Assembly: GCA_950295325.1 (NCBI GenBank)
Contig: OX485804.1
Coordinates: forward strand, 12,960,001 to 13,024,000
Direction of reading: 5' to 3'
Length of the DNA stretch: 64,000 nucleotides
DNA from: Polytrichum commune
Lineage: Eukaryota; Streptophyta; Polytrichopsida; Polytrichales; Polytrichaceae
The notes under the pieces were generated by a model. That model did no database searches. It was not told where the DNA came from and worked only from the letters and a program-made list of their open reading frames with translations. Position numbers and translations under genes: made by a program. This document shows, piece by piece, positions 1-64,000 of the stretch. Every line of letters starts with the position of its first letter. The stretch's first letter is position 1.

Positions 1-3000
1 TTGTCTATATTTGAGTGGTTTAATGACAAAGCTCGTAGTTCACAACAAATATCAAAAAGACATGTATTGTGATGATATTGGATTATGTGCTAAAAGTAAG
101 GAAATTGTTCTAGGTTCGGTAGTTTTCACAATCGAGAGCGTCTATGTAATTGATTGCATAAAGAGAAAAGAAGAGTCTTCACTTTGACCTCTTATAGCTT
201 TTGCATCTCAACTTTGTTTTTGATGCTTCACACAACGATCTTCATGATTCGCAATTGGCAACTAGATAAGACTATTGCCAATTCCATTTAACAACCAAAA
301 TCACACAATGGACTTGAAAATGTTTGTTATAGGAATACACTCCCACGGTGTTGATTACCTCGTTGCATTAGCCTTTCAAAGTGCAGTCAAAAACCGTGCA
401 ACTCAAAGCATTTGTATTGACATTCAACATCTTACAATTATATATACATATAACATAAACTATACATTACCCTTAAGAATTGTAGGTGTCAATAACATGT
501 CACAAACTAGTTTAGGTTCACCTACCTTCTAGGAAAGTACCTAATGTAGTTGGCTTCCTCCAAGCAAGTAAGTTAGTATATGTACCAAGATATGTTAGCC
601 AATTGACTTCCAAAGACATGATGCTTTTGGCATTTTATCCACCGTTCCACACACCTAACTTGGATTATGTACAACTACCAAATCACGCGGTAGGTGTTTA
701 GTGCCATGAAGCTTGTATGTTTGGATTTCGAAGCACCTCACAAGATTTAATGGTTGTAGTGATGATGACTTTGAGGACTAAACATTAGTAATTCCAAGCA
801 CACATGTCTTGGGCAATCAACAATGCATCATCAAGGAATTGTCTTGAGTTATTAAAAAATATGCAAATCTACGACAATGGTAAGTTTGCATGTTTCTCTT
901 AGTAACGTCTGATGATTGTCTAGGACCCATATAGATAGAAATGCCAACCTTTCATGGAGGGAAGTGTAAATGGAGAGTCACTTCCACCAGTTGGTAGTGG
1001 ATTAGGACTTGTATGTTGGTGGTGAACACGATACACTTAAATTCCTAAAACTGGAGTTTACGCAAGTTTTGGCCAGTAAATTTGTTTTGCATTGTAGATC
1101 TAACAACAAATTTTGCTATGCGTTGGTATGTGTAGGCTTTGTTGGACCATGTGGGATCGTCAATCTGGGGAGCTTCACAAAACTCTAGATCTTCGATAGC
1201 AGCAACCAATGACGGCGTGGCAATAGGGATTATGGATGTTGAGGATAAGGCTAACCAAGAATCAAAATCATGTATCTATGTTTAATCACATGCGCATTCA
1301 TTTGATCATCACAAGTTACAACGATTGAAACTAGATTGAAGGATGACTTTGGATAATCCAAGGTCATCAAGGTCGCATCATTTGTGTAGAACTAATACTT
1401 GCATGTCTTTCAATTTTCCTCGATGGTTACTTCGTTGCACCTTGCATTCATTTGTTTCTTTTTTTTCCTAGGATCACAAAGTCAAATTCTCTTGGAACTT
1501 ACCGGAGGAGGTGGAGGAGGTGAGGAGTTGTGCTTGTGTATAAAGATTTGTAATTCATTTGCTTCTCACATCTACAAAATGGACTCTTTTTAATTGTCAA
1601 GTTTTGACCCAATATAACACATATGATGCTTAGGGACCCAGGTGCAAAACTTGATTGTCCAATATCCATATAATTGGCTACATCTGTTAGGGAAAACAAT
1701 GAGGCTGTCCTAAGGAACAAGGAGGACACCGTTTATGGTAATTAGTGTCACATGTGTAATAGTGTCACTTACCCTATTTTGAGGCGTATGTTAGGTTAGA
1801 TTAATGATGAACAACTTCACCATAACTGTCATCTTGAGACATTTGGCGTTCGAGTGCGCTTACTAATATCTTGGCATGAGCATGTTCAATAATGTTGTGA
1901 GGCACATCCCCATGTTACACAATGGATACAATTTGACTAAAGTGTACACAATTGACATTTGCCATTAGTATACTCAAGAATATCTTCCTCTTGCATACTA
2001 AAATGTAAACACATGACACTTGCCATTAGTACGTTCAAAAACTATCTTCCCCTTGCATACTAAAACACGATACTATCATTTAGCACATCCCAATGTGCTA
2101 CTCTAAATGTCATAATGTAGATATTTTCTCACTTTAAGAAGTTACTTATGTTGAAGAATGGAATCAACTGGCCATTAGTGGGCATGACACTTTGAGACCT
2201 CTAGGCATCTAGCTTAAGCAACCTTCAAAAAATTGAGAAAAAAAACGTTGAGGAACACATGAATCTTGGATGTGTCCACATCATCTTGTATAATTGATAA
2301 TCATCTCACCCATCATGTAGTAGTCTATTAAGGCTAACGTAGGATACATTAAAAAGAAACCTATAGGGGACATATATTTACTGCAACCCCCATGGTAGGT
2401 GCTAGAAACAAAATACGTAAAAGTAGGATCGTTTATAATGGCCACTTTGAGCACTTCGAGGGATTCGTAACATGCATCAAGTATTTCAAACTAGAATTTA
2501 AAAACACTTTGGACTTCTTGGCCGATTCCATACAAAACACTACTCAACTCCTAGGCTGCATTTTGTGGGACCAAGTAGTGGGTGAGCATAATCCCCCTTT
2601 AATTATGGGATTTCCCATGTATGGGGAGCACTCAAGGTGTGTACTATATAGTTTTTTTTTTGACAAGCATCTGTAATTTATTAGATATCTTTAATCTCAT
2701 CCACTTTCTTTGGAGAGTGACCATCATCTAGCAACATAGTAATGTTATGTACCAAATTGTTGTTGCATGTCCACTTGAATACATCCACTATGGTGCCAAA
2801 TGTGTGCGCACATCATGTCCACGAAGTTTTAATTCATAATCACCCACATAATGGCAACAAGACGAGTATCAATAATAACACTTAATGCACAAGTATTCAC
2901 ATGTCTAAAAATAGACAATATGCTTAATTTGGAAGTCATGAAAAATCAGGAACTACCTAAATACCAATAATCATAGTTTATTTAAGAAATTTGTGAATTC

Positions 3001-3985
3001 ATACGTATAGAGGTTAATGCACTTGAGTTCATCAAAATTTCACATCATGCGATTTACATATAATCAATGCAAGTCAAGAGGCCTTTACATAGACCCCCCC
3101 CAAAGTGGACAACGTTGGTCTTTGATATTTTGTCTCTTTCAACTAATGGCTCGCTACCTTTTTTGTCCTCAGAATAAAATAATTAGTGTTCATGTTGAAA
3201 TACATAGCTTGACTTTGGAACACCGCATGGTGTTGAAATTGGGGTCATTGCATAATTAAATGCTTCTACCCTACTTATTTTGGGGGTAAACATTCATCAC
3301 ACCTACCAATGAGGGGGGGGGGGTTGAAAACATTGATTATTATGTGAAACTCAAGGATTAATCTTTATAAAATTAACATCTAAATTGGGGTCAAAGACCC
3401 TAAATTAATCCACTAAGATTAATTCTTGAAGAAATGACAATAAACTTACGAGGAGCATGTCTGTATTGCACTCGATGGTAGGTGTTGAGAAATGAATTTC
3501 AAATGTCGGAAGAAACATCCTGGTTTGGTTTCCTAACACCCAAGGTAGACATGCGTATTTAAGTTACTACAATCATTGAGACACCTACAATTCAGTGATT
3601 TGCAGTGAGATGTGCATCAAATCAAGCCAACACCACACTGCTTATCATGGCCACCAAAAACACACGTGTCTAAAAGAGAATGGACCATGTGCTCAAATTA
3701 GTTTAATCACTCTAGACTCAAAAAGTCAACATAAATTGGGGTGGGGGATGGTATGTGATTGAGATGACTTATGGGCCTTTGGAATTTTCCTATCAATCCA
3801 TGGTAGGCTCCAAATTTCTTTGCGGATTAACCAAAATTTAGAGTTTGCAAAATAAAACAATATTCCATGGGAAGCAAGGAAAAGTAACCATTCAAGACAC
3901 ACCTACCTTGTCGAGGGTGTTAATAGTAAAATAAAAAAAACTTGCCCCCCTGTAGGTTGGTTGCCAATTCATCCCAGTTTAAGCT
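1..3985. other. AT-rich intergenic DNA, no gene recognised
   Basis: No reading frame here has recognisable domains or splice structure; the longest open frames are under 100 codons and of random composition. The stretch looks like old, decayed transposon sequence. It holds a two-unit tandem repeat at 1942-2066 and short homopolymers (a G run near 3314). Confidence 0.6.
1942..2066. repeat. Two-copy tandem repeat, about 62-bp unit
   Basis: Two adjacent units share the order TTGCCATTAGTA, then TATCTTCC, then CTTGCATACTAAAA, with about 15% differences. The function is unknown; it reads as a local duplication in decayed DNA. Confidence 0.6.
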
Positions 3986-3990
3986 CATTG

Positions 3991-4220
3991 CATCGTTTAT
4001 GGTATTTGGTGTCACTTACTACTTGAAGTTACGCAATGTTACAACTTTTTACAAGAACGTAAATTTCTACCAAGTAAAATCATTAATGTCATATATACAA
4101 TACTATCCACACAAATGATTCAATCCTTATTATTAAATACACAAAAATCTATATGTGGAAAATTTATCCTTACATAATTCCAAATACAGTAGTAAGTGAC
4201 ACTGAATACCATAAACAATG
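3991..4220. mobile_element. MITE with long terminal inverted repeats (family A)
   Basis: The left end reads CATCGTTTATGGTATTTGGT and the right end is its near-perfect inverse. The inverted ends run about 32 bp and include GTGTCACTTACTAC. No coding capacity is present. Related copies lie at 14401-14620 and 17957-18180, with the shared inner motif GTTACGCAATG next to the left end. Confidence 0.75.
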
Positions 4221-4245
4221 TGAAACATACTATAAAGTCTGTAAT

Positions 4246-4585
4246 AATCAACCCCCTTAATGTCACTTCTTCTCTTATATCCCGAAATCCTAGGGAACGG
4301 ATGTTCCCAATTTAAATCTCACTCCATGTTATCACGTTTCTTTCCCATATAGCACGGGGTTTTGACAATAAAGTAACCCACCAAAGAACTCAAACCAGAA
4401 GCTGACACACACCACATTGTCATCAGTATATTTATTATCATTACTACAGTGTTGACTTTGTGTTGTTCCATAATATCACAATACACTAATTCTCTGTTAT
4501 CATGCATCCACGGTAACGCTACATACGTCTTTAATATCACGTGCGCTTTAGTTGCCACAAACGTGATGTTAAGGAGGTTTGAGTG
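4246..4585 (-). mobile_element. MITE, family E (copy 1)
   Basis: A roughly 340-bp element whose ends read AATCAACCCCCTTAATGTCA and, inverted, CAAACCTCCTTAACATCAC. Two further copies in the opposite orientation lie at 11257-11583 and 35272-35612. Shared interior words include a GGAATAACACAAA-like stretch, CAACATTG and CAATGATGACA. There is no coding capacity. Superfamily is not assigned because no clean target duplication is visible. Confidence 0.7.
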
Positions 4586-4867
4586 TGCTAGTAAGTGACA
4601 ACAAATACCATAAACAACCTAACTATTCCAAGAATCTTCAACAACAACTTGGAAGTCAATTGAAGTAAAAGTACCCAACACCGGGGCCTACAATAATAAT
4701 GAGCATTTTCACCTCCCCCTTCGGTAGTCTAGGTGGTGTGAACATATATACACCCATAGCCAATTTAGCCGCTTGGTAAAGCGTGTGCGAATGCTTGAGA
4801 CACTTGAGACCGGGAATTGACCAAGGCCCTTTGCATGTGGGTATAATTGGGTGGGATTGGTTGGGGG

Positions 4868-5010
4868 CGATGACGTGGCACTGCCGCTGCCGCCGGGAAA
4901 TTGCCGCCGCGATAGGAAGATGCGCGAGGGGGGTTCCCCAAGTGACTCAAAATATTGACGCTGACTGACCCGGGTCGCTGACGTGGTCCCGCTGGACTAT
5001 CTCTTATGTA
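4868..5010 (+). promoter_or_regulatory. Putative upstream control region of the DUF4228 gene
   Basis: Base composition shifts from AT-rich to GC-rich here. Two TGACGTGG motifs (ACGT-core, bZIP-type site) occur about 110 bp apart, near 4869 and 4979, roughly 0.7-0.85 kb upstream of the start codon. No convincing TATA box was placed, so the assignment rests on composition, motif pair and location only. Confidence 0.35.
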
Positions 5011-5710
5011 AAACGAGTTACTCAGAAGTCTCCGCGTAGTCTTTCTTCACCAACAGAATCTGAAGAATCGATGATGATGATCGCCGCGAGTATAACCCCC
5101 AAGCCGATCAAATCTTTCCAATGTGTGTTAAACTTGGCAGGATTTAAAGTTACAACATCGATTACAAAGCTCCACGGTCTTATTACAACGGGACTCATTT
5201 GTGCAAAGACACAGACAGCAACAAGGAAGCAAGCTTTGAGAAATTGACGGAAGGAAGGAAGGAAGGCAGACAGACAGGCGACTTGGGGAAGGCCCATCGG
5301 TGGTCAGAGCATTGAGCGAGTTCTGCAGGTGGAAGATGTTGAGTTTCGGGGGTCAACTTTAAAGGCCAGTTGTGAAGTTGTTGCATGCATCTTTTTGGGC
5401 AGCTCCCAAATTTAGTACATCTTGTTCTAGAGATTTGACGGTGTCGGTGCCGAGGCACCTGTGGCCTTGGGCTTTTTCTGTTTCTAATAAGCCTTACCTC
5501 CAAGTTTGTGTGAGAGAAAGAATTTGAAGAGACAAGAGGAATTCTTGTTTCAGAAATTCAGCGGAGGTTGTTGCATTAGCGGGTGGAGTGTGTCTCGGTG
5601 CTGTAAGCCTGACCGAATTTTGAAGAGACGGAGGAATTCTTGTTCGGGGAGGAATTGAGTCAAGTGGAGAGGGTTAGGGTGTGATTTTGATTTCTGGTTA
5701 GATCCAAAAA

Positions 5711-6361
5711 ATGGGGAACGGATGTGCGAAGGGCGCGCTACCAAGCAAGTCAAGCATCAAGGTAGTGCTCTCCGACGGCACGGTGGAGGAATTCCCGAAG
5801 CCAATTACGGTAGCGGAGCTTATGATGGAGTATCCACAACACTTTGTGTACCATTCAAGTGCCATCACGAACAACATCCAGAAGAAGGACATCTTACCCG
5901 CAGATTCAGAGCTGGAAGCAGGCAGCTACTACTACCTTCTTCCGAGCTCCAACTACTCCGGCCCCGTGTCACCTCCGAAGCTGCCAGCACCGAAACCCAA
6001 GCCCTCATCGAAACATGCAACCGGCAATTCATTGAAGCCGGAGATTTCACGGGAGGAGAGCCATAGGTTTGACATCACCAATTGGCAGTCTCGGCCTTTA
6101 AGTGAGCTTGTGACCAGGGATGACATTGAACTTGGAGGGTTGGATCCTGAGGACATCGACGACGAGCCGATTGTCAGCTTCTCCACTCCGGATTTGAAGA
6201 GCATGTACATGCAGAGCCAGGGCGGAGGGTTACTTATGCGGTGTAATTCGTGGAAACCGAGGTTGGAAACCATCCATGAGGTTGGGTCTCGGTCGAAGAA
6301 GAGGATCCAGAACTTCGTCAGAGGAAGGCCATCCCTTAGTCAAGTGCACACCGTCTCTTGA
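5711..6361 (+). CDS. DUF4228/PADRE-domain protein
   Basis: Single-exon gene of 216 residues. The N terminus MGNGCAKG fits N-myristoylation at Gly2 with possible palmitoylation at Cys5, suggesting membrane attachment. Residues about 15-78 carry the plant DUF4228 (PADRE) signature: IKVVLSDGTVEEFPKPITVA, then AELMMEYPQHFV and LPADSELEAGSYYYLLP. A Pro/Lys/Ser-rich linker (about 85-105) follows. The C-terminal block around 178-190 (SWKPRLETIHEV) is the second conserved patch of the family. The length is typical. Angiosperm members are often induced by pathogens, cold or osmotic stress, but their biochemical activity is unknown. The ATG is chosen because the myristoylation signal starts there. The upstream region has paired ACGT-core motifs. 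No intron is needed. Family membership is secure; the function in this plant is unknown. Confidence 0.9.
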   Translation: MGNGCAKGALPSKSSIKVVLSDGTVEEFPKPITVAELMMEYPQHFVYHSSAITNNIQKKDILPADSELEAGSYYYLLPSSNYSGPVSPPKLPAPKPKPSSKHATGNSLKPEISREESHRFDITNWQSRPLSELVTRDDIELGGLDPEDIDDEPIVSFSTPDLKSMYMQSQGGGLLMRCNSWKPRLETIHEVGSRSKKRIQNFVRGRPSLSQVHTVS

Positions 6362-7659
6362 ATGAAGATCTTATCACCGTAGAATCATTCAATGGTTTCT
6401 TCCATTTTCCTTCAACAATTCGCTCCAACGTCTTGTTGGGGTTAAGTGGCCCGCCATGTCCATCATCATCATCTTGGTCTTCGAACAGGCACCCCAGCCT
6501 CATTCAATCTCGTCACAAAGAGCATAATTTCGTGTAGAAAACAGCTGGAGAGGACAAGATGGATGGGGGGTGCGAATTACCTCTGTCAGCACTAATTTGC
6601 GGAGCAAGACAATTCATGAAGAGTTGACGTTGTCGAGGTATGGTGAGGGTTGAGCCACTCGGCAGAGATGTCTGCACAGTGTATAATAGTAGAACAACAG
6701 GATAGATACATGGGGCTCCCCTGCAATTTTAGGGGAAGAGATTAATCAATCAGGAGATCAAATTCCCCTTTAGGTTTACAGAAAAATGCAGGCGCTTCGG
6801 AACCTGAAGATTAGGGTTTGAAGAAGAGCTTGCAATCACAATGGGGTAGGGTAGGATGCAGGACACGTTCAAAGTGCTTGGCACGGTTGAGTTTTGTTAG
6901 TGAAAATCAAGCTGTCGGTGCAATTTTTTTGCACTAGCAGAAATTAAACTCGGCGGTCAAGGTTTCTTCTCATGAATTTGAAGGATGACAGAGAACCTGT
7001 TGTTGCTAACAAGGAAGTATATTGGAGTGTTTTGTTGTACCACAACAGCTTGTTTGGACTTTTTAAGGTGTGCAAGTCAGGCACGTTTCTCTTGACATGA
7101 GCACCAGCTATACGAATTCCTCCAATTTGCGACTCTCTGACTCCTTGCAGAATCCTTTATCGTTATCTGCAGAGTTCCACAAAATGCCATAATAACATTC
7201 ACAAATTTACATACCAGCTGGAATCTACGAAGGAAGCCCAGAGACTTATGGGTCACAATTTTCATGATGAGCAATGAATCCACGAGAAAGAATGTCATGG
7301 ACAACACTTTCAATTCTCAGTTGTAGCACAGGTTATGATCACTGCTTGCAGCTCTGCCTTTTGCCCGTCTGCTTTAAGGTTACTTACACCTCAAAAAAAT
7401 TCAAATATGGAATTGGCCTTGTTAATCAGTTTGCAGGTACTGCAGAGTAAGCGCACATATGTATACATTCCAACAATCCAGTAGCTGGTTGTTTGGTTTG
7501 TCAAAGTTCTGGGCCTCTGAATTGAATCTCTACATTTTGGATTGCCTTATGGGCTACAATAGCTCCCAGTTTGACACATGAACTCAATTCTGCACACAGT
7601 AGTTATGTTCTAGATGGCAGTGTCCATTCACCAAATGAATCCTCAAACAGCAAAGTCAA
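6362..7659. other. 3' flank of the DUF4228 gene and intergenic DNA
   Basis: Probably the 3' UTR in its first few hundred bases. No polyadenylation site could be fixed with confidence. No second gene, tRNA or clear repeat is recognisable. Confidence 0.5.
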
Positions 7660-7890
7660 CAGTGCCCTGGCAGATTTTGTGGGCATAACCAATCAAAATC
7701 CCAGTGTTTTCCAAGTCCAACCGGTTACATACAGTTATGTGATCTTTCGGGGTTTCTTCACGAGTATGAGGTATATTCCATAGATTCCTCTAGAATGGTC
7801 AGTATTTCTCCTGAAGTCTTCAACTTCAACCGATTTTATCTCAAACTCAACCATTTCTTCTGGAGCTAGCGGTCGATTCTCCCCATTCAT
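7660..7890. mobile_element. Degenerate hAT-like MITE (about 225-bp family)
   Basis: Starts CAGTGCCCTGGCAG and contains the family words TCCAACCGGTTACAT, TCTTCAACTTCAACCG and ATCTCAAACTCAACC in the same order as the intact copy at 31796-32021. The right end is eroded (GATTCTCCCC followed by unrelated bases) and no target duplication survives, so this is an old insertion. Confidence 0.65.
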
Positions 7891-10590
7891 TCATTTGGCT
7901 GATGCATCTGGTCCCCTTTTTTGCGGGGTTTCCAATTTTCATATGCAGATGCGTCCATTCACCAAAATTTGTCGCATCCGGAATAGATAGCAATTAAGAA
8001 GTGGGCATTTCAAAGGAGGATTGCTTTCTAGGAATTAGGGAAAGATGCATTATATGTACAGGACAGGGTCGGAGTGGTGAAGGTCTTTCTGGGCCATTTC
8101 CCAAGCAACAATAAAAGCTCTCTCCCAATTTGTCATCAATTATGAGTAGGTATACAAGGGACATAAGAATAACTGACAGGCCCAGAGTTCCAGTTGCCAG
8201 TTCCCACTGCCAGAGACTTGTCCCTGCTCAGGACAATCCCTGTTGCAGTAATGATGAGCACACAGAAAAAACCGCAGCCTCATCAATATACGGAACTTAG
8301 TGTGTTGACAAACAAAGTTTCAATTTTCACTCCAGAACTAATATATATAAAAAAATTTCAACCGGCAAGGTGCCCATCCGAAATCCATGTTTTTGCACGA
8401 ATCTCCACTTTTATACCACATTTCATGTGGACATGAAGGAAACCAGCTTTCACATGTTCCAGTCCACAGAAGGCTAAGTAGTGGAGTGGGACGGTGGGAC
8501 CTGAGGTTGCATATTTACCTTTAGAAACAGTTCTTTTGAAATTAAATCTCATGCTTCTACAAATGAAATTGATGATTCAGTATTCCTCATTGACTGAGAA
8601 GAGCAACAACCTTGGAAAGAGGGTATTCAGAGGAATTCATTGTTACCGTTTTTGTTTGATTTAGAGAAAGGTTTGCATTTTCAGATGATGGTTGGAAGCA
8701 GGTTGTGTAAAGCAGGGGGGCCACCATCTAAGAAAATTCATAAATATTGCTAGAAATTTATAGCCTTAAAAATGCTTATACCATGAAAGCAGATCCATGA
8801 AATTCCTGGTTCTGATGATGTTATAGCAGCTCCACATCATGTTCTAAAGACGTGGACCCTTACAGGTAAGGTCTGAAGAAAAAATTCCACATGTTTTGGA
8901 GTGAGGTTCCTTTCGGAATGACTTAAACGAGTAATTTTCTCTGGCTGTATCTTTCATGCAATCAATCCATCACAGGCAAAACGACCCACCAATGCATCTC
9001 AGCTTACTCATCTAGGCTCTCATATCTCAACTTTCTTCAGTTAGGTGCCAACTTTTCATCAAAATGTCACATACCTCATAAGGAAAAAAGAAAGCTGCCA
9101 ATTACAACCTCTATATCCTCAGCATCTGAAGCACAGACTCCAATATTTTAGGAGCATGTTTGGTCAACCGTATTCTTGGAAATCCCCAGGAACCAAATCC
9201 CAAAGTAATGTTGTCCTCGCTGCTGCGTTTTATGTGGTTGTGGGTTAGCCCACAAGAAGATAACTTATGACATGTTGAACAAATAAAATTCAAGAAGCTT
9301 GAACATGTATTGGCATGCTGCATTGAACAATTTTTTTGGGCTCCAAATTCCTGGAAGTCCTAAACTCCTTATTTAACTACTATGGCACCCAATAATTCAG
9401 CTTAGAACAGGTTATTGTTTAATTTTAAAGACTTTTTTTTGTTTTTTTTGTTTTTGAGTGTGACATAGGTTGATGGGAATGGTATGTAGGTGTTGTTGGT
9501 GGTCTTGATAAATCAATGCTCTAATTGTATGAAGTTGCATAATTGACACACAAAACATGATTCAACATTTAACACACCTAGGAAATGAGAACCCCAATGC
9601 TCTCATAGGTATTAAATTAGTTTGCGAGATTCTCTGTAGTTGCTGCACACAGACCATATTCATTATTGCATTGTAGAATGTCAATCTGATTGTATGTTCG
9701 GAATTTATATATTCTCAGTGAATTATGGCTGTCCCTCCTTCGACATTCCATGTCATTGAATTGCAGTGAGATTTTATCTCGTTCAACCTCACAATCTCAT
9801 CCCTGAAAAGAATTTCTGCTATAACTTACTGCAACAAATAGGAGTGGTGCGTGACAATGATAATAGTCTGCATTTATTGCATGTTTAAAATGATGATTCC
9901 CGCACATCACAACGAATTATCTAATGAAACACGCTCAATCTATGAACTCTAATTCAAATAACCAACTCAGTGCACTAGATATTTGTTTAGAATACATAAT
10001 TGAAACCCACCAGCCTCGAATCAATCCACTTATGAAATCCCATATACAATACCCTCTCAAGTTCCCGAAGGGGGAAAAACGTTGGGACAGAGTTGCATTA
10101 CTAGGGCAAACTGGAGAATTCATTCCCCAATACATTTAAGTCATGGTGTACAAAATATGAAATAATTTGAAACATTTATTGACTTCTTGATTTGATCTCT
10201 ATGATGTGCCCTACTAAGTTTAAAATTGTCAGATGCGAAGAACATCAAGTCTGGAACATTCAAAGCTCCAGCAAGAGGGTCACCCGGTCACTACCAAACA
10301 TGTCGTCAGTAATTTAGATTACAAATGTCTTCAACCCAAAATGATCTCTTCCATTTCCAGCACATGCAGTGGGAAGCTTACATGCTGGAGAGCCATACTA
10401 ACTTAACTCAGCTCTTCTTTAGCACTCCACTCTCCTGTGGAAAATTCTGAACTTTTTTCAATACGCAATGGTTAGAGATTGGCAAATTCTCCTGCCCTTA
10501 CAACAAATCGGAATTGCAAAACACATGTGCGAGTATTAAAGCTTTGTACCCAGAGGAGGGTTGCAAAAATCAGGTGACCTGGGGGATATG
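7891..10590. other. Intergenic DNA, nothing recognised
   Basis: Moderately AT-rich, with scattered short open frames of 60-80 codons and no conserved domain. No convincing match was found to the 5' exons of the flavodiiron gene, although a broken copy of its middle exons starts just downstream. Confidence 0.5.
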
Positions 10591-10594
10591 AGAT

Positions 10595-11185
10595 TGGAGG
10601 TTCATCGATCGTCAGACTGCACGCCTTTTCTGCATTTCCCAATGGTTTGCAATAAGTTTCTAAAGAGATGGTGTTGAAATTCGGTGTCTGCTAAGAAATG
10701 TGCTGTTACTCGAGCTTGAGTATGGCCTCAAACGTGACGATTCATACCTCATCGAAGGGAGGCAAAGGGGGACTTGATCTGATCAAGTTCATTGAAACCC
10801 ACAGTTGATTTCGAAGGATAGAAAATTGACCTGGTTCTTCCAAGGAAACTCCATGAGCTGCTTGCAAAACCGAGAAATGGATCCTCTGCCATCCACAGTT
10901 GATGTCAGCTTGTCAAGGATATAAAATACTCAATCATTTCGCAACATCAGCAGCCCCAAACGGATGGAAAGACTGCATTTTCTGGCGGACACTGCCTGCC
11001 TGAAGGTGGTAGAGTGCACATTTTATACCCCTTGTTATCCATGCTTCCTAAAATTTCCTGGGTTTAGAAATAAACTTTGACACTTGCTGCAACTCTAGCT
11101 AGCTGTAAGCTTAGAATGAATTCAGCTTCGGAAGAGAATTGTCAACATAGCATGCACAATCATGGGTTCATCTTGTAAGGTAGAT
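10595..11185 (+). pseudogene. Broken duplicate of flavodiiron gene (exon 3 end to exon 5 acceptor)
   Basis: This stretch aligns collinearly with the intact minus-strand gene at 48466-56005. Intron 3 is recognisable (TGGTGTTGAAATT here, TGGCGTTGAAATT there), then exon 4 (GAGTATGGCCTCAAACGTG, GTCAAGGATATAAAATACT, CCCCAAACGGATGGAAAG), then intron 4 up to the exon 5 acceptor (CATAGCATGCACAAT, GGGTTCATCTTGTA). Introns are retained, so this is a DNA-level duplication and not a retrocopy. It is disabled: the exon 4 frame has an internal deletion around the RGTTDN segment, a partial tandem repeat of the CCACAGTTGAT segment (about 10799-10903), frameshifts, and a changed exon 5 acceptor (TTGTAAG). Orientation is opposite to the parent. 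Confidence 0.85.
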
Positions 11186-11256
11186 GAGCCTTAAATGGTT
11201 CATTTTTTCCGACTAGCCCACGTCTCCAGCTAGGATATGAAACACACGATTACACT

Positions 11257-11583
11257 CTAACCTCTGTAACATCACACCTGTGGTAAACCAAAGTGCACGT
11301 TATATTAAGGAGGTCTGTAGTGTTAACATGGGTGCATGGTAATAGAGAATTAGTGTAGCGTGCATGACATTATGGAATAACACAAAATCAACATTGCAAT
11401 GATGACAATGTAATGCGTGCGAGCATGTGGTTTGATTTCTTCGGTGGATTATTTATTGTCAAAACCTATGATATATGGGAGGGAAATGAGACAACAAGGA
11501 GGGAGATTTTAAACTGAGAACATCCGTTCCCTAGGGTGTTGAGATATAAGAGAAGGAGACTGTTACATTAAGGAGGGTGATTT
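11257..11583 (+). mobile_element. MITE, family E (copy 2)
   Basis: Left end CTAACCTCTGTAACATCAC and right end TGTTACATTAAGGAGGGTGA are inverted versions of each other. The interior matches the copies at 4246-4585 (inverted) and 35272-35612, including AAGTGCACGT and GTGGTTTGA. It lies in the gap between the two parts of the flavodiiron pseudogene. Confidence 0.7.
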
Positions 11584-11604
11584 TGACGGAGGTTAGGGTG
11601 TTGT

Positions 11605-11880
11605 ACAAGATGGTTGGCAAATCCAAATCGAGGCCGCAACCACTTTTCTCATGATCAAAGTGACAATATATGTGCTCATTAAATGCTCATATAGGTCCCC
11701 CAACCATGCTAACTATTGAACCAATAATAGTTAGCCTATTTTGAGCACGTAGTCCAATCTCTTTAAAACACATTTCTTTTTGGTGTCTGTTTTAAGATCC
11801 ACACCCCACTCAAATATAGGGGTCCAACTTACGGCTACATTGGAGTTAAGCACACCTACCATAGGTGATTGATACATTAT
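11605..11880 (+). repeat. Dispersed repeat family D (copy 1)
   Basis: Shares blocks with copies at 19432-19795 and 47040-47400 in the same order: AAATCCAAATCG, TGTGCTCATTAA, ATAGGTCCCC, ATGGTTAGC-like, TTTTGAGCAC, TCCAATCTCTTT, AGATCCACACC and CCACTCAA. It is non-coding and probably a non-autonomous transposon, but its ends are not resolved. Confidence 0.65.
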
Positions 11881-12620
11881 TCTACTTAAATCATTCTACA
11901 CAATCAATGTTCAATATTGAAGTCTACAACACCTGTCAAATGCCACTTTGGCCATCAAAAAAGTTTTTTGGGGGGGGGCACTTCACGAAAATGTACTATG
12001 CAAGGTTTCCACCACTAGTCACAGTGAAGGCCTCTCCAAAAACTGCATGTCACAAAATACAGTGGCTGTAATTTGCAAATAGACTCCAATCTTGATATTC
12101 TAGCAAACACTTCCAAATTCCAATAACTCCTGCAATTTCGACTCTACAACTTCGACTCTGCACTGACTGCAACTTCAGCTTGGCAAGCACAACTATATGT
12201 GAACGTGGATTTTCCAAACAGAATTGGGTGAAGAGTGATCGTAGAAGTTGATTGAGACTTGAAACATTGGATGCATTGATGCGAGTGTCATTATGCAGTC
12301 TTCCGATGGCAAAATATGGATTGGGCTAGAATTTTCGACCAAAAACCGGAGGGCTTTGCCTTTGGAGTTGGATGATGATAAAGTGCATTATGTAGGGAAT
12401 CTAAATAATTTTAGTGCATCATTCTATTGCATGTACTTCTTCAATATAGTGAGACATCATATTATTTTCATATTCAACACAAAACGGCCAATGTCAAGTT
12501 GTATTTGGGTGAAGTGTTGCAATCTTTTTTTTCGAAAGGTTGAGTGAAGTGTGATGATTTTGAAGCCCTTCACATTGAAATGCATGTGCACACTTCAAAC
12601 TTGAACACTGTGCACAATAG
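11881..12620. other. Unclassified insert between pseudogene blocks
   Basis: This sequence separates two blocks that are adjacent in the intact flavodiiron gene. No trace of exon 5 was found, so exon 5 was either deleted or has decayed. A 60-80 codon open frame near 12293 has no recognisable domain. Confidence 0.45.
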
Positions 12621-12624
12621 TGGA

Positions 12625-13300
12625 ATGGGTCCCCCATGCAGCTAAAAATTCCAATATGAGAGAGAAGGTGCAGATCTCATCCCTGTTTTGAGGAGTTCCA
12701 AGATTCCAGAGTGAGCTCAGGTGTACACTTGGATACCATTCAATGATCAGGGAGAATTAGTTACAGATGAACCGGTTGAGTTTGAGAAATAACCGGTTGA
12801 AGTTCAAGACTTCAGGAGAATTACCGATCACTTGAGAAGAATTTCTGGAATATAACTCAAATTAATATAGAGAAACCGAAGGATGTCAACATGTAACCGG
12901 TTGGATTTAGAGTCACTGGGATTTTGACCGACTATGCCCAAAAATCTCCCCGGACACTGATACCATTCTTGGTTTCTCAAGCAGCTCGAAGTTTCCTTGA
13001 AATGTGAGGTAGAAAAAAATGGTTGGATTGCAAACACGACAACGAAGAGATTTCCAGATGGCGCATGCCCATCAGATTATGATCCTCCGAATCAAACTTC
13101 CTTTTCACCAACAAACCCTGTCAGGTGCTCAATTATGTAGTTGTCCATGTCCCGATCAGTCCTCTGTATGTCTGCCCACCTCCGTTCTCAAGGTTACGAC
13201 AGTGTTGTATATTCGAGTCTACACTTTCAGGATAATTTTCGGGACAAGAAAGGGCATAATCTTTAATCCAAGTGTCCTTTTTCCTTCTTCTTCTTTGTCA
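12625..13300 (+). pseudogene. Broken duplicate of flavodiiron gene (intron 5, exon 6, intron 6)
   Basis: Continues the collinear match to the intact gene. The intron 5 words GCAGATCTCATCC, GGATACCA, CTTGGTTT and CAAGCAGCTC appear, interrupted by a hAT MITE at 12741-12959. Exon 6 is damaged (CCAGATGGC, CAGATTATGATCCTCCGAAT, TCACCAACAAACC). The exon 6 donor CAGGTGCTCAATTATG and intron 6 (GCCCACCT, GTATATTCGAGTCTACACTT) follow. The exon 6 segment coding TPRWPDG in the parent is frameshifted. A 118-codon open frame here is only a chance frame of the decayed exon and intron. Confidence 0.85.
12741..12959. mobile_element. hAT-like MITE with perfect 8-bp target duplication
   Basis: The 219-bp element begins CAATGATCAGGGAGA and ends TCTCCCCGGACACTG, an inverted pair. 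It is flanked on both sides by ATACCATT (12733-12740 and 12960-12967), an 8-bp duplication as made by hAT transposases. It carries two ACCGGTTGA-type motifs and is non-coding. It sits inside intron 5 of the flavodiiron pseudogene; the intact gene has the uninterrupted sequence GGATACCACTCTTGG at the same place. Confidence 0.92.
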
Positions 13301-13654
13301 CAAATTGAAAAATCAATTGCAAGAAGGAACCCAAAATACAACCAACCCGGGCGAACTAGCACAACTCGAGTGTAAATCAAGAAATAATGCTCAACTGCAG
13401 CCTATCTTTCCACATTAATCTAAACGTCTTCATTTCAGGGTTTTGGCAGAAAACGGTTGAAAATCAGAGATGACCCAAGCAGCTCCACCAAAGGATCAAA
13501 ATGTTGGCCATGCTATTTCCACACTGCACTGCAATTAGCAGCGACGGTTTAGAAGGACTCTAAGTTCAAAAGCAATTTTGAACCCAATAACAAGCCGAGG
13601 CGATGATAAGGGTAAATAAGCAAAGCCATAACGGCCACTTACTATAGCTAGCTC

Positions 13655-13880
13655 CTGGATGTGCAAAAGCGACATACAACCCCAAGATGGCTTTCCAAAC
13701 ACAAGCTTTTCAGGTGCTCAATCAATCAAGTCTTTTGCTATACCAATTGTTGTTCCCTTTGCCTTTGTGTTGTTCACCTGCATTATGAAGAGAACCGTTT
13801 CCCCTCTTTGTTGCTTTTGGAGGAGAAACAGTGGAAATCTAATATGAATGTCTTCTTTAGAGGGGTTTGGGAAAATGAGT
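13655..13880 (+). pseudogene. Second partial copy of flavodiiron exon 6 and intron 6
   Basis: After a short intron 5 remnant, the words ACCCCAAGATGG, CTTTTCAGGTGCTCAA, ATTGTTGTTCCCTTTGC, TTCACCTGCA, TTGTTGCTTTTG and AATGTCTTCTTT follow the parent gene order. The first half of the exon is largely deleted. Since exon 6 also occurs at about 13035-13125, this is a separate, tandem partial copy. Confidence 0.8.
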
Positions 13881-13952
13881 GCTACACCCTTTACGACGCA
13901 CATTGTACTCCCAGTGAGCCAACCATGTAGAGTAGGGGCACCCATAACTGAT

Positions 13953-14243
13953 GGGGCTCCCTAAATACCCCCGACGAGCGTTGCAGCTGTCAGGCTCGGA
14001 GGCCAGGTTCGGTGGGGTTCATTTTTCTGGCCCTCCCCGTTTTGGCCCCTTGGGGAATTTTTTTGGTTTTTTTTTGCTAAATTTGGGTCATGCGACCCCA
14101 AATTACTCTAGGAAGCCCCCTATGAGATTAAGTAAGGCCCCACCCAATTAAAAAAATAGGGGGCAAGTTTTACCCCAACCCTGCCACCCCCTCCCGAACC
14201 TAGCCTCCGAGCCACGCTCGATGGGGGTTTTTAGGCAGATCCC
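13953..14243. mobile_element. GC-rich MITE with 9-bp target duplication (Mutator-like)
   Basis: The 291-bp element starts GGGGCTCCCTAAATACCCCC and ends with the inverse form (GGGGGTTTTTAGGCAGATCCC-like). Subterminal CTCGGAGGC blocks are also inverted. Flanks ATAACTGAT at 13944-13952 and 14244-14252 are identical. Nine-bp duplications are typical of Mutator-like elements. There are no genes inside; a 66-codon open frame is incidental. Confidence 0.85.
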
Positions 14244-14400
14244 ATAACTGATCACTTAAGAGATTTTGCGCCAGATCTGGTGAAGTGTAAGGTGGTGCAA
14301 ATTTTTCTCATGTTCGTAGATAGAAACTAGGAGGTTTATAGATCTTTTGATACATAACATGAATCGAACATACATGACGTGCCGTGATGTGACTCGTCAA

Positions 14401-14620
14401 CTACACCGTTCATGGTATTTAGTGTCCCTTACTATTCGGAGTTACGCAATGCAATAACTTCTTACTACAGACTCCAATTTTTGTTTTTAGAAGTTGTAAA
14501 TGTTCTTCGTATATTATAGAACATAAAACAACTTTTTTTGGTAAAATAATGCATTCTCAATAAATAGTTATAGCAATATGTAACTCTGAATAGTAAATGA
14601 CACTAAATACCAAAAGTGTA
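14401..14620. mobile_element. MITE, family A (copy 2)
   Basis: The left end carries CGTTCATGGTATTTAGTGTC and TTCGGAGTTACGCAATGCAA. The right end carries the inverse (TTGCTATA-type bases, then GTAACTCTGAATAGTAAATG and ACACTAAATACC). Same architecture as 3991-4220 and 17957-18180. Confidence 0.75.
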
Positions 14621-15900
14621 CTGGCTTGTAAGCTCCAAGAATTGAGGGAGGTATATATGGGCGCCATGAATTGGCATCCATATAGCCCATAAACAAGATT
14701 CAGCTCTCGCATTGAAATTGCTCCAACATACAAAATGCTATTTCTGAAGCAATTGAACTGGCACACTGCATGCAACGGATGATGCTTGGTGTATAATATT
14801 TTTTAACATTTCACTCATAGAACCGAGTTTAACTTGAAGTCCGCCTGCTCTTGGCAGCTTCTTAGAGAGTACTGAAAACATGTGGTTGAAGCACTCTTTA
14901 TTTTATGAGCCCTCTCATTCACATGCAGGAGATGCTCAATACCAACTCCCGGTGAGCACAATTATGTATTGCAGTTTACTTGTCTTTTTGAGCAACAAAA
15001 TACTTTTGAAAACATGACTACAGTATCAGCACCTCTTCGTACTACAAGGTTATACTACCAGGTGCATACTAACATTCAACCACTGCTTTCCAATCCAGTT
15101 CAAGACCTTATAACCGAAGTTAGCATTCCACGAGGTTAAGGGCAAAGTATAGGCTGATTGTGTAATTCATACGATATCCAAATTCTTACCACAATTCCAA
15201 TTTCAAGTGGAACGCCCCTTGTGCCAAAAGCTTGTCAAGCTAGGTCTCAACAACTACATTGTTTTGTTTCAGGTCTCGCATATGCGTGGTCTTATCAAAT
15301 TTGCTTTTGATTCACATAACCAAATTCATGTTCAGGGATTAGGGTTTAGGTCCCAAGTCCAAGATATGGGAGGAAAACAAAAAAAAAAAACAAAAAAAGA
15401 GAAAGAAGAAGAAGAAGAAGAAGAAGAAGACTCCTCCTAGTTTGAGAAACTCCAATCTTGCATCCGAAGTAAAGTCCATGAAGGAGTGTTTTGGACAACA
15501 AGTTTGTTGGGCCCGGACCCTAATGCAAGCTCTGGCACCCTACGTACATCAAATTATTATTTTTATCAGAATGGTTGACTTTGAACACTCTCTGAAACCA
15601 TATGTCCACATGCACCAATTGACAATGGTGCAATTAATTACAAATAAGAAACAGAAACAACAACTGCTGGCAAAGTTGGAAGAATTGGAGCAGAAGTTGA
15701 GGGTGTGATGAGTAGATCGATGATCGGCGGCTACCTTATTCTACATATTGAATTTCATTTTGAGCCATGTCCAGACCACGATGGTGGAATCATCAATGGA
15801 AACCCATCATCTGACACACAAAACCACGAATCCAACCGTATTTAAAAACAATGCAAATTCAATGCTCCCAGCCACTCACAGCTACACGGAAAAGTTCCAT
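14621..15900. other. Intergenic DNA with a GAA microsatellite
   Basis: Two adjacent open frames (15207-15440 and 15442-15708) are separated by a stop. The first ends in a Lys/Glu run encoded by the (GAA)n tract. The second contains a short Lys/Gln/Glu-rich, possibly coiled-coil tail. Neither has a domain, a supported start or splice signals, so they are not called as genes. Confidence 0.4.
15401..15430 (+). repeat. (GAA)n microsatellite
   Basis: About ten GAA/AAG units, preceded by A-rich sequence. Confidence 0.9.
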
Positions 15901-17053
15901 GGCGGACATTAAGTTCCCCCATACGAACTATGGGGCTTGTCAGATCCGGGCGGGGGCAGCCTCCAGTGAAATTTTTGAACCCGACCGAAAACTGCTGCCC
16001 GTCCCGCTCAACTTCGAAAAGAATATTTATCTTGCATTCTTGAAGGCCACTTGACTACAAATCCCATGTTGAGTGCACTTCACCTTCAAGGTCTAAAATC
16101 CAATACATATGTGCACTTCCAACAAGTAAATAAGCAATTCATTCGGATTTCATTCCGGAAGAGAAACCATTAATGAAGCATGTAATTAACTTGGAGGTCA
16201 AATAAAATTATAAATTCCTTATTAACATTGAGGTTATATTTTTCATGACTTACCATTTGAAATTGTCTTTGTCATTCTAAAATGACACTTAAATTTAGTG
16301 TGCTGATTTAGTATGTATATTTTATAATATTTTAGTAATGCCGTCTACTTTCACAAATATTCAAACATATTCAAACCAATTAAGTGGGATTTAATGTAAT
16401 TAAGTCTAATTAATTCTGATTAATCCTAATTAAGCCCAAATAAATCAGAAAGTATTCTTACCAAATTAAGTAAGACTAATTAATTATAAAATCTAATTCC
16501 AGTAATTAAATATAATTAATTAATTAAATCCAGTAATTATATTAATTAATTAATTCCTGTAATTCCTGTAATTAATTAATTAATTGTGTTTGAATACTTG
16601 TGAAAGTAGACGGCATTACTAAAATATTATAAAATATACATACTAAATCAGCACACTAAATTTAAGTGTCATTTTAGAATGACAAAGACAATTTCAAATG
16701 GGAAGTAATAAAAATTATAACCTCAATACTAATAAGGAATTTATAATATTATTTGACCTCCAAGTTAATTACATGCTTCATTGATGGTTTCACTTCCGGA
16801 ATGAAATCCCAATGAATTGCTTATTTACTTGTTGGAAGTGCACATATATATTGGATTTTAGACCTTGAAGGTGAAGTGCACTCAATATGGGATTTGTAGT
16901 CAAGCGGCCTTCAAGAATGCAAGGGCGATATTTTTTTCGAAGTTGGGCGGAGCGGACAGCAGTTTTCGGTCGGGTTCAAAAATTTCACTGGAGGCTGTCC
17001 CCGCCCGGATCTGACACGCCCCATAGTTCGTATGGGGGAACTTAATGTCCGCC
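15901..17053. mobile_element. Large foldback element, 467-bp arms
   Basis: The left arm 15901-16367 and right arm 16587-17053 are near-perfect inverted copies, each 467 bp, around a 219-bp AT-rich centre made largely of TTAATTAA runs. The outer ends read GGCGGACATTAAGTTCCCCC and its inverse. The flanks AAAGTTCCAT (left) and AAAGTTCAT (right) look like an imperfect 9-10-bp target duplication. Long terminal repeats plus that size suggest a Mutator-like or foldback transposon, but no transposase is present. A transcript would form a very long hairpin. A one-arm relative lies at 26477-26858. Confidence 0.9.
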
Positions 17054-17416
17054 AAAGTTCATATGGAGGAGACAAAATAACATAAAAATAATTGTTCTAT
17101 TCTTTTATAACTGCTTACTACGATCAGCTACGTTGTTTGACACATATTATGAATGATGCACTCAACGCACACTCGAATACATTGCGGTGGTCAAGAATTG
17201 CCTCTCTTCTCTTCTCTTCACTTTTCTTCTCTTCTCTGCACCTTCTGCGAAGATTGATCACTTGTGATGAGAATGTGCAATGTCAGTGGCCACACATGAT
17301 GGTCAATTATTTGTTGGGTACATCAACACGGAAGTTGATGACACCCAGTTCTACCAAACCCTACTTATTTTATTGTATTGCTGTTGCCTACGTCAGTGAT
17401 CCGGAGGATTTTAGGG

Positions 17417-17530
17417 CATAAATCGGTTGAGATCCTAGTCTATGATCACAGAGAAGCGGCAGTTAAGCTTAGTTGCAGATGAACCGGTGGAGTTTGACAA
17501 ATAACCGGTTGAACTTGCAAACACTACACT
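17417..17530. mobile_element. Fragment of the 225-bp hAT-like MITE
   Basis: Contains ATCGGTTGAGATCCTAGT, then TAGTTGCAGATGAACCGGT and AATAACCGGTTGAA, matching intact copies but with a large internal deletion and eroded ends. Confidence 0.65.
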
Positions 17531-17632
17531 TGAGGGTCTGTGACCACACTACATGATTTTGGAGGCGTCTTGGGACGGCCTTTCGACACTTTCTTTTGGG
17601 CTCTCACAAGCTCGTGGTCACGGCTCTTGGCT

Positions 17633-17719
17633 CATGTGTGAAATGGTCCTAAGTGCCAGAGGTATAAAATGTTCAAGTAATATTTTATACCTCTGGCACT
17701 TAGGACCATTTCACACATG
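17633..17719. repeat. Perfect 38-bp inverted repeat with 11-nt spacer
   Basis: Arms 17633-17670 and 17682-17719 are exact inverse complements (the outer part reads CATGTGTGAAATGGTCCTAA) around the spacer GTTCAAGTAAT. The absence of any mismatch in decayed surroundings implies recent origin or selection. The hairpin has the size of a plant small-RNA precursor, though a fully perfect stem fits a young inverted duplication better than an old microRNA gene. Confidence 0.95.
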
Positions 17720-17956
17720 TTCAATTTCACACAAAATGTTCAAATAAATGTTGAACACCATAGTACCTTTAGCACTTTGGCACTAAATAAATTATTTTTT
17801 GAAAACCAAATTTTCTGGAAATGTTTTATATAAAATCTCCAAAAATAATGTGGGAATTTGAATGTTCCTTCAAATCCGGGATTGTTGAATGTAATAATAG
17901 AAGATTTTGTTTATCAATAGCCAAAGTGGGAAAGGTACTATAGTATTGAGGCTCAA

Positions 17957-18180
17957 CTACACTAAACATGATATCTAGTGTGACTTACTATTTGGAATTA
18001 CGCAATGCTATAACTATCTACTGTGCATCTCATTTTTTTACCAACCATGGTCGAATTGGTTGTTTGGACATTGTAGAACATTAACATCTTTACTTGGTAA
18101 AAAAACACGTTAGTAGTAAAAAGATATAGGAACATGTAACTCCGAACAGCAAGTCACTCTAAATATCATATTTAGTGTAG
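17957..18180. mobile_element. MITE, family A (copy 3)
   Basis: Ends read CTACACTAAACATGATATCT and, inverted, CTACACTAAATATGATATTT. Subterminal TTACTATTTGGAATTACG pairs with the inverse near the right end. CTACACTAAA ends are shared with other MITEs in this window (families C and F). Confidence 0.8.
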
Positions 18181-18194
18181 TTAACACATTTTGC

Positions 18195-19430
18195 GCATGT
18201 TGTACAATCTCTTGAAAGCACACGTCATTTTGACATCAATTCTTAGATCCATGCCTAACCACAGACTGTGCAACTATAGGTGTTTGATTAAGATAAGTAA
18301 TTGAATTGGGCACATTCACCCAAATGCCTACTTTTCAATGAGTGGACCCGTGTTGTTTTGGGGAATGTGACTAAGTGAGGGAGGGCTAGTCATAGGGCAT
18401 GGGGATTTAGTGTGTTTCTAGTTTCCATTTATTAAAGATGTGGGTAAGATATTTGATTGCATTATTGGAGAGATTCTCCAAGAGATTTTTTGATTTTGTG
18501 TGCGGGAAATGTGCATGTTGAAAAGGTGGTCGATTGTGGGTTGGTCAATTGTCCATTGGATTTTGGCAATGAGGATGAGGGGTGGATGGGTGTTTGATCT
18601 AAGTTGTTGAAGGCGAGGGATAAGGATAGGGTAAGGATATCAAATTTTATCGTGTTTGCAGAGAGCTACATCACCTAAAAAAAATCACTACAGTGTCATG
18701 GTGAGTGTGGTGGGTTTGAGGGGACAAGGGTGGGGAGTCTGCAGGTGATTAACCTTTGATACAAAGGATGTTGGGTTGTAGCCCGGCAATGCATTTTACA
18801 TTTCAGGAGGAAGCGTGAGCAAAGGAGAAGCCAAAAAGGGATTGACAGTGCTTCTCAATGCATTGTTGTTTTGGATGTCAGAATGCAATATTGTGATACG
18901 TCATGTGATGGCAAGAAAGTTTGATGTGATCACATGGACAATTTTGTTGTTTTGGTTAGTGTGGAGGCTATTGATATGCTTGTTGGTACAACGAGAAAGG
19001 AGGTGTAAGCATGTATCATGTCATCTAAGGCAACAAAGATTGCAAAGGAAAGAGAGGTTGTTATTTAAGGTTATTTGTAATTGCAAAACTTACCCATATA
19101 GCGACCGTAATAGAATTTGAGAGTTGTGTGATTTAAAAAGCGATTTAATTGTGGGCACCTAAGGTGGATGGAGAGAGCCAATGAGGATGCACTTTTTGGA
19201 TGGATATTTGATTGCTATGTATGTTGAATGTGTATAGAATGGTGACGATCAGGAGTTTGTTTGAGTGATTGTGTTGTGAAGAAGGGCCTCTAATGTGGTT
19301 GTTTAGGAAATGTATGTTGTTAAGGCTATCGGTAAAAATACAAACATCAATGGGAAGTCTTTAGGTCACTGGGTATTTCTTTGAAAGTAAGGGAGACGGC
19401 TTTATATAAATAAGTTTTCTCTCTGCACCC
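18195..19430. other. Intergenic DNA with a family D fragment
   Basis: 18195-18310 carries family D words (CAATCTCTT, TTCTTAGATCCA, CCTAACCACA). The remainder is G/T-rich on this strand and contains one 101-codon open frame (18815-19120) without a recognisable domain. Confidence 0.45.
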
Positions 19431-19431
19431 A

Positions 19432-19795
19432 CTCCTCATAGGATATGAAACACACAATTAGTGCAAGACAATTAGCAAATCCAAATCGTGCATGTAGTCA
19501 TTTGGCCTCATAATTTTTGGAGCTCATATGAATATCTTATATCTTATATCAAAATGAAGATTCTTGTGCTCATTAAGTGGTCGCATAGGTCCCCTCAATC
19601 ATGTTGATTAATGAACTTGTAATGGTTAGCATATTTTGAGCACATTATCCAATCTCTTTTTAAACTCGTGTCTTAATGCTATCAATTCTTAGATCCACAC
19701 CTAACCACATACCACTCAACTATAAGTCTCCATAATATTATCGTGTTCAATTTAAGTACATCTACCTCAAAATGAGTTAAGATGAATGACTTTCA
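19432..19795 (+). repeat. Dispersed repeat family D (copy 2)
   Basis: Contains CACCCACTCCTCATAGGATA, CCTCATAATTTTTGGAGCTC, GAAGATTCTTGTGCTCATTA, TAGGTCCCCTCAATCATG and ATCCACACCTAACCACATAC. The last four blocks are shared in order with 47040-47400. No coding potential. Confidence 0.7.
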
Positions 19796-19908
19796 ATACT
19801 TAAATTTTGTTCACACCAAAGTGAAAGTTACTATGGAGCAGACAAAGATTTCATCTATGCAGTGGAAATCTAAATTGAACATCTTGGATCTTAACTACAT
19901 CTAGTATA

Positions 19909-20282
19909 AAGCAGTGCGTGTTTGTTCATGTGGGCCCTGAGAATATAACCATGGGGATGTCCCAACCTTAGTCTTAATTTGCACCACTATCCGGGGAGAA
20001 CCGGCGGTTAGTTGCAGATGAACCGGTTGAGTTTGAGAAATCACCGGTTGAAGTTGGAGACTTCATGAGAATACCCGATCATTGTAAAGACATCCATGGA
20101 ATGTACCTCAAATGAATGAAGCAAACCCGGAAGATGTCAACATGTAACCGACAGCATTTAGAATCACTAGGATCTTGACCGACTATGCCCAAAAACTTCC
20201 CATGCATTGATCTACACTAGGTTGGGGCATCCCAAAATAGTTATATTCTCAAGGCTCACATAAACGAACACACACTGCTTAA
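19909..20282. mobile_element. MITE with 60-bp inverted ends, split by a nested hAT MITE
   Basis: The outer ends read AAGCAGTGCGTGTTTGTTCA and, inverted, AAGCAGTGTGTGTTCGTTTA. The similarity continues for about 60 bp inward (CCTGAGAATATAACCA paired with CTTGAGAATATAACTA). The 225-bp hAT-like element at 19985-20209 is inserted in the middle, so this element is the older one. Confidence 0.8.
19985..20209. mobile_element. hAT-like MITE nested in another MITE
   Basis: The 225-bp copy has GGGGAGAACCGG near the left end, CAGATGAACCGGTTGAGTTT and TGACCGACTATGCCCAAAAA. Flanks ATTTGCAC and ATCTACAC agree at 6 of 8 bases, a decayed 8-bp target duplication. Confidence 0.82.
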
Positions 20283-20299
20283 TCATGTTATTCTTAATC

Positions 20300-20959
20300 C
20301 AGAGTTCGGGAAGTTTTTGAAGCAGTAGTGGCTAATTGCCGGTAGTTGCTACGAAGGGTCGGATTTTTTCCAATTTACATCGGCAAGAGCCGGTCTTTTG
20401 TAAAATCAATCGCCCAATTGCCAATATTTTCATATTTTCATTGGCCAATATCCGATTAAATGGAATTCATATCGGCACTAATTGTTTAAAAAATGTATGA
20501 AAAGTTATTAGAAATCATTTCTTAGTACAAACTCTTGAATAAGTGAAAAGAAAGGCATGTTCAAAACTTTAAATTTGAAGAGTTAATATCCTTGGCAGGA
20601 ATTGAACCTAGCAATGCCTTCACCGCTTGAAGGCCAAGGGTCCCCCAATTCTTCATAGAAGCAATTGGATTTGGTCATGGAAAGGTTGCATAATTCAAAA
20701 AGTGTAAGGTTTAGGGTACTTCCTCAAGTGCATCATCAGATGCCCCAGACAAATAGTGCTCTGGATGCTTCCGGCTGAAATCTAGTAACTCACAAGAAGA
20801 ATCGGCTACAATTCCGGGACATTTTCTGGTCCATTGGCTAATTGCCGGAGGATTGAAGTTACAATCGGATTGCCATCCGATGGTTGGAAATTTGGACCGG
20901 CCATGAGGGGAAATCCATCAGTTGATAATAAACTAGCCGTCGGTTTTCCCCGAACATAG
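20300..20959 (+). mobile_element. Medium non-autonomous hAT-like element with 8-bp duplication
   Basis: The 660-bp element starts CAGAGTTCGGGAAGTTTTTG and ends TTTTCCCCGAACATAG, an imperfect inverted pair. Both flanks are TCTTAATC (20292-20299 and 20960-20967), an exact 8-bp target duplication. No transposase frame is present. It carries an antisense tRNA-like folded module at 20588-20639, also found in the elements at 21317-22204 and 28919-29934. Confidence 0.92.
20588..20639 (-). other. tRNA-like folded module in hAT-like element (copy 1)
   Basis: On the minus strand, an outer helix CCTTGGC/GCCAAGG encloses a hairpin GCCTTCA/TGAAGGC and an arm whose loop TTCAATT fits the tRNA T-loop consensus TTCRANY within a box-B-like GGTTCAATTCC. 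No D-arm equivalent was found. It could serve as an RNA structure or an internal RNA polymerase III element; function is unknown. Confidence 0.6.
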
Positions 20960-21687
20960 TCTTAATCACGTTATGCATGGAAGGAAAATAACCATAATAA
21001 TAGATGAAGAAACTGTAGAAGAATCAGAGATGCTCGTGTCCAGACTCGATTATAATTAGTACTCTGCATGCAATGAAGGCGATATGAGGAGTGTCCAAAA
21101 GTATGAATTCTTTTGAAGATTTTTTATTCAATGCAGCGCCTTTCACATTCATTGTTTCACAAGCATCAGCATGTGCAGCACCAAGTCTCATTCTCAAGCG
21201 CCTGTCAGTCACCAATGTCGGAGCCAATACTCCCCTTTTCTTTAGAATGCTTGGAGTTCAATAATGTTTGAAGGTCACCTATCGCCATGGCACTTATGGA
21301 CGTTGCATGTTGCAACCATAGTCCGCCAAGAGCCTAAGGCTAGTGTAAATGCAGCCTACAAAATTTGTGACTTAGCCTATAAAATTTTGAAAGTGTAGGA
21401 CAAAGAGCCTATGGACAATTTAAAAACATAGGATGTCAACCTATGTGATAAAAAACATGTAGGAAATTTTGCCTACAAAGTTTTTAAAAGAGAGGATTTT
21501 AGCCATTCATCCTTCTTCAAATTGGGAAATTAGTTGACCTAAGTACATATCTTTAGGCTAATACTCGGGGCTCTTGGGTGGCACATAGACGGATATCAAT
21601 AATAGCCCTAACTCCCTTCCCGCCAATCTTTACAAATACCATTCATCACAACTCCTCTCTCATCAGCTCCTCTCTCTCTGTGAAGCA

Positions 21688-21690
<3 letters not shown>

Positions 21691-21720
<30 letters not shown>
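21691..21720. repeat. (GT)15 microsatellite
   Basis: Uninterrupted GT dinucleotides inside the hAT-like element; a shorter interrupted GT tract lies near 21814. Confidence 0.95.
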
Positions 21721-21721
<1 letters not shown>

Positions 21722-21908
21722 GAAATTCAAGTGTCGCAGTCTCGCAGATCAAGCAACTCTCTCAATCTCTCGCGCAAGCAGCGTTGAAATTCAAGTGTCG
21801 CAGATCAAGCAACTTTGTGTGTGTATGTGTGTGAGGTCAGCGATTTGAACTCTGTGAGCGATTTGAACTCTGTCTGTGTGTGTGCAAGGTTTTTGCTGGA
21901 GTTGGTTA

Positions 21909-21965
21909 ATCCTTGGCCTTCAAACATGGTGAAGGCCTTAGCCAGGTTCAATTCCTGCCAAGGAT
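21909..21965 (+). other. tRNA-like folded module in hAT-like element (copy 2)
   Basis: The outer helix ATCCTTGGC/GCCAAGGAT is 9 bp and perfect. The inner hairpin is GCCTTCA/TGAAGGC with loop AACATGG. A T-arm-like CAGG/CCTG stem has loop TTCAATT. It is antisense to the element's CAGTGTCCG terminus, as in copies 1 and 3. Confidence 0.6.
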
Positions 21966-22354
21966 ACCACTTAGTACTCAAATTTTGAATTTAAAGCCTA
22001 CAACATTAAAAGATATGAAGGATTTTAACCCACTAAAAATTAGTTTTGAAGGCAATTGGCGGGTAACTTAAAAACTCAAAAGGTTTTTAACTTACAAAAA
22101 TTTGATATTGTAGGATGCAACCTATGCCATGAGGGAAATAGCCTATGCCCTTTTAAAGAGGTAGGCAATTAACCTCAATAACTTCAAAAACTTTTCGGAC
22201 ACTGGTTGCAACATGTTTGAGCTTTCATTCGGAAGTGATCATTGTGGTTGTGAAGGAGGAAGTGATGTGTACTTATTGGTAGACTCAATTGGTGAGATGC
22301 ACAATCCATTGAATCTTACCTTAATTATATTTTGAGGCATTTCAATAGACTAGT

Positions 22355-22504
22355 CACTACAAGCATATGAGTCTTGGGTAAATGTTTTGCGTCAATGGAA
22401 ACTTATTCTACGTCAAGTACGTAAATCTACCAGGGCGGTAGATTTGCAATGTTCTTTCACTGACATAGAATGATTACCTAAGATGCTTGTGTTGATTGTG
22501 AGTT
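22355..22504. mobile_element. Foldback MITE with CACTAC-type ends
   Basis: Left arm begins CACTACAAGCATATGAGTCT, and the right arm is the inverse (TACCTAAGATGCTTGTGTTG). The centre pairs AAATCTACC with GGTAGATTT. The CACTAC start resembles CACTA/Spm elements, but no 3-bp target duplication is preserved. It is non-coding. Confidence 0.6.
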
Positions 22505-22539
22505 TGTAGCCTCAAATACAGAAAGAAAGCTCTACGAGC

Positions 22540-22684
22540 ATACAAGTTCCGGGTAATCAACACGTATCGGTGAAAAATACATGCAAATCTACCATTGTCA
22601 TGGTAGATTTACATGTTTTCTAATGACATCAGACAAATATTCGATGATGCAAGATATTTTCCTATGATTTGTGTGCTTGTAGAG
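22540..22684. mobile_element. Foldback MITE related to the preceding one, AAG duplication
   Basis: The ends CTCTACGAGCATACAAG and, inverted, CTCTACAAGCACACAAA are paired. The centre again pairs AAATCTACCA with TGGTAGATTT. The flanks AAG on both sides form a 3-bp target duplication, as expected for CACTA-type transposition. Confidence 0.65.
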
Positions 22685-23178
22685 AAGGCTTCCGTGAATT
22701 TGTTCATCATTGAAGCCATGCTAACAAACCAAACACGGCAAGTATGACCTTTAATCCAAGAAATAATTTTCAAAAGGTGAAATGTAGCCCCCTTCATAGT
22801 CATCACTATAGGAGTCCGAGGAGTTAGACATAACCCAAGCTTTGCTAAATTAGAAAAAACTATATACTACCCCCTTGACTATAAAGAAATTAATGAACAG
22901 AATACATCAAATAGTACTAAATGCCTCCCATAACTTATCCTAAGTGAAAGAGAATTGGAGAACCAACCAACGGCCCCACTCCCTAAAACCTAAAATAAAA
23001 CCTAAAACCTCCCTCGTGGCCATGCATGTCCTCTTACTTGAACCCACCTTGAGCAAGATCACCAATGGGCTTGTATTCACATTAATGACACGTTTGCCCC
23101 CAAAGTTAACAACTACATACTTCAACATGGACATTTAATCATTAAATTTAATCTACAAACCAAAAATGCAACTCATTA

Positions 23179-23433
23179 CAGTAATCTCCCGCTTAAGTAT
23201 GCACTTTGAACCGTAGCCATTGGTGCGCACTTAGTTGATAGGTGCGTACTTTACTCATATCACTTTCTAAACCCTTTGATTCGTCAAGTGTAAAAAATTC
23301 ATGCATTTGCAACAAATGGCCTTGCATGACATGTTCAAACAATAAAGTATGAACCCTCAGTTTTGTCAAAAAAATTGTGCACTTAAGTGGGATGCGTACT
23401 TAAATGGGTGTGTACATATTCGGGAGATTACTA
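23179..23433. mobile_element. MITE with CAGTAATCTCCCG ends, TA duplication
   Basis: Left end CAGTAATCTCCCGCTTAAGT and right end CGGGAGATTACTA are inverted copies flanked by TA. Inner GCACTT/AAGTGC-type words also pair. The pattern fits Tc1/mariner (pogo-like) MITEs. There is no transposase. Confidence 0.7.
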
Positions 23434-25202
23434 TAGTTGAAGGACGCAAATTGTCACTAACTATGAACATGTCCAATGTTCATTGTCCAATGTCTTAAGA
23501 AGGCTTTGTCTGACAAAGAATGTCAAATGAGATTTGTCATTTTGTTCAATTCTATAGAAATAAGAGATTATGCTCCAACTCATGTGACCTTAATGTTGTC
23601 GTGCTCATAGTTTGCAATCACTTATCCAAATGAAATATTGAATAATTGCTTGGGTTAGATAAGGGACCATAGTGCTCAATGATTATGCGTTTAGGCGCTT
23701 CTACATTAGATGGCATTGTTATTGTGGTAGATAATGCAAACTTTTTGGATGCGAACTTTAGAAAAGGGTAGGTAAAGTCCACAACAATTCTCTCCTACAA
23801 ATTGCATGAAAAGATAAGAGTTCCAAGAAACTAAAAAAAGCCCTCAAAGATGTTCATGATGAGGTTGTTATGGAAACATCACACTCAAATGCTTCAAGTA
23901 TGTATTGTGGGCCCCAATAAAGTGTGGCTAGAATGCTACCTTTTACATTCTACCTACCTCATACTTTATATAATGACCACTTCAATGGCCGTATTCTTGT
24001 AAAGGGAATTATGCAAATAAATATGCAAATACCAAGCAAATACCTCACCAAATGTGTCACATACCAAAGCCTACCTCTCCATGTCACTCGTGATGGTCTT
24101 GGTGTTGAGTTTGTGATGCACTTATAAGTAAAGTGGCCATTTGCCTCAAATTTGATAATGTGTACATTGTACCATATAGGCCTCTCTATTCTTACAAAAT
24201 TTTGTTATTCTCCTCTCAATTTTGTCATGTGTCATTCCAACATTGGCTAAAACCCACTTAATCTCTTGTAGAAACTGCATAATGGCACTATTAAAGATAC
24301 AACACAATGCTATGACATCATCATTATAATCATTGAGCATAAGGCTTATGCCATTGTTTTCCCCATGACTAAATATATAGGGTTCATAACATTATGAAGT
24401 AATGTTGGGCAGTTCCTTGACCCATGAATGTGCAGGGAATATTTCTTAGACCAAGCATGACATATCTCTAAGATTTTTTCAATGTTTAAACCTTTATTGT
24501 TAGGTTATGTTACTCCTAATTATTTTGTTTGATTTTTTGCAAAAAAACTCAATAAAATTAAGTCTTGCCAAACTTGGTATCCTCATTATACTCGACAAGG
24601 GTTTGATCAAAATGAAAGGGGTACACATTATCAAGGTATTGTAGAGGGCTCTCTATTCCGACACAAAATAACTAGTTTCTTCTTGACTGTCGTCACATGT
24701 CATGCTCACATTCGTTAAGACCCACTTGTACCCCACGTGGAAATTACATTATGGGATAGGTAAAGATGAAATAGAGAGTCTTCTACAATTCTTTGTAGAA
24801 GCAAGGGGTGTCACAACCCCCCCCCCCCTCCACCCCACACCACAATAACATTCATAATTGGCGATGCAATGCATTCAACGACCAAAAACAAAAACGAAGA
24901 AGAAGAAGAAGAAGAAGAAGAAGAAGAAGAAGAAGAAGAAGAATTTTAGCATTTTTAGCTTCAATGTGGCGCAAATTGATTGTTTTAACAAATAGGAGTT
25001 CATTTTTTCTACAACTTGGATTTCAGTTGAGAATTATTTTGACTCTATCTCTTGGGTTCTTGTTGATGGACGCATGTCCTCGTGGAACATTACGTCTCAA
25101 TACAATAGACATAGCAATTTCAAGCTATGTTTAGCTATCATGTTTCTCTCTTCAATGACACCTGGATGATGGATCCTCCTCTCTTGCATAATTGAGATTC
25201 AT
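23434..25202. other. Intergenic DNA
   Basis: No gene recognised. Contains a poly-C run near 24816-24829 and a (GAA)n tract at 24896-24943; the latter creates an Arg-run open frame that is not a gene. Confidence 0.5.
24896..24943 (+). repeat. (GAA)16 microsatellite
   Basis: About 16 uninterrupted GAA units. Confidence 0.95.
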
Positions 25203-25375
25203 TGTATTAATTTTTTTTTTGAAATACATGAGGTGTTTGACCACCTGGCTAGTTTTCGTCAAGTAGAGAGACGATTTTTAGATCCGGGAATCAAATTACT
25301 AACCACTCCATTCGGTTTGGGTGCCTTTGCATTGTCATCCAATAGTTTAGGATCAACTTGGACCCAAGCACAATT
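25203..25375 (-). mobile_element. tRNA-derived SINE-like copy 1
   Basis: On the minus strand it reads a decayed box-B-like AATTTGATTCCCGG, then CTCTCTACTTGACG, CCAGGTGGTCAAAC, and ends in a poly-A tract (T run at 25212-25221 on plus). The same order occurs at 30366-30562. The internal box B plus a 3' A-tail fits a SINE. Both ends are eroded. Confidence 0.6.
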
Positions 25376-26476
25376 GAGATTCAAACTACACGTTTTTAAG
25401 ATCCCAACACTTGCGTATCTTTGACTCTCCAAGAAACTTACAAGTCCATCAAGTTGAGGGATGTTATGGAATCCTATTTGTTTTTGTATTAAGAGAAAGT
25501 GAAGCAACTTGAAAATTGGTGGTGTGATGAAGAGAATACCCAAAAATAGGATCTTGGTTTCATCCATGCACATGCACTAGTTGGAAGCACTTGCAACCTA
25601 ACTTATAAGGAAGAAGGAAGTCATCACTTCCAGTTTAACAACAAATTTTAATTTAAAAAATCAAATAACATACAACTAATTAAGCATGTGTGCACTCAAA
25701 AGTCAAGGGTGGCTTTGTACTTATGTACAACTTGGTAGAATAACCGGAATACCACACATCTATAAACTGGGAGATCTACTTATAGTCAAAGAATAACTAA
25801 TTTGGAAGGCTTCTGTGTTAAAAAGATCATAGAAATGCGTCATGTGGTCACATGATCTTTCAAAATTTGAATTTCATTGTACACATGAAGAAGAGGAGCA
25901 AGGTTATCAAATATGCTTTCTCTTTCTTTACATTTTAGTTTGCAACTAGGATTGTTCAAATTTAGAGACCGCGCAATCATGCATCTTTGTGATTGCTCTA
26001 CAAGACCCTCACAATTTGCATGCCCATAGATTTAACAACTCATAACATTGTATACACGTTTTTTCACAATCTCAAAAAAGAAAAAAAGAATGCATTAACA
26101 ATAGTCAATAGAAATAGATGTAGACATGTACAAAGTACACCCATTTTCGTCCTTAGCCTTGTATCACCTTGCTCCCTGAGGCCGGGGATTCCTGGCACTC
26201 ATGTATTAATTATCATTAGTGAGAGTTCATTCATCTTTGCGAATGAGATGAACCACTTTAGATACTTCCATACGTCGTGGGTTCCTTGTCTCAAGGGTTT
26301 CAAAAATACCAAGTCTTAGTAGTTTTAAAAATCCTAGTCTAATCTAATACTTAAGGCACCAATATAAAGGGGTATAGACATTTAAAAAAAAATGCCTCGT
26401 ATAGAAGCAAGTGGGGGCATCTTGTGTTGCCAACCTATCACTACTAATCCGGTTGTTTTAAAGAAAAATTAACATG
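25376..26476. other. Intergenic DNA
   Basis: No gene recognised. A GC-rich 40-bp block near 26169-26210 recurs inverted at 27588-27632. Confidence 0.45.
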
Positions 26477-26858
26477 GGTGGACGTTAAATACCCCCTCAC
26501 GAACTTTCAAAGGTATCAAATCCGGGTTGGGGCAACCTTCTACAGAAATTTTCTAAACCCGACTGAAAACTGTTGTCCGCCTTGCCCAACTTCGAAAAAA
26601 CCATTGCCCTTGCATTCTTGAAGGTTGCTTGACTACAAATCCCATATTGAGTGCACTTCACCTTCAAGGTCTAAAATTCAATATATATGTGCACTTCTAA
26701 TTAGTAAATAAGCAATTGATTGGGATTTCATTCCGGAAGTGAAACCATCAATGAAGCACGTAATTAACTTGGAGGTCAAAAACATTACAAACTCCTCACT
26801 AACATTGAGGTTATAATTTTGTGACTTATCATTTAAAATTATCTTTGTCATTCTAATG
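26477..26858 (+). mobile_element. Single-arm relative of the large palindrome
   Basis: About 380 bp follow the left arm of 15901-17053 in order: GGACGTTAAAT, CTTGCATTCTTGAAGG, TTGACTACAAATCCCATATT, GTGCACTTCACCTTCAAGGT, GATTTCATTCCGGAAG and TAATTAACTTGGAGGTCAAA. It stops before the AT-rich centre. It is a half element or a separate solo-arm insertion. Confidence 0.85.
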
Positions 26859-28918
26859 ATAGATTAGTGCAAGTGTTCATAAGATGACCAAAATGAAACA
26901 ATGAAGATAGAATATAAAACATAAAACATAAAATTATATAAATATCAATTTTATTTTCTAGATAATATAATATAAGGTATAAATAAATGACATGTTATTT
27001 GGAATTAGACTTGTGGGACAACGTTACGGATGGGGTATACTTAGAAAATCATAAGTTTCTGACTATAGCCTATCTGAATTATTGTAATAATTTATCCTCA
27101 TCACATATTGTATTATCTTTAAAATCACATGGTGTATATTATTTATTTTAAAATAATAATAATAATAATAATAATGAATTTATTTTTTTAGTTCACCAAT
27201 TTATCATAAGGTGATATATATTATTTTGACATATTACAAATGTTTGAGCAATCACACCCGTGCAAAATAAATGAATTATGAACCAAAAAAAATGCCTATG
27301 ACAACACGTCATAATTATATATTGCACATGTTGATATCTTGCGATATATATCAAAATAATCATGTGGAATTCAAAGCCACATCATGGCCTTGGAAACAAC
27401 TCATGGGAGGTTAGAAAATAGGCTTAGAGCATCCAAGGCCACATCATTGCCCCTTGCCAACTAATTAATATTTATAAAATAACTATGATGGAGAAAATAG
27501 GTCTTACATGCCAACTCGGAGGTGTTTTACTAAAGTAAGCTCCATCCGAGCTTCTTGATGGACTCATCCGATTTTCGTTACCGGATGAATTTATGTGAGT
27601 GCCACGAATCCCCGGCCGCTCCCGGAGGGAAGGGAAAGGACCATATTCCATCAAATAGAAAACAAAATCCTTGAAGTACAGCCACACTTCATAGAAGGTC
27701 GCTAATGTAGAAGACCCTATTGCACACTTGGCTTCAACACGTACACCTAATTTTGACCCCAACACGGACTAAGGCCATGTGCTCCAAAATGCATCTATCT
27801 ATTTGTTTGTTTGTCTGTCTACAAGGATGTGAGGCCCATGCTATGGGTAGTTGAAGTGGGTGTTCAACGAACTGATCCGTGGTAGTGGTGAGGTAGGTAC
27901 TGGGTGTTTACTACAACTGATGGGACAATGACATGCGATCCTAAATGAACGTAGTGATGAAAACAAGATATTGTCATCTATTATAGATGACAATGTGCCT
28001 CATGATACCTGATAAAAAAAAAAAACCACTTGATCAAAATCACTTGGCATGACCACTATGTTTGGCAAGGCCCTTTTCAGAAGGCCTTTTGGGAGGTAAG
28101 GGTTGGCATGTGCCGACTGTGTCTGTAGGTCCGTAGAGCCTTGGTCCCTGGCAAACGTATTCCTTTGTTAGAGTTGGACACCTTATGTATATGAACTTCC
28201 TGCCATTAAATCCCACAGGATATATTCATCAATCTCCACCAATGAAATGATTCTACATCCAAGTATTGAATGAAGCCCTTGGAGAGAACCATTATATAAA
28301 TACATACCAACATGTTAAGGCAGGCTCTTATTTGCATATTCTCCCCTATCCTTACTCTATTGTGTAAAAGACATGGGGCCTATTCATTTTTGTTATTGGT
28401 TAGCGCCTCACCACGCGTATTTATCCACCCATTTTTAGGAAGGTTAATACGCAACATAATCGCCTGCCAAATGTTGCAATGGACTTTGGATCGTTACATC
28501 TAGTGAGACCCTTGCCCTTGGGCCTTTAGAAGTTTTTGTGGCCCACTTTTCCTTGGGGTGAGCCCTTGTTTTTATAGAAAACCCAAGGGGCTCAAGCCTC
28601 GCCTACTACAAAACATCATGTCACATATATTGCAGTGTTAGCCATGGACTCCTTACACGTTGTAATTGGCCATTGTGCATCACAACAAACCCCATGTAAG
28701 CTCTTGTGAATCGTTGATCTTGTGTTTGGATTGCATGGCTTTAAATCTACGGTGGACATTACGCATGATAAGGTCCTCGGATCACAACCTTCGATGAATA
28801 CAAACCAACCCTTGGACGGGCCATAAATCTCGGAGAGTCCATGTCCCTAGGGCTTTATGTATTACTAAACCCCCCCCCCCCACCATTTTCCACATAGTGT
28901 AATTCGTGGGCTTGTTAC
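26859..28918. other. AT-rich intergenic DNA
   Basis: No gene recognised. Contains an (AAT)n tract at about 27154-27175 and a poly-C run near 28870. A 97-codon minus-strand frame (27472-27765) has no domain. Confidence 0.5.
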
Positions 28919-29934
28919 CAGGGTTCGGGAGATTTTGGAGCTCAACCAGCTAAAATCCGTCCCTTCATAATTTCTACCGGTTTTTTGAAGATTCGATCGG
29001 CTGCAAACTTGTTGTCATTAATTTGGATCGGCCAATATCCTATAATTTCTTTCAAGTGCCGGTTAATTTCCGCTTCATTGTAATGACAACCGGCCAAAAA
29101 CTCGGGCATTGATAAGTAAGTTGGTTTTCCAATTATATCTACAAACAACATACACCATTCAACAACAATGTCCAAAGAACATATCAGCATACAACAATAG
29201 TATGTAATGATATCAACATCCAACAAGAATGATCAATAATTTATCCGTAGCAAGAGTTGAACCTAAATTAAGCCATCAATTGGTTGATGGCCATGGATAA
29301 ACTCTTCTATCATACCTAGGTCTTAAAACCTCATATTAGATTTGAGGCCACAACATGATAAAAGAGTAACCTAACATACCATACTATATACAAAAATGAA
29401 ATTCACCAACTGTTAAAGTCAAAATCAACAATATCATCTTCACCTTCAAGAGGAAAACGCCCTGAAAGGTATCTTTGTGGATGTGAAAACAACCATCTAA
29501 ACTTTGTAGAGTTCCTTCATTAAGCTATGGCTTCCATTAGTACATTATCAAGATCACCACAAAGATCTTCCATAGACACACTCATAATACATTCTAAATG
29601 CTAGCCATCAACAATGAACTGCAATAATGAAGCAAAAGCATTGTTAAGTTTTATGTGACCTACACGGCGGAGAACCTCCCTCATTCAATATTTGCCCATA
29701 CCCTCGGGAGATCAGCCAATATCCGCTTATACCCTCTGGAGACCCAACTCATTTCCGCCATTTTCTGAGCTTGAGGGGTTAAATTTCCTACATTATCTCA
29801 TATTGGTCGGTTGATTTCCTATACTCTTCCATATTTAACTCGGTTATACGGCCGAAATCTTCCAAAAAAAATCGGTAATTTTGCAATTTCACTCGGCTAA
29901 CTTACAACTAGCTGCCGGATCTCCCCGATCATTG
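28919..29934 (+). mobile_element. Non-autonomous hAT-like element, 1016 bp
   Basis: Starts CAGGGTTCGGGAGATTTTGG and ends ATCTCCCCGATCATTG. Flanked by exact 8-bp copies CTTGTTAC at 28911-28918 and 29935-29942. Multiple CGGCC/CCGGT motifs occur near both ends, as in hAT subterminal regions. No transposase frame survives. It contains a tRNA-like module at 29241-29300 placed and oriented as in the elements at 20300 and 21317. The right terminus matches the 225-bp MITEs (TCTCCCCGATCATTG), linking the two size classes. Confidence 0.93.
29241..29300 (-). other. tRNA-like folded module in hAT-like element (copy 3)
   Basis: On the minus strand the outer helix TTATCCATGGC/GCTACGGATAA pairs at 10 of 11 positions including one G-U. 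The inner hairpin is GCCATCA/TGATGGC. The T-loop-like TTCAACT again fits TTCRANY. Both helices differ in sequence from copies 1 and 2 yet still pair. Confidence 0.6.
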
Positions 29935-29942
29935 CTTGTTAC

Positions 29943-30365
29943 TATCTATGAACGCATGCATGCATGGGAAACCGAAAGAACAGTCAAAGACTATAAGATG
30001 CCCATTGTAGGCGCTTATTGCTCGATATATAATACGTACCCTAGCCACATGTGGGTGCGCATATATTATTAGAACCATCCCTCGGGCTCCGCTCTTGGGG
30101 GATGGCCACTATATGCGGAATTCCCTGGGAATCGGGCCTTATCTAACACCATAACTAATCATTCATCCACGAGAAGAAAGGATATCGAAACCCGTCACAA
30201 TTTTACATCCACATAAGTGCCACATCACCCACAATTCCTAAACTCCGTCCATGAGTTGATCGGGCTATGATTGATACTCAACTCACGTAGGAGGATGACA
30301 ACTTACCCTCCCTCCCCCCTTCCCTGCGCCAGTTAACTAGTCCTTGTGTCGTGTGGTCATTACCA
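29943..30365. other. Intergenic DNA
   Basis: Nothing recognised apart from flanking elements. Confidence 0.45.
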
Positions 30366-30562
30366 GGTGTTTTTTTTGGAGATAGAAGGCTGACAAGCTA
30401 GCGGCAAAGTATAGGAGGCAGTTGACCACCTGGCAAGTTTTTCGTCAAGTAGAGAGGGGATTTCACAGCCGGGAATCGAACCGCCAACCTCTTCCTTGAG
30501 ATTTGGGTATCTCTCCACCATCATCCGGTAGTTTAGGGTCGTCTCGGACTAATACTAGGTGT
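30366..30562 (-). mobile_element. tRNA-derived SINE-like copy 2
   Basis: The minus strand carries an intact box B within GGCGGTTCGATTCCCGG (plus 30469-30485), preceded by a GAGAT/ATCTC hairpin, then CTCTCTACTTGACGAAAAA and GCCAGGTGGTCAACT, ending in a short A run. It matches the copy at 25203-25375. The polymerase III promoter looks better preserved here. Confidence 0.65.
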
Positions 30563-31534
30563 TTTTGAGCAACGAAGCTTATACCCATTTCACATTAGTT
30601 CATCCTATGTCCTTGAACCTTTTGCACGAATTTGGGGAGAACCCGTCTTGCTATCAAGGCTCAAGAGTTGGCTAAGCATCTCAGTGGCGGGATTTAGAAC
30701 CCGAATCCAACCAGAGTTCGCGCTTACATGGCGTGGGCTTAAAAAACGATAATGGTCGCACATAAGCTGCCAAGAAAATAACAGGGAAGCGTAAAACCAT
30801 TAGCGGTCTGTGGAAAGGGGGAAAAACAATAAAATAAAATAAATTTATTGCACCCTTGTTTTGAAAGATTCAGGGTCGAGCCCAACAACCGAAAGAAAAA
30901 AAATCCATAAAAAGTTAGGATCCAACATCATAATAACAAACTGCCGGTCAGCTCATGGACATAATCTCTGTAAACTACGAACGATATCATCACACCTGTG
31001 TCGATGTCAAAACTATGAATTGTCGACAGTCCTAACAAATAATCCTTCTGCTCGTGGCATGAGGGGCTGATCACACCGGCCGCTTCCGGCACCTTCCACC
31101 GGCATCTCCGGATGTAATAGTGTGGAAAGTGGTGCACTGGGCCAACATCGTCTATTTCTCAACCTAATCCCCAACAATTTCACGGCTAGAACCGGATCAA
31201 AGCATGAGCGATCGCTTAGTGACCGATACCAAACTCCAGGAGGTAGACGACTCACCACTCCTGCTACCACAACTTCCCATCCACTCTCTCTCTCTCTCCC
31301 TCTCCCCTCATAGCCCAACCACACCGGGGGGTCTAGCCATGACCCGCACTAACTGGCCTGGCTGGCTGGGCCCTGCCTGGACCCCTGGTGTGGCAACCGT
31401 ATCACCGACCGGTCAATTGGTGTGAACGCAACTCAAAGTGGTGGTGCTGCAGCAGTAGTACTACTACTACTTTTACAGAGGGCACTTTGCACACCAATAC
31501 AAGACACTCTGGTGACCGTTGCTTGCAGAGCCGC

Positions 31535-31745
31535 TCATCTCTCCCACCATCTCTCTCTCTCTCTCTCTCTCTAATCAACGTAGCAGCTGACATGTGAGCA
31601 CTCCAGTGGAAAGAGCCCAAGTCAATGAGACCCAGTGCCAACCAGGAGTTACACATGAAGTCACAACACTACTCTATTAACTGCAATACGACCCGATCAA
31701 TCAGTATACAAAAGCCACCGGAAACACATACCAACAACATATATA
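31535..31745 (+). repeat. Direct repeat, unit 1 (CT-tract plus about 190 bp)
   Basis: Begins CATCTCTCCCACCATCTCTC with a (CT)n run (31551-31572), then GTAGCAGCTGACA, AGCCCAAGTCAATGAGACCC and CACATGAAGTCACAAC. The second unit lies at 32140-32345 in the same orientation, with about 10% divergence. Confidence 0.8.
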
Positions 31746-31777
31746 CTACACTCCACCGGCACTGTGGAGAGAGAGAG

Positions 31778-32135
31778 GTGTTTTAGTGTTATATGCAATG
31801 ATCGGGGAAATTTTTGGGCATGATCGGTTGAGATCCTAGTATTTGCAAGTCCAACCAGTTACATGTTGACATCCTCCGGTTTTCCTTTGTTCAATTGAGG
31901 TATGTTCTATAAATTCCTCCAAAACGATCGGTAATTTTCGTGTAGTCTTGAACTTCAACCGGTTATTCCTCAAACTCGACCGGTTCATCTGTAACTAACT
32001 GCCGGTTCTCCCCGATCATTGGTCGTATGGTATTTAATGGCACCATGGTGACTTTTTGGATGACACTTCCCATGAATAAGTGGACGGGTAGTGTTGTGAA
32101 CGATGGATGAGTTCATCCATTAGCCACAACCCTAC
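31778..32135 (-). mobile_element. Family C MITE fragment, split by a hAT MITE
   Basis: The halves GTGTTTTAGTG and GGTATTTAATGGCACCATGG, then TTTTTGGATGACACTTC and GAACGATGGATGAGTTCAT, match the family C copy at 33004-33362. The 226-bp hAT-like element at 31796-32021 interrupts them. Confidence 0.7.
31796..32021. mobile_element. hAT-like MITE, intact ends
   Basis: Starts CAATGATCGGGGAAATTTTT and ends CTCCCCGATCATTG, giving a nearly perfect inverted terminus. Flanks GTTATATG and GTCGTATG agree at 6 of 8 positions. Contains three CCGGTT motifs and TTACATGTTGACATCCTCCG. This is the best-preserved copy of the 225-bp family. Confidence 0.88.
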
Positions 32136-32139
32136 CTCC

Positions 32140-32345
32140 TCTCATCTCTCCCACCCACCATCTCTCTCTCTTCTCTCTAATCAGCGTAGCAGCTGACACA
32201 TAAGCACTCCAGTAGAAAGAGCCCAAGTCAATGAGACCCAGTGCCAACCCGGAGTCACACATGAAGTCACAACCCACTATTAATTGCAATACGATCCGAT
32301 CGATCAATATACAACATCGACCGGAAACACATACCAACATAATGA
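32140..32345 (+). repeat. Direct repeat, unit 2
   Basis: Matches 31535-31745 from CATCTCTCCCAC through GGAAACACATACCAAC. The CT tract is shorter here, as expected for a slipping microsatellite. Confidence 0.8.
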
Positions 32346-32879
32346 TGTTTTTAGAATCTAGATGACCTTCATTGCCGGTGACCTTCATAAAGTGTCATGT
32401 CTTATCACTCACCAAATTTAGTTAGAAAGTAGGAAATCGGAAAAAACCGGCACCCCACATAGAAGTACCCCTCCATAAAATGGGTGACATCACCCATTTT
32501 TTGGATGATGTCACCCGTTTCTCACCCATTTAAAAAACGGACCGGGACCGGCACATGGAACTTGGCCCTAAGTGTTGCGCACATGAGCAACCATCAACTG
32601 CTTTGCTTGGTGGAGGCGATGAATCTCATCCAGCTCCGCCAGCGAGGGTGGCGGAGCGGACTGTTTGCCTCAATCCAGAATCCACAGGGTTGCTGCCCTC
32701 CACCCGGTAATTCTCTATAGAGTTTCTTACTGTGAAACACCCTCTTTCTCCTTTCTCTCTCACTCATAGATACATATGGAGGTAAAAAAAAATCGGGGGA
32801 AGAGCGAGTGCCGGAAGCGGAGGCTAGAGCGCAAGGGGCTCTCCGCCCGCTTGGCATGTGAGCCTCTGCACGCGCCCCC

Positions 32880-33004
32880 GGCCGGCCAATCGCGGAGGGC
32901 CACGTGGATCTCCGCCTGGCGGTTGGTGGGGCGAACATGCGCCATGTGCGCCGCCCTATAATAGACTATTGGCATTGGAGTGTAGAGAGAGAGAGAGAGA
33001 GAGA
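32880..33004 (+). promoter_or_regulatory. Promoter-like cluster without a downstream gene
   Basis: A GC-rich island (about 32600-32950) ends with a CCAAT box (32886-32890), a perfect G-box CCACGTGG (32900-32907), a TATAATAG box (32957-32964) and a GA-rich leader (32984-33004) at spacing usual for plant core promoters. Directly downstream lies a family C MITE, not a gene. It may be the remnant of a displaced gene or drive a non-coding transcript. Confidence 0.4.
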
Positions 33005-33362
33005 CGGTATTTTAGTTTCATGTGGTATTGAATGTCATTATGGTAACTTTTTGGATGACATTTCTCATGAATGAGTGAACAGACATTGTCACGGATGATG
33101 GATGAGTTCATCTATTGGCCACAACCCCTACCTTCTCTTGTCAGCAACTCGTGATGAAACATTGCTATGGATGACTGAAACTTGGATGAAAATCAATCGC
33201 AACTCTGCGAATCTATAATGCCCCAAATTTTTTTACAAGGGATGACAAATAATGGTGGGTTGACATTTAGGGTTGGCGACACTTTACCACGGTTTACGAT
33301 TAGTGTTGAGCAAGACAATTGGAATTGGTGACACGAAATGTCATGTTTAGTGTAGGACATGA
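33004..33362 (-). mobile_element. Family C MITE (minus orientation)
   Basis: About 350 bp. Contains GTCATTATGGTAACTTTTTG, ATGGATGAGTTCATC, CCCTACCTTCTCTTGTCAGC, GATGACAAATAATG, AGCAAGACAATTGGAATTGG and the terminus TTTAGTGTAG. It is the inverse of the copy at 33884-34232; together they could fold into a stem. Confidence 0.8.
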
Positions 33363-33717
33363 GTACCACGGCAGTAGTGGCCCGCAAATAATGGAGTCTG
33401 CTACATATATACCTACCGGCTACGACTAATTGAGCTATGCCTCGACCACTGATATATACCTGGGGTGAAAACTATGCATGGACTCCAGTCTATTACAACA
33501 TCTACACGTATTAACATTTTGTGTTGGGAAGATTTGACCCCAAAATTGACAGTGGAATCGCTGAAATTGGAGAGAGGGAAGTATGGTATTTGAGCATCCC
33601 AACATAAAAACCCTAAGATATTGTGCAGCTATGACGTTGTTTTCCTTGGGTTGATATGAAGGACCCCTGAATCAGTCCACTGGACGTCATTCTGAGACGA
33701 ATCGACACTAAACCTAT

Positions 33718-33722
<5 letters not shown>

Positions 33723-33750
<28 letters not shown>
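33723..33750. repeat. (GT)14 microsatellite
   Basis: Uninterrupted GT dinucleotides followed by T and G runs. Confidence 0.95.
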
Positions 33751-33753
<3 letters not shown>

Positions 33754-33883
33754 TTGGGGGGATGTTAAGTAACTTTTATGTTGGATGAGAGGCACGCTCG
33801 TATAGATAATTTTCTGTCTCTCTCCTCCAGGATTAATCGAGATAGACCCACTTTAGATGAACAAGCAGTTGCATCAAATGTGA

Positions 33884-34232
33884 TGTTTAGTGTCACCAAT
33901 TCTAATTGTCTTGCTCGATACTGATTGTAAACGGCGGTATAATGCCACCAACGCTAGATGTTAACCTTGCATTATTTGGCGTTCCTTGTAGTTTTTGGGG
34001 AACTTAGAGATTTGCAGTGTTGAAATTACTGCCACTTACCAGGTGCTTTTTCATCCAAGTTGCAATCATCCATGACAATATTTTGATCACAAGTTGCTGA
34101 CAAGAGAAGGTAGGGGCTTTGGCCAACGGATGAACTCAACCATCATCCATGACAATCTTTGTTCCCTTATTCATAAGAAGTGTCATCTGAAAGAGTACCA
34201 TAGTGACATAAAATACCACATGTCACTAAATA
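33884..34232 (+). mobile_element. Family C MITE (plus orientation)
   Basis: Begins TGATGTTTAGTGTCACCAAT and ends ATGTCACTAAATATCATATT. Interior words CTTGCTCGATACTGATTGTA, TTTTTCATCCAAGTTGCAAT and CATAAGAAGTGTCATCTGAA recur at 45061-45390 and 47527-47925. Confidence 0.8.
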
Positions 34233-35271
34233 TCATATTTATGCCCGCTTCCCCACCTGACTTTACCAAATAATCAAAGTATTTCTTAAAAACCGGTTAA
34301 AGCTCCCTCGGTTATAGTGGAGGCATCCGGCTATCACAATGCACCTCCAAGAACTTGCTCCGGAGATTTTTCAAGTAGGTTTTAGTTAAGTAGCTTTCAC
34401 ACATGTTCATTGTTTTATCTATCAAGCAATTAATGTTGGGTAGTTTTTGTCCCATCCCCAAATGTCTTACTACTCACTCATCTTACCAACAATTTTTGTT
34501 AATGAAGCTCCTAGCTAAGACTAAAAAGCAACCAATCACAAGGGCGGAAGACGACACTTTTAAAGGTCCTATATTCTTGCCTCATGTTTAGGAACTGATG
34601 GGAGGGTCGGTGCTTGAGGCTTAGGCCCAAACCACACAGGAGGAACGGCAATGAGTTGGATGAATAGCATTGGTTCAAATGAGCAAGTGGTTGCCACATG
34701 AGAGGAAGTATGGGGAGTGGCAACAATGACTTTTTAGCTTCGGATTTTGCTTTGGATCTTGCTTCGGGATCTACTTGGCAATAAAGTAGAGTGACATGGC
34801 ATAATAAATGTAGTTCGCAACTACCGGGGACAAGTGCCCGGAAGTCCCACAATATAAGGAGAAAAATGAGGAAAAGGAGACTTTTCTTGGGCAAGGTGCC
34901 ACGTTGGAGGAAGTTGTGAAACTTCCGGTGCCTCTCGTGTGGGAAGGGCCTTAAAACCTCCACTTTTAAGCCATGCCACATCATTTGCCAACTAGGCTCG
35001 GCACTAGATAAAGTCGATGGTGCGAAGGCCGGGTTGTTAGGACCAACTTTTAGTCTTAGCTACAATTAGGTGGGAAGGGGGCATTAGTGTAGTTGTAAGA
35101 GTCCTCTACCCTATTATTATCATCATCCACACGTGGCTAAATCTGGTCGGATGTCCGACCAAGGCCAAACGTTGGCTCATTTTAGAGACTACGTTAAGAC
35201 CGACACTTGCTTACAATGTTTTGGATTAGAAGGGTGAGTTACTAACACTATAGAATCACAACACATACTCT
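34233..35271. other. Intergenic DNA
   Basis: A 157-codon minus-strand open frame (34511-34984) has leucine-rich but undistinctive composition and no domain; it is not called as a gene. Confidence 0.45.
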
Positions 35272-35612
35272 CTAATCTCCCTAACATCACGCCTAAGGCA
35301 ACCAAAGTGCACGTGATATTAAAGAGGTCTACAATGTTAACATAGAGTATGATAATGGAGATACAGTGCAACATGTGACGTTACGGAATAACACAAAGCC
35401 AGCATTGCAGCAATAATGACAATGATGACGACATGATGCGTGCAAGCACGTGGTTTGAATTATGAAGTGATGTGCATTATCATAACGTCAAAACCCATGA
35501 TATGTGAGGGGAAATGTGACCACAACGAGGGAGATTTAAATTGACTCTCACGCACATCCATTTCATTGGATTTCAGGATATAAAGAGAGGGAGTGACATT
35601 ACAGAGGGTAAC
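35272..35612 (+). mobile_element. MITE, family E (copy 3)
   Basis: Left end CTAATCTCCCTAACATCACG and right end GTGACATTACAGAGGGTAAC are inverted. Interior words AAAGTGCACGTGATATTAAA and GGAATAACACAAAGCCAGCA match the other two copies. Confidence 0.7.
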
Positions 35613-35796
35613 TAGGGTGTAAGTGGCTGGCCCCCTCTTGGTTGGCTGCCAAAACTTTGGCCCACTTTAGAGACCACCCCTAGGACTTTTCCCTCATGGG
35701 AAAGCCAATAAACCACAAACCTACAACAGTCATGCTTATACTAGACCCCTATTACCTTGGTCATAGGCGTAGAGGCCAGCTCAAAGAGGCGGGCGT

Positions 35797-35994
35797 TTGT
35801 CGTCGCCTCCGCCTGTCCTTGTCCTGAGACCACTTTTTTTCCACGGTTCGGCTCATGCACCGTTAATCTCAAAGTGCCGCTGGTTTTCCTCAAGATTATC
35901 ACCACGACCGTCAGCGACTACTACTGATGCAGAGCTTTTCATCCAACAACTTTGTGCGCAGTTCTCGGCATGGCGCGGTAGGAATCCATTTTGA
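35797..35994 (+). other. Open frame resembling a mitochondrial presequence, uncertain
   Basis: The translated stretch is rich in Arg, Ser and hydrophobics (HGSAHAPLISKCRWFSSRLS) and ends near a possible splice donor after SAWRG (GTAGGAAT). There is no in-frame ATG before the upstream stop near 35770. It lies in the GC-richer zone upstream of the GT47 gene. It may be a first exon, a gene relic or chance; no downstream exon was found. Confidence 0.15.
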
Positions 35995-36857
35995 TTTCAT
36001 TCACTCGGACCCACAAAAGCTCATTCGGCTGACACGGTCGGCCGTTGCTTGGCAATGAAGTTCCTCCAAATTTCCACAGTTTCATTCAGTTCAGTTCAGT
36101 TGAGGTTCAGATTAGTTTGTCTGACGGTGGGATTCCACTTGGCACGTGAAGGTGGACTGCAGGGATCATTCGGCTACCAACAAGTTATGTACGTACAAAA
36201 TAGCCGACGACGTCGTCCCGTGGAGGCTTTCTGGAAGATACCCATGCGTGAAGTTTACTACTTCTCCCTTCTTCAACCTGCCGCGGCTGGTGTGCGGTAT
36301 CGATGGTTTGGAAGTGTAGCTGGAAATCTTATCATGTAGCCTACTAGCCGTGTTTTTGTCGACCTGGCTACAGCTCATCACCACGTGTGCTGCAATGGCT
36401 GAGTCCAAGAGAATGATTTCTGTATGCATGATTTGAGGGTCAGATGGGTTTCACTCAGAATTCATGCGGACAATGGTCGTCGCAGGAGATTCGACGCATG
36501 CAGCTGGCCGATTGGTGAAGGGGGTTAGCTTAGTCGAACTCCGGTTCTATTCCAAATCCGCTTGTGATGAATCCTAGATAGATTCCTCTCGCGGTACCTA
36601 ATTTATATTTCTCGAACATTTGGTGAGAACTCATCCACATTCTCTCACGACGGAGAAATTATCACTGCCTGCTACTTTGTGGTGGTTGTGTGGCACAGTA
36701 TATACCTACCTAATGAAAATTCCGCGGCGCTGAAGAAATTTCAGGGTGGACTCGGTCTGTCCTCTTCTCTCTTCGCCGGCAGGTGGCGAGGCCGAGTCGC
36801 GATTTGCTGGCAGCTTTGGTGGTGGCGGTAGTGGTGGTGGTGAGGTGCATTTTTGTT

Positions 36858-36865
36858 TATAAAAA
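36858..36865 (+). promoter_or_regulatory. Possible TATA box of the GT47 gene
   Basis: TATAAAAA follows a (GGT)n-rich stretch and is about 750 bp before the start codon. This would imply a long 5' leader of roughly 0.7 kb. Only the motif and position support it. Confidence 0.3.
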
Positions 36866-37613
36866 GTGTTGGTGGACTCTAGCTAAGTCGAAGAAATTTT
36901 CTGAAGAAAGTTAAATTCGTTCGTCGAAGGTGGGATGGTGTGGGCCCTTGAAGTTTCAGAGTGTCAGGGTTGGTTTGATGAACTTTAGGTGCATCAGGAG
37001 GGCTTGCATGCGAGAAGTCACTGTTTTCTCTTTGGGTTGATATTGCAGTGATGAAAGACCTACTTGGAGCTCTGTAGTATTAGTAGTAATAGTAATAGCT
37101 CCAGGTGATCTAAGACGTGTGATGAAATAGTCAAATACTGGTCCCCAGTCCTCCGACTAGATTCCGCCATATCCCAAAATTTCTGGACCGAGCTATAGGA
37201 GAAGTTCCCGGATAGTGGCCCTGTCTGCAAGGACTTTGTACTTTGGGCACTGTCGATGACTTCCCGGTAATTCATGTTTGTGGTCTTTGTTGGAGGGCTA
37301 ATTTCATTAGGACACGATCGAACAGACCCGCGAGCAACCTAAACTCTGGTGCAGGAGTTTAGAGTTTAGGTGGTCATTTGAGCTCACGATTGATTGACCA
37401 GAAGCTTGTTTCTAAGTCCATTATCGCACCAATTCATATTCTTGGGATGAGTGGCAGTGGGAGGAGTACTAAGAAATTCTAAGCATAGGTTACCAAGTTA
37501 AGAGTACAATTTGAGGCGATGGCCACAAATCTGGAGTTGTGCGAGACCACCATCTTAGTGCCTTGAGGATCAGCTCCGTTGTAATTTCTGGTCTCAGGAG
37601 AATCTTCATAGCT

Positions 37614-39812
37614 ATGGAGAAGACCTACTCAACACCGCTCCATTTAAGGCACCTCAAGAGCGGCAAGAAATGGCCTATCACCGTGGCCGTGATTGTGTGC
37701 CTGTTCATAGCCTTATATGGCTGTGTGGGTCTCGACAGTCTGCTTGTGCAAACTAGGAAATCAGTCTCAGGGGTACTACTTTCGAACCAGGTAGATCAAC
37801 CGATAAAGCAACCACTTGAACAAGGGATAGTTCTAGAAGGACAGGATGCTGAGGAAGAGTTGCCTGCTAGAGAAGAATCGACCGTCAGTGTAGAAACAGA
37901 TTTCTGTGCGGGACGCTACATATATGCCTACGATCTCCCTGACCCATACAACACCGACCTTGTGAACAATTGCAAACGTAAGTCCGCCATACCTTACCAT
38001 TCCTGCTTCTCGATCTGCAACAGAGTATGTGTTTCAGAGTCTGAAAGCTCGAAAGTCGGATTTGAAGCCTTCTCTTGTAATATACCGAGAGATGAAGTAG
38101 GAAGCACTATTTTCAAGTTGTGCAGGTCTGCATAAAAGCTGGAAATATATGTGTGGGTGCTATCATGTCTGCCTTAGAGTTCGTTCTGAATCTGAAACGA
38201 AATAAGGAATAAATTCCAAACACTTGTGTCGTAATCTGCAGGAGACGAAGAAAAGCAGGTTTTCAAGAATGCAGGAACTTTCGTTAGAATGTGTACAGTG
38301 GTGTCCCTATTACCGTGATAGGTCAACATTCTTGCAAACTTTGCATTAGTAATAGGCACTGCTCAACAGAGTACCGATCTCATTTCTTCTGTATCTTGCA
38401 GAAGATAAGAATTGGCAATACGTGTGTGAGTGCTTTCAAATCTGCTACAGAGTACAGTCAGAATCTCAAACGATGGTTGCAATCATTTCTAAACCCTTTG
38501 CAAGAGTTGAAGAAAGCATCAATCTGCAATAGATGAAGACTGTAGAAACTTTTATCACAATGTGTACAAAGATGCCCCAATTAACCTACTTGAATGATCG
38601 GCATTTCTATTAACTTTGCCACTGGCATCAGGCATTTTCTCGTCAGATTACCAATTTTGTATACTTATGAATCTTGCAGGAGATAAGTATTGGCAATACA
38701 TGTGTGAGGACGTGTCAAATGGAGGGCTAGGCGAGGAGATTATGGTGCCCGAAAATGGTTCCCTTTCATCCATCTTGCAACCTCGGGATGCATGGTACTC
38801 CACCAGCCAATTCACCGTGGAAATGCTGTTCCACGAGAGGTTGAAGACATATCCTTGCCTCACAAACGACCCAAAAAAAGCCATCTTCTCCTACATTCCA
38901 TTCTACACCGCCTTGGATTTGTCCACAACCATCTTCCAAGGCACCGCAGCACTTCGGGACAAGTTGAGCCAGAGGTTGATCGGCTGGTTACAGAGCCACG
39001 AGCATTGGAAGGCAACAGGTGGTCGGTCACATGTGATAGTCCTGGGCAGAATCATATGGGATTATGCAAGGAAGGTGGAGAAGGAGACGGACTGGGGCAA
39101 TGCGTTCCTCTCATTTCCAGAGGTTGAAAATGTCACCAAACTGTCCATTGAGAAATCCCCATGGTGCACAGACCAAATGGCCATCCCTTACCCTACCTCT
39201 TACCATCCATACTCGGAGAGACAGATTCAGGCATGGCAACGTGTCCTTGAAACCTCGCAGCGGGACACATTCGTCTTGTTCGCAGGAGCTCCGAGGAACA
39301 ACTCCTTGTCTGGATCCCTAAGAGGTGCACTCATGGAGCAGTGCCAAAAATCTACAGGTTGTAACCTCCTCTCTTGCAGGGAGGTGAACTGTGTGCGTAA
39401 CCCTGAGGTTTTGACAGAGAAATTTCTGAAGTCTGTTTTCTGTTTGCAACCTTCGGGTGACAGTGCAACGAGGAAAGGCGTGTTTGATTGCTTGGTGGCA
39501 GGGAGCATCCCTGTGTTCTTTGATGAGAGAACAGCTTACAATCAGTATCTGTGGCACCTGCCTTCAAATGGCAGCAGCTACTCTGTATTCTTGGATCATG
39601 CCAAAGTTGTAAATGGCACTCTTGATGTAATTAAGGAGTTGAAGAAGATCCCGCAGCAGCGCATTCGGAGCATGCAAAAAGCAGTTCGAGAGTTGATGCC
39701 TGGTGTTGTTTACAAAAAGGTTGGAACTCCCAATGGCGGCATCAAAGATGCATTCGACCTCACCATCGATAACCTCCTGGAGAAATTCAAGTCGATAGGG
39801 ACAGTATCATAG
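37614..39812 (+). CDS. GT47 exostosin-family glycosyltransferase
   Basis: Two exons, 37614-37977 and 38680-39812, joined CGA in phase 1, give 498 residues. Donor is GTAAGT; acceptor is CTTGCAG. The ATG at 37614 is the first in frame and places a basic tail before one membrane helix (about residues 21-40), a type II Golgi topology. The exostosin (GT47) domain starts with FCAGRYIYAYDLPDPYN, crosses the splice junction (NNCKRDKYWQYMCEDVSNG), and includes YPCLTNDPKKAIFSYIPFY, HVIVLGRIIWDYARK, LFAGAPRN and the conserved nucleotide-sugar region KSVFCLQPSGDSATRKGVFD followed by CLVAGSIPVFF. The layout resembles the MUR3/XLT2 branch that transfers sugars to xyloglucan side chains; the exact donor and acceptor are not predictable. 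The intron carries duplicated acceptor and pseudo-exon units (38126-38679). It is convergent with the ABCG gene. Confidence 0.9.
38126..38679 (+). repeat. Tandemly duplicated exon-2 start inside the GT47 intron
   Basis: The real exon 2 starts at 38680 with GAGATAAGTATTGGCAATAC. An upstream relative starts at 38402 after CTTGCAG (AAGATAAGAATTGGCAATAC), and a more decayed one starts at 38126 after TTGTGCAG (AAAGCTGGAAATAT, TGTGTGGGTGC). Each decoy continues into a shared segment (TCTGCTACAGAG, TCAGAATCTCAAACGA) and soon hits a stop. Period is about 270-285 bp. Confidence 0.75.
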
Positions 39813-40627
39813 TCACAGCCAATTTTGTAGTGATGTTTATTAAAGCTTCAGGGGTCGTGAAGATGTTCGAGGGAGAATATTAACCCTCGATGGTAGTTGA
39901 GGTCTAGAGCAAGTAGACCGAGACCAGATGCATGGCAGATTCTTCAAGACCAAGGGCAGTGAATCTGGTAAATTGCAATAAGTCGAACCTCAGATCCCAG
40001 TGTTCAATTAGTAGAAGCTTGAAAGGATCTGTGAATACCAAAGGTGACAGAAGGTATGTCGACTTTCTGTATATGGCGGTAGTGGTAGAACCTCATTCTT
40101 CTGTATTATAAACCTGATCATTCAATTTACTTGAACATACAATCGAGTACAACCCTCAACCATGGCCAGCACGTCGTCACTGCTCATAGCTTCATCGTAC
40201 TCATGAAGCTCCGAATCTGCATGTTTTGTCTGATTCTATTTGTGTTGATGGACTCCTTGCACAAGTAAGTTTATCAAATGTGGGCGCATTCATGACTGTA
40301 CGGAGTTCAAGCATGAGAGCATTACTACAGCACATATGCAGCGGAGATCATGCTACCCAGGATTTGAAATGTTTATCATCTTGACACCTGCCTGCATGGT
40401 AACCTGGCATAACGGTACATTTGATACTCCCAAGAAGAATCAACACGTGACTCATATAAATTCGTAGTTTCAGCAGTCACAGCAATGTACAGAAATTTAT
40501 GACATCCACTTGTGTGCAGAGAGCTATGATGCGGGGTGAGAGAAATAGATAGGGGGCTAGTCTTGCTACGTAGTCGATGACTATTTACAAGATACTCAAT
40601 GATTCTGAAACTGATCCTAACTTTGAT
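39813..40627. other. Convergent 3' flanks of the GT47 and ABCG genes
   Basis: 815 bp between two stop codons on opposite strands. Expected to hold both 3' UTRs. No other feature recognised. Confidence 0.55.
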
Positions 40628-43600
40628 TCAGTGCCTCTGGTTTTGTGCCTTGCCAAGTACAAAGTAAAAGAGAATACGGTAGAAGGCTCCGAACATAATT
40701 GTGATGCCTAGGTTGGTCCATTTGCCCAGCTGAGTAATGGCTTGATTTTCCAGGACTGCATGGCCATCCATCAGACAGGTGGAGACATTCAAAGCTGCAA
40801 ACGGAGTATTGAAGAGTGCGTTCTCTCTCAGAGATTCCAGAAGAATATCCACTGTGTTTCCAGGTATATACATCCCAAGAGGAGAACTGTCGAAGATTTG
40901 ACCTGCATGCATCCAAATAGCAGATCAGATTTATGGTGGTAAGATATTACAAATTTCACTGTGTAGGGGACCTTGCTCTGCATCATGACATATTGGTAGT
41001 GAAGTCACATCCGTCAGCCTTTGCCAACAAGCTACATCATATTACTGTACTTGCAGACCACATGGAACCAAACTCAGCATGTCATAGTTACTGCACAAGC
41101 TACTCTCATAGCTACATCAATCATGGTTATATCAAATGGCACTCTCATAAGCTACACTCACCGACTACATAACTAAATTCGGCAAGAATGGTCTACAATA
41201 TTCAACGTGTAGAAAAAAGGAGAGTAAATGATTATTTACCAGGATACCAGACCAAGATATCCAACAAGATAACTTAGAGACAAGGTAACTTCTACAGTGT
41301 GGCTGAACTACAAATAGTTGGTGCAGGGTTCCTTTGTTAGTGGCCAAATTGCTCACAATTGAAACGGCTGGAGGGTGTTTCACAGTTTCAGCAATTAGGA
41401 CTTCTAACTAAATGGGGGAAAGCTCAGAGATCCCCACCAACAAACTAAACGTTTTGTACCTCTTGGTAAAATAGTGAAATAGTAAAATGTTAATCTCTAA
41501 ATTATATTCTTTGGAATGGGAATCAGGTTTCAGATCAGATATCACTACATTTCAGTTACTTTCATACTATGAAACTAAAACTCTCATCATTTGACCTTTA
41601 GGGAGTATTGGATCCCATGCCTGCATAGGGAATACTGGAAGTGACAGCTACACTAACATTTGATTTAGTGTGGCCCGCATTATTCATCGTCAAACCATAT
41701 TAATCGTCTTCCAATCACTAGATATCAAGGCGGCTTGGGACAGATGCTGCTAAAGGATGAGTCATGGAGGGCCAGCCTCTGATGAACTTGACACATAAAT
41801 TCTTATGCCACTGGCTCACATATATAGTGTAGTTAGGTTGGGGTACAAACATAAATACTTACCTGCTGTTTCAAAGCAAGAGGAAGCACTTGACCTCATG
41901 AGCTCGTTGCGCACCACTGCCTCATAAGGGTACTTGATCAAGGAGATGTAATGAAACCAAATCCAGTAGTTGGGCACCCGGTCTCTGGTTCTGAAAAAAC
42001 CGCTGAGGAGTAGAAAGTATGCCAACACAGCGACCACAATGGTGTATCCAAGTATCACATTCGGAATGATGGCTGATAAGAAAGTTGCAAATGAGTTGCC
42101 TGCCCAGAAAGAGGCCCAGATGACTAGGAAGAAGAAACAGAACCCGCTTATGCCACCCGCAAGGCCTACTGCCCAGAATGTAGTCACAGCGAATGCGAGT
42201 GACAAGATTCCCAGGAAGGGTATGTATATCAAAGCATTGGCAAGCACATAGGATGATTTGCGGTATGCGTTATGTGCAGTTTCTCGGATGAAGATGTACC
42301 TCTCTTGGAGAAAAATAGGCAATGTATCCACACATGAGTAATATGTGAACGACATGGCGAAGGCAAAAAACCCCAGACGCTCTTGAAGTCCTTTGGGAGT
42401 GTGATCCAGCTGCCAGAAGATGGTAGCCAGCAAGACACCGGATACCGTCACAGTGCCTAACCTTGTGTAGAAAAGCTCAGGAGTTCGGCGGATGTTAGTG
42501 ATGCATCGCCATGTGAGGACCCTAACCTCTTCGAATCTCGTGTTTGCAAATTTCAACACCAATGTTGTGCTGTCATTACAATGCTCAACATAACCCGGTG
42601 TTGCCATCAACCGCCCCTTCGAAATGCTGGCAGCAATTGCACCAGCCACTCCGGTTGGCATGGCTGGATGATGAAATGTTGATGTTGTCCTTGCCGACGT
42701 CGAAGGGCCATCTTTACTTTCATTTCCAGCCATTTTGTAATGGCTCATTATCTTGTATCGAGTTACCAGAGGCTTGATACCATCCGGCATGGAACTCAAC
42801 ACCTGGATGAGGTCGAGGGCAAATTCAGCTGCGTTTCCATGTGAGGATGGGATAGGGAAGCCATGGTTGAAAGCAGTGAAGTATGTGGTAAGCTCCCTGG
42901 GATGACCCATGTAGATCATCTGGCCGTTTGCAAGAAACAGCAGGTTATTGATAAGCCCCAGGATCCTGTCACTGGGCTGGTGAACGGAGAATATGACAAT
43001 GCTACCCATTTCAGCGATGTGTTTGAGTGTCTGCACTACCATGAATGCACTTGTGGAGTCAAGACCTGATGTAGGTTCATCAAGAAACAAGAGGAGAGGA
43101 CCATGCACTATGTCAATGCCAATAGACACACGGCGTCTCTCACCTCCAGAGACTCCTCGATGTGACTCATCTCCGATGATTGTTTCAGCCACTTTCTCCA
43201 ATCCAAGCTGCCGGATCATGGCATTTACTCTTGCAATCTTGGCATCCTTGCTGAAGCTGGCGGGCAGACGCACATTGGCGGAGAACATGAGCGTTTCCTT
43301 CACTGTCAACATGGGGAAGAGCATGTCATCTTGCATTACATATGCTGAGATGTTACGTAACAGCTCCGGGTCCACTTCTTGCCCATTCAATGTGATACTA
43401 CCTTGCAGGCTTCGTCGTGCAATTCTCTGTGCCAATGCATCAATTAGGGTTGATTTACCGGATCCACTTGGTCCCATGACAGCCATGATTTCACCATCGT
43501 TTGCTTTCCCTGAGATGTCTTGCAACAAGTTTCGGCTGGTTGGTGCTGATTTCTTCTCACGAGGACATTCCTCATCCTCATGGTCAGGATGGTAGAACAA

Positions 43601-43933
43601 TGGCCTGAACCATTTGGACATAGAGGGAAGAGTCCAGTTCAATTTCCTCTTATTGGTTACCGTGTATGTCAAATTGCGAAACTCAAGACAAATCTCAAGG
43701 TCGGCTGGATTGACTATATCTATGGTTACAGCAACCTCCTTACTCGAACTCTTGATGTTGGCTTTGTTTCCGCTGATATCATTCTTTGGTGTTACGAGCT
43801 CTTTGGCCTTGTTATTGCAGGTTGCGGGTTTCTTCGACGGGGAGGATGAGATTTCCCATGTCACCTGCCGCCCTGATGGGCTATAGCTTCCTGCGGACAT
43901 ACTTCTCAAACAGGACTTCGGGACTCCGGACAT
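40628..43933 (-). CDS. ABCG half-size ABC transporter
   Basis: Two exons on the minus strand, 43933-41863 and 40902-40628, phase 1, give 781 residues. The donor is CAG/GTAAGT and the acceptor ATGCAG. The nucleotide-binding domain comes first, as in ABCG proteins: Walker A GPSGSGKS (154-161), Q-loop Q201, signature VSGGERRR (261-268), Walker B LLLFLDEP (280-287) and H-loop H318. About six membrane helices follow (SGVLLATIFW; YVLANALIYIPFLGILSLAF; FWAGNSFATFLSAIIPNVIL; YTIVVAVLAYFLLLSGFF and others). The second exon supplies the large loop (GQIFDSSPLG) and last helix (YRILFYFVLG). The DRVPNYWIWFHYISLIKYPY block and the GQIFD-type loop match the clade of Arabidopsis ABCG1/2/6/16/20, which export lipid-polymer precursors for suberin and pollen wall. 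The substrate here is inferred only. As a half-transporter it must dimerise. The N-terminal 70 residues are variable and Ser/Lys-rich. Confidence 0.93.
41648..41733 (+). repeat. Family F MITE fragment in ABCG intron
   Basis: CTACACTAACATTTGATTTA, GTGTGGCCCGCATTATTCAT and CGTCTTCCAATCACT match the left half of the element at 49482-49689, which sits in an intron of the flavodiiron gene. The right half is missing. Confidence 0.65.
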
Positions 43934-44310
43934 GTCACGCCCTCGTCCTAACTAATCTTCTCCCTGTAATGCTCACCTCCTTATTCCGTCTATTTGCTTT
44001 CGCCATGCAATGAATGGTAAACAAATTCACATAACATACGCATGTCAATAAATGGTAATGGTATCCACATACACGCTCGATTCTGATCACTCCCAATCTG
44101 CTTCTTTAGGGTTGTTACTTCCGCTGTTGAGATTCTTGTGAAATGCTGAGTACTTTCCTCACGGACCTCGCTGCTGCAGAAGTTGTTTGATCGGTCCTGC
44201 AACAGGACTTTTATACGCTAAATCAGAATTTGCGTCTTCGGCCACCTGCTCTTGGTCTAGACTCTAGCCTTACCCTTACCCAGTCGCCATAACTACACTG
44301 GCGCAAGTTA
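43934..44310 (-). other. 5' flank of the ABCG gene
   Basis: Probably the 5' leader and proximal promoter. No TATA box could be placed with confidence. Confidence 0.4.
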
Positions 44311-44700
44311 TAACAGTACACATAAAATGAGCATGTAGAATGCTCCAATCCTCGTGCATCTCCAATACGGGAGCTCTAAGCACATGCAAGATGCTATCTA
44401 GCTCTACTTACACAGTAATTCCTCCTCCAAGTATCACAGCTTCGCACATTCGTATAATCATCTCCCTTCCAAGATTTATAACAAGTAGCACATGTGTAGT
44501 CATCATAGTACACATAAACTGAGCGCGTATAAGAATGCTCCAATTCGTGTGCATCTCAAATACGGGATCTGTAAGCAGATGTGAGATGCCACGTTTACCC
44601 CATGTCTACGTGATAATTTCCTCCTCAAGTAGTATCACATCTCCACACATGGATACAATCATCTCTCTTCCGACATGTGCAACAATCTCTCTGACCCAAA
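44311..44700. repeat. Two-copy tandem duplication upstream of the ABCG gene
   Basis: Units of about 195 bp begin with GTACACATAAA and share AAGAATGCTCCAAT-like starts, GTGCATCTC, AATACGGGA, TAATTTCCTCCTC-like, AGTATCACA and ATCATCTC. They are about 20% diverged. The duplication lies roughly 0.4-0.8 kb upstream of the start codon. Confidence 0.7.
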
Positions 44701-45060
44701 GGCGCACAATCTGCTGCATTCAGCGTCATATGAACCTCAGAATGTTTGAAATTCAAATTGCTCGATCACTCCTCCTTCATACATTCAATGTATGCAGTCA
44801 TTCACTCATCCTCGCTGGACGGGACAGCATGACCAACACAAAACATTGAGAGAGAATTCGGCCTACAGTTTGCCGTCGTCGATTCACGAGCCTCATAGAA
44901 TCATTTGCTAATCTCCTCGACGCCTCCACAATGGCTGGTATTAGATGCTAGACTCTAAAACTTCGAAGAGCAATGCAACTGTGAACATTCGAGATTCCCG
45001 CCTTCCATGTTTTTTCATCCAACTGTGGATGCGAGGATGGAAAATAAACATTCATCCACT

Positions 45061-45390
45061 CTTGACAAGTACACTAAATGTTGTAGTTAGTGTCACTAAT
45101 TCTATCGCCTTGCTCATTACTAATTGTAAACCGCCTGTGAAGTGTCGCTAACACTAAATGTAGACCTAACATTATTTTTATCATCCATGACAACATTTCA
45201 TTACAAAGTTATTAGGGTCATGGCAGAACATACCAACCTTTGTTTTAATATTTGGCATCAATTTTTCATCCATGTTCCGATCATCCATGACAAGCATTTG
45301 CAAACTTATTCGTAAGAAGTGTCATTTGAAAGTGACCATAGTGACATAAAATACTATATGACACTTAATACAATACAAATTCAAGAGCCC
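45061..45390 (+). mobile_element. Family C MITE
   Basis: Contains TAGTGTCACTAATTCTATCG, CTTGCTCATTACTAATTGTA, ATCATCCATGACAACATTTC, CGTAAGAAGTGTCATTTGAA and the terminus ATGACACTTAATAC, in family order. Confidence 0.75.
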
Positions 45391-47039
45391 TAATTAACAC
45401 ACTAAAAAAGGCTTACCCTAAACCCTAAATGTTGACATTGCACTATCACTCAACCATCATGAATGAGTGACAAATAACTAAGAATAAATGGATTTGCATG
45501 AAGGATATGTTTTGTGCCATATATAGATAGATAGATGCTTATGCTTATTTTCTCATAAAATATTCCACAAAGTACCTAAGCCATTGTTCCCAAATTGATT
45601 AATTATTGGACATTTTTTTTGCCTATCATGCTATTAGCCTATGGTACTCACCACAAAAATTGTAAGAGAAGAGAAGCATATGGTATTGAATCTATGGGGT
45701 AGAGCCTACTTGGTATGTCAAGACCCTATATTGTAGACTTAGTAAAGACACATGCAATATGGATGGGTGAGTTTACAACAATGCATCTTATCTTGTGAAC
45801 CAAACGCTACGTTTCATGATACTAGACTTGTTGAAGAAAGACAAAATGAAGGTACACCATGAGACTTGCACTCTCTTTGGTTTATAAATTTCTTTGTGGT
45901 CTCTCACGGGAACTATAAGGCTAGAATGACAAAATAACCAAGTTCAAATATAAGTTTGCAATATTACATCGTGCTTTGTTAGAAAATAAATAACAGGGAT
46001 TGTTAAATCAACCACACACTAGTTAAATCGATCACATCCAATATATCATGTGTCAACTAAGCTCTGACTTGTCATCCAAGTTGCCTTAGCTTATTAAATC
46101 TAACATGAAGGTGATACCTTGTGCCTCTTCATGTGTATGATGAAAAATTAAATTTTGACAGGTCATATAATCCTGAGACACATCTCTATGGTTACTTTAA
46201 CAAACGACATGATCAATTCAACAATTCCTAAATGAAGTATATGTGCACATTTACCATTATTAACATGAGAGTTGAAGTTGTTTTACTCTAGTTTTTTCCC
46301 CCAAGATGTTAGCTCTATTGTAAATTACTGAGATGAATGCGCAATTTGTTCATACTTGAATTGGCTTTGCTGCAAGAAGAGTATTTGGATTATGTATATG
46401 GTGGTCCTTGCATAAATTGTTCGTGCTTGGGTTGCCTGATAACCACATTTTCTTTCTCTTCTTTGACACCCATAACATGCATTTTATCCACTCAAGGTAG
46501 CCGGAAATACAAGCGATTATGCAACCAACATATTGGTCTAGTGCAACCTTAACTTATTGTCATTTGATTGACTCTGGCCTATGGGAAGAGACGTAGGGGT
46601 GGTCTTTAAAATGGGTCAAAATTTGGTAACCAACCAGTACCAACCACGTACGGTGTTATAGCAACTCACTTTTCAAGTGCAGTCCAATTGCAAGTGATTA
46701 TTAATATAAAGTGGTCTCTAAAATGATCCAAAGTTTGGTCTTGGTCAGATAGCCAACTAGAGTTGGCCATGTGTGCATGATAATAGTAGGGTAGAGCACT
46801 CTTGTGACTAGCTGTCTGTTTTCTCCAAGGCACCCGATTGGATGTCATGTCTCAAGAGAGAAAGAAAGACGACTCCGATGTTACCACTAGTGTGAATCAT
46901 GGTGTTGCTTCGTTACTGAATTGGTCTAATGTCATATCTCCAATGCAACAAAGACAAGTAGAAGACCTTCCCATTGTTCTTGGCTATAATTTATTTCTTG
47001 AGCATTTGTCAATAACATGCCCAAGGAAGGCCAACAACC
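45391..47039. other. Intergenic DNA
   Basis: AT-rich; no gene recognised. The open frames present are below 75 codons without domains. Confidence 0.5.
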
Positions 47040-47400
47040 TCAGCTAAACAAATTTCTCCGTGTGAAATCGTGCATGTAGCCATTTCGCCCTGAACTGTTT
47101 GGAGCTCATATGAATATCCTATTCATTATCAAAGTGAAGATTCTTGTGCTAAATAAGTGGTAGTGTAGATCCCCTCAACCATGCTAATTGTTGAGCCTAG
47201 AATGGTTAGCATATTTCAAGCATGAAGATCCAATCTCTTTTAGACACGTGTCTATTTGGTGCGACTCATTAGACCCACACCTAACCACATACCACTCAAA
47301 TATAGGTATGGAGATTATTGTCATGTTCAATTTAGGCACATCTGCCTTAGGAGCCTTTTATCGGGGGATGAAAGGGTTAGTGGGTTTGTATATTTAGTAT
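47040..47400 (+). repeat. Dispersed repeat family D (copy 3)
   Basis: Shares AAATCGTGCATGTAG, TTTGGAGCTCATATGAATAT, GAAGATTCTTGTGCT, TCCCCTCAACCATGCTAA and CCCACACCTAACCACATACC with 19432-19795. Confidence 0.7.
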
Positions 47401-47526
47401 TGAAATATTTTATCCTTTAAACTGGAGGGTAGTAAGAAGTGAACACTGATGCAAAATCTTCAACAGCATTGACTCATTAGTAGATCCACCTTATCCAAGG
47501 AAAGAAAACAAGAGAAAACACAAGCA

Positions 47527-47925
47527 ATGAACGACACTAAATATTGCATTTAGTGTCACCAATTCTATTTGTCTTGCTCAATAAAGTACTAATTTTATAT
47601 TGCATGTGGAGTGTCACCACCACTAAATGTAAACCTAACATTATTTGTCATTCCTTGTAAACCAATTTGGGCATTACAAATTGTGATGTTGCAAAAACTG
47701 TCACTTAGTGGATTTTCATCCAAATTTCAATCATCCCTGACAATATTTCATTACAGAAATGTTAAGATTTGTAAGTATTTCAAACATTGTAAGTATTTCA
47801 TTATAAAGTGTAAGTTGGGATGACAACACTTGTAAACTCATTCATAAGAAGTGTCATTAGAAAAGTAAATACAGTGACATAAAGCACCACATGACACTAA
47901 ATAGTACATTTAGTGTAGTATTTGA
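47527..47925 (+). mobile_element. Family C MITE, longest copy
   Basis: Ends GACACTAAATATTGCATTTA and TAGTACATTTAGTGTAG. Interior as in other copies, with a small internal repeat of the GTAAGTATTTCA type. No coding capacity. Confidence 0.78.
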
Positions 47926-48465
47926 TATGGCTATATATTTTTATTTTTATTTTTTTCATTCATTTAAATAGTTGGTATCAAAGACCTTAAATTAGTCTAT
48001 GGATATCCAATTTGGAACAGATTGACCATAAATCAAAAACAGGTTTGTGTTTACTAGAGTCCTTCATGCATTCAAAATTAGGGATTTGAGCACCGTCTAC
48101 CAGTAAAGAGGCATAAGGTCACCCTGGTATTCTCAATATTTCAAAAAAACCCTGGCAAACAACCCACCAACTTGATAAAGCATTAGCATCTCCTCAAGCT
48201 CTCTACAATTTTGTTTGGTTGCAGTACAGTGAAGTAATTTTACAAACAATGGATAAGTACAGATTAGGGCTCCCCGATTTGTTGATCAGAGAAGGTACTT
48301 CATCGAACCTAGTTTTGTAATTACACTGATGGTGCTTGAAAAATGACCTATTTTGAAGTCTGATGTTGTGGTTTTACTCAGGCTCTCATCCACCACAAAA
48401 TCAACACAAAAGAAACACATATAAAAGTACACGGGCTTGTAAAACTACCACCAGCACTGTATTCT

Positions 48466-51400
48466 TTAATATCGAGCACCCGTCTTCCGCTGATGCACCG
48501 CGGTCAATGACTGTTCATCCTGCAAAAAGTTGCAAAAGCCAGAGATTACTAAGTTGTTCACGGCTAAGAATGTATTGTCCCACATGTAATTTGCAAATCT
48601 TTGCATGCTAAGACGGCATCGTGAGAAATCAGGAAGAGAGAGGAACCATGAAAGACTCAGCAGACTAGTTCCACAACTGTGAACCTTTGATATGGGAAGT
48701 CCCTGGGGTGGCAACATGAACTTTAATATAAGAAAATTCTATTTGTTTGGTATGATTATTTTTCTTTCACAAATATATTTACTCAATGGATTTGTTCTTG
48801 TTGCAAAGAACTCAAAGAAAATGAATCCAATGGTGTCTTATTTGACATAGTTGACCTTCATATTTCCCATGGGCAACAGATAATAAGAGAAGAATAAGGA
48901 AATTCATTATGCACAGGCCTTAGTATATAATAAGAGTTTTAAAAAAACTTAGCATAATGGTCTTGCCTTATTATGCCTGACTGTACCTTAATTTTACATT
49001 TGATGCTCTTATTTATAACACTTTCATGTTTTAAATAAACTTCTTATAAATTCTTAGAGCCTTAATTTGCCAATGAGCCCTGCTTATTATAGAAGTGTTG
49101 GCACCCCGGTGGGAAATCAAATCTACCAAATGCATACACATTATGTGTTAAGCTGTGTACCTCAAGTTTGCCATTATCAACAGTAGCATAGAGCACCCAA
49201 TGGTCTCCAGTCTCGATGCGACTCTTCACCGTACACTCCAACCATGCAATCTGCCATTTGACCAATATAATTCAGATTTACTCCATTGTGCAAATTCAAA
49301 TCTGTGGTAAGCAACACATTTCTTCTATTTTGTGCATAAGGACAGTGGCAGACTCAAACAGGCATACAGGAGGACAGATACAAAAAAGGAATCATAATAG
49401 GATGCTATTCTATGAATCAAATTCGGTTTCCATACATCCTTCTAGCAATAGTCTTTAAAGTCTGTCCTATGAATCTCACTGGTACACTAAACATCCAAGC
49501 ATCTAATTTGGTGTGGCCCACACTATTCATCATCGACCCACATTAATTGTCTTCCAATCACTGGGTGACAACTAAAGAGGGTAACATGTGACACTATGGT
49601 GCTACATGACAAGTCACGAAGACCACTTTAACTAATATGGCACACACCAATTTTAGTGTCAGATCTTAAAATCAGATGTTTTGTGTAGTAGTTCAATTAG
49701 TTATTCCTTACCCCATCAGAGAGTATGTACAAGCCACTTTCAGTCTGCTTGGTTGGTAGTCCCTCTAATCGCGATTCACCAGGTTTGAAGGATTTGAGCA
49801 GCTGCTTAGTCACAGGACCACTATTTCCTTGCCCCAGTATACTGAGAACAAATTTGCTGCCAGTCAACACTAATCCCTCTACTGCGCGATCCTTTGCTAC
49901 CTGGATAGAGTTCACAGTTCCAATAAATAAGGTGAACAAAACTTGCAGAGTATAATACACTCAGTGAGAATCTTTTGGGCAAGGTCTTTTAAGTTAAATC
50001 TTGGTAGATGGGAGAAGGCACTGTCCCAAGATAGGTAACAATCAGGTGTCGACTAATGAGAACCTGCCACTTGACTATGCTTGGCATCCATGCATGTAAT
50101 TAAGGACCTTGTTTCTTGGATTTGTTCTTTAAGCTAGAATTATAGATAGAGAACATCGTTATACATGATTAAAAGTGCTATATTTTAGGGTACAATGATG
50201 TTTTGCACAATTGAATAAGGTCACGCAGGGCTGGACTTACAGCTATGGTAAGGCCTGGAGGAACAAAGCTGGCCTGGCTCACCCACGAAGCCAACATAGC
50301 ACTCTCTGCATCCCCAACTCTTGCAGAAAGCACGCAGAGAGATCCAACAACTCTACCAACTGCCTGCACAACATACAACCGACCTCCATGCATAAGATGA
50401 ATATTCTTAAACAATTCATAACAAGGATTATATAATCAGATTGTGTCCCAAATGCAAACTTGAGCACCTCGTATCACCCCAGAAAATGAATTTCCATTTT
50501 ACATTGACACTCCCAACAATGAGATGCCAAGAGCACCATCCAAAAGTTGATCATTGACCCATCATTGACATGTTGGGCCAAACCTCAGGTGCCTGGCATT
50601 CATAGTCTTCACATTCTGCAAACGTGGTGTTCCCTGGAGCTTTGTACATTTATGGCCTCATGATGTACCCCTATATAACACATTGCAATAAATACATACT
50701 TCATACAATAGAAGACATTTTTTCTTCGCGGTTTAGATTCATCCATAAGGTCTCCGGATCAAACTCAGGGTGAGTTGTTTAAAAGGTGAATTTGAGAGTG
50801 TATTCGTAAAGTCACCTAAGTTTTCTTAAGGCTTAAATTAACATGCTTATTAAAGAGTGGTATTGGGCTCTAAGAGAATGGTATTCTAGCTCTCAAATAG
50901 GGACCAAACTCCTAATTTCGTCCCTCTTTGAGGAACTTGTGTATAACTATATTTCATGCTGTATGTTTCTTGTTCCTAGTACCTCCATCTTTTTGGTGAA
51001 TTACATGAAACAGCCCATACTACATCTTCTGATTTCTTTTTCTAGCTCAGTTTAAAGTGCACGAGTACAATGCCGCTTTTATCTGAAGGTGCATCAACTC
51101 ACAGTATATGAAATGTTATTTGTATGCTATGCAACATATTAGTGAAGACCATCTTTGTGCTAAAGCCTTTAATTACCTGTTCGACATTCGATGCAGCCAC
51201 GTATTGGGCACCGCCACTGGACCGTTTCTGCTTCATCATAGATTTTCTTACTACCTGTGCTATATCTGTACCGCTCTCTTCACATGTTTGCAATGTTGCC
51301 TCTGTTGGCTGTGCCACCCCCAAACCCATCTGAGTCAGTTGTAAGTTGGCACAAATTTTACACCTACCTATGACCTGACCACATTCACACAGGTGAGTTC

Positions 51401-54400
51401 CTTTCAGTTAGAAATAAAGAGGTTGTAAATCTACCGTAATTCTACTGAAGAGAGAGGCATGACCTTGAACTTGCAGCGAATTGCGGGAAATGCGAACGAA
51501 TATCCACCATCTTTCAGGAGCTGTTCCATTTCATCAACAGCTTCACCACTCCATCCAAATGAACCAAACACACCACAAGGTTTTGACCTTGTATCACTGT
51601 CTTGAAGAATTAAACCCATTGCATCCTGCTCACAAGGTGGAGAATCCTCTCAATTAGACCAAAATACTTTATACACCAATGTCTGAAGATAGGAAGCTGA
51701 ATGCAATATCAACAAAGGTGTTACCTGAACAGGAGTGGGAATGTGGCCACCAAGAGTTGGGCTGCCTATAACAAAGCCACTGCAGGAGCTGACCACAGAT
51801 GCAATTTCCTCTTTGGTGCAGACTTCCGCGTTTATGGTTTCACATCCAACTCCAGCTTTTGTGATTCCTCGACTTTGACCATAAATACACAAGCACATAA
51901 TTATCCCATAATCCCATTTTTTGTATTAACCCTATTCCTCTCATAAAATAATGACCAATTTACAGCATGAATGGAAGCGAAAGCCATTCAATCACCCCTC
52001 TACAGCACTTAAAAGTATGATCCTCCAAGGCAAGATTTTGTACGACCCAGGTTCCATGTAGATCACTTACTCCCTCAGCATCTCACTGTCTTTTGAACAA
52101 AACTAACCTTCACAAGTAATTACCAGGCAGATTGCAAAACTTTCAAGAATGTCAAGTGCATGTTGCAAAATATTTTCACATGCTCAATCGATTTCACAAC
52201 GGCATCACACCAACCTGATAGCTTGAGCAAGAGCAGCCGTATTTCCATATGCAGAAGCATAAATGACAGCAATTGTTGTCTTTCCAACCTCCTTCAGCTT
52301 CATTTCTGTCCACTGCAACCACAAAATCACCAACAAGATGACCAGAAATCAGTGTCAATTGTTTATTTGATCACCTCTCATAAGATAGCCAGGCAGATCG
52401 ACCACAAAATTCTTGGGGTCAAGGTAAGCAAGTGGATTACAGATATTGATCTCACAAGCACCGAAATATCGATGTATCATTTCGTGTCTTTGAACACTTT
52501 TAATAAAGATAGTAGTTGGCCGACAACAATATAGTAGTAAATTATTGGTCAAGTATCGGATGCTCTCATATGGACAGAAGAGAAACATGCAAAACTTGAA
52601 AGACCCAATTGATTACAATAAGGCCAGAAACCTATTACTTACCGCCCTATACTCCCGAACAAGCTCAGTGAGTGACGACCGTACAATTGGACCATGGAGA
52701 GGGCAAATTGCTGCACAAACTAACTCTTCTCCTGGACGACTTCCTGGTGATAGACGTGCCGCTCTGTCAATGGGTAGTTTCAATGCAGAAAATATTGTCG
52801 ACAACACATACTGCACATCAGCCTGAATGCAAAAATTAACCCCTGTCAGCGAACCTCCCCCCCTTAAATGATATCTTCCACATGACAAAGCGCATGCTAG
52901 CAATTTAGCAGTAGTTAAAGGCTGCTTGTCACCTCAACAACGCCAAGGCCTCTCCTGCCAGTGTATTGTGGAACTGAAAATTGAGCCACCAGTGGTAGCT
53001 TCTCCAGAGCAGCTTGTGCCTGAAATTCAATACGTAGTATTAGATATTCTGAGCGGCAAGATTTTCATTGTAATAAAGACATGGAGAAGCCTATATAATA
53101 ATGAAAATACTGATCACAAAGCAGCAGGATAGAGTGGAAAGACTGCAGACAGTTGAGATAAAAGCGAAGAGAATTTAAGACTATGAGACAGATTCTTACT
53201 GAACAACAACCTAACAACAACCTGAACAGTGTTGTAGACAGTATGATAATTTACACTTTGATTTTATTTTTGCAAAGAACTTTGAAAACACCTTGCAAGT
53301 TACCGCGTAGCTTGGAACATACCTGCTTCAGAACGGGCGAAAGCATGCAATCAAAGAAGAATCGCCAATCCTCAGCATATTCCTCCCACCCCTCGACATC
53401 AAAGCCATTGTCCTTACAAACGTGTGCACTGTCAAAAGGGAACAAGGCAAGCTCAAATTAGCTAATCTACACAGCAGGATCCACACCAAAGGGCATCTGT
53501 TCTTCTTATGAAGAATAAAGTGCAGGCTCTTCACCTACTACAACGGAGCAGATTGATGTAGAATGGAGCTAGAGCATAAATTTCAAGTGAAAAATGTGCT
53601 GTTAAAACAGAAGGAACCAAACACCACAGCTATTGTGTGATAATTTTTGAGGGTGGGCTATCAATTATTGTCCACTTAAAACCCTCAAAAGAAGACATTC
53701 GAATCAAAGTACTGCCCTTCTTCAAAAGCAACAAGGTGGGCAAAAACCTACCCTGAGAGTGTGAATCGAAAATACAAGTGATAGCTATTATAGGTGCAGG
53801 TGGGCAACATAAAGACAAAGGAACAATCGATATAATTGAGCACCTGAAAAGTTTGTTAGTGAAAATAAGTTGATTCGCAGGGTCATAGATGCACATGCCA
53901 TCCGGCCATCTTGGGGTTGGTGTCAAAATGAATTGAAGCCGATGTCCTGTTTGCACCCACCAATATTCCTCAGGCCACATTTCAAGGAAATTTGAGCTGC
54001 TTGCAAACCAAGAGTGGTATCCTAGCTCACACCCGAGGTCACTTTGGAATCTACAACTCCTTAAAACAGGATGAGATCTGCAGGTCAACCCAAACTGATA
54101 TTTACAACTGCATTGGGGCTCAACTACCTGACGGTTCTAAGTCTTGCTCATCATGACCTGAACCTCCCCGCCCAATTGCCTAGAAGGAACCTTAGCTGCT
54201 TACATTTAACACACCAATAACAAAGAGAAAACCAGGATCCCACCTCCTCCAAGGTCTAAGCATTCATCAGCTTTCACCACGTTGATGTTGAATGACTTGC
54301 TCAAAAGGTCACTTGAGAGCGAGCCTTTCAGCTGTTGTGCAGCAGGATTTGAGCAGTATAATTCGATCGGCACACCTACAAGATGAACCCATTGTGCATG

Positions 54401-56005
54401 CTATGTTAAGAATCATCTGCCAGAGCTGAATTAATTTGGGGCGAGTGTTCTACAGCTAAAGTTGCGGCAAGCATCAAAGTCATCAATAAAGCCCTGAAAA
54501 TCTAGCAAGTGTGGATAACAAGGGGTCTGAATGTGCACTACCGCCTTCAGGTAGAGCTTCTGCCAGGCAATTCAAGCTTTCCATTCGCTTGGGGCTGATG
54601 TGGCCAATGATCAAGTATTTTATATCCTTGACATCAATTGTGGATTTGAGAGCTTCAATGAACCCTTTGGAAAAGGCTTGATCGGGAACATCAACAAGAG
54701 CTGTATGGTTTCCCCCTTTGATGAGGTAGGAATTGTCAGTTGTACCACGTTTGAGGCCGTACTCAATCTGAATCCAAAACCAGGAATAATTCTCAGAAGC
54801 ATACAACAAATTTCAACGCCATTTCCTAGCAGCATATTTCCAACCAGTGGGAATTGCAGAAAGAGTGCAGTGAAACAAACCTCAAATTTCAAGCGCTCTA
54901 AGCTGCAACATCGCAGACTACAAGTATCATCGGTGATCTTTTGGATCTTGACGTCGTTCTCCTGCCAGACACAGTAATCACCAATTCAAAACAGGAGAAA
55001 CATCTCATATCCCACAATGTAGAAAACACTGACTGTAAGTTCATGACAGAATTTGGAACATATATTATAATTTGCAAATCCTGGTGCAAATGCGCACCTC
55101 TTTCGGCAGCACAGGAGGCGATCCTGGTACTGCTGATGTAGAAACTGCAGATGCAACAATACTGACCGGACAGTCTCTTCTTCCCACATGCTGACCTTGT
55201 TTATCCTTCAACAAACCACAAACAATCGGGTAACCCCTTCGGATGTCAAGAATGCTTGTACGGGTGAAGAACCACATGCAACCAATTGAATAAAGCATGG
55301 GCAGCAAACTTTGCCGACCTCTCATCTCATATTGGAAGAGATCAAAATTGCCCACAGGTTAAGCCAAAACTCCCTATGCATTTCCCACTTCATATCCCAA
55401 ATGCCTACTTCCTATAATCCCAAGCCCCGAAAATATCATAATCTTTGCTTTCTGCAGCAGTAATGAAATGATGATGATGACGATGATGACGTGATGCATT
55501 TCAGCTTGTGCATTCTTATACACTCACACGTGCTTTGCAATTTCGTTTTGTTACAAGGGCGGCATAATTGCCAACTTATCATCATCTCACATTGAAAGAG
55601 ACCAGAATTGCCCAAGGGATCAGTCAGGGAGTGCTAAAGAAGAGTAGAGCCCAAACTCCCCGCGAATTTCCCACTTCATGTGCCCAATGCCTATTTCCCA
55701 GAATCCCAAGCCCCCAAATAGCTTAATCTTCGGTCTCTGCAGCACTAATGCAATGATGATAACGATGCATTTCAGCGCATGCACACGTTAATCATCCAAC
55801 ACAAACTCACCTGAAGTAGAGAAACGCCGTACAACGGCGACCAGGTTAACAAGGACACTTGGGTACCATTGGTTTTGCTCGATCCCATTGCTCTTGCAGC
55901 CAAACAGTGTGCAGATCCGCTTCTTCTTGCGATCACTACATCCTTCAATGATGAATTTCTCCATGGTGTAGTTCCCAATTGCACTTGCATCACCATCGCC
56001 TCCAT
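48466..56005 (-). CDS. FLVA: Chloroplast flavodiiron protein, FLVA-like (17 exons)
   Basis: Reduces O2 to water at the acceptor side of photosystem I, with a partner FLVB, in non-flowering plants. Exons: 56005-55811, 55205-55098, 54961-54881, 54767-54542, 54375-54244, 53946-53844, 53428-53323, 53019-52933, 52822-52643, 52312-52215, 51872-51725, 51625-51464, 51308-51177, 50363-50241, 49900-49712, 49250-49161, 48519-48466. Phases agree throughout; total 737 residues. Residues about 1-90 form a Ser/Arg-rich transit peptide. The beta-lactamase-like domain (about 115-400), flavodoxin domain (FMN loop SAYGNT, exon 10) and C-terminal flavin-reductase domain (from 587, WVSQASFVPPGL) follow. Canonical iron ligands are mostly replaced: HISPK at 184-188 instead of HxExD, R260 before WPDG, K279 in TNKLF; H184 and H389 (PLHGP) remain. 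That is the Flv1/FLVA pattern. The first ATG at 56005 is chosen; upstream in-frame codons lack ATG. Confidence 0.92.
49482..49689. mobile_element. Family F MITE in flavodiiron intron 15
   Basis: The left end TACACTAAACATCCAAGCAT and right end (inverse of CTACACAAAACATCTGATTT) pair. Subterminal GGTGTGGCCCAC pairs with CACACACC. A partial relative lies in the ABCG intron. Confidence 0.7.
50715..50990 (-). repeat. SINE-like fragments in flavodiiron intron 13
   Basis: The block AATTTCGTCCCTCTTTGAG (about 50916-50934) recurs at 59112-59130 with similar surroundings. A box-B-like inverse (CCGGATCAAACTCAGGG) lies near 50754. No full element can be delimited. Confidence 0.4.
55319..55790. repeat. 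Tandem duplication within flavodiiron intron 1
   Basis: Two diverged units (about 55319-55520 and 55580-55790) share CATCTCA, ATTGCCCA, AATTTCCCACTTCAT-like, AATGCCTA, AATCCCAAGCCCC, TCTGCAGCA, AATGATGAT and GATGCATTTCAGC. The second unit reaches the exon 1 donor. Flanking exons are not duplicated. Confidence 0.75.
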
Positions 56006-56609
56006 GGCCCCTCTCCTTGTAATTTCCTCGATGCTCGTCACACACTCACCTCAGCTCACCATGTGCAAACAAAAACCAAACAGGAAACAACAACAATAGT
56101 GCTCCTAAGTTTTGAAATAAATCCCGCGGCTGCAGTGTTATGCAATGCAGCAGTGATACAATGGAATTGTCGTGAGACGGAATCCATATGCTGCTGCCGG
56201 ATTGAAATGCGAGAGAGAGAAGGAGGAAAAACAAAAGACAAGTGGAGGAGAAGGCTGTGGAGGATCGGATAAAGGCGCACTAAAGAAAGGACTCGCCAAT
56301 CACAGCTCTCCGGTCACAGTTATGGCCGTCGCCGTCGCCGTCGGTGTCCCCAGTCCACCTACCCATCCTAGTGTACCCAAACAGTGTATAGTCAGCACCG
56401 TAGTGGAATACAACGTGGCAGAGAAAAGGTGAGGCCTCTGTGTTCTTGGATCTCATGCTTCATGCGCGACATCCTTGATATTTGCCACCCAAGTGACTGC
56501 TTCAAACGGCATTCGCTGCGACCTAATAAGATACGCATGTCTTAAGCGGACACTTTTTGACCTACATGACCAGTGAGAGGGGAATGGATGACGGGGCGTG
56601 GGAACAGTA
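56006..56609 (-). other. 5' flank and probable promoter of the flavodiiron gene
   Basis: Contains a GA-rich tract on plus near 56210-56260 and CCGTCGC repeats near 56326-56344. No TATA element was identified with confidence. No open frame with a domain. Confidence 0.4.
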
Positions 56610-57257
56610 AGTCATCCATCTACTTGACGACCTCATGGACAGAATTTGGGAATTATGGATGACGTTGTCTCTTTGTGCATGAAATTGCACGACAAGTTTT
56701 GATAATCCTTACGTTCTTGGATGAGTGGTAGGTTATATTTCGCACCCACTTCTCGTAGGATGAGAAACACGAGTCATCCGCCTACTCGACGACCTCATGG
56801 ACAAAATCTGGGAATTATGGATGACGTTGTGCTTTTGTGGATGAAAATGCATGGCAAGTTTTGATAATCCTCACGTTCTTGGAGGAGTGGTAGGTTATAT
56901 TTCGTACCCACTTCTCGTAGGATGAGAAACACGAGTCATCCGCCTACTCAACGACCTCATGGATAGAATCTGGGAATTATGGATGATGTTGTGTCTTTGT
57001 GGATGAAAAAGCATGACAAGTTTTGATAATCCTTACATTCTTGGATGAGTGGTAGGTTATATTTCGCACCCACTTCTCGTAGGATGAGGAACACGAGTCA
57101 TTCGCCTACTTGAGCAACTCATGGACAAAATGTGGAAAATGTGGATGATATTGCGCCTCTTGTGGATGAAAACGTTTGACAAGTTTTGACAATCCTTGTG
57201 TTCTTGGACGAGTGATAGGTTATGTTCTACACCCACTTCTCGTAGGATGCGAAACAC
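56610..57257 (+). repeat. Four tandem copies of a 162-bp unit
   Basis: The anchor GACAAGTTTTGATAATCC recurs at 56691, 56853, 57015 and 57178, a period of 162-163 bp. Each unit contains CACCCACTTCTCGTAGGATG-type sequence, ACACGAGTCAT and GGGAATTATGGATGA. The central units are the most alike and the last is the most diverged. The unit has no open frame. The end of each unit (CACTTCTCGTAGGATGAGAA) resembles the family D border CACCCACTCCTCATAGGATA. Confidence 0.93.
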
Positions 57258-57284
57258 TTCACTAGTCCGAAACAATTGCCAATT

Positions 57285-57612
57285 TTAAATCATGTCCATA
57301 GCTATATGCTTCATAATTATGGAAGTTCATATAGACATTGTATTCATTGTCAAAGTAAAGATTCTCAAACTCATGAAATGTTCGTGAAGGCTCCCCTAAA
57401 TTCAACTTACTTTTGAGCCTAAAATGGTTAACAAATTCCAAGCACACATTTCTTTTGATTGTGGACCTATATGAGCACTTCATGAGCATGAGAATCTTCA
57501 CTTTGATAGTGAGTAATATATTTATGAGTTCCAAAAATTATGAGGCAAATGATTCTAAGCACAGTTTGAATGTGTTAATCATCTTGCAATCAATTGTGTG
57601 TTGATATCCTAT
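57285..57612. repeat. Family D-related inverted repeat
   Basis: Arms near 57310-57385 and 57478-57545 pair (TTCATATAGAC, TCAAAGTAAAGATTCTCA against TGAGAATCTTCACTTTGATA). The right border CCTATGAAAAGTGGGTGCA is the inverse of the border in 19432-19795. It directly adjoins the 162-bp tandem array. Confidence 0.6.
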
Positions 57613-60600
57613 GAAAAGTGGGTGCAAAGAGAAAAGCACCCATCTAAGGCATGTATACCTTTACCTATTATGGGCATGCATTGTCTCAACCCTTTGCACC
57701 CATGTATATGACACATCACTTTAACATGGTCTCCTTACCTTTCTAAAATGGTGGGGCAAATATCATCACCACCACTACGACATTGCATTTTGCATAACGA
57801 ATTAACTAAATCCAAAATTTTCCTAAAGAATACCAAATAACAATTACTTACTTGTATGAAATATTTGCAAATAAATTATAGCAACATGTATCCAAATGGT
57901 TACCCACGCCAAGAGGCAATACTGGAGTATATTGCATTGGAAGGGGCAAGATATCTATATTTGGGCCAAGGCATGACTACAAACACTAGCCAAACCTCTC
58001 CCAAATGCTAACCAAGACAATTTATAAGTGAGACTTGCAAAGTGAGGCTATCATCCTACCTAGGCAATTTCAAATTAAAGAATCAAATATTTAATTCCTT
58101 TTCAAAAACATATAGTGACAAACAAAATTGAGTACTCAAGTGATAACTTCAATTTTGGCAAGCAATTTGTAGCAATTGAAATTTGATATCATTGAAGTAA
58201 TTAAGCAAAGTATGTGTACAAAACAGTCCTCTTCATGTTGTAAAAAGAAAATGTAAAAACATATTAGGGTTTCTGATAATAGCTATGTCAAAGCGGCTAG
58301 GGTTCACAGACTTAGTTTTGTCAACAAACATGAAAACCATTGTTTCCCAAATCACTCCTTTTCTTTTATTCTAGAAATAAAATTTCCAAAATTTTAGTGT
58401 TTAATGAAATAACATAATTTCCATTGAAATTGCCTAGATAGGATGGTATACCATAGGCTTCCACATGTGCACATTAGGTAGGTAGATAGTAAATATTGCA
58501 TGTTGCAAAGGAATGACCAAACTACCAACTCTAGTGAACACTCATGAGACAATGCTTTGAGCTATTCCTTCCTACCAACTATAACTGTACATTTTAAGAT
58601 CCAAACACTCATAAACTAGTAGGTATTTCATGACATTGACCCCTTCTCTCCTTTCAAAAATTGAACAAAATGGTATGATGTTGACACGTGGAAAGAGTAT
58701 GGGAATATAACGTCATAATAGAGTTATTTGTAAAGTAAAGGAGAAGAACCACGGGTTTAGTCCCAACCCTTGAGTTTAAGAGAATTAACACAAAATCACC
58801 CAACTTTTTCTCAATGCCTAAATGACCATACACAAAAAGTGGTGTCATGCTAATAAAAATTAGTTTTATAGCTCATCCCACGCAGATTGGTGGGCCAAGT
58901 TAGATGTGCATAAACCAATATGAGATTTGGGATAGTGGATCCGACGTGCATACCCTATTTTAGATCCTAAAAATCTCTCAAAGTCTAAGAGACGAGAAGC
59001 GGATGTCATAAACATTTCACCCAACTTTTCAAAATGAACTCCAACGTATGATGGACTAACGATCTAGTGATAGAAAGTGTCCTCAACGAAGGATCAGACC
59101 CACAATTTCGTCCCTCTTTGAGCGACTTTACGGATAACTCTAATGACGCCACCCTTTTAGAAAAAAACATATAGATAAGATGAGAATGTCAACATAACGA
59201 GACTCTTCCCAATAGTTAAAACCAATTTAAGTTCCTCTACAGAGTATTACAGTTCCTAAATGCTCGTTAGCCCTTGAATGATCAAGTTTCTCTCCATCTC
59301 TCTCTCTTTCAAAAAACCGAAAACAACAACAAAGATACCAAAACTATGTCGGCCTGGATTCTAGTTGGTCCTTCGAGGGTTAAGCCTAATTTAGACACCA
59401 AAATGATCATACACATAACCAACAACATAACTCTCCAATCAAGTTGAGCCGAGTGTTGCTACAATAATAAATGTTTGTACTTAAGTACCTACACCAACTC
59501 CCGATTTAGTGAAATTCTCTAAGCCCAAACATTCCTTAACACAATCGTCCGAGATTTTATCTAGCAATCCAAGCATTTCGCCAATACGGATTGACTTCCG
59601 GTACTAACTTACTTAATCCTCCTCTTTCACTACTAATTGAGGAATTTGACATTGTGGAAGTTAAGTATATTCCAATAGCAGTGCACACGTGGCAGGGGGT
59701 GACCTTAAAATATTTGTTTCTTTGGGGGCTCAGAGTATCCACAATCATTCTGTGAGTGGCGCAATAAGTGCTCCGGGGGACACCTGGCCGATGTGAAGTG
59801 CCCTTGAAGCTGTAACGGCAATGGTCATAACCATCATCCCATCCAGGCCATCGTACATCCCGATACCATGCCATGTCATCGTGAAAAGCAAGCACATGTC
59901 ATGCCATGATATAGGATAAACCATGCCATGTCATTCGAACGCAACGTTGGGTATTGAACGTACCATGCTATGGTAGGAGAGGGGTCATACCGCGGTGTGG
60001 CATGGGTATGGTATGCCATTCCATTTCCATCTCATCGCTTCTGTTTTGTCTTTCGCAATCGTCCCTCCCAGGCTAGGGTTCCATCGCCATAGCCATCGCC
60101 ATTGCTGCATTTTAGATAACCATGGCGGTAATTTGCTGAGCTTCGAAAGCCGAGTGCCGTGACGGAGCCGTTTGTGAAGCTTTCTTCTCCGGGCGAGAGA
60201 TCGTTTACCGTATGATTTAGGGCACATTGCTTGGCTTTGCATTTTTGAAGGAAGGGAGACAGGACGCGGTTTGGAGGGAAGGGATTTGTCGCAGAGCTTT
60301 GGTGGTTTTCTGGACGAGTCGATTGGATTTGGTAGCCATTGTCGAACAGGTGGATTTATTAGGTCACAAATGGCGAAGCTATGGCAGGGGGTAAAGAGCA
60401 ATGTGATGCTGATTAGGAAGGCGGTTTAGGGCATGTCAGTGAAAGATCGGAGCACATGAACCTGGATGTGGAGTTTGAGTACATTTGACTCCTGTATGCA
60501 ATTCAAAGACTGAAATTGGATTGGGGGACATAGGGGACATAATTCTGCCCTCCTTCGAAAATTGAAAACGTCATCGTCTTCCGAATATTTTCTTGTCACC

Positions 60601-60687
60601 GAAATCATCAGCATTATCCTTGAACCACATCCGGAAACTTATGATCTGCAAATCTGCACTCGAGAAGCTTTTTGCAATTTGGCAGCC
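57613..60687. other. Intergenic DNA and 5' flank of the ARF-GAP gene
   Basis: 57.6-59.5 kb is AT-rich with nothing recognised beyond a short repeat near 59050-59160. 59.6-60.6 kb is GC-richer, with repeated CCATGCCATG words around 59900-60015, and likely contains the promoter and leader of the downstream gene. Minus-strand open frames of 112 and 138 codons here have no domain. Confidence 0.45.
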
Positions 60688-63451
60688 ATGCATTTCGCCA
60701 AGCTCGACGATTCGCCTATGTTTAGGAAACAGGTACATATATGACTACTGCATCCTTTTCTTGCATTGCTGGATGTTAATGGACTACCACTGATCTGAAG
60801 ATGGACTCTGTACGAAAAACCTAGGTGATGATACCATTGACAAGCTATCAGCACAAGGGTCATTAATCCAGCTTAAATCGGAGCTAAACTAAGAATTTGG
60901 ATGTTGCATGAACATAAATAACCTACATTGTGCCCTTGGCTTGTGGAATGGTAACTTCGATAACGTTCAAGTGAAATGGAAAGAAGTGGTTGCATCTCAA
61001 TGTGCACCTATGAACTGTAGTATGAAGTGTTGACGATGCTGAACTTTAGAACCTGGAAGTGGAGGTAATGTACATTCGGGTTTTGAGTACCAAACTCATT
61101 TGCATGTACTCCTACATAATAGCAGATTTACCACGCAGTGGATTTTTATGGCTTTTCTTCAGAGGGAATTTGATATGTGTGCTTCACATTTCGCATGACT
61201 TTCTGTAGTCTGATATTTCTCCAGTGAGTGTTGTTTTGCTATCTCAAGAGGACTATCGTTAGATTTTTTTTCTCTTGTGCTTAAGACCATCAAGATAGTC
61301 CAGTGGCCAGGGCTTACAGCTTTGGTGCGAAATGATAAATCTTAGCTCCCTCAATGAACACCAAGCTCTTCCCTTGAGTTTTAAATCTAATTACAGATTA
61401 CGAAAATCTGCTACTCCAATAGGTGAAGTGGACAGTGAAATATGTGGGGAGACTGGTGGTAGGATGGTCATTTTTCAAGCGTATTGACAGCAGCAGTGAG
61501 AGCAATGACTGTACCCTAGTATGCAGACATGTGTTAAAAACTATATTTGGCCCAAACAGATATAGAAATTGCTGTACGACCTGTGCTCACCAGGAGTTGA
61601 CATGGACCGTCCCTCCATCCGAGAGAGAGGGCTAATATAGAACGCTTCGAGCAGATTTGTTCAGTACGTTTTTGGGGTTGGAGGTGCAAGCGGATTCAAA
61701 GTTGAACCTGGTTCCCTGATCGACTTGTTAATTTACAATACACGAAGATATCCCTTGCATGCAGTGTGTCCACATTATTAAAAATAGCGTGTTATTTGCT
61801 GAATCAATTCAATGATAGAGCTTCTTGTTGAAGTGTCATATGGCGGTACCATGATGCCAATACCTTCCTTACTACATGAGCCCACAGGGCACCTGACAAG
61901 CCATGGCCCAGCATTCGGAACTGTGCATCATGCTAAATTTTGGCCTTTTGGAAACTGGTGTTATATCCACGCTAATTCCTACTTCACACTACTAGGAAGT
62001 CTGACATCTATGAAAATATGTGTTTAGAATTCAAGCTTATGCTGATTCATTGAACTAAAATCTGGTCACTTTAAAAGATTCTTCCTGCAAGTCTTTTTCC
62101 AGCAATAATGTGGATGTCATCTGCCTGGTTGGCAAGATTTGATGAGTTATTTTGGTGGGCACAGTATGAAGACTTGGAAGATGATAAATGGTTGAGCTGA
62201 ATTAAATTTTCCTTGTGTTTTACAGCTCCAGGCCCTTGAGGAAAGTGCAGAAGCATTGAGGGATCGATGTCAACGTTTTGCCAAGGGTTGCCGCAAATAC
62301 ACGTATACCTCTGAAATTTACTTGTGGCTTTTATCTTGTTGGTTGTGGTTCATTGGGCCGTAGTTAGTGAAATTGGATGTTGTGGCAAATTTATTGGGTG
62401 ATATCCTATGAATTTCTTCTATTTTAAACGAACATAATTAACCAGGATGGGATATCAGGTATGCTTTGTTTTCTTGAAACTGTTAGCTGAGGATTGTAGT
62501 GCTCTGTCTTACTTGTCCTGGTACTGCAGCGACGGGCTTGGAGAAGCATATGATGGTGACATTGCATTTGCAAGTGCTCTGGAGTCTTTTGGAGGGGGAC
62601 ATGATGATCCCATCAGTGTTGCTGTTGGAGGTGTATTTTCTGCACTTTTGTAATCAACTAGGGTGAATAGTACTTTATCTGAGCATTTTGATGCACATTG
62701 AGAAGTTTGAAGGTTGTTGAGTGATCTATGGTACTGGCCTTTATGGCTTGCTCATTATTTCTATTGCCTCAGCTTGTGTAATGTTGTTATTGTTGGATAC
62801 CTTCTAGATTGTTGCTCCAGTTGTAAATCACGGGCTGGGGTCATGTGTTGATGCACAATGTGGGGGCGCTTTTTGTTCTTGTTGGGTCTTGTCTCTCCTG
62901 TCTTTGTTTTCCACAGTAGCTTTATTTGGCTGTGAATATATCTATTTCTATTTGTAGTGAGGAACTTTACCAATATCTAAAGAAAAAGTCTTTCAGAAGG
63001 AGGAGCAGTCACATCATAGTATGCAAATTTGCAGTCATGAATGCAGTTGCCTTACTGGATAGTGTGCCTGTAATTTAATTTGTCTGGGATTTTAATTTTT
63101 GAGGCTCCAAACAGGGCCTGTGATGACCAAGTTTACAATTGCGCTACGAGAGATTGGGACATACAAAGAAGTCCTGCGCTCACAGGTACACATGATGTCT
63201 TGAAGATTTTCAGCACCTACTCCTTCTTTGAAATGTGTGTTGAACTCGTTGTTGGAAGATGTCCTAGACTGTGGGTTAGAAAATGCGGCAGACACAATGG
63301 TTTCTTTGTTGTGCTGTGTGGCAGTAGCATGACAATTTTTTGATGCTTGGGTGGTAAGTTATGACATATTTATGGTTGGCTCATGCAGGTGGAGCACATG
63401 CTCAATGATCGATTGACGCAGTTCGTGAGTATCGATCTTCAAGATGTCAAG
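60688..63451 (+). CDS. ACAP/AGD-type ARF GTPase-activating protein (5' part)
   Basis: Five exons recovered: 60688-60732, 62226-62302, 62530-62630, 63115-63185 and 63389-63451, all GT..AG with matching phases, coding 119 residues. The start MHFAKLDDSPMFRKQ leads into LQALEESAEALRDRCQRFAK, GCRKYTDGLGEAYDGDIAFA, SALESFGGGHDDPISVAVGG, PVMTKFTIALREIGTYKEVL and EHMLNDRLTQFVSIDLQDVK. This is the N-terminal BAR domain of plant AGD1-4 (AGD3 is VAN3/SFC), which in full have BAR, PH, ArfGAP and ankyrin domains and about 780-830 residues. They bend membranes and promote GTP hydrolysis by ARF proteins in vesicle traffic. The remaining exons lie beyond the right edge; none was found in 63452-64000. Confidence 0.9.
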
Positions 63452-64000
63452 GTGCGTCCCTTGTGAAGTTCTCCCCCATGCTGGCTGTTGAAGCCTTTCG
63501 AATGACGGATCCTTCACCAGTTGCTGACTTGGGTTTAGGCCACCCTTTAGTTGGTCACTGTGAATCAGGTCTAGGCCACCCAAAAGTTGGTCTTTAGTTG
63601 GTGTGAAGTTTGTAATGACCCACTGTATACTTTGGGGGTGACTGATGGCAGAATGTCAAGGTTGGTGAGGAGCTTCGGACTGAGGATATGGATGGGCTGA
63701 TTTCTATTTAGTACCTGTGATCATGGCGTCCATTTGCTTGATGCTGCAAAGACGAGCGCTTTGTCTCTCATGTCTGCCTAGGTTTCAGCATTTGATGAAT
63801 TTGTTGTTGTGATCACATTCCATAGCCGGCATCTGTAAAATCTTGAACATAACTGGACATAAAATACAATGAAAGGTTTTGCTGTCATGAACATCAGTGA
63901 TGTGTACACACTTACGGTAGATTGTTGACATTTTCAAGTTAGGAAAGGTTTCTCAAATAATCGATCTGTGCAATTGAAGCTGAATACAAGAGAAACATAT
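63452..64000 (+). other. Intron of the ARF-GAP gene running off the window
   Basis: Begins with a GTGCGT donor. No segment matching the next expected BAR exon (EARKRFDKAS-like in relatives) is seen. Contains a short internal repeat of GGTCTAGGCCACCC / GGTTTAGGCCACCC near 63534 and 63569. Confidence 0.6.

Follow-up and report, generated by a model that had tools for sequence, protein, structure and literature searches.

Some transcripts other than tRNAs contain tRNA-like folds on which the enzymes of tRNA processing act. The sections of PMC11693755 that deal with mascRNA and menRNA, which belong to the MALAT1 and MEN-beta transcripts, describe a tRNA-like fold of 57-58 nt within a longer RNA, in which the acceptor and T-arm are stacked, two D-loop guanines touch the T loop, and processing is carried out by RNase P and RNase Z. 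The tRNA-like structures of plant mitochondrial nad6 and orf291, as presented in part of PMC5039416, also lie within another transcript and are cut by PRORP1. A module of comparable design is found in Polytrichum commune: in one clade of zf-C17orf113-type hAT transposons, the 3' UTR of the transposase message contains it as a structured RNA element.

The analysed stretch of DNA, called the window, comprises 64,000 nt (OX485804.1 of GCA_950295325.1, positions 12,960,001-13,024,000, forward strand). An earlier note had recognized three separate hAT elements in it, each with an exact 8-bp target duplication (TSD), and the letters confirm this. All three are non-autonomous. The family A (f1) element, 660 bp long, occupies 20300-20959 on the minus strand with its 3' end at 20300, and is flanked by TCTTAATC on both sides (20292-20299 and 20960-20967); the same ends recur in other copies with different exact TSDs. 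The family B (f2) element (888 bp, 21317-22204, plus strand, 3' end at 22204) has the TSD GTTGCAAC. The family C (f3) element (1016 bp, 28919-29934, minus strand, 3' end at 28919) lies between copies of CTTGTTAC (28911-28918 and 29935-29942), and exact TSDs were also found in its relatives L029 and L030. Remnants of a transposase C-terminus are present on the minus strand of family A (20711-20791), where the consensus translation ends in RKHPERYLSGASDDALEEVP and a stop and the window copy reads HPEHYLSG, and of family C (29403-29516), where the consensus begins with RNSTKFRWLFSHPQRYLSGRF, runs to a stop and corresponds to a place near the end of the reading frame of L166, a large element described below. 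No coding remnant was seen in the family B element, and a Pfam search with the short C-terminal remnants gave no match. The small elements are most simply explained as derivatives of larger, module-bearing transposase elements.

Over the 64 kb, a covariance model trained on 12 copies from elsewhere in the genome, and not independent of the window copies because some of the training copies are identical or nearly identical to them, gives three strong matches (52.7-74.7 bits, E of 3e-12 or better) and a weak echo of 17.1 bits on the opposite strand at 21909-21965. The strong matches are module 1 (20588-20641, minus strand, 74.7 bits), module 2 (21909-21965, plus strand, 66.7 bits), which is followed by ACCA, and module 3 (29243-29298, minus strand, 52.7 bits); they coincide with the places proposed in the earlier note to within 2 nt. 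A 19-base piece of the module matches the window three times with up to 3 mismatches, compared to a mean of 0.04 in shuffled sequence, and occurs 779 times genome-wide compared to none for a reversed control. The module lies 239-324 bp from the same terminus in the three families, close to the 240-320 bp claimed. That terminus, of the CAG(A/G/T)G type, had been taken as one to which the module is antisense; it is instead the 3' end of the gene, and the module is in the sense orientation.

The larger elements show where the module belongs. In loci with a readable stop codon it lies in the transposase 3' UTR, in the sense of the gene and 59-278 nt past the stop, so that calling it a feature of the small elements was too narrow. 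L166 (182-5096) is flanked on both sides by GTTTATAG, has a stop-to-stop frame of 755 codons, and carries its module 106 nt downstream of the stop. Exact duplications were also found at both ends of L167, L103 and L104, and none was found for L105 and L168. The 8-bp TSDs, together with short imperfect inverted ends in which 8-10 of 14 end positions are alike, assign the elements to the hAT superfamily. The domains of L105 agree with this assignment: PF25431 (zf-C17orf113) scores 56.6 bits and Dimer_Tnp_hAT (PF05699) 32.0 bits, both over their cut-offs, and DUF4371 (PF14291) scores 15.9 bits, below its cut-off of 32.1.

The tRNA-like fold is well supported. It consists of an acceptor stem of 8 pairs, a D-arm-like inner hairpin of 5-6 pairs, and a T-arm of 4 pairs with the loop UUCAANU, which joins the acceptor without a gap and thus forms a 12-pair stack, as in tRNA. 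In module 1, for example, 20634-20641 pair with 20588-20595, a D-arm-like hairpin follows, and the T-loop is UUCAAUU. It had been stated that no D-arm is evident. The inner hairpin does resemble one, its loop containing GG in all 10 rows compared with family I left out (in family I, GG is present in 1 of 3 copies); it is the anticodon arm that is missing, replaced by a linker of 6-9 nt. The lowest-energy folds of some families allow a 2-3 pair hairpin in this linker. GGC-NNN-GCC, the form seen in D, E and F, might be read as a relic of the anticodon arm, but this was rejected because families C and G lack it. Families A and H each have one acceptor mismatch and deviate from the proposed fold in their lowest-energy structures, and copies of family I fit less well. 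The folding energies (z of -0.3 to -2.6) are weak evidence. Judged by eye, A precedes the module in 7 of the 9 families and follows it in 8, and the two flanking bases form no standard pair in any of the nine.

The resemblance to tRNA extends to the plan of the arms, as the earlier note had proposed in speaking of a tRNA-like head, and more weakly to database models. The Rfam tRNA model RF00005 aligned over the full length of the module, with a deletion in place of the anticodon arm, at least once in 3 of the 8 loci searched (L106, L137 and L108), at 16.1-18.5 bits, always under the cut-off of 29. The pooled search listed it for 1 of the 8 loci and close-up searches for 2 of 4; among the close-ups, L095 had no tRNA match and L106 gave tRNA-Sec at 11.2 bits. 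Unrelated Rfam families score similarly at the module places. Rfam found no tRNA up to an E of 5 between 20000 and 30100, and the tRNA-finder scan that the earlier note had proposed, made with ARAGORN, found none in the window.

Nine families share the module and little of the flanking 3' UTR. Between families the mean alignment z is 15.9 for the module, with all 36 pairs of families over 3, compared to 2.3 for the 60 nt upstream (9 of 36) and 0.85 for the 60 nt downstream (3 of 36). Module identity between families is 63-92%, with the pairing kept. The paired T-A to A-T swap reported for the inner hairpin is correct and is present in module 3 (CCATCA/TGATGG); in the window copy, moreover, A faces C at one position of the outer helix, where the full-length relatives L106, L107 and L124 have a pair.

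Covariation, which the earlier note had anticipated, is clear in an alignment made blind to structure: 92.7% of 629 cells are paired, versus 39.0-56.4% when slid, and 8 of 17 pairs, distributed over all three helices, are changed on both sides; in the inner helix the rows of families A, C and I are shifted out of register. Two measures stand out less: of 500 shuffles, 3 reached the count of both-side changes and 126 the number of pair types. This alignment was relied on because the model-fitted one, with 90.8% paired and both-side changes in 8 of 18 pairs, is by construction biased towards the structure. Its 37 rows come from the 45 distinct rows of the model-fitted alignment, with L080 added and with both L134 matches, L103 (a deletion), L117 (an insertion), L019, identical copies, and the non-autonomous f2 and f3 rows L006, L023, L024, L027, L032 and L038 left out; the omitted f3 rows include an A-C mismatch. 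Wobble counts by family (6 G-U and 4 A-C) are not decisive for the strand. Selection on pairing, and thus on RNA shape, is supported.

The module follows the type of transposase. Among loci with a readable C-terminal domain it is present in 19 of 19 of one clade, 7 of them typed from only 17-23 residues, and in none of 9 belonging to the other type. These come from 60 loci chosen by the N-terminal zinc finger, 32 of which have no readable C-terminal domain (14 with the module and 18 without it). The module was found in 33 of the 60 (10 of 20 and 23 of 40), hand-picked from 140 as a first 20 with long or unusual frames and 40 from the remainder that omit most places near the C-termini of families D and E. 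A fixed distance was fetched, so a missing module at such a locus is not proof of absence; the stretch fetched for L129 was 200 bases longer because a module position near it was already known, and the standard length was used for L131 and L153, which also have listed modules nearby. A search with the family D peptide yielded 40 loci (L063-L102, the divergent part of 150 places listed), 37 of them with the module, and these loci are thus related to a family in which the module had already been found. The tree splits module from non-module transposases with 100/100 support, and all module rows are on one side of one branch. Twelve loci with the general hAT domain PF05699 reached at best 12.5 bits with the covariance model; they served as controls because the matches listed were at least 42 bits, and the corresponding domain of these elements scores 31-32 bits.

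The fold has been kept by paired mutations, which suggests that the elements use or provoke the host tRNA machinery. The reading that we favour, with a confidence just short of even, is that the module mimics a tRNA elbow in the transposase 3' UTR and is cut by the host PRORP and RNase Z, an enzymatic step that we infer. The module would imitate the elbow without the anticodon arm and, after transcription, would be bound by tRNA-processing enzymes. The most likely candidates are nuclear protein-only RNase P (PRORP), working on the 5' boundary, and RNase Z, working just past the unpaired base 3' of the acceptor. Cleavage so close to the stop would strip the poly(A) tail from the mRNA, and the resulting short, tail-less message would probably hold transposase at a low level. 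The window's small elements would have received the module from larger parents. PRORP exon matches occur at three loci of this genome. In the part of PMC5039416 that concerns PRORP requirements, the anticodon domain is dispensable, the D and T domains matter, and an A before the cut doubles efficiency. The relevant section of PMC4975455 counts against the proposal, as it treats three parts, namely D-loop, variable loop and anticodon arm, as important in combination for AtPRORP1. Other factors bind tRNA-like folds as well, which also counts against it. An ACCA after the acceptor can inhibit RNase Z, and its presence in family B counts against that step. More tentative still is the fuller statement that a DNA-transposon clade has evolved an anticodon-less tRNA mimic through which host enzymes cut its own mRNA, as a brake or to make a tail-less 3' end.

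The fold might instead be bound and not cut, serving as a handle for a tRNA-binding factor that acts in export, translation or methylation, or for travel in the phloem. The fold, the covariation and the clade split would be equally expected of such a handle, an mRNA that retains its tail could make more transposase, and tRNA-like structures transcribed together with mRNAs can signal mobility in Arabidopsis and tobacco, according to part of PMC8166872. The elbow loops, the 12-pair stack and the unpaired flanks are, however, the cues reported for RNase P and RNase Z in the relevant parts of PMC11693755 and PMC5039416, and we consider binding alone unlikely. Cues of this kind leave room for other binders.

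A structure or transposase-binding site required in cis at the DNA level for transposition is improbable. The module is kept in three non-autonomous families at similar distances from the 3' end, and is retained in 13 of 17 loci collected through the 3' terminus, the f2 and f3 ones being drawn from places outside the listed module matches. L169, L170 and L172, however, have the family B 3' terminus and no module, the sister transposase type lacks it too, and UUCAANU is an RNA loop motif. The existence of module-less relatives argues against a strict DNA requirement for moving.

The earlier note had also suggested an RNA polymerase III promoter. In this reading, A and B boxes in the module would drive a small RNA from each element. 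Families A-H do contain a B-box, GGTTCAANTCC, and the D-arm-like part contains an A-box-like T(A/G)GC...GG, but only 14-16 nt separate the two, and in tRNA more than 30 nt lie between them. A promoter would not explain the compensatory change in the acceptor helix, and no T-run within 30 nt is common to the families (TTTT is present in F and G); this suggestion is very improbable. Least probable is the idea that the module is a functionless fossil, descended from a single capture of a tRNA or SINE piece. In its favour, the sequence is tRNA-like, its rows are confined to one side of one branch, and transposable elements often capture host DNA; the both-side changes in all three helices and the retention of module and pairing beside mostly diverged UTR speak against it.

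To our knowledge, no covarying RNA structure or tRNA mimic has been described in cut-and-paste DNA transposons, and a search of the open-access literature for covarying RNA structures, least of all tRNA mimics, in such elements found none. If correct, the proposal describes a new kind of transposon self-regulation that ties transposition to tRNA biology. It would also provide a natural anticodon-less substrate for probing the features that plant RNase P and RNase Z recognize, and many natural variants from which to draw up a mutational map. Annotators should then beware, as such pieces resemble decayed tRNAs or SINEs.

Compared with other systems, the module is distinct in several respects. 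Like tRNA-derived SINEs, it is a tRNA-like piece in a mobile element, but it stands alone, with no body, tail or TSDs of its own seen; it is part of the 3' UTR of a cut-and-paste element, at a consistent position downstream of the stop codon, and similarity between families falls at its borders. Plant viral tRNA-like structures are located at the very 3' terminus of the viral RNA, whereas the module is internal, with 239-367 nt of element after it. They likewise represent tRNA mimicry in a transcript that is not a tRNA, and RNase P can cleave them, as part of PMC7881203 describes. In plant tRNA-mRNA dicistrons and TLS motifs, as covered in part of PMC8166872, a tRNA or tRNA-like RNA is linked to an mRNA, the two being mostly no more than 200 bp apart; such dicistrons are made with tRNA genes, whereas the module is a diverged fold without an anticodon arm. 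The nad6 and orf291 structures are organellar, and the module resides in nuclear DNA transposons. In mascRNA and menRNA the anticodon-like stem is kept and the D-arm is reduced, whereas in the module the anticodon arm is gone and the D-arm-like hairpin is long. Finally, their hosts are long noncoding RNAs, whereas the transcript that carries the module encodes a transposase.

Three non-autonomous hAT elements of the window, representing families A, B and C, each contain a short tRNA-like module, positioned at 20588-20641 (minus strand), 21909-21965 (plus strand) and 29243-29298 (minus strand). The three elements, their exact 8-bp target duplications and the three modules had been described in an earlier note, and all were found as claimed, both in the sequence letters and in a search with a covariance model ('the model') built from 12 module copies elsewhere in the genome. 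The genome searched comprises 408 Mb in 64 contigs, seven of which are 42-78 Mb long, and contains 779 occurrences of GGTTCAANTCNTGCCAAGG, compared to none of the reversed control. The family B element is filled on its left side with a (GT)n repeat and CT-rich tracts (21690-21721), a stretch that varies in length and sequence among copies. L023, L025 and L026, family B copies located on different chromosomes, may have moved as passengers inside a larger repeat because they have an identical target duplication, GTGGTAAC.

At the consensus level, families A, B and C have their ends and the module in common, but little else. C-terminal peptide remnants of one kind lie 5' of the module in families A, C and D (HPERYLSG, HPQRYLSG and NPSSYLNS, respectively), with a stop codon between the remnant and the module. 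When the genome was searched for the family D peptide, 150 places were listed. The model found the module in 37 of the 40 divergent ones fetched, and none in L075, L093 and L099. The distance from the stop codon to the module is about 70 nt in most of these loci and ranges across families from 59 nt (L108) to 278 nt (L117). Positioned just 3' of the transposase stop codon, the module is therefore in the sense orientation, within the 3' UTR of the transposase gene. The longer copies contain zf-C17orf113 and Dimer_Tnp_hAT domains and a sub-threshold match to DUF4371. Measured from stop to stop, the open frame of the 4915-bp element L166 is 755 codons long, and the module lies 106 nt 3' of the stop codon. 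Exact 8-bp duplications flank L103, L104, L166 and L167; none was found at L105 and L168. In L103, a family D element of otherwise full length whose duplication is exact, a deletion between two GGT repeats has removed 16 nt from the module (4127-4164). Other hAT copies, with 1084-codon open frames that suggest perhaps recent activity, are located at C7:27950642, C5:38737725, C4:5520394 and C6:18872690 of the genome.

Nine families were distinguished, eight of which are built on one plan: an 8-pair acceptor, a hairpin of 5-6 pairs with GG in its loop, a linker of 6-7 nt, a T-arm with a 4-pair stem and the loop UUCAANU, and the acceptor again. The acceptor has one mismatch each in families A and H. 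Family I is represented by three decayed copies that match the plan less closely, with a linker of 9 nt; in one copy (L117:815-885) an internal near-duplication of the T-arm results in a 71-nt module. The pairs that change between families are acceptor pairs 4 (C-G, U-A), 5 (U-A, A-U, C-G) and 7 (G-C, G-U, A-U), D pair 3 (U-A, A-U, C-G) and T pair 1 (C-G, U-G, A-U). Acceptor pair 7 is A-U in both D and I, which the tree separates with moderate support, placing D next to F and I next to C. In a structure-blind alignment, whose rows are related sequences and whose cells are not independent events, 92.7% of 629 cells are paired, compared to 39.0-56.4% in slid versions, and 8 of the 17 pairs are changed on both sides, one of them owing to a single row. 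None of 500 shuffles reached the observed values for paired cells, cells changed on both sides or covariation score, whereas 3 did so for pairs changed on both sides and 126 for pair types. Given the same alignment, RNAalifold predicted these three arms with a total of 12 pairs, the inner arm being off by one column.

The module stands out from the surrounding 3' UTR. Between the nine family rows its mean alignment z is 15.9, and all 36 pairs of families exceed 3. The same value is exceeded by 9 of 36 pairs in the 60 nt upstream (mostly pairs within D, E, F and H), by 3 of 36 in the 60 nt downstream and by 1 of 36 in the following 60 nt. The transposases of six module-bearing sequences compared are 47-75% identical. 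A genome search with the zinc finger PF25431 gave 140 places; for 60 of these, sequence lying a set distance downstream was retrieved without reference to module positions, the sole exception being a longer window at L129. The model found the module in 10 of 20 loci in the first set and in 23 of 40 in the second; at L134 there are two matches, weaker and broken. Among loci with a readable C-terminal domain, all 19 of one transposase type have the module (7 of them typed from 17-23 residues), whereas all 9 of the other type lack it. In a tree built from 23 domains, one branch with a support of 100/100 separates the 15 module rows from the 8 others. At 12 loci of other hATs the best score in a control search was 12.5 bits.

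When loci were retrieved by the 3' terminus of the A, B or C element, 13 of 17 contained the module (5 of 5, 1 of 4 and 7 of 8, respectively). L172 has a different sequence at its place, and L180, judged by eye, retains nothing but the family C terminus. L169 (C6:5.85 Mb) and L170 (C6:5.04 Mb) possess the family B end and the C-terminal remnant, but have in common a deletion of the module and some flank on either side; the 3' region beyond is intact. The occurrence of two copies with one deletion suggests that the elements may be able to multiply without the module, which favours a role in the message rather than in cis. The two copies constitute a natural module-less pair for comparison.

The likeliest such role, as we interpret these data, is a putative cleavage of the transposase mRNA at the module by protein-only RNase P (PRORP), the outcome of which would be either less transposase or a useful tail-less end. 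Extracts of PMC5039416 state that the enzyme requires the D and T domains, the anticodon domain being dispensable. For AtPRORP1, portions of PMC4975455 report that cleavage is dependent on the T-loop and on whether the base just 5' of the cut pairs with base 73, and credit tight binding jointly to the D-loop, variable loop and anticodon arm. PRORP exon matches exceed the cut-off at three loci of the genome. By eye, the base preceding the module is A in seven of nine families, C in E and G in A, the base following it is A in eight and G in family G, and the two form no standard pair in any of the nine. The main alternative is that the module would be bound without cleavage, for example for mRNA mobility, a case described in part of PMC8166872. 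Compared to such binding, cleavage appears the better candidate. Searches of open-access papers brought up no relevant report of a covarying RNA structure or tRNA mimic in cut-and-paste DNA transposons.

No D-arm was evident in the earlier note. The Rfam tRNA model, built independently of these elements, suggests otherwise: it aligns its acceptor, its D-arm and its T-arm to the module, with the anticodon arm deleted. The matches are below the cut-off of 29 bits: 16.1 bits at L137 194-248 (E 0.28), 17.8 bits at L108 620-677 (E 0.096) and, in a pooled search of eight loci, 18.5 bits at L106 674-730 (E 7.7), with no tRNA match at the remaining seven. Searched singly, L095 gave no tRNA match and L106 gave tRNA-Sec instead, and unrelated Rfam families score similarly at module loci. 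These matches, exact in their placement but not significant, amount to a lead. The elbow contacts described in sections of PMC11693755, mascRNA included, are made by the loop GG and UUCAA. In tRNA the 12-pair stack is composed of 7 acceptor and 5 T-stem pairs, whereas the module reaches the same 12 pairs with 8 in the acceptor and 4 in the T-stem.
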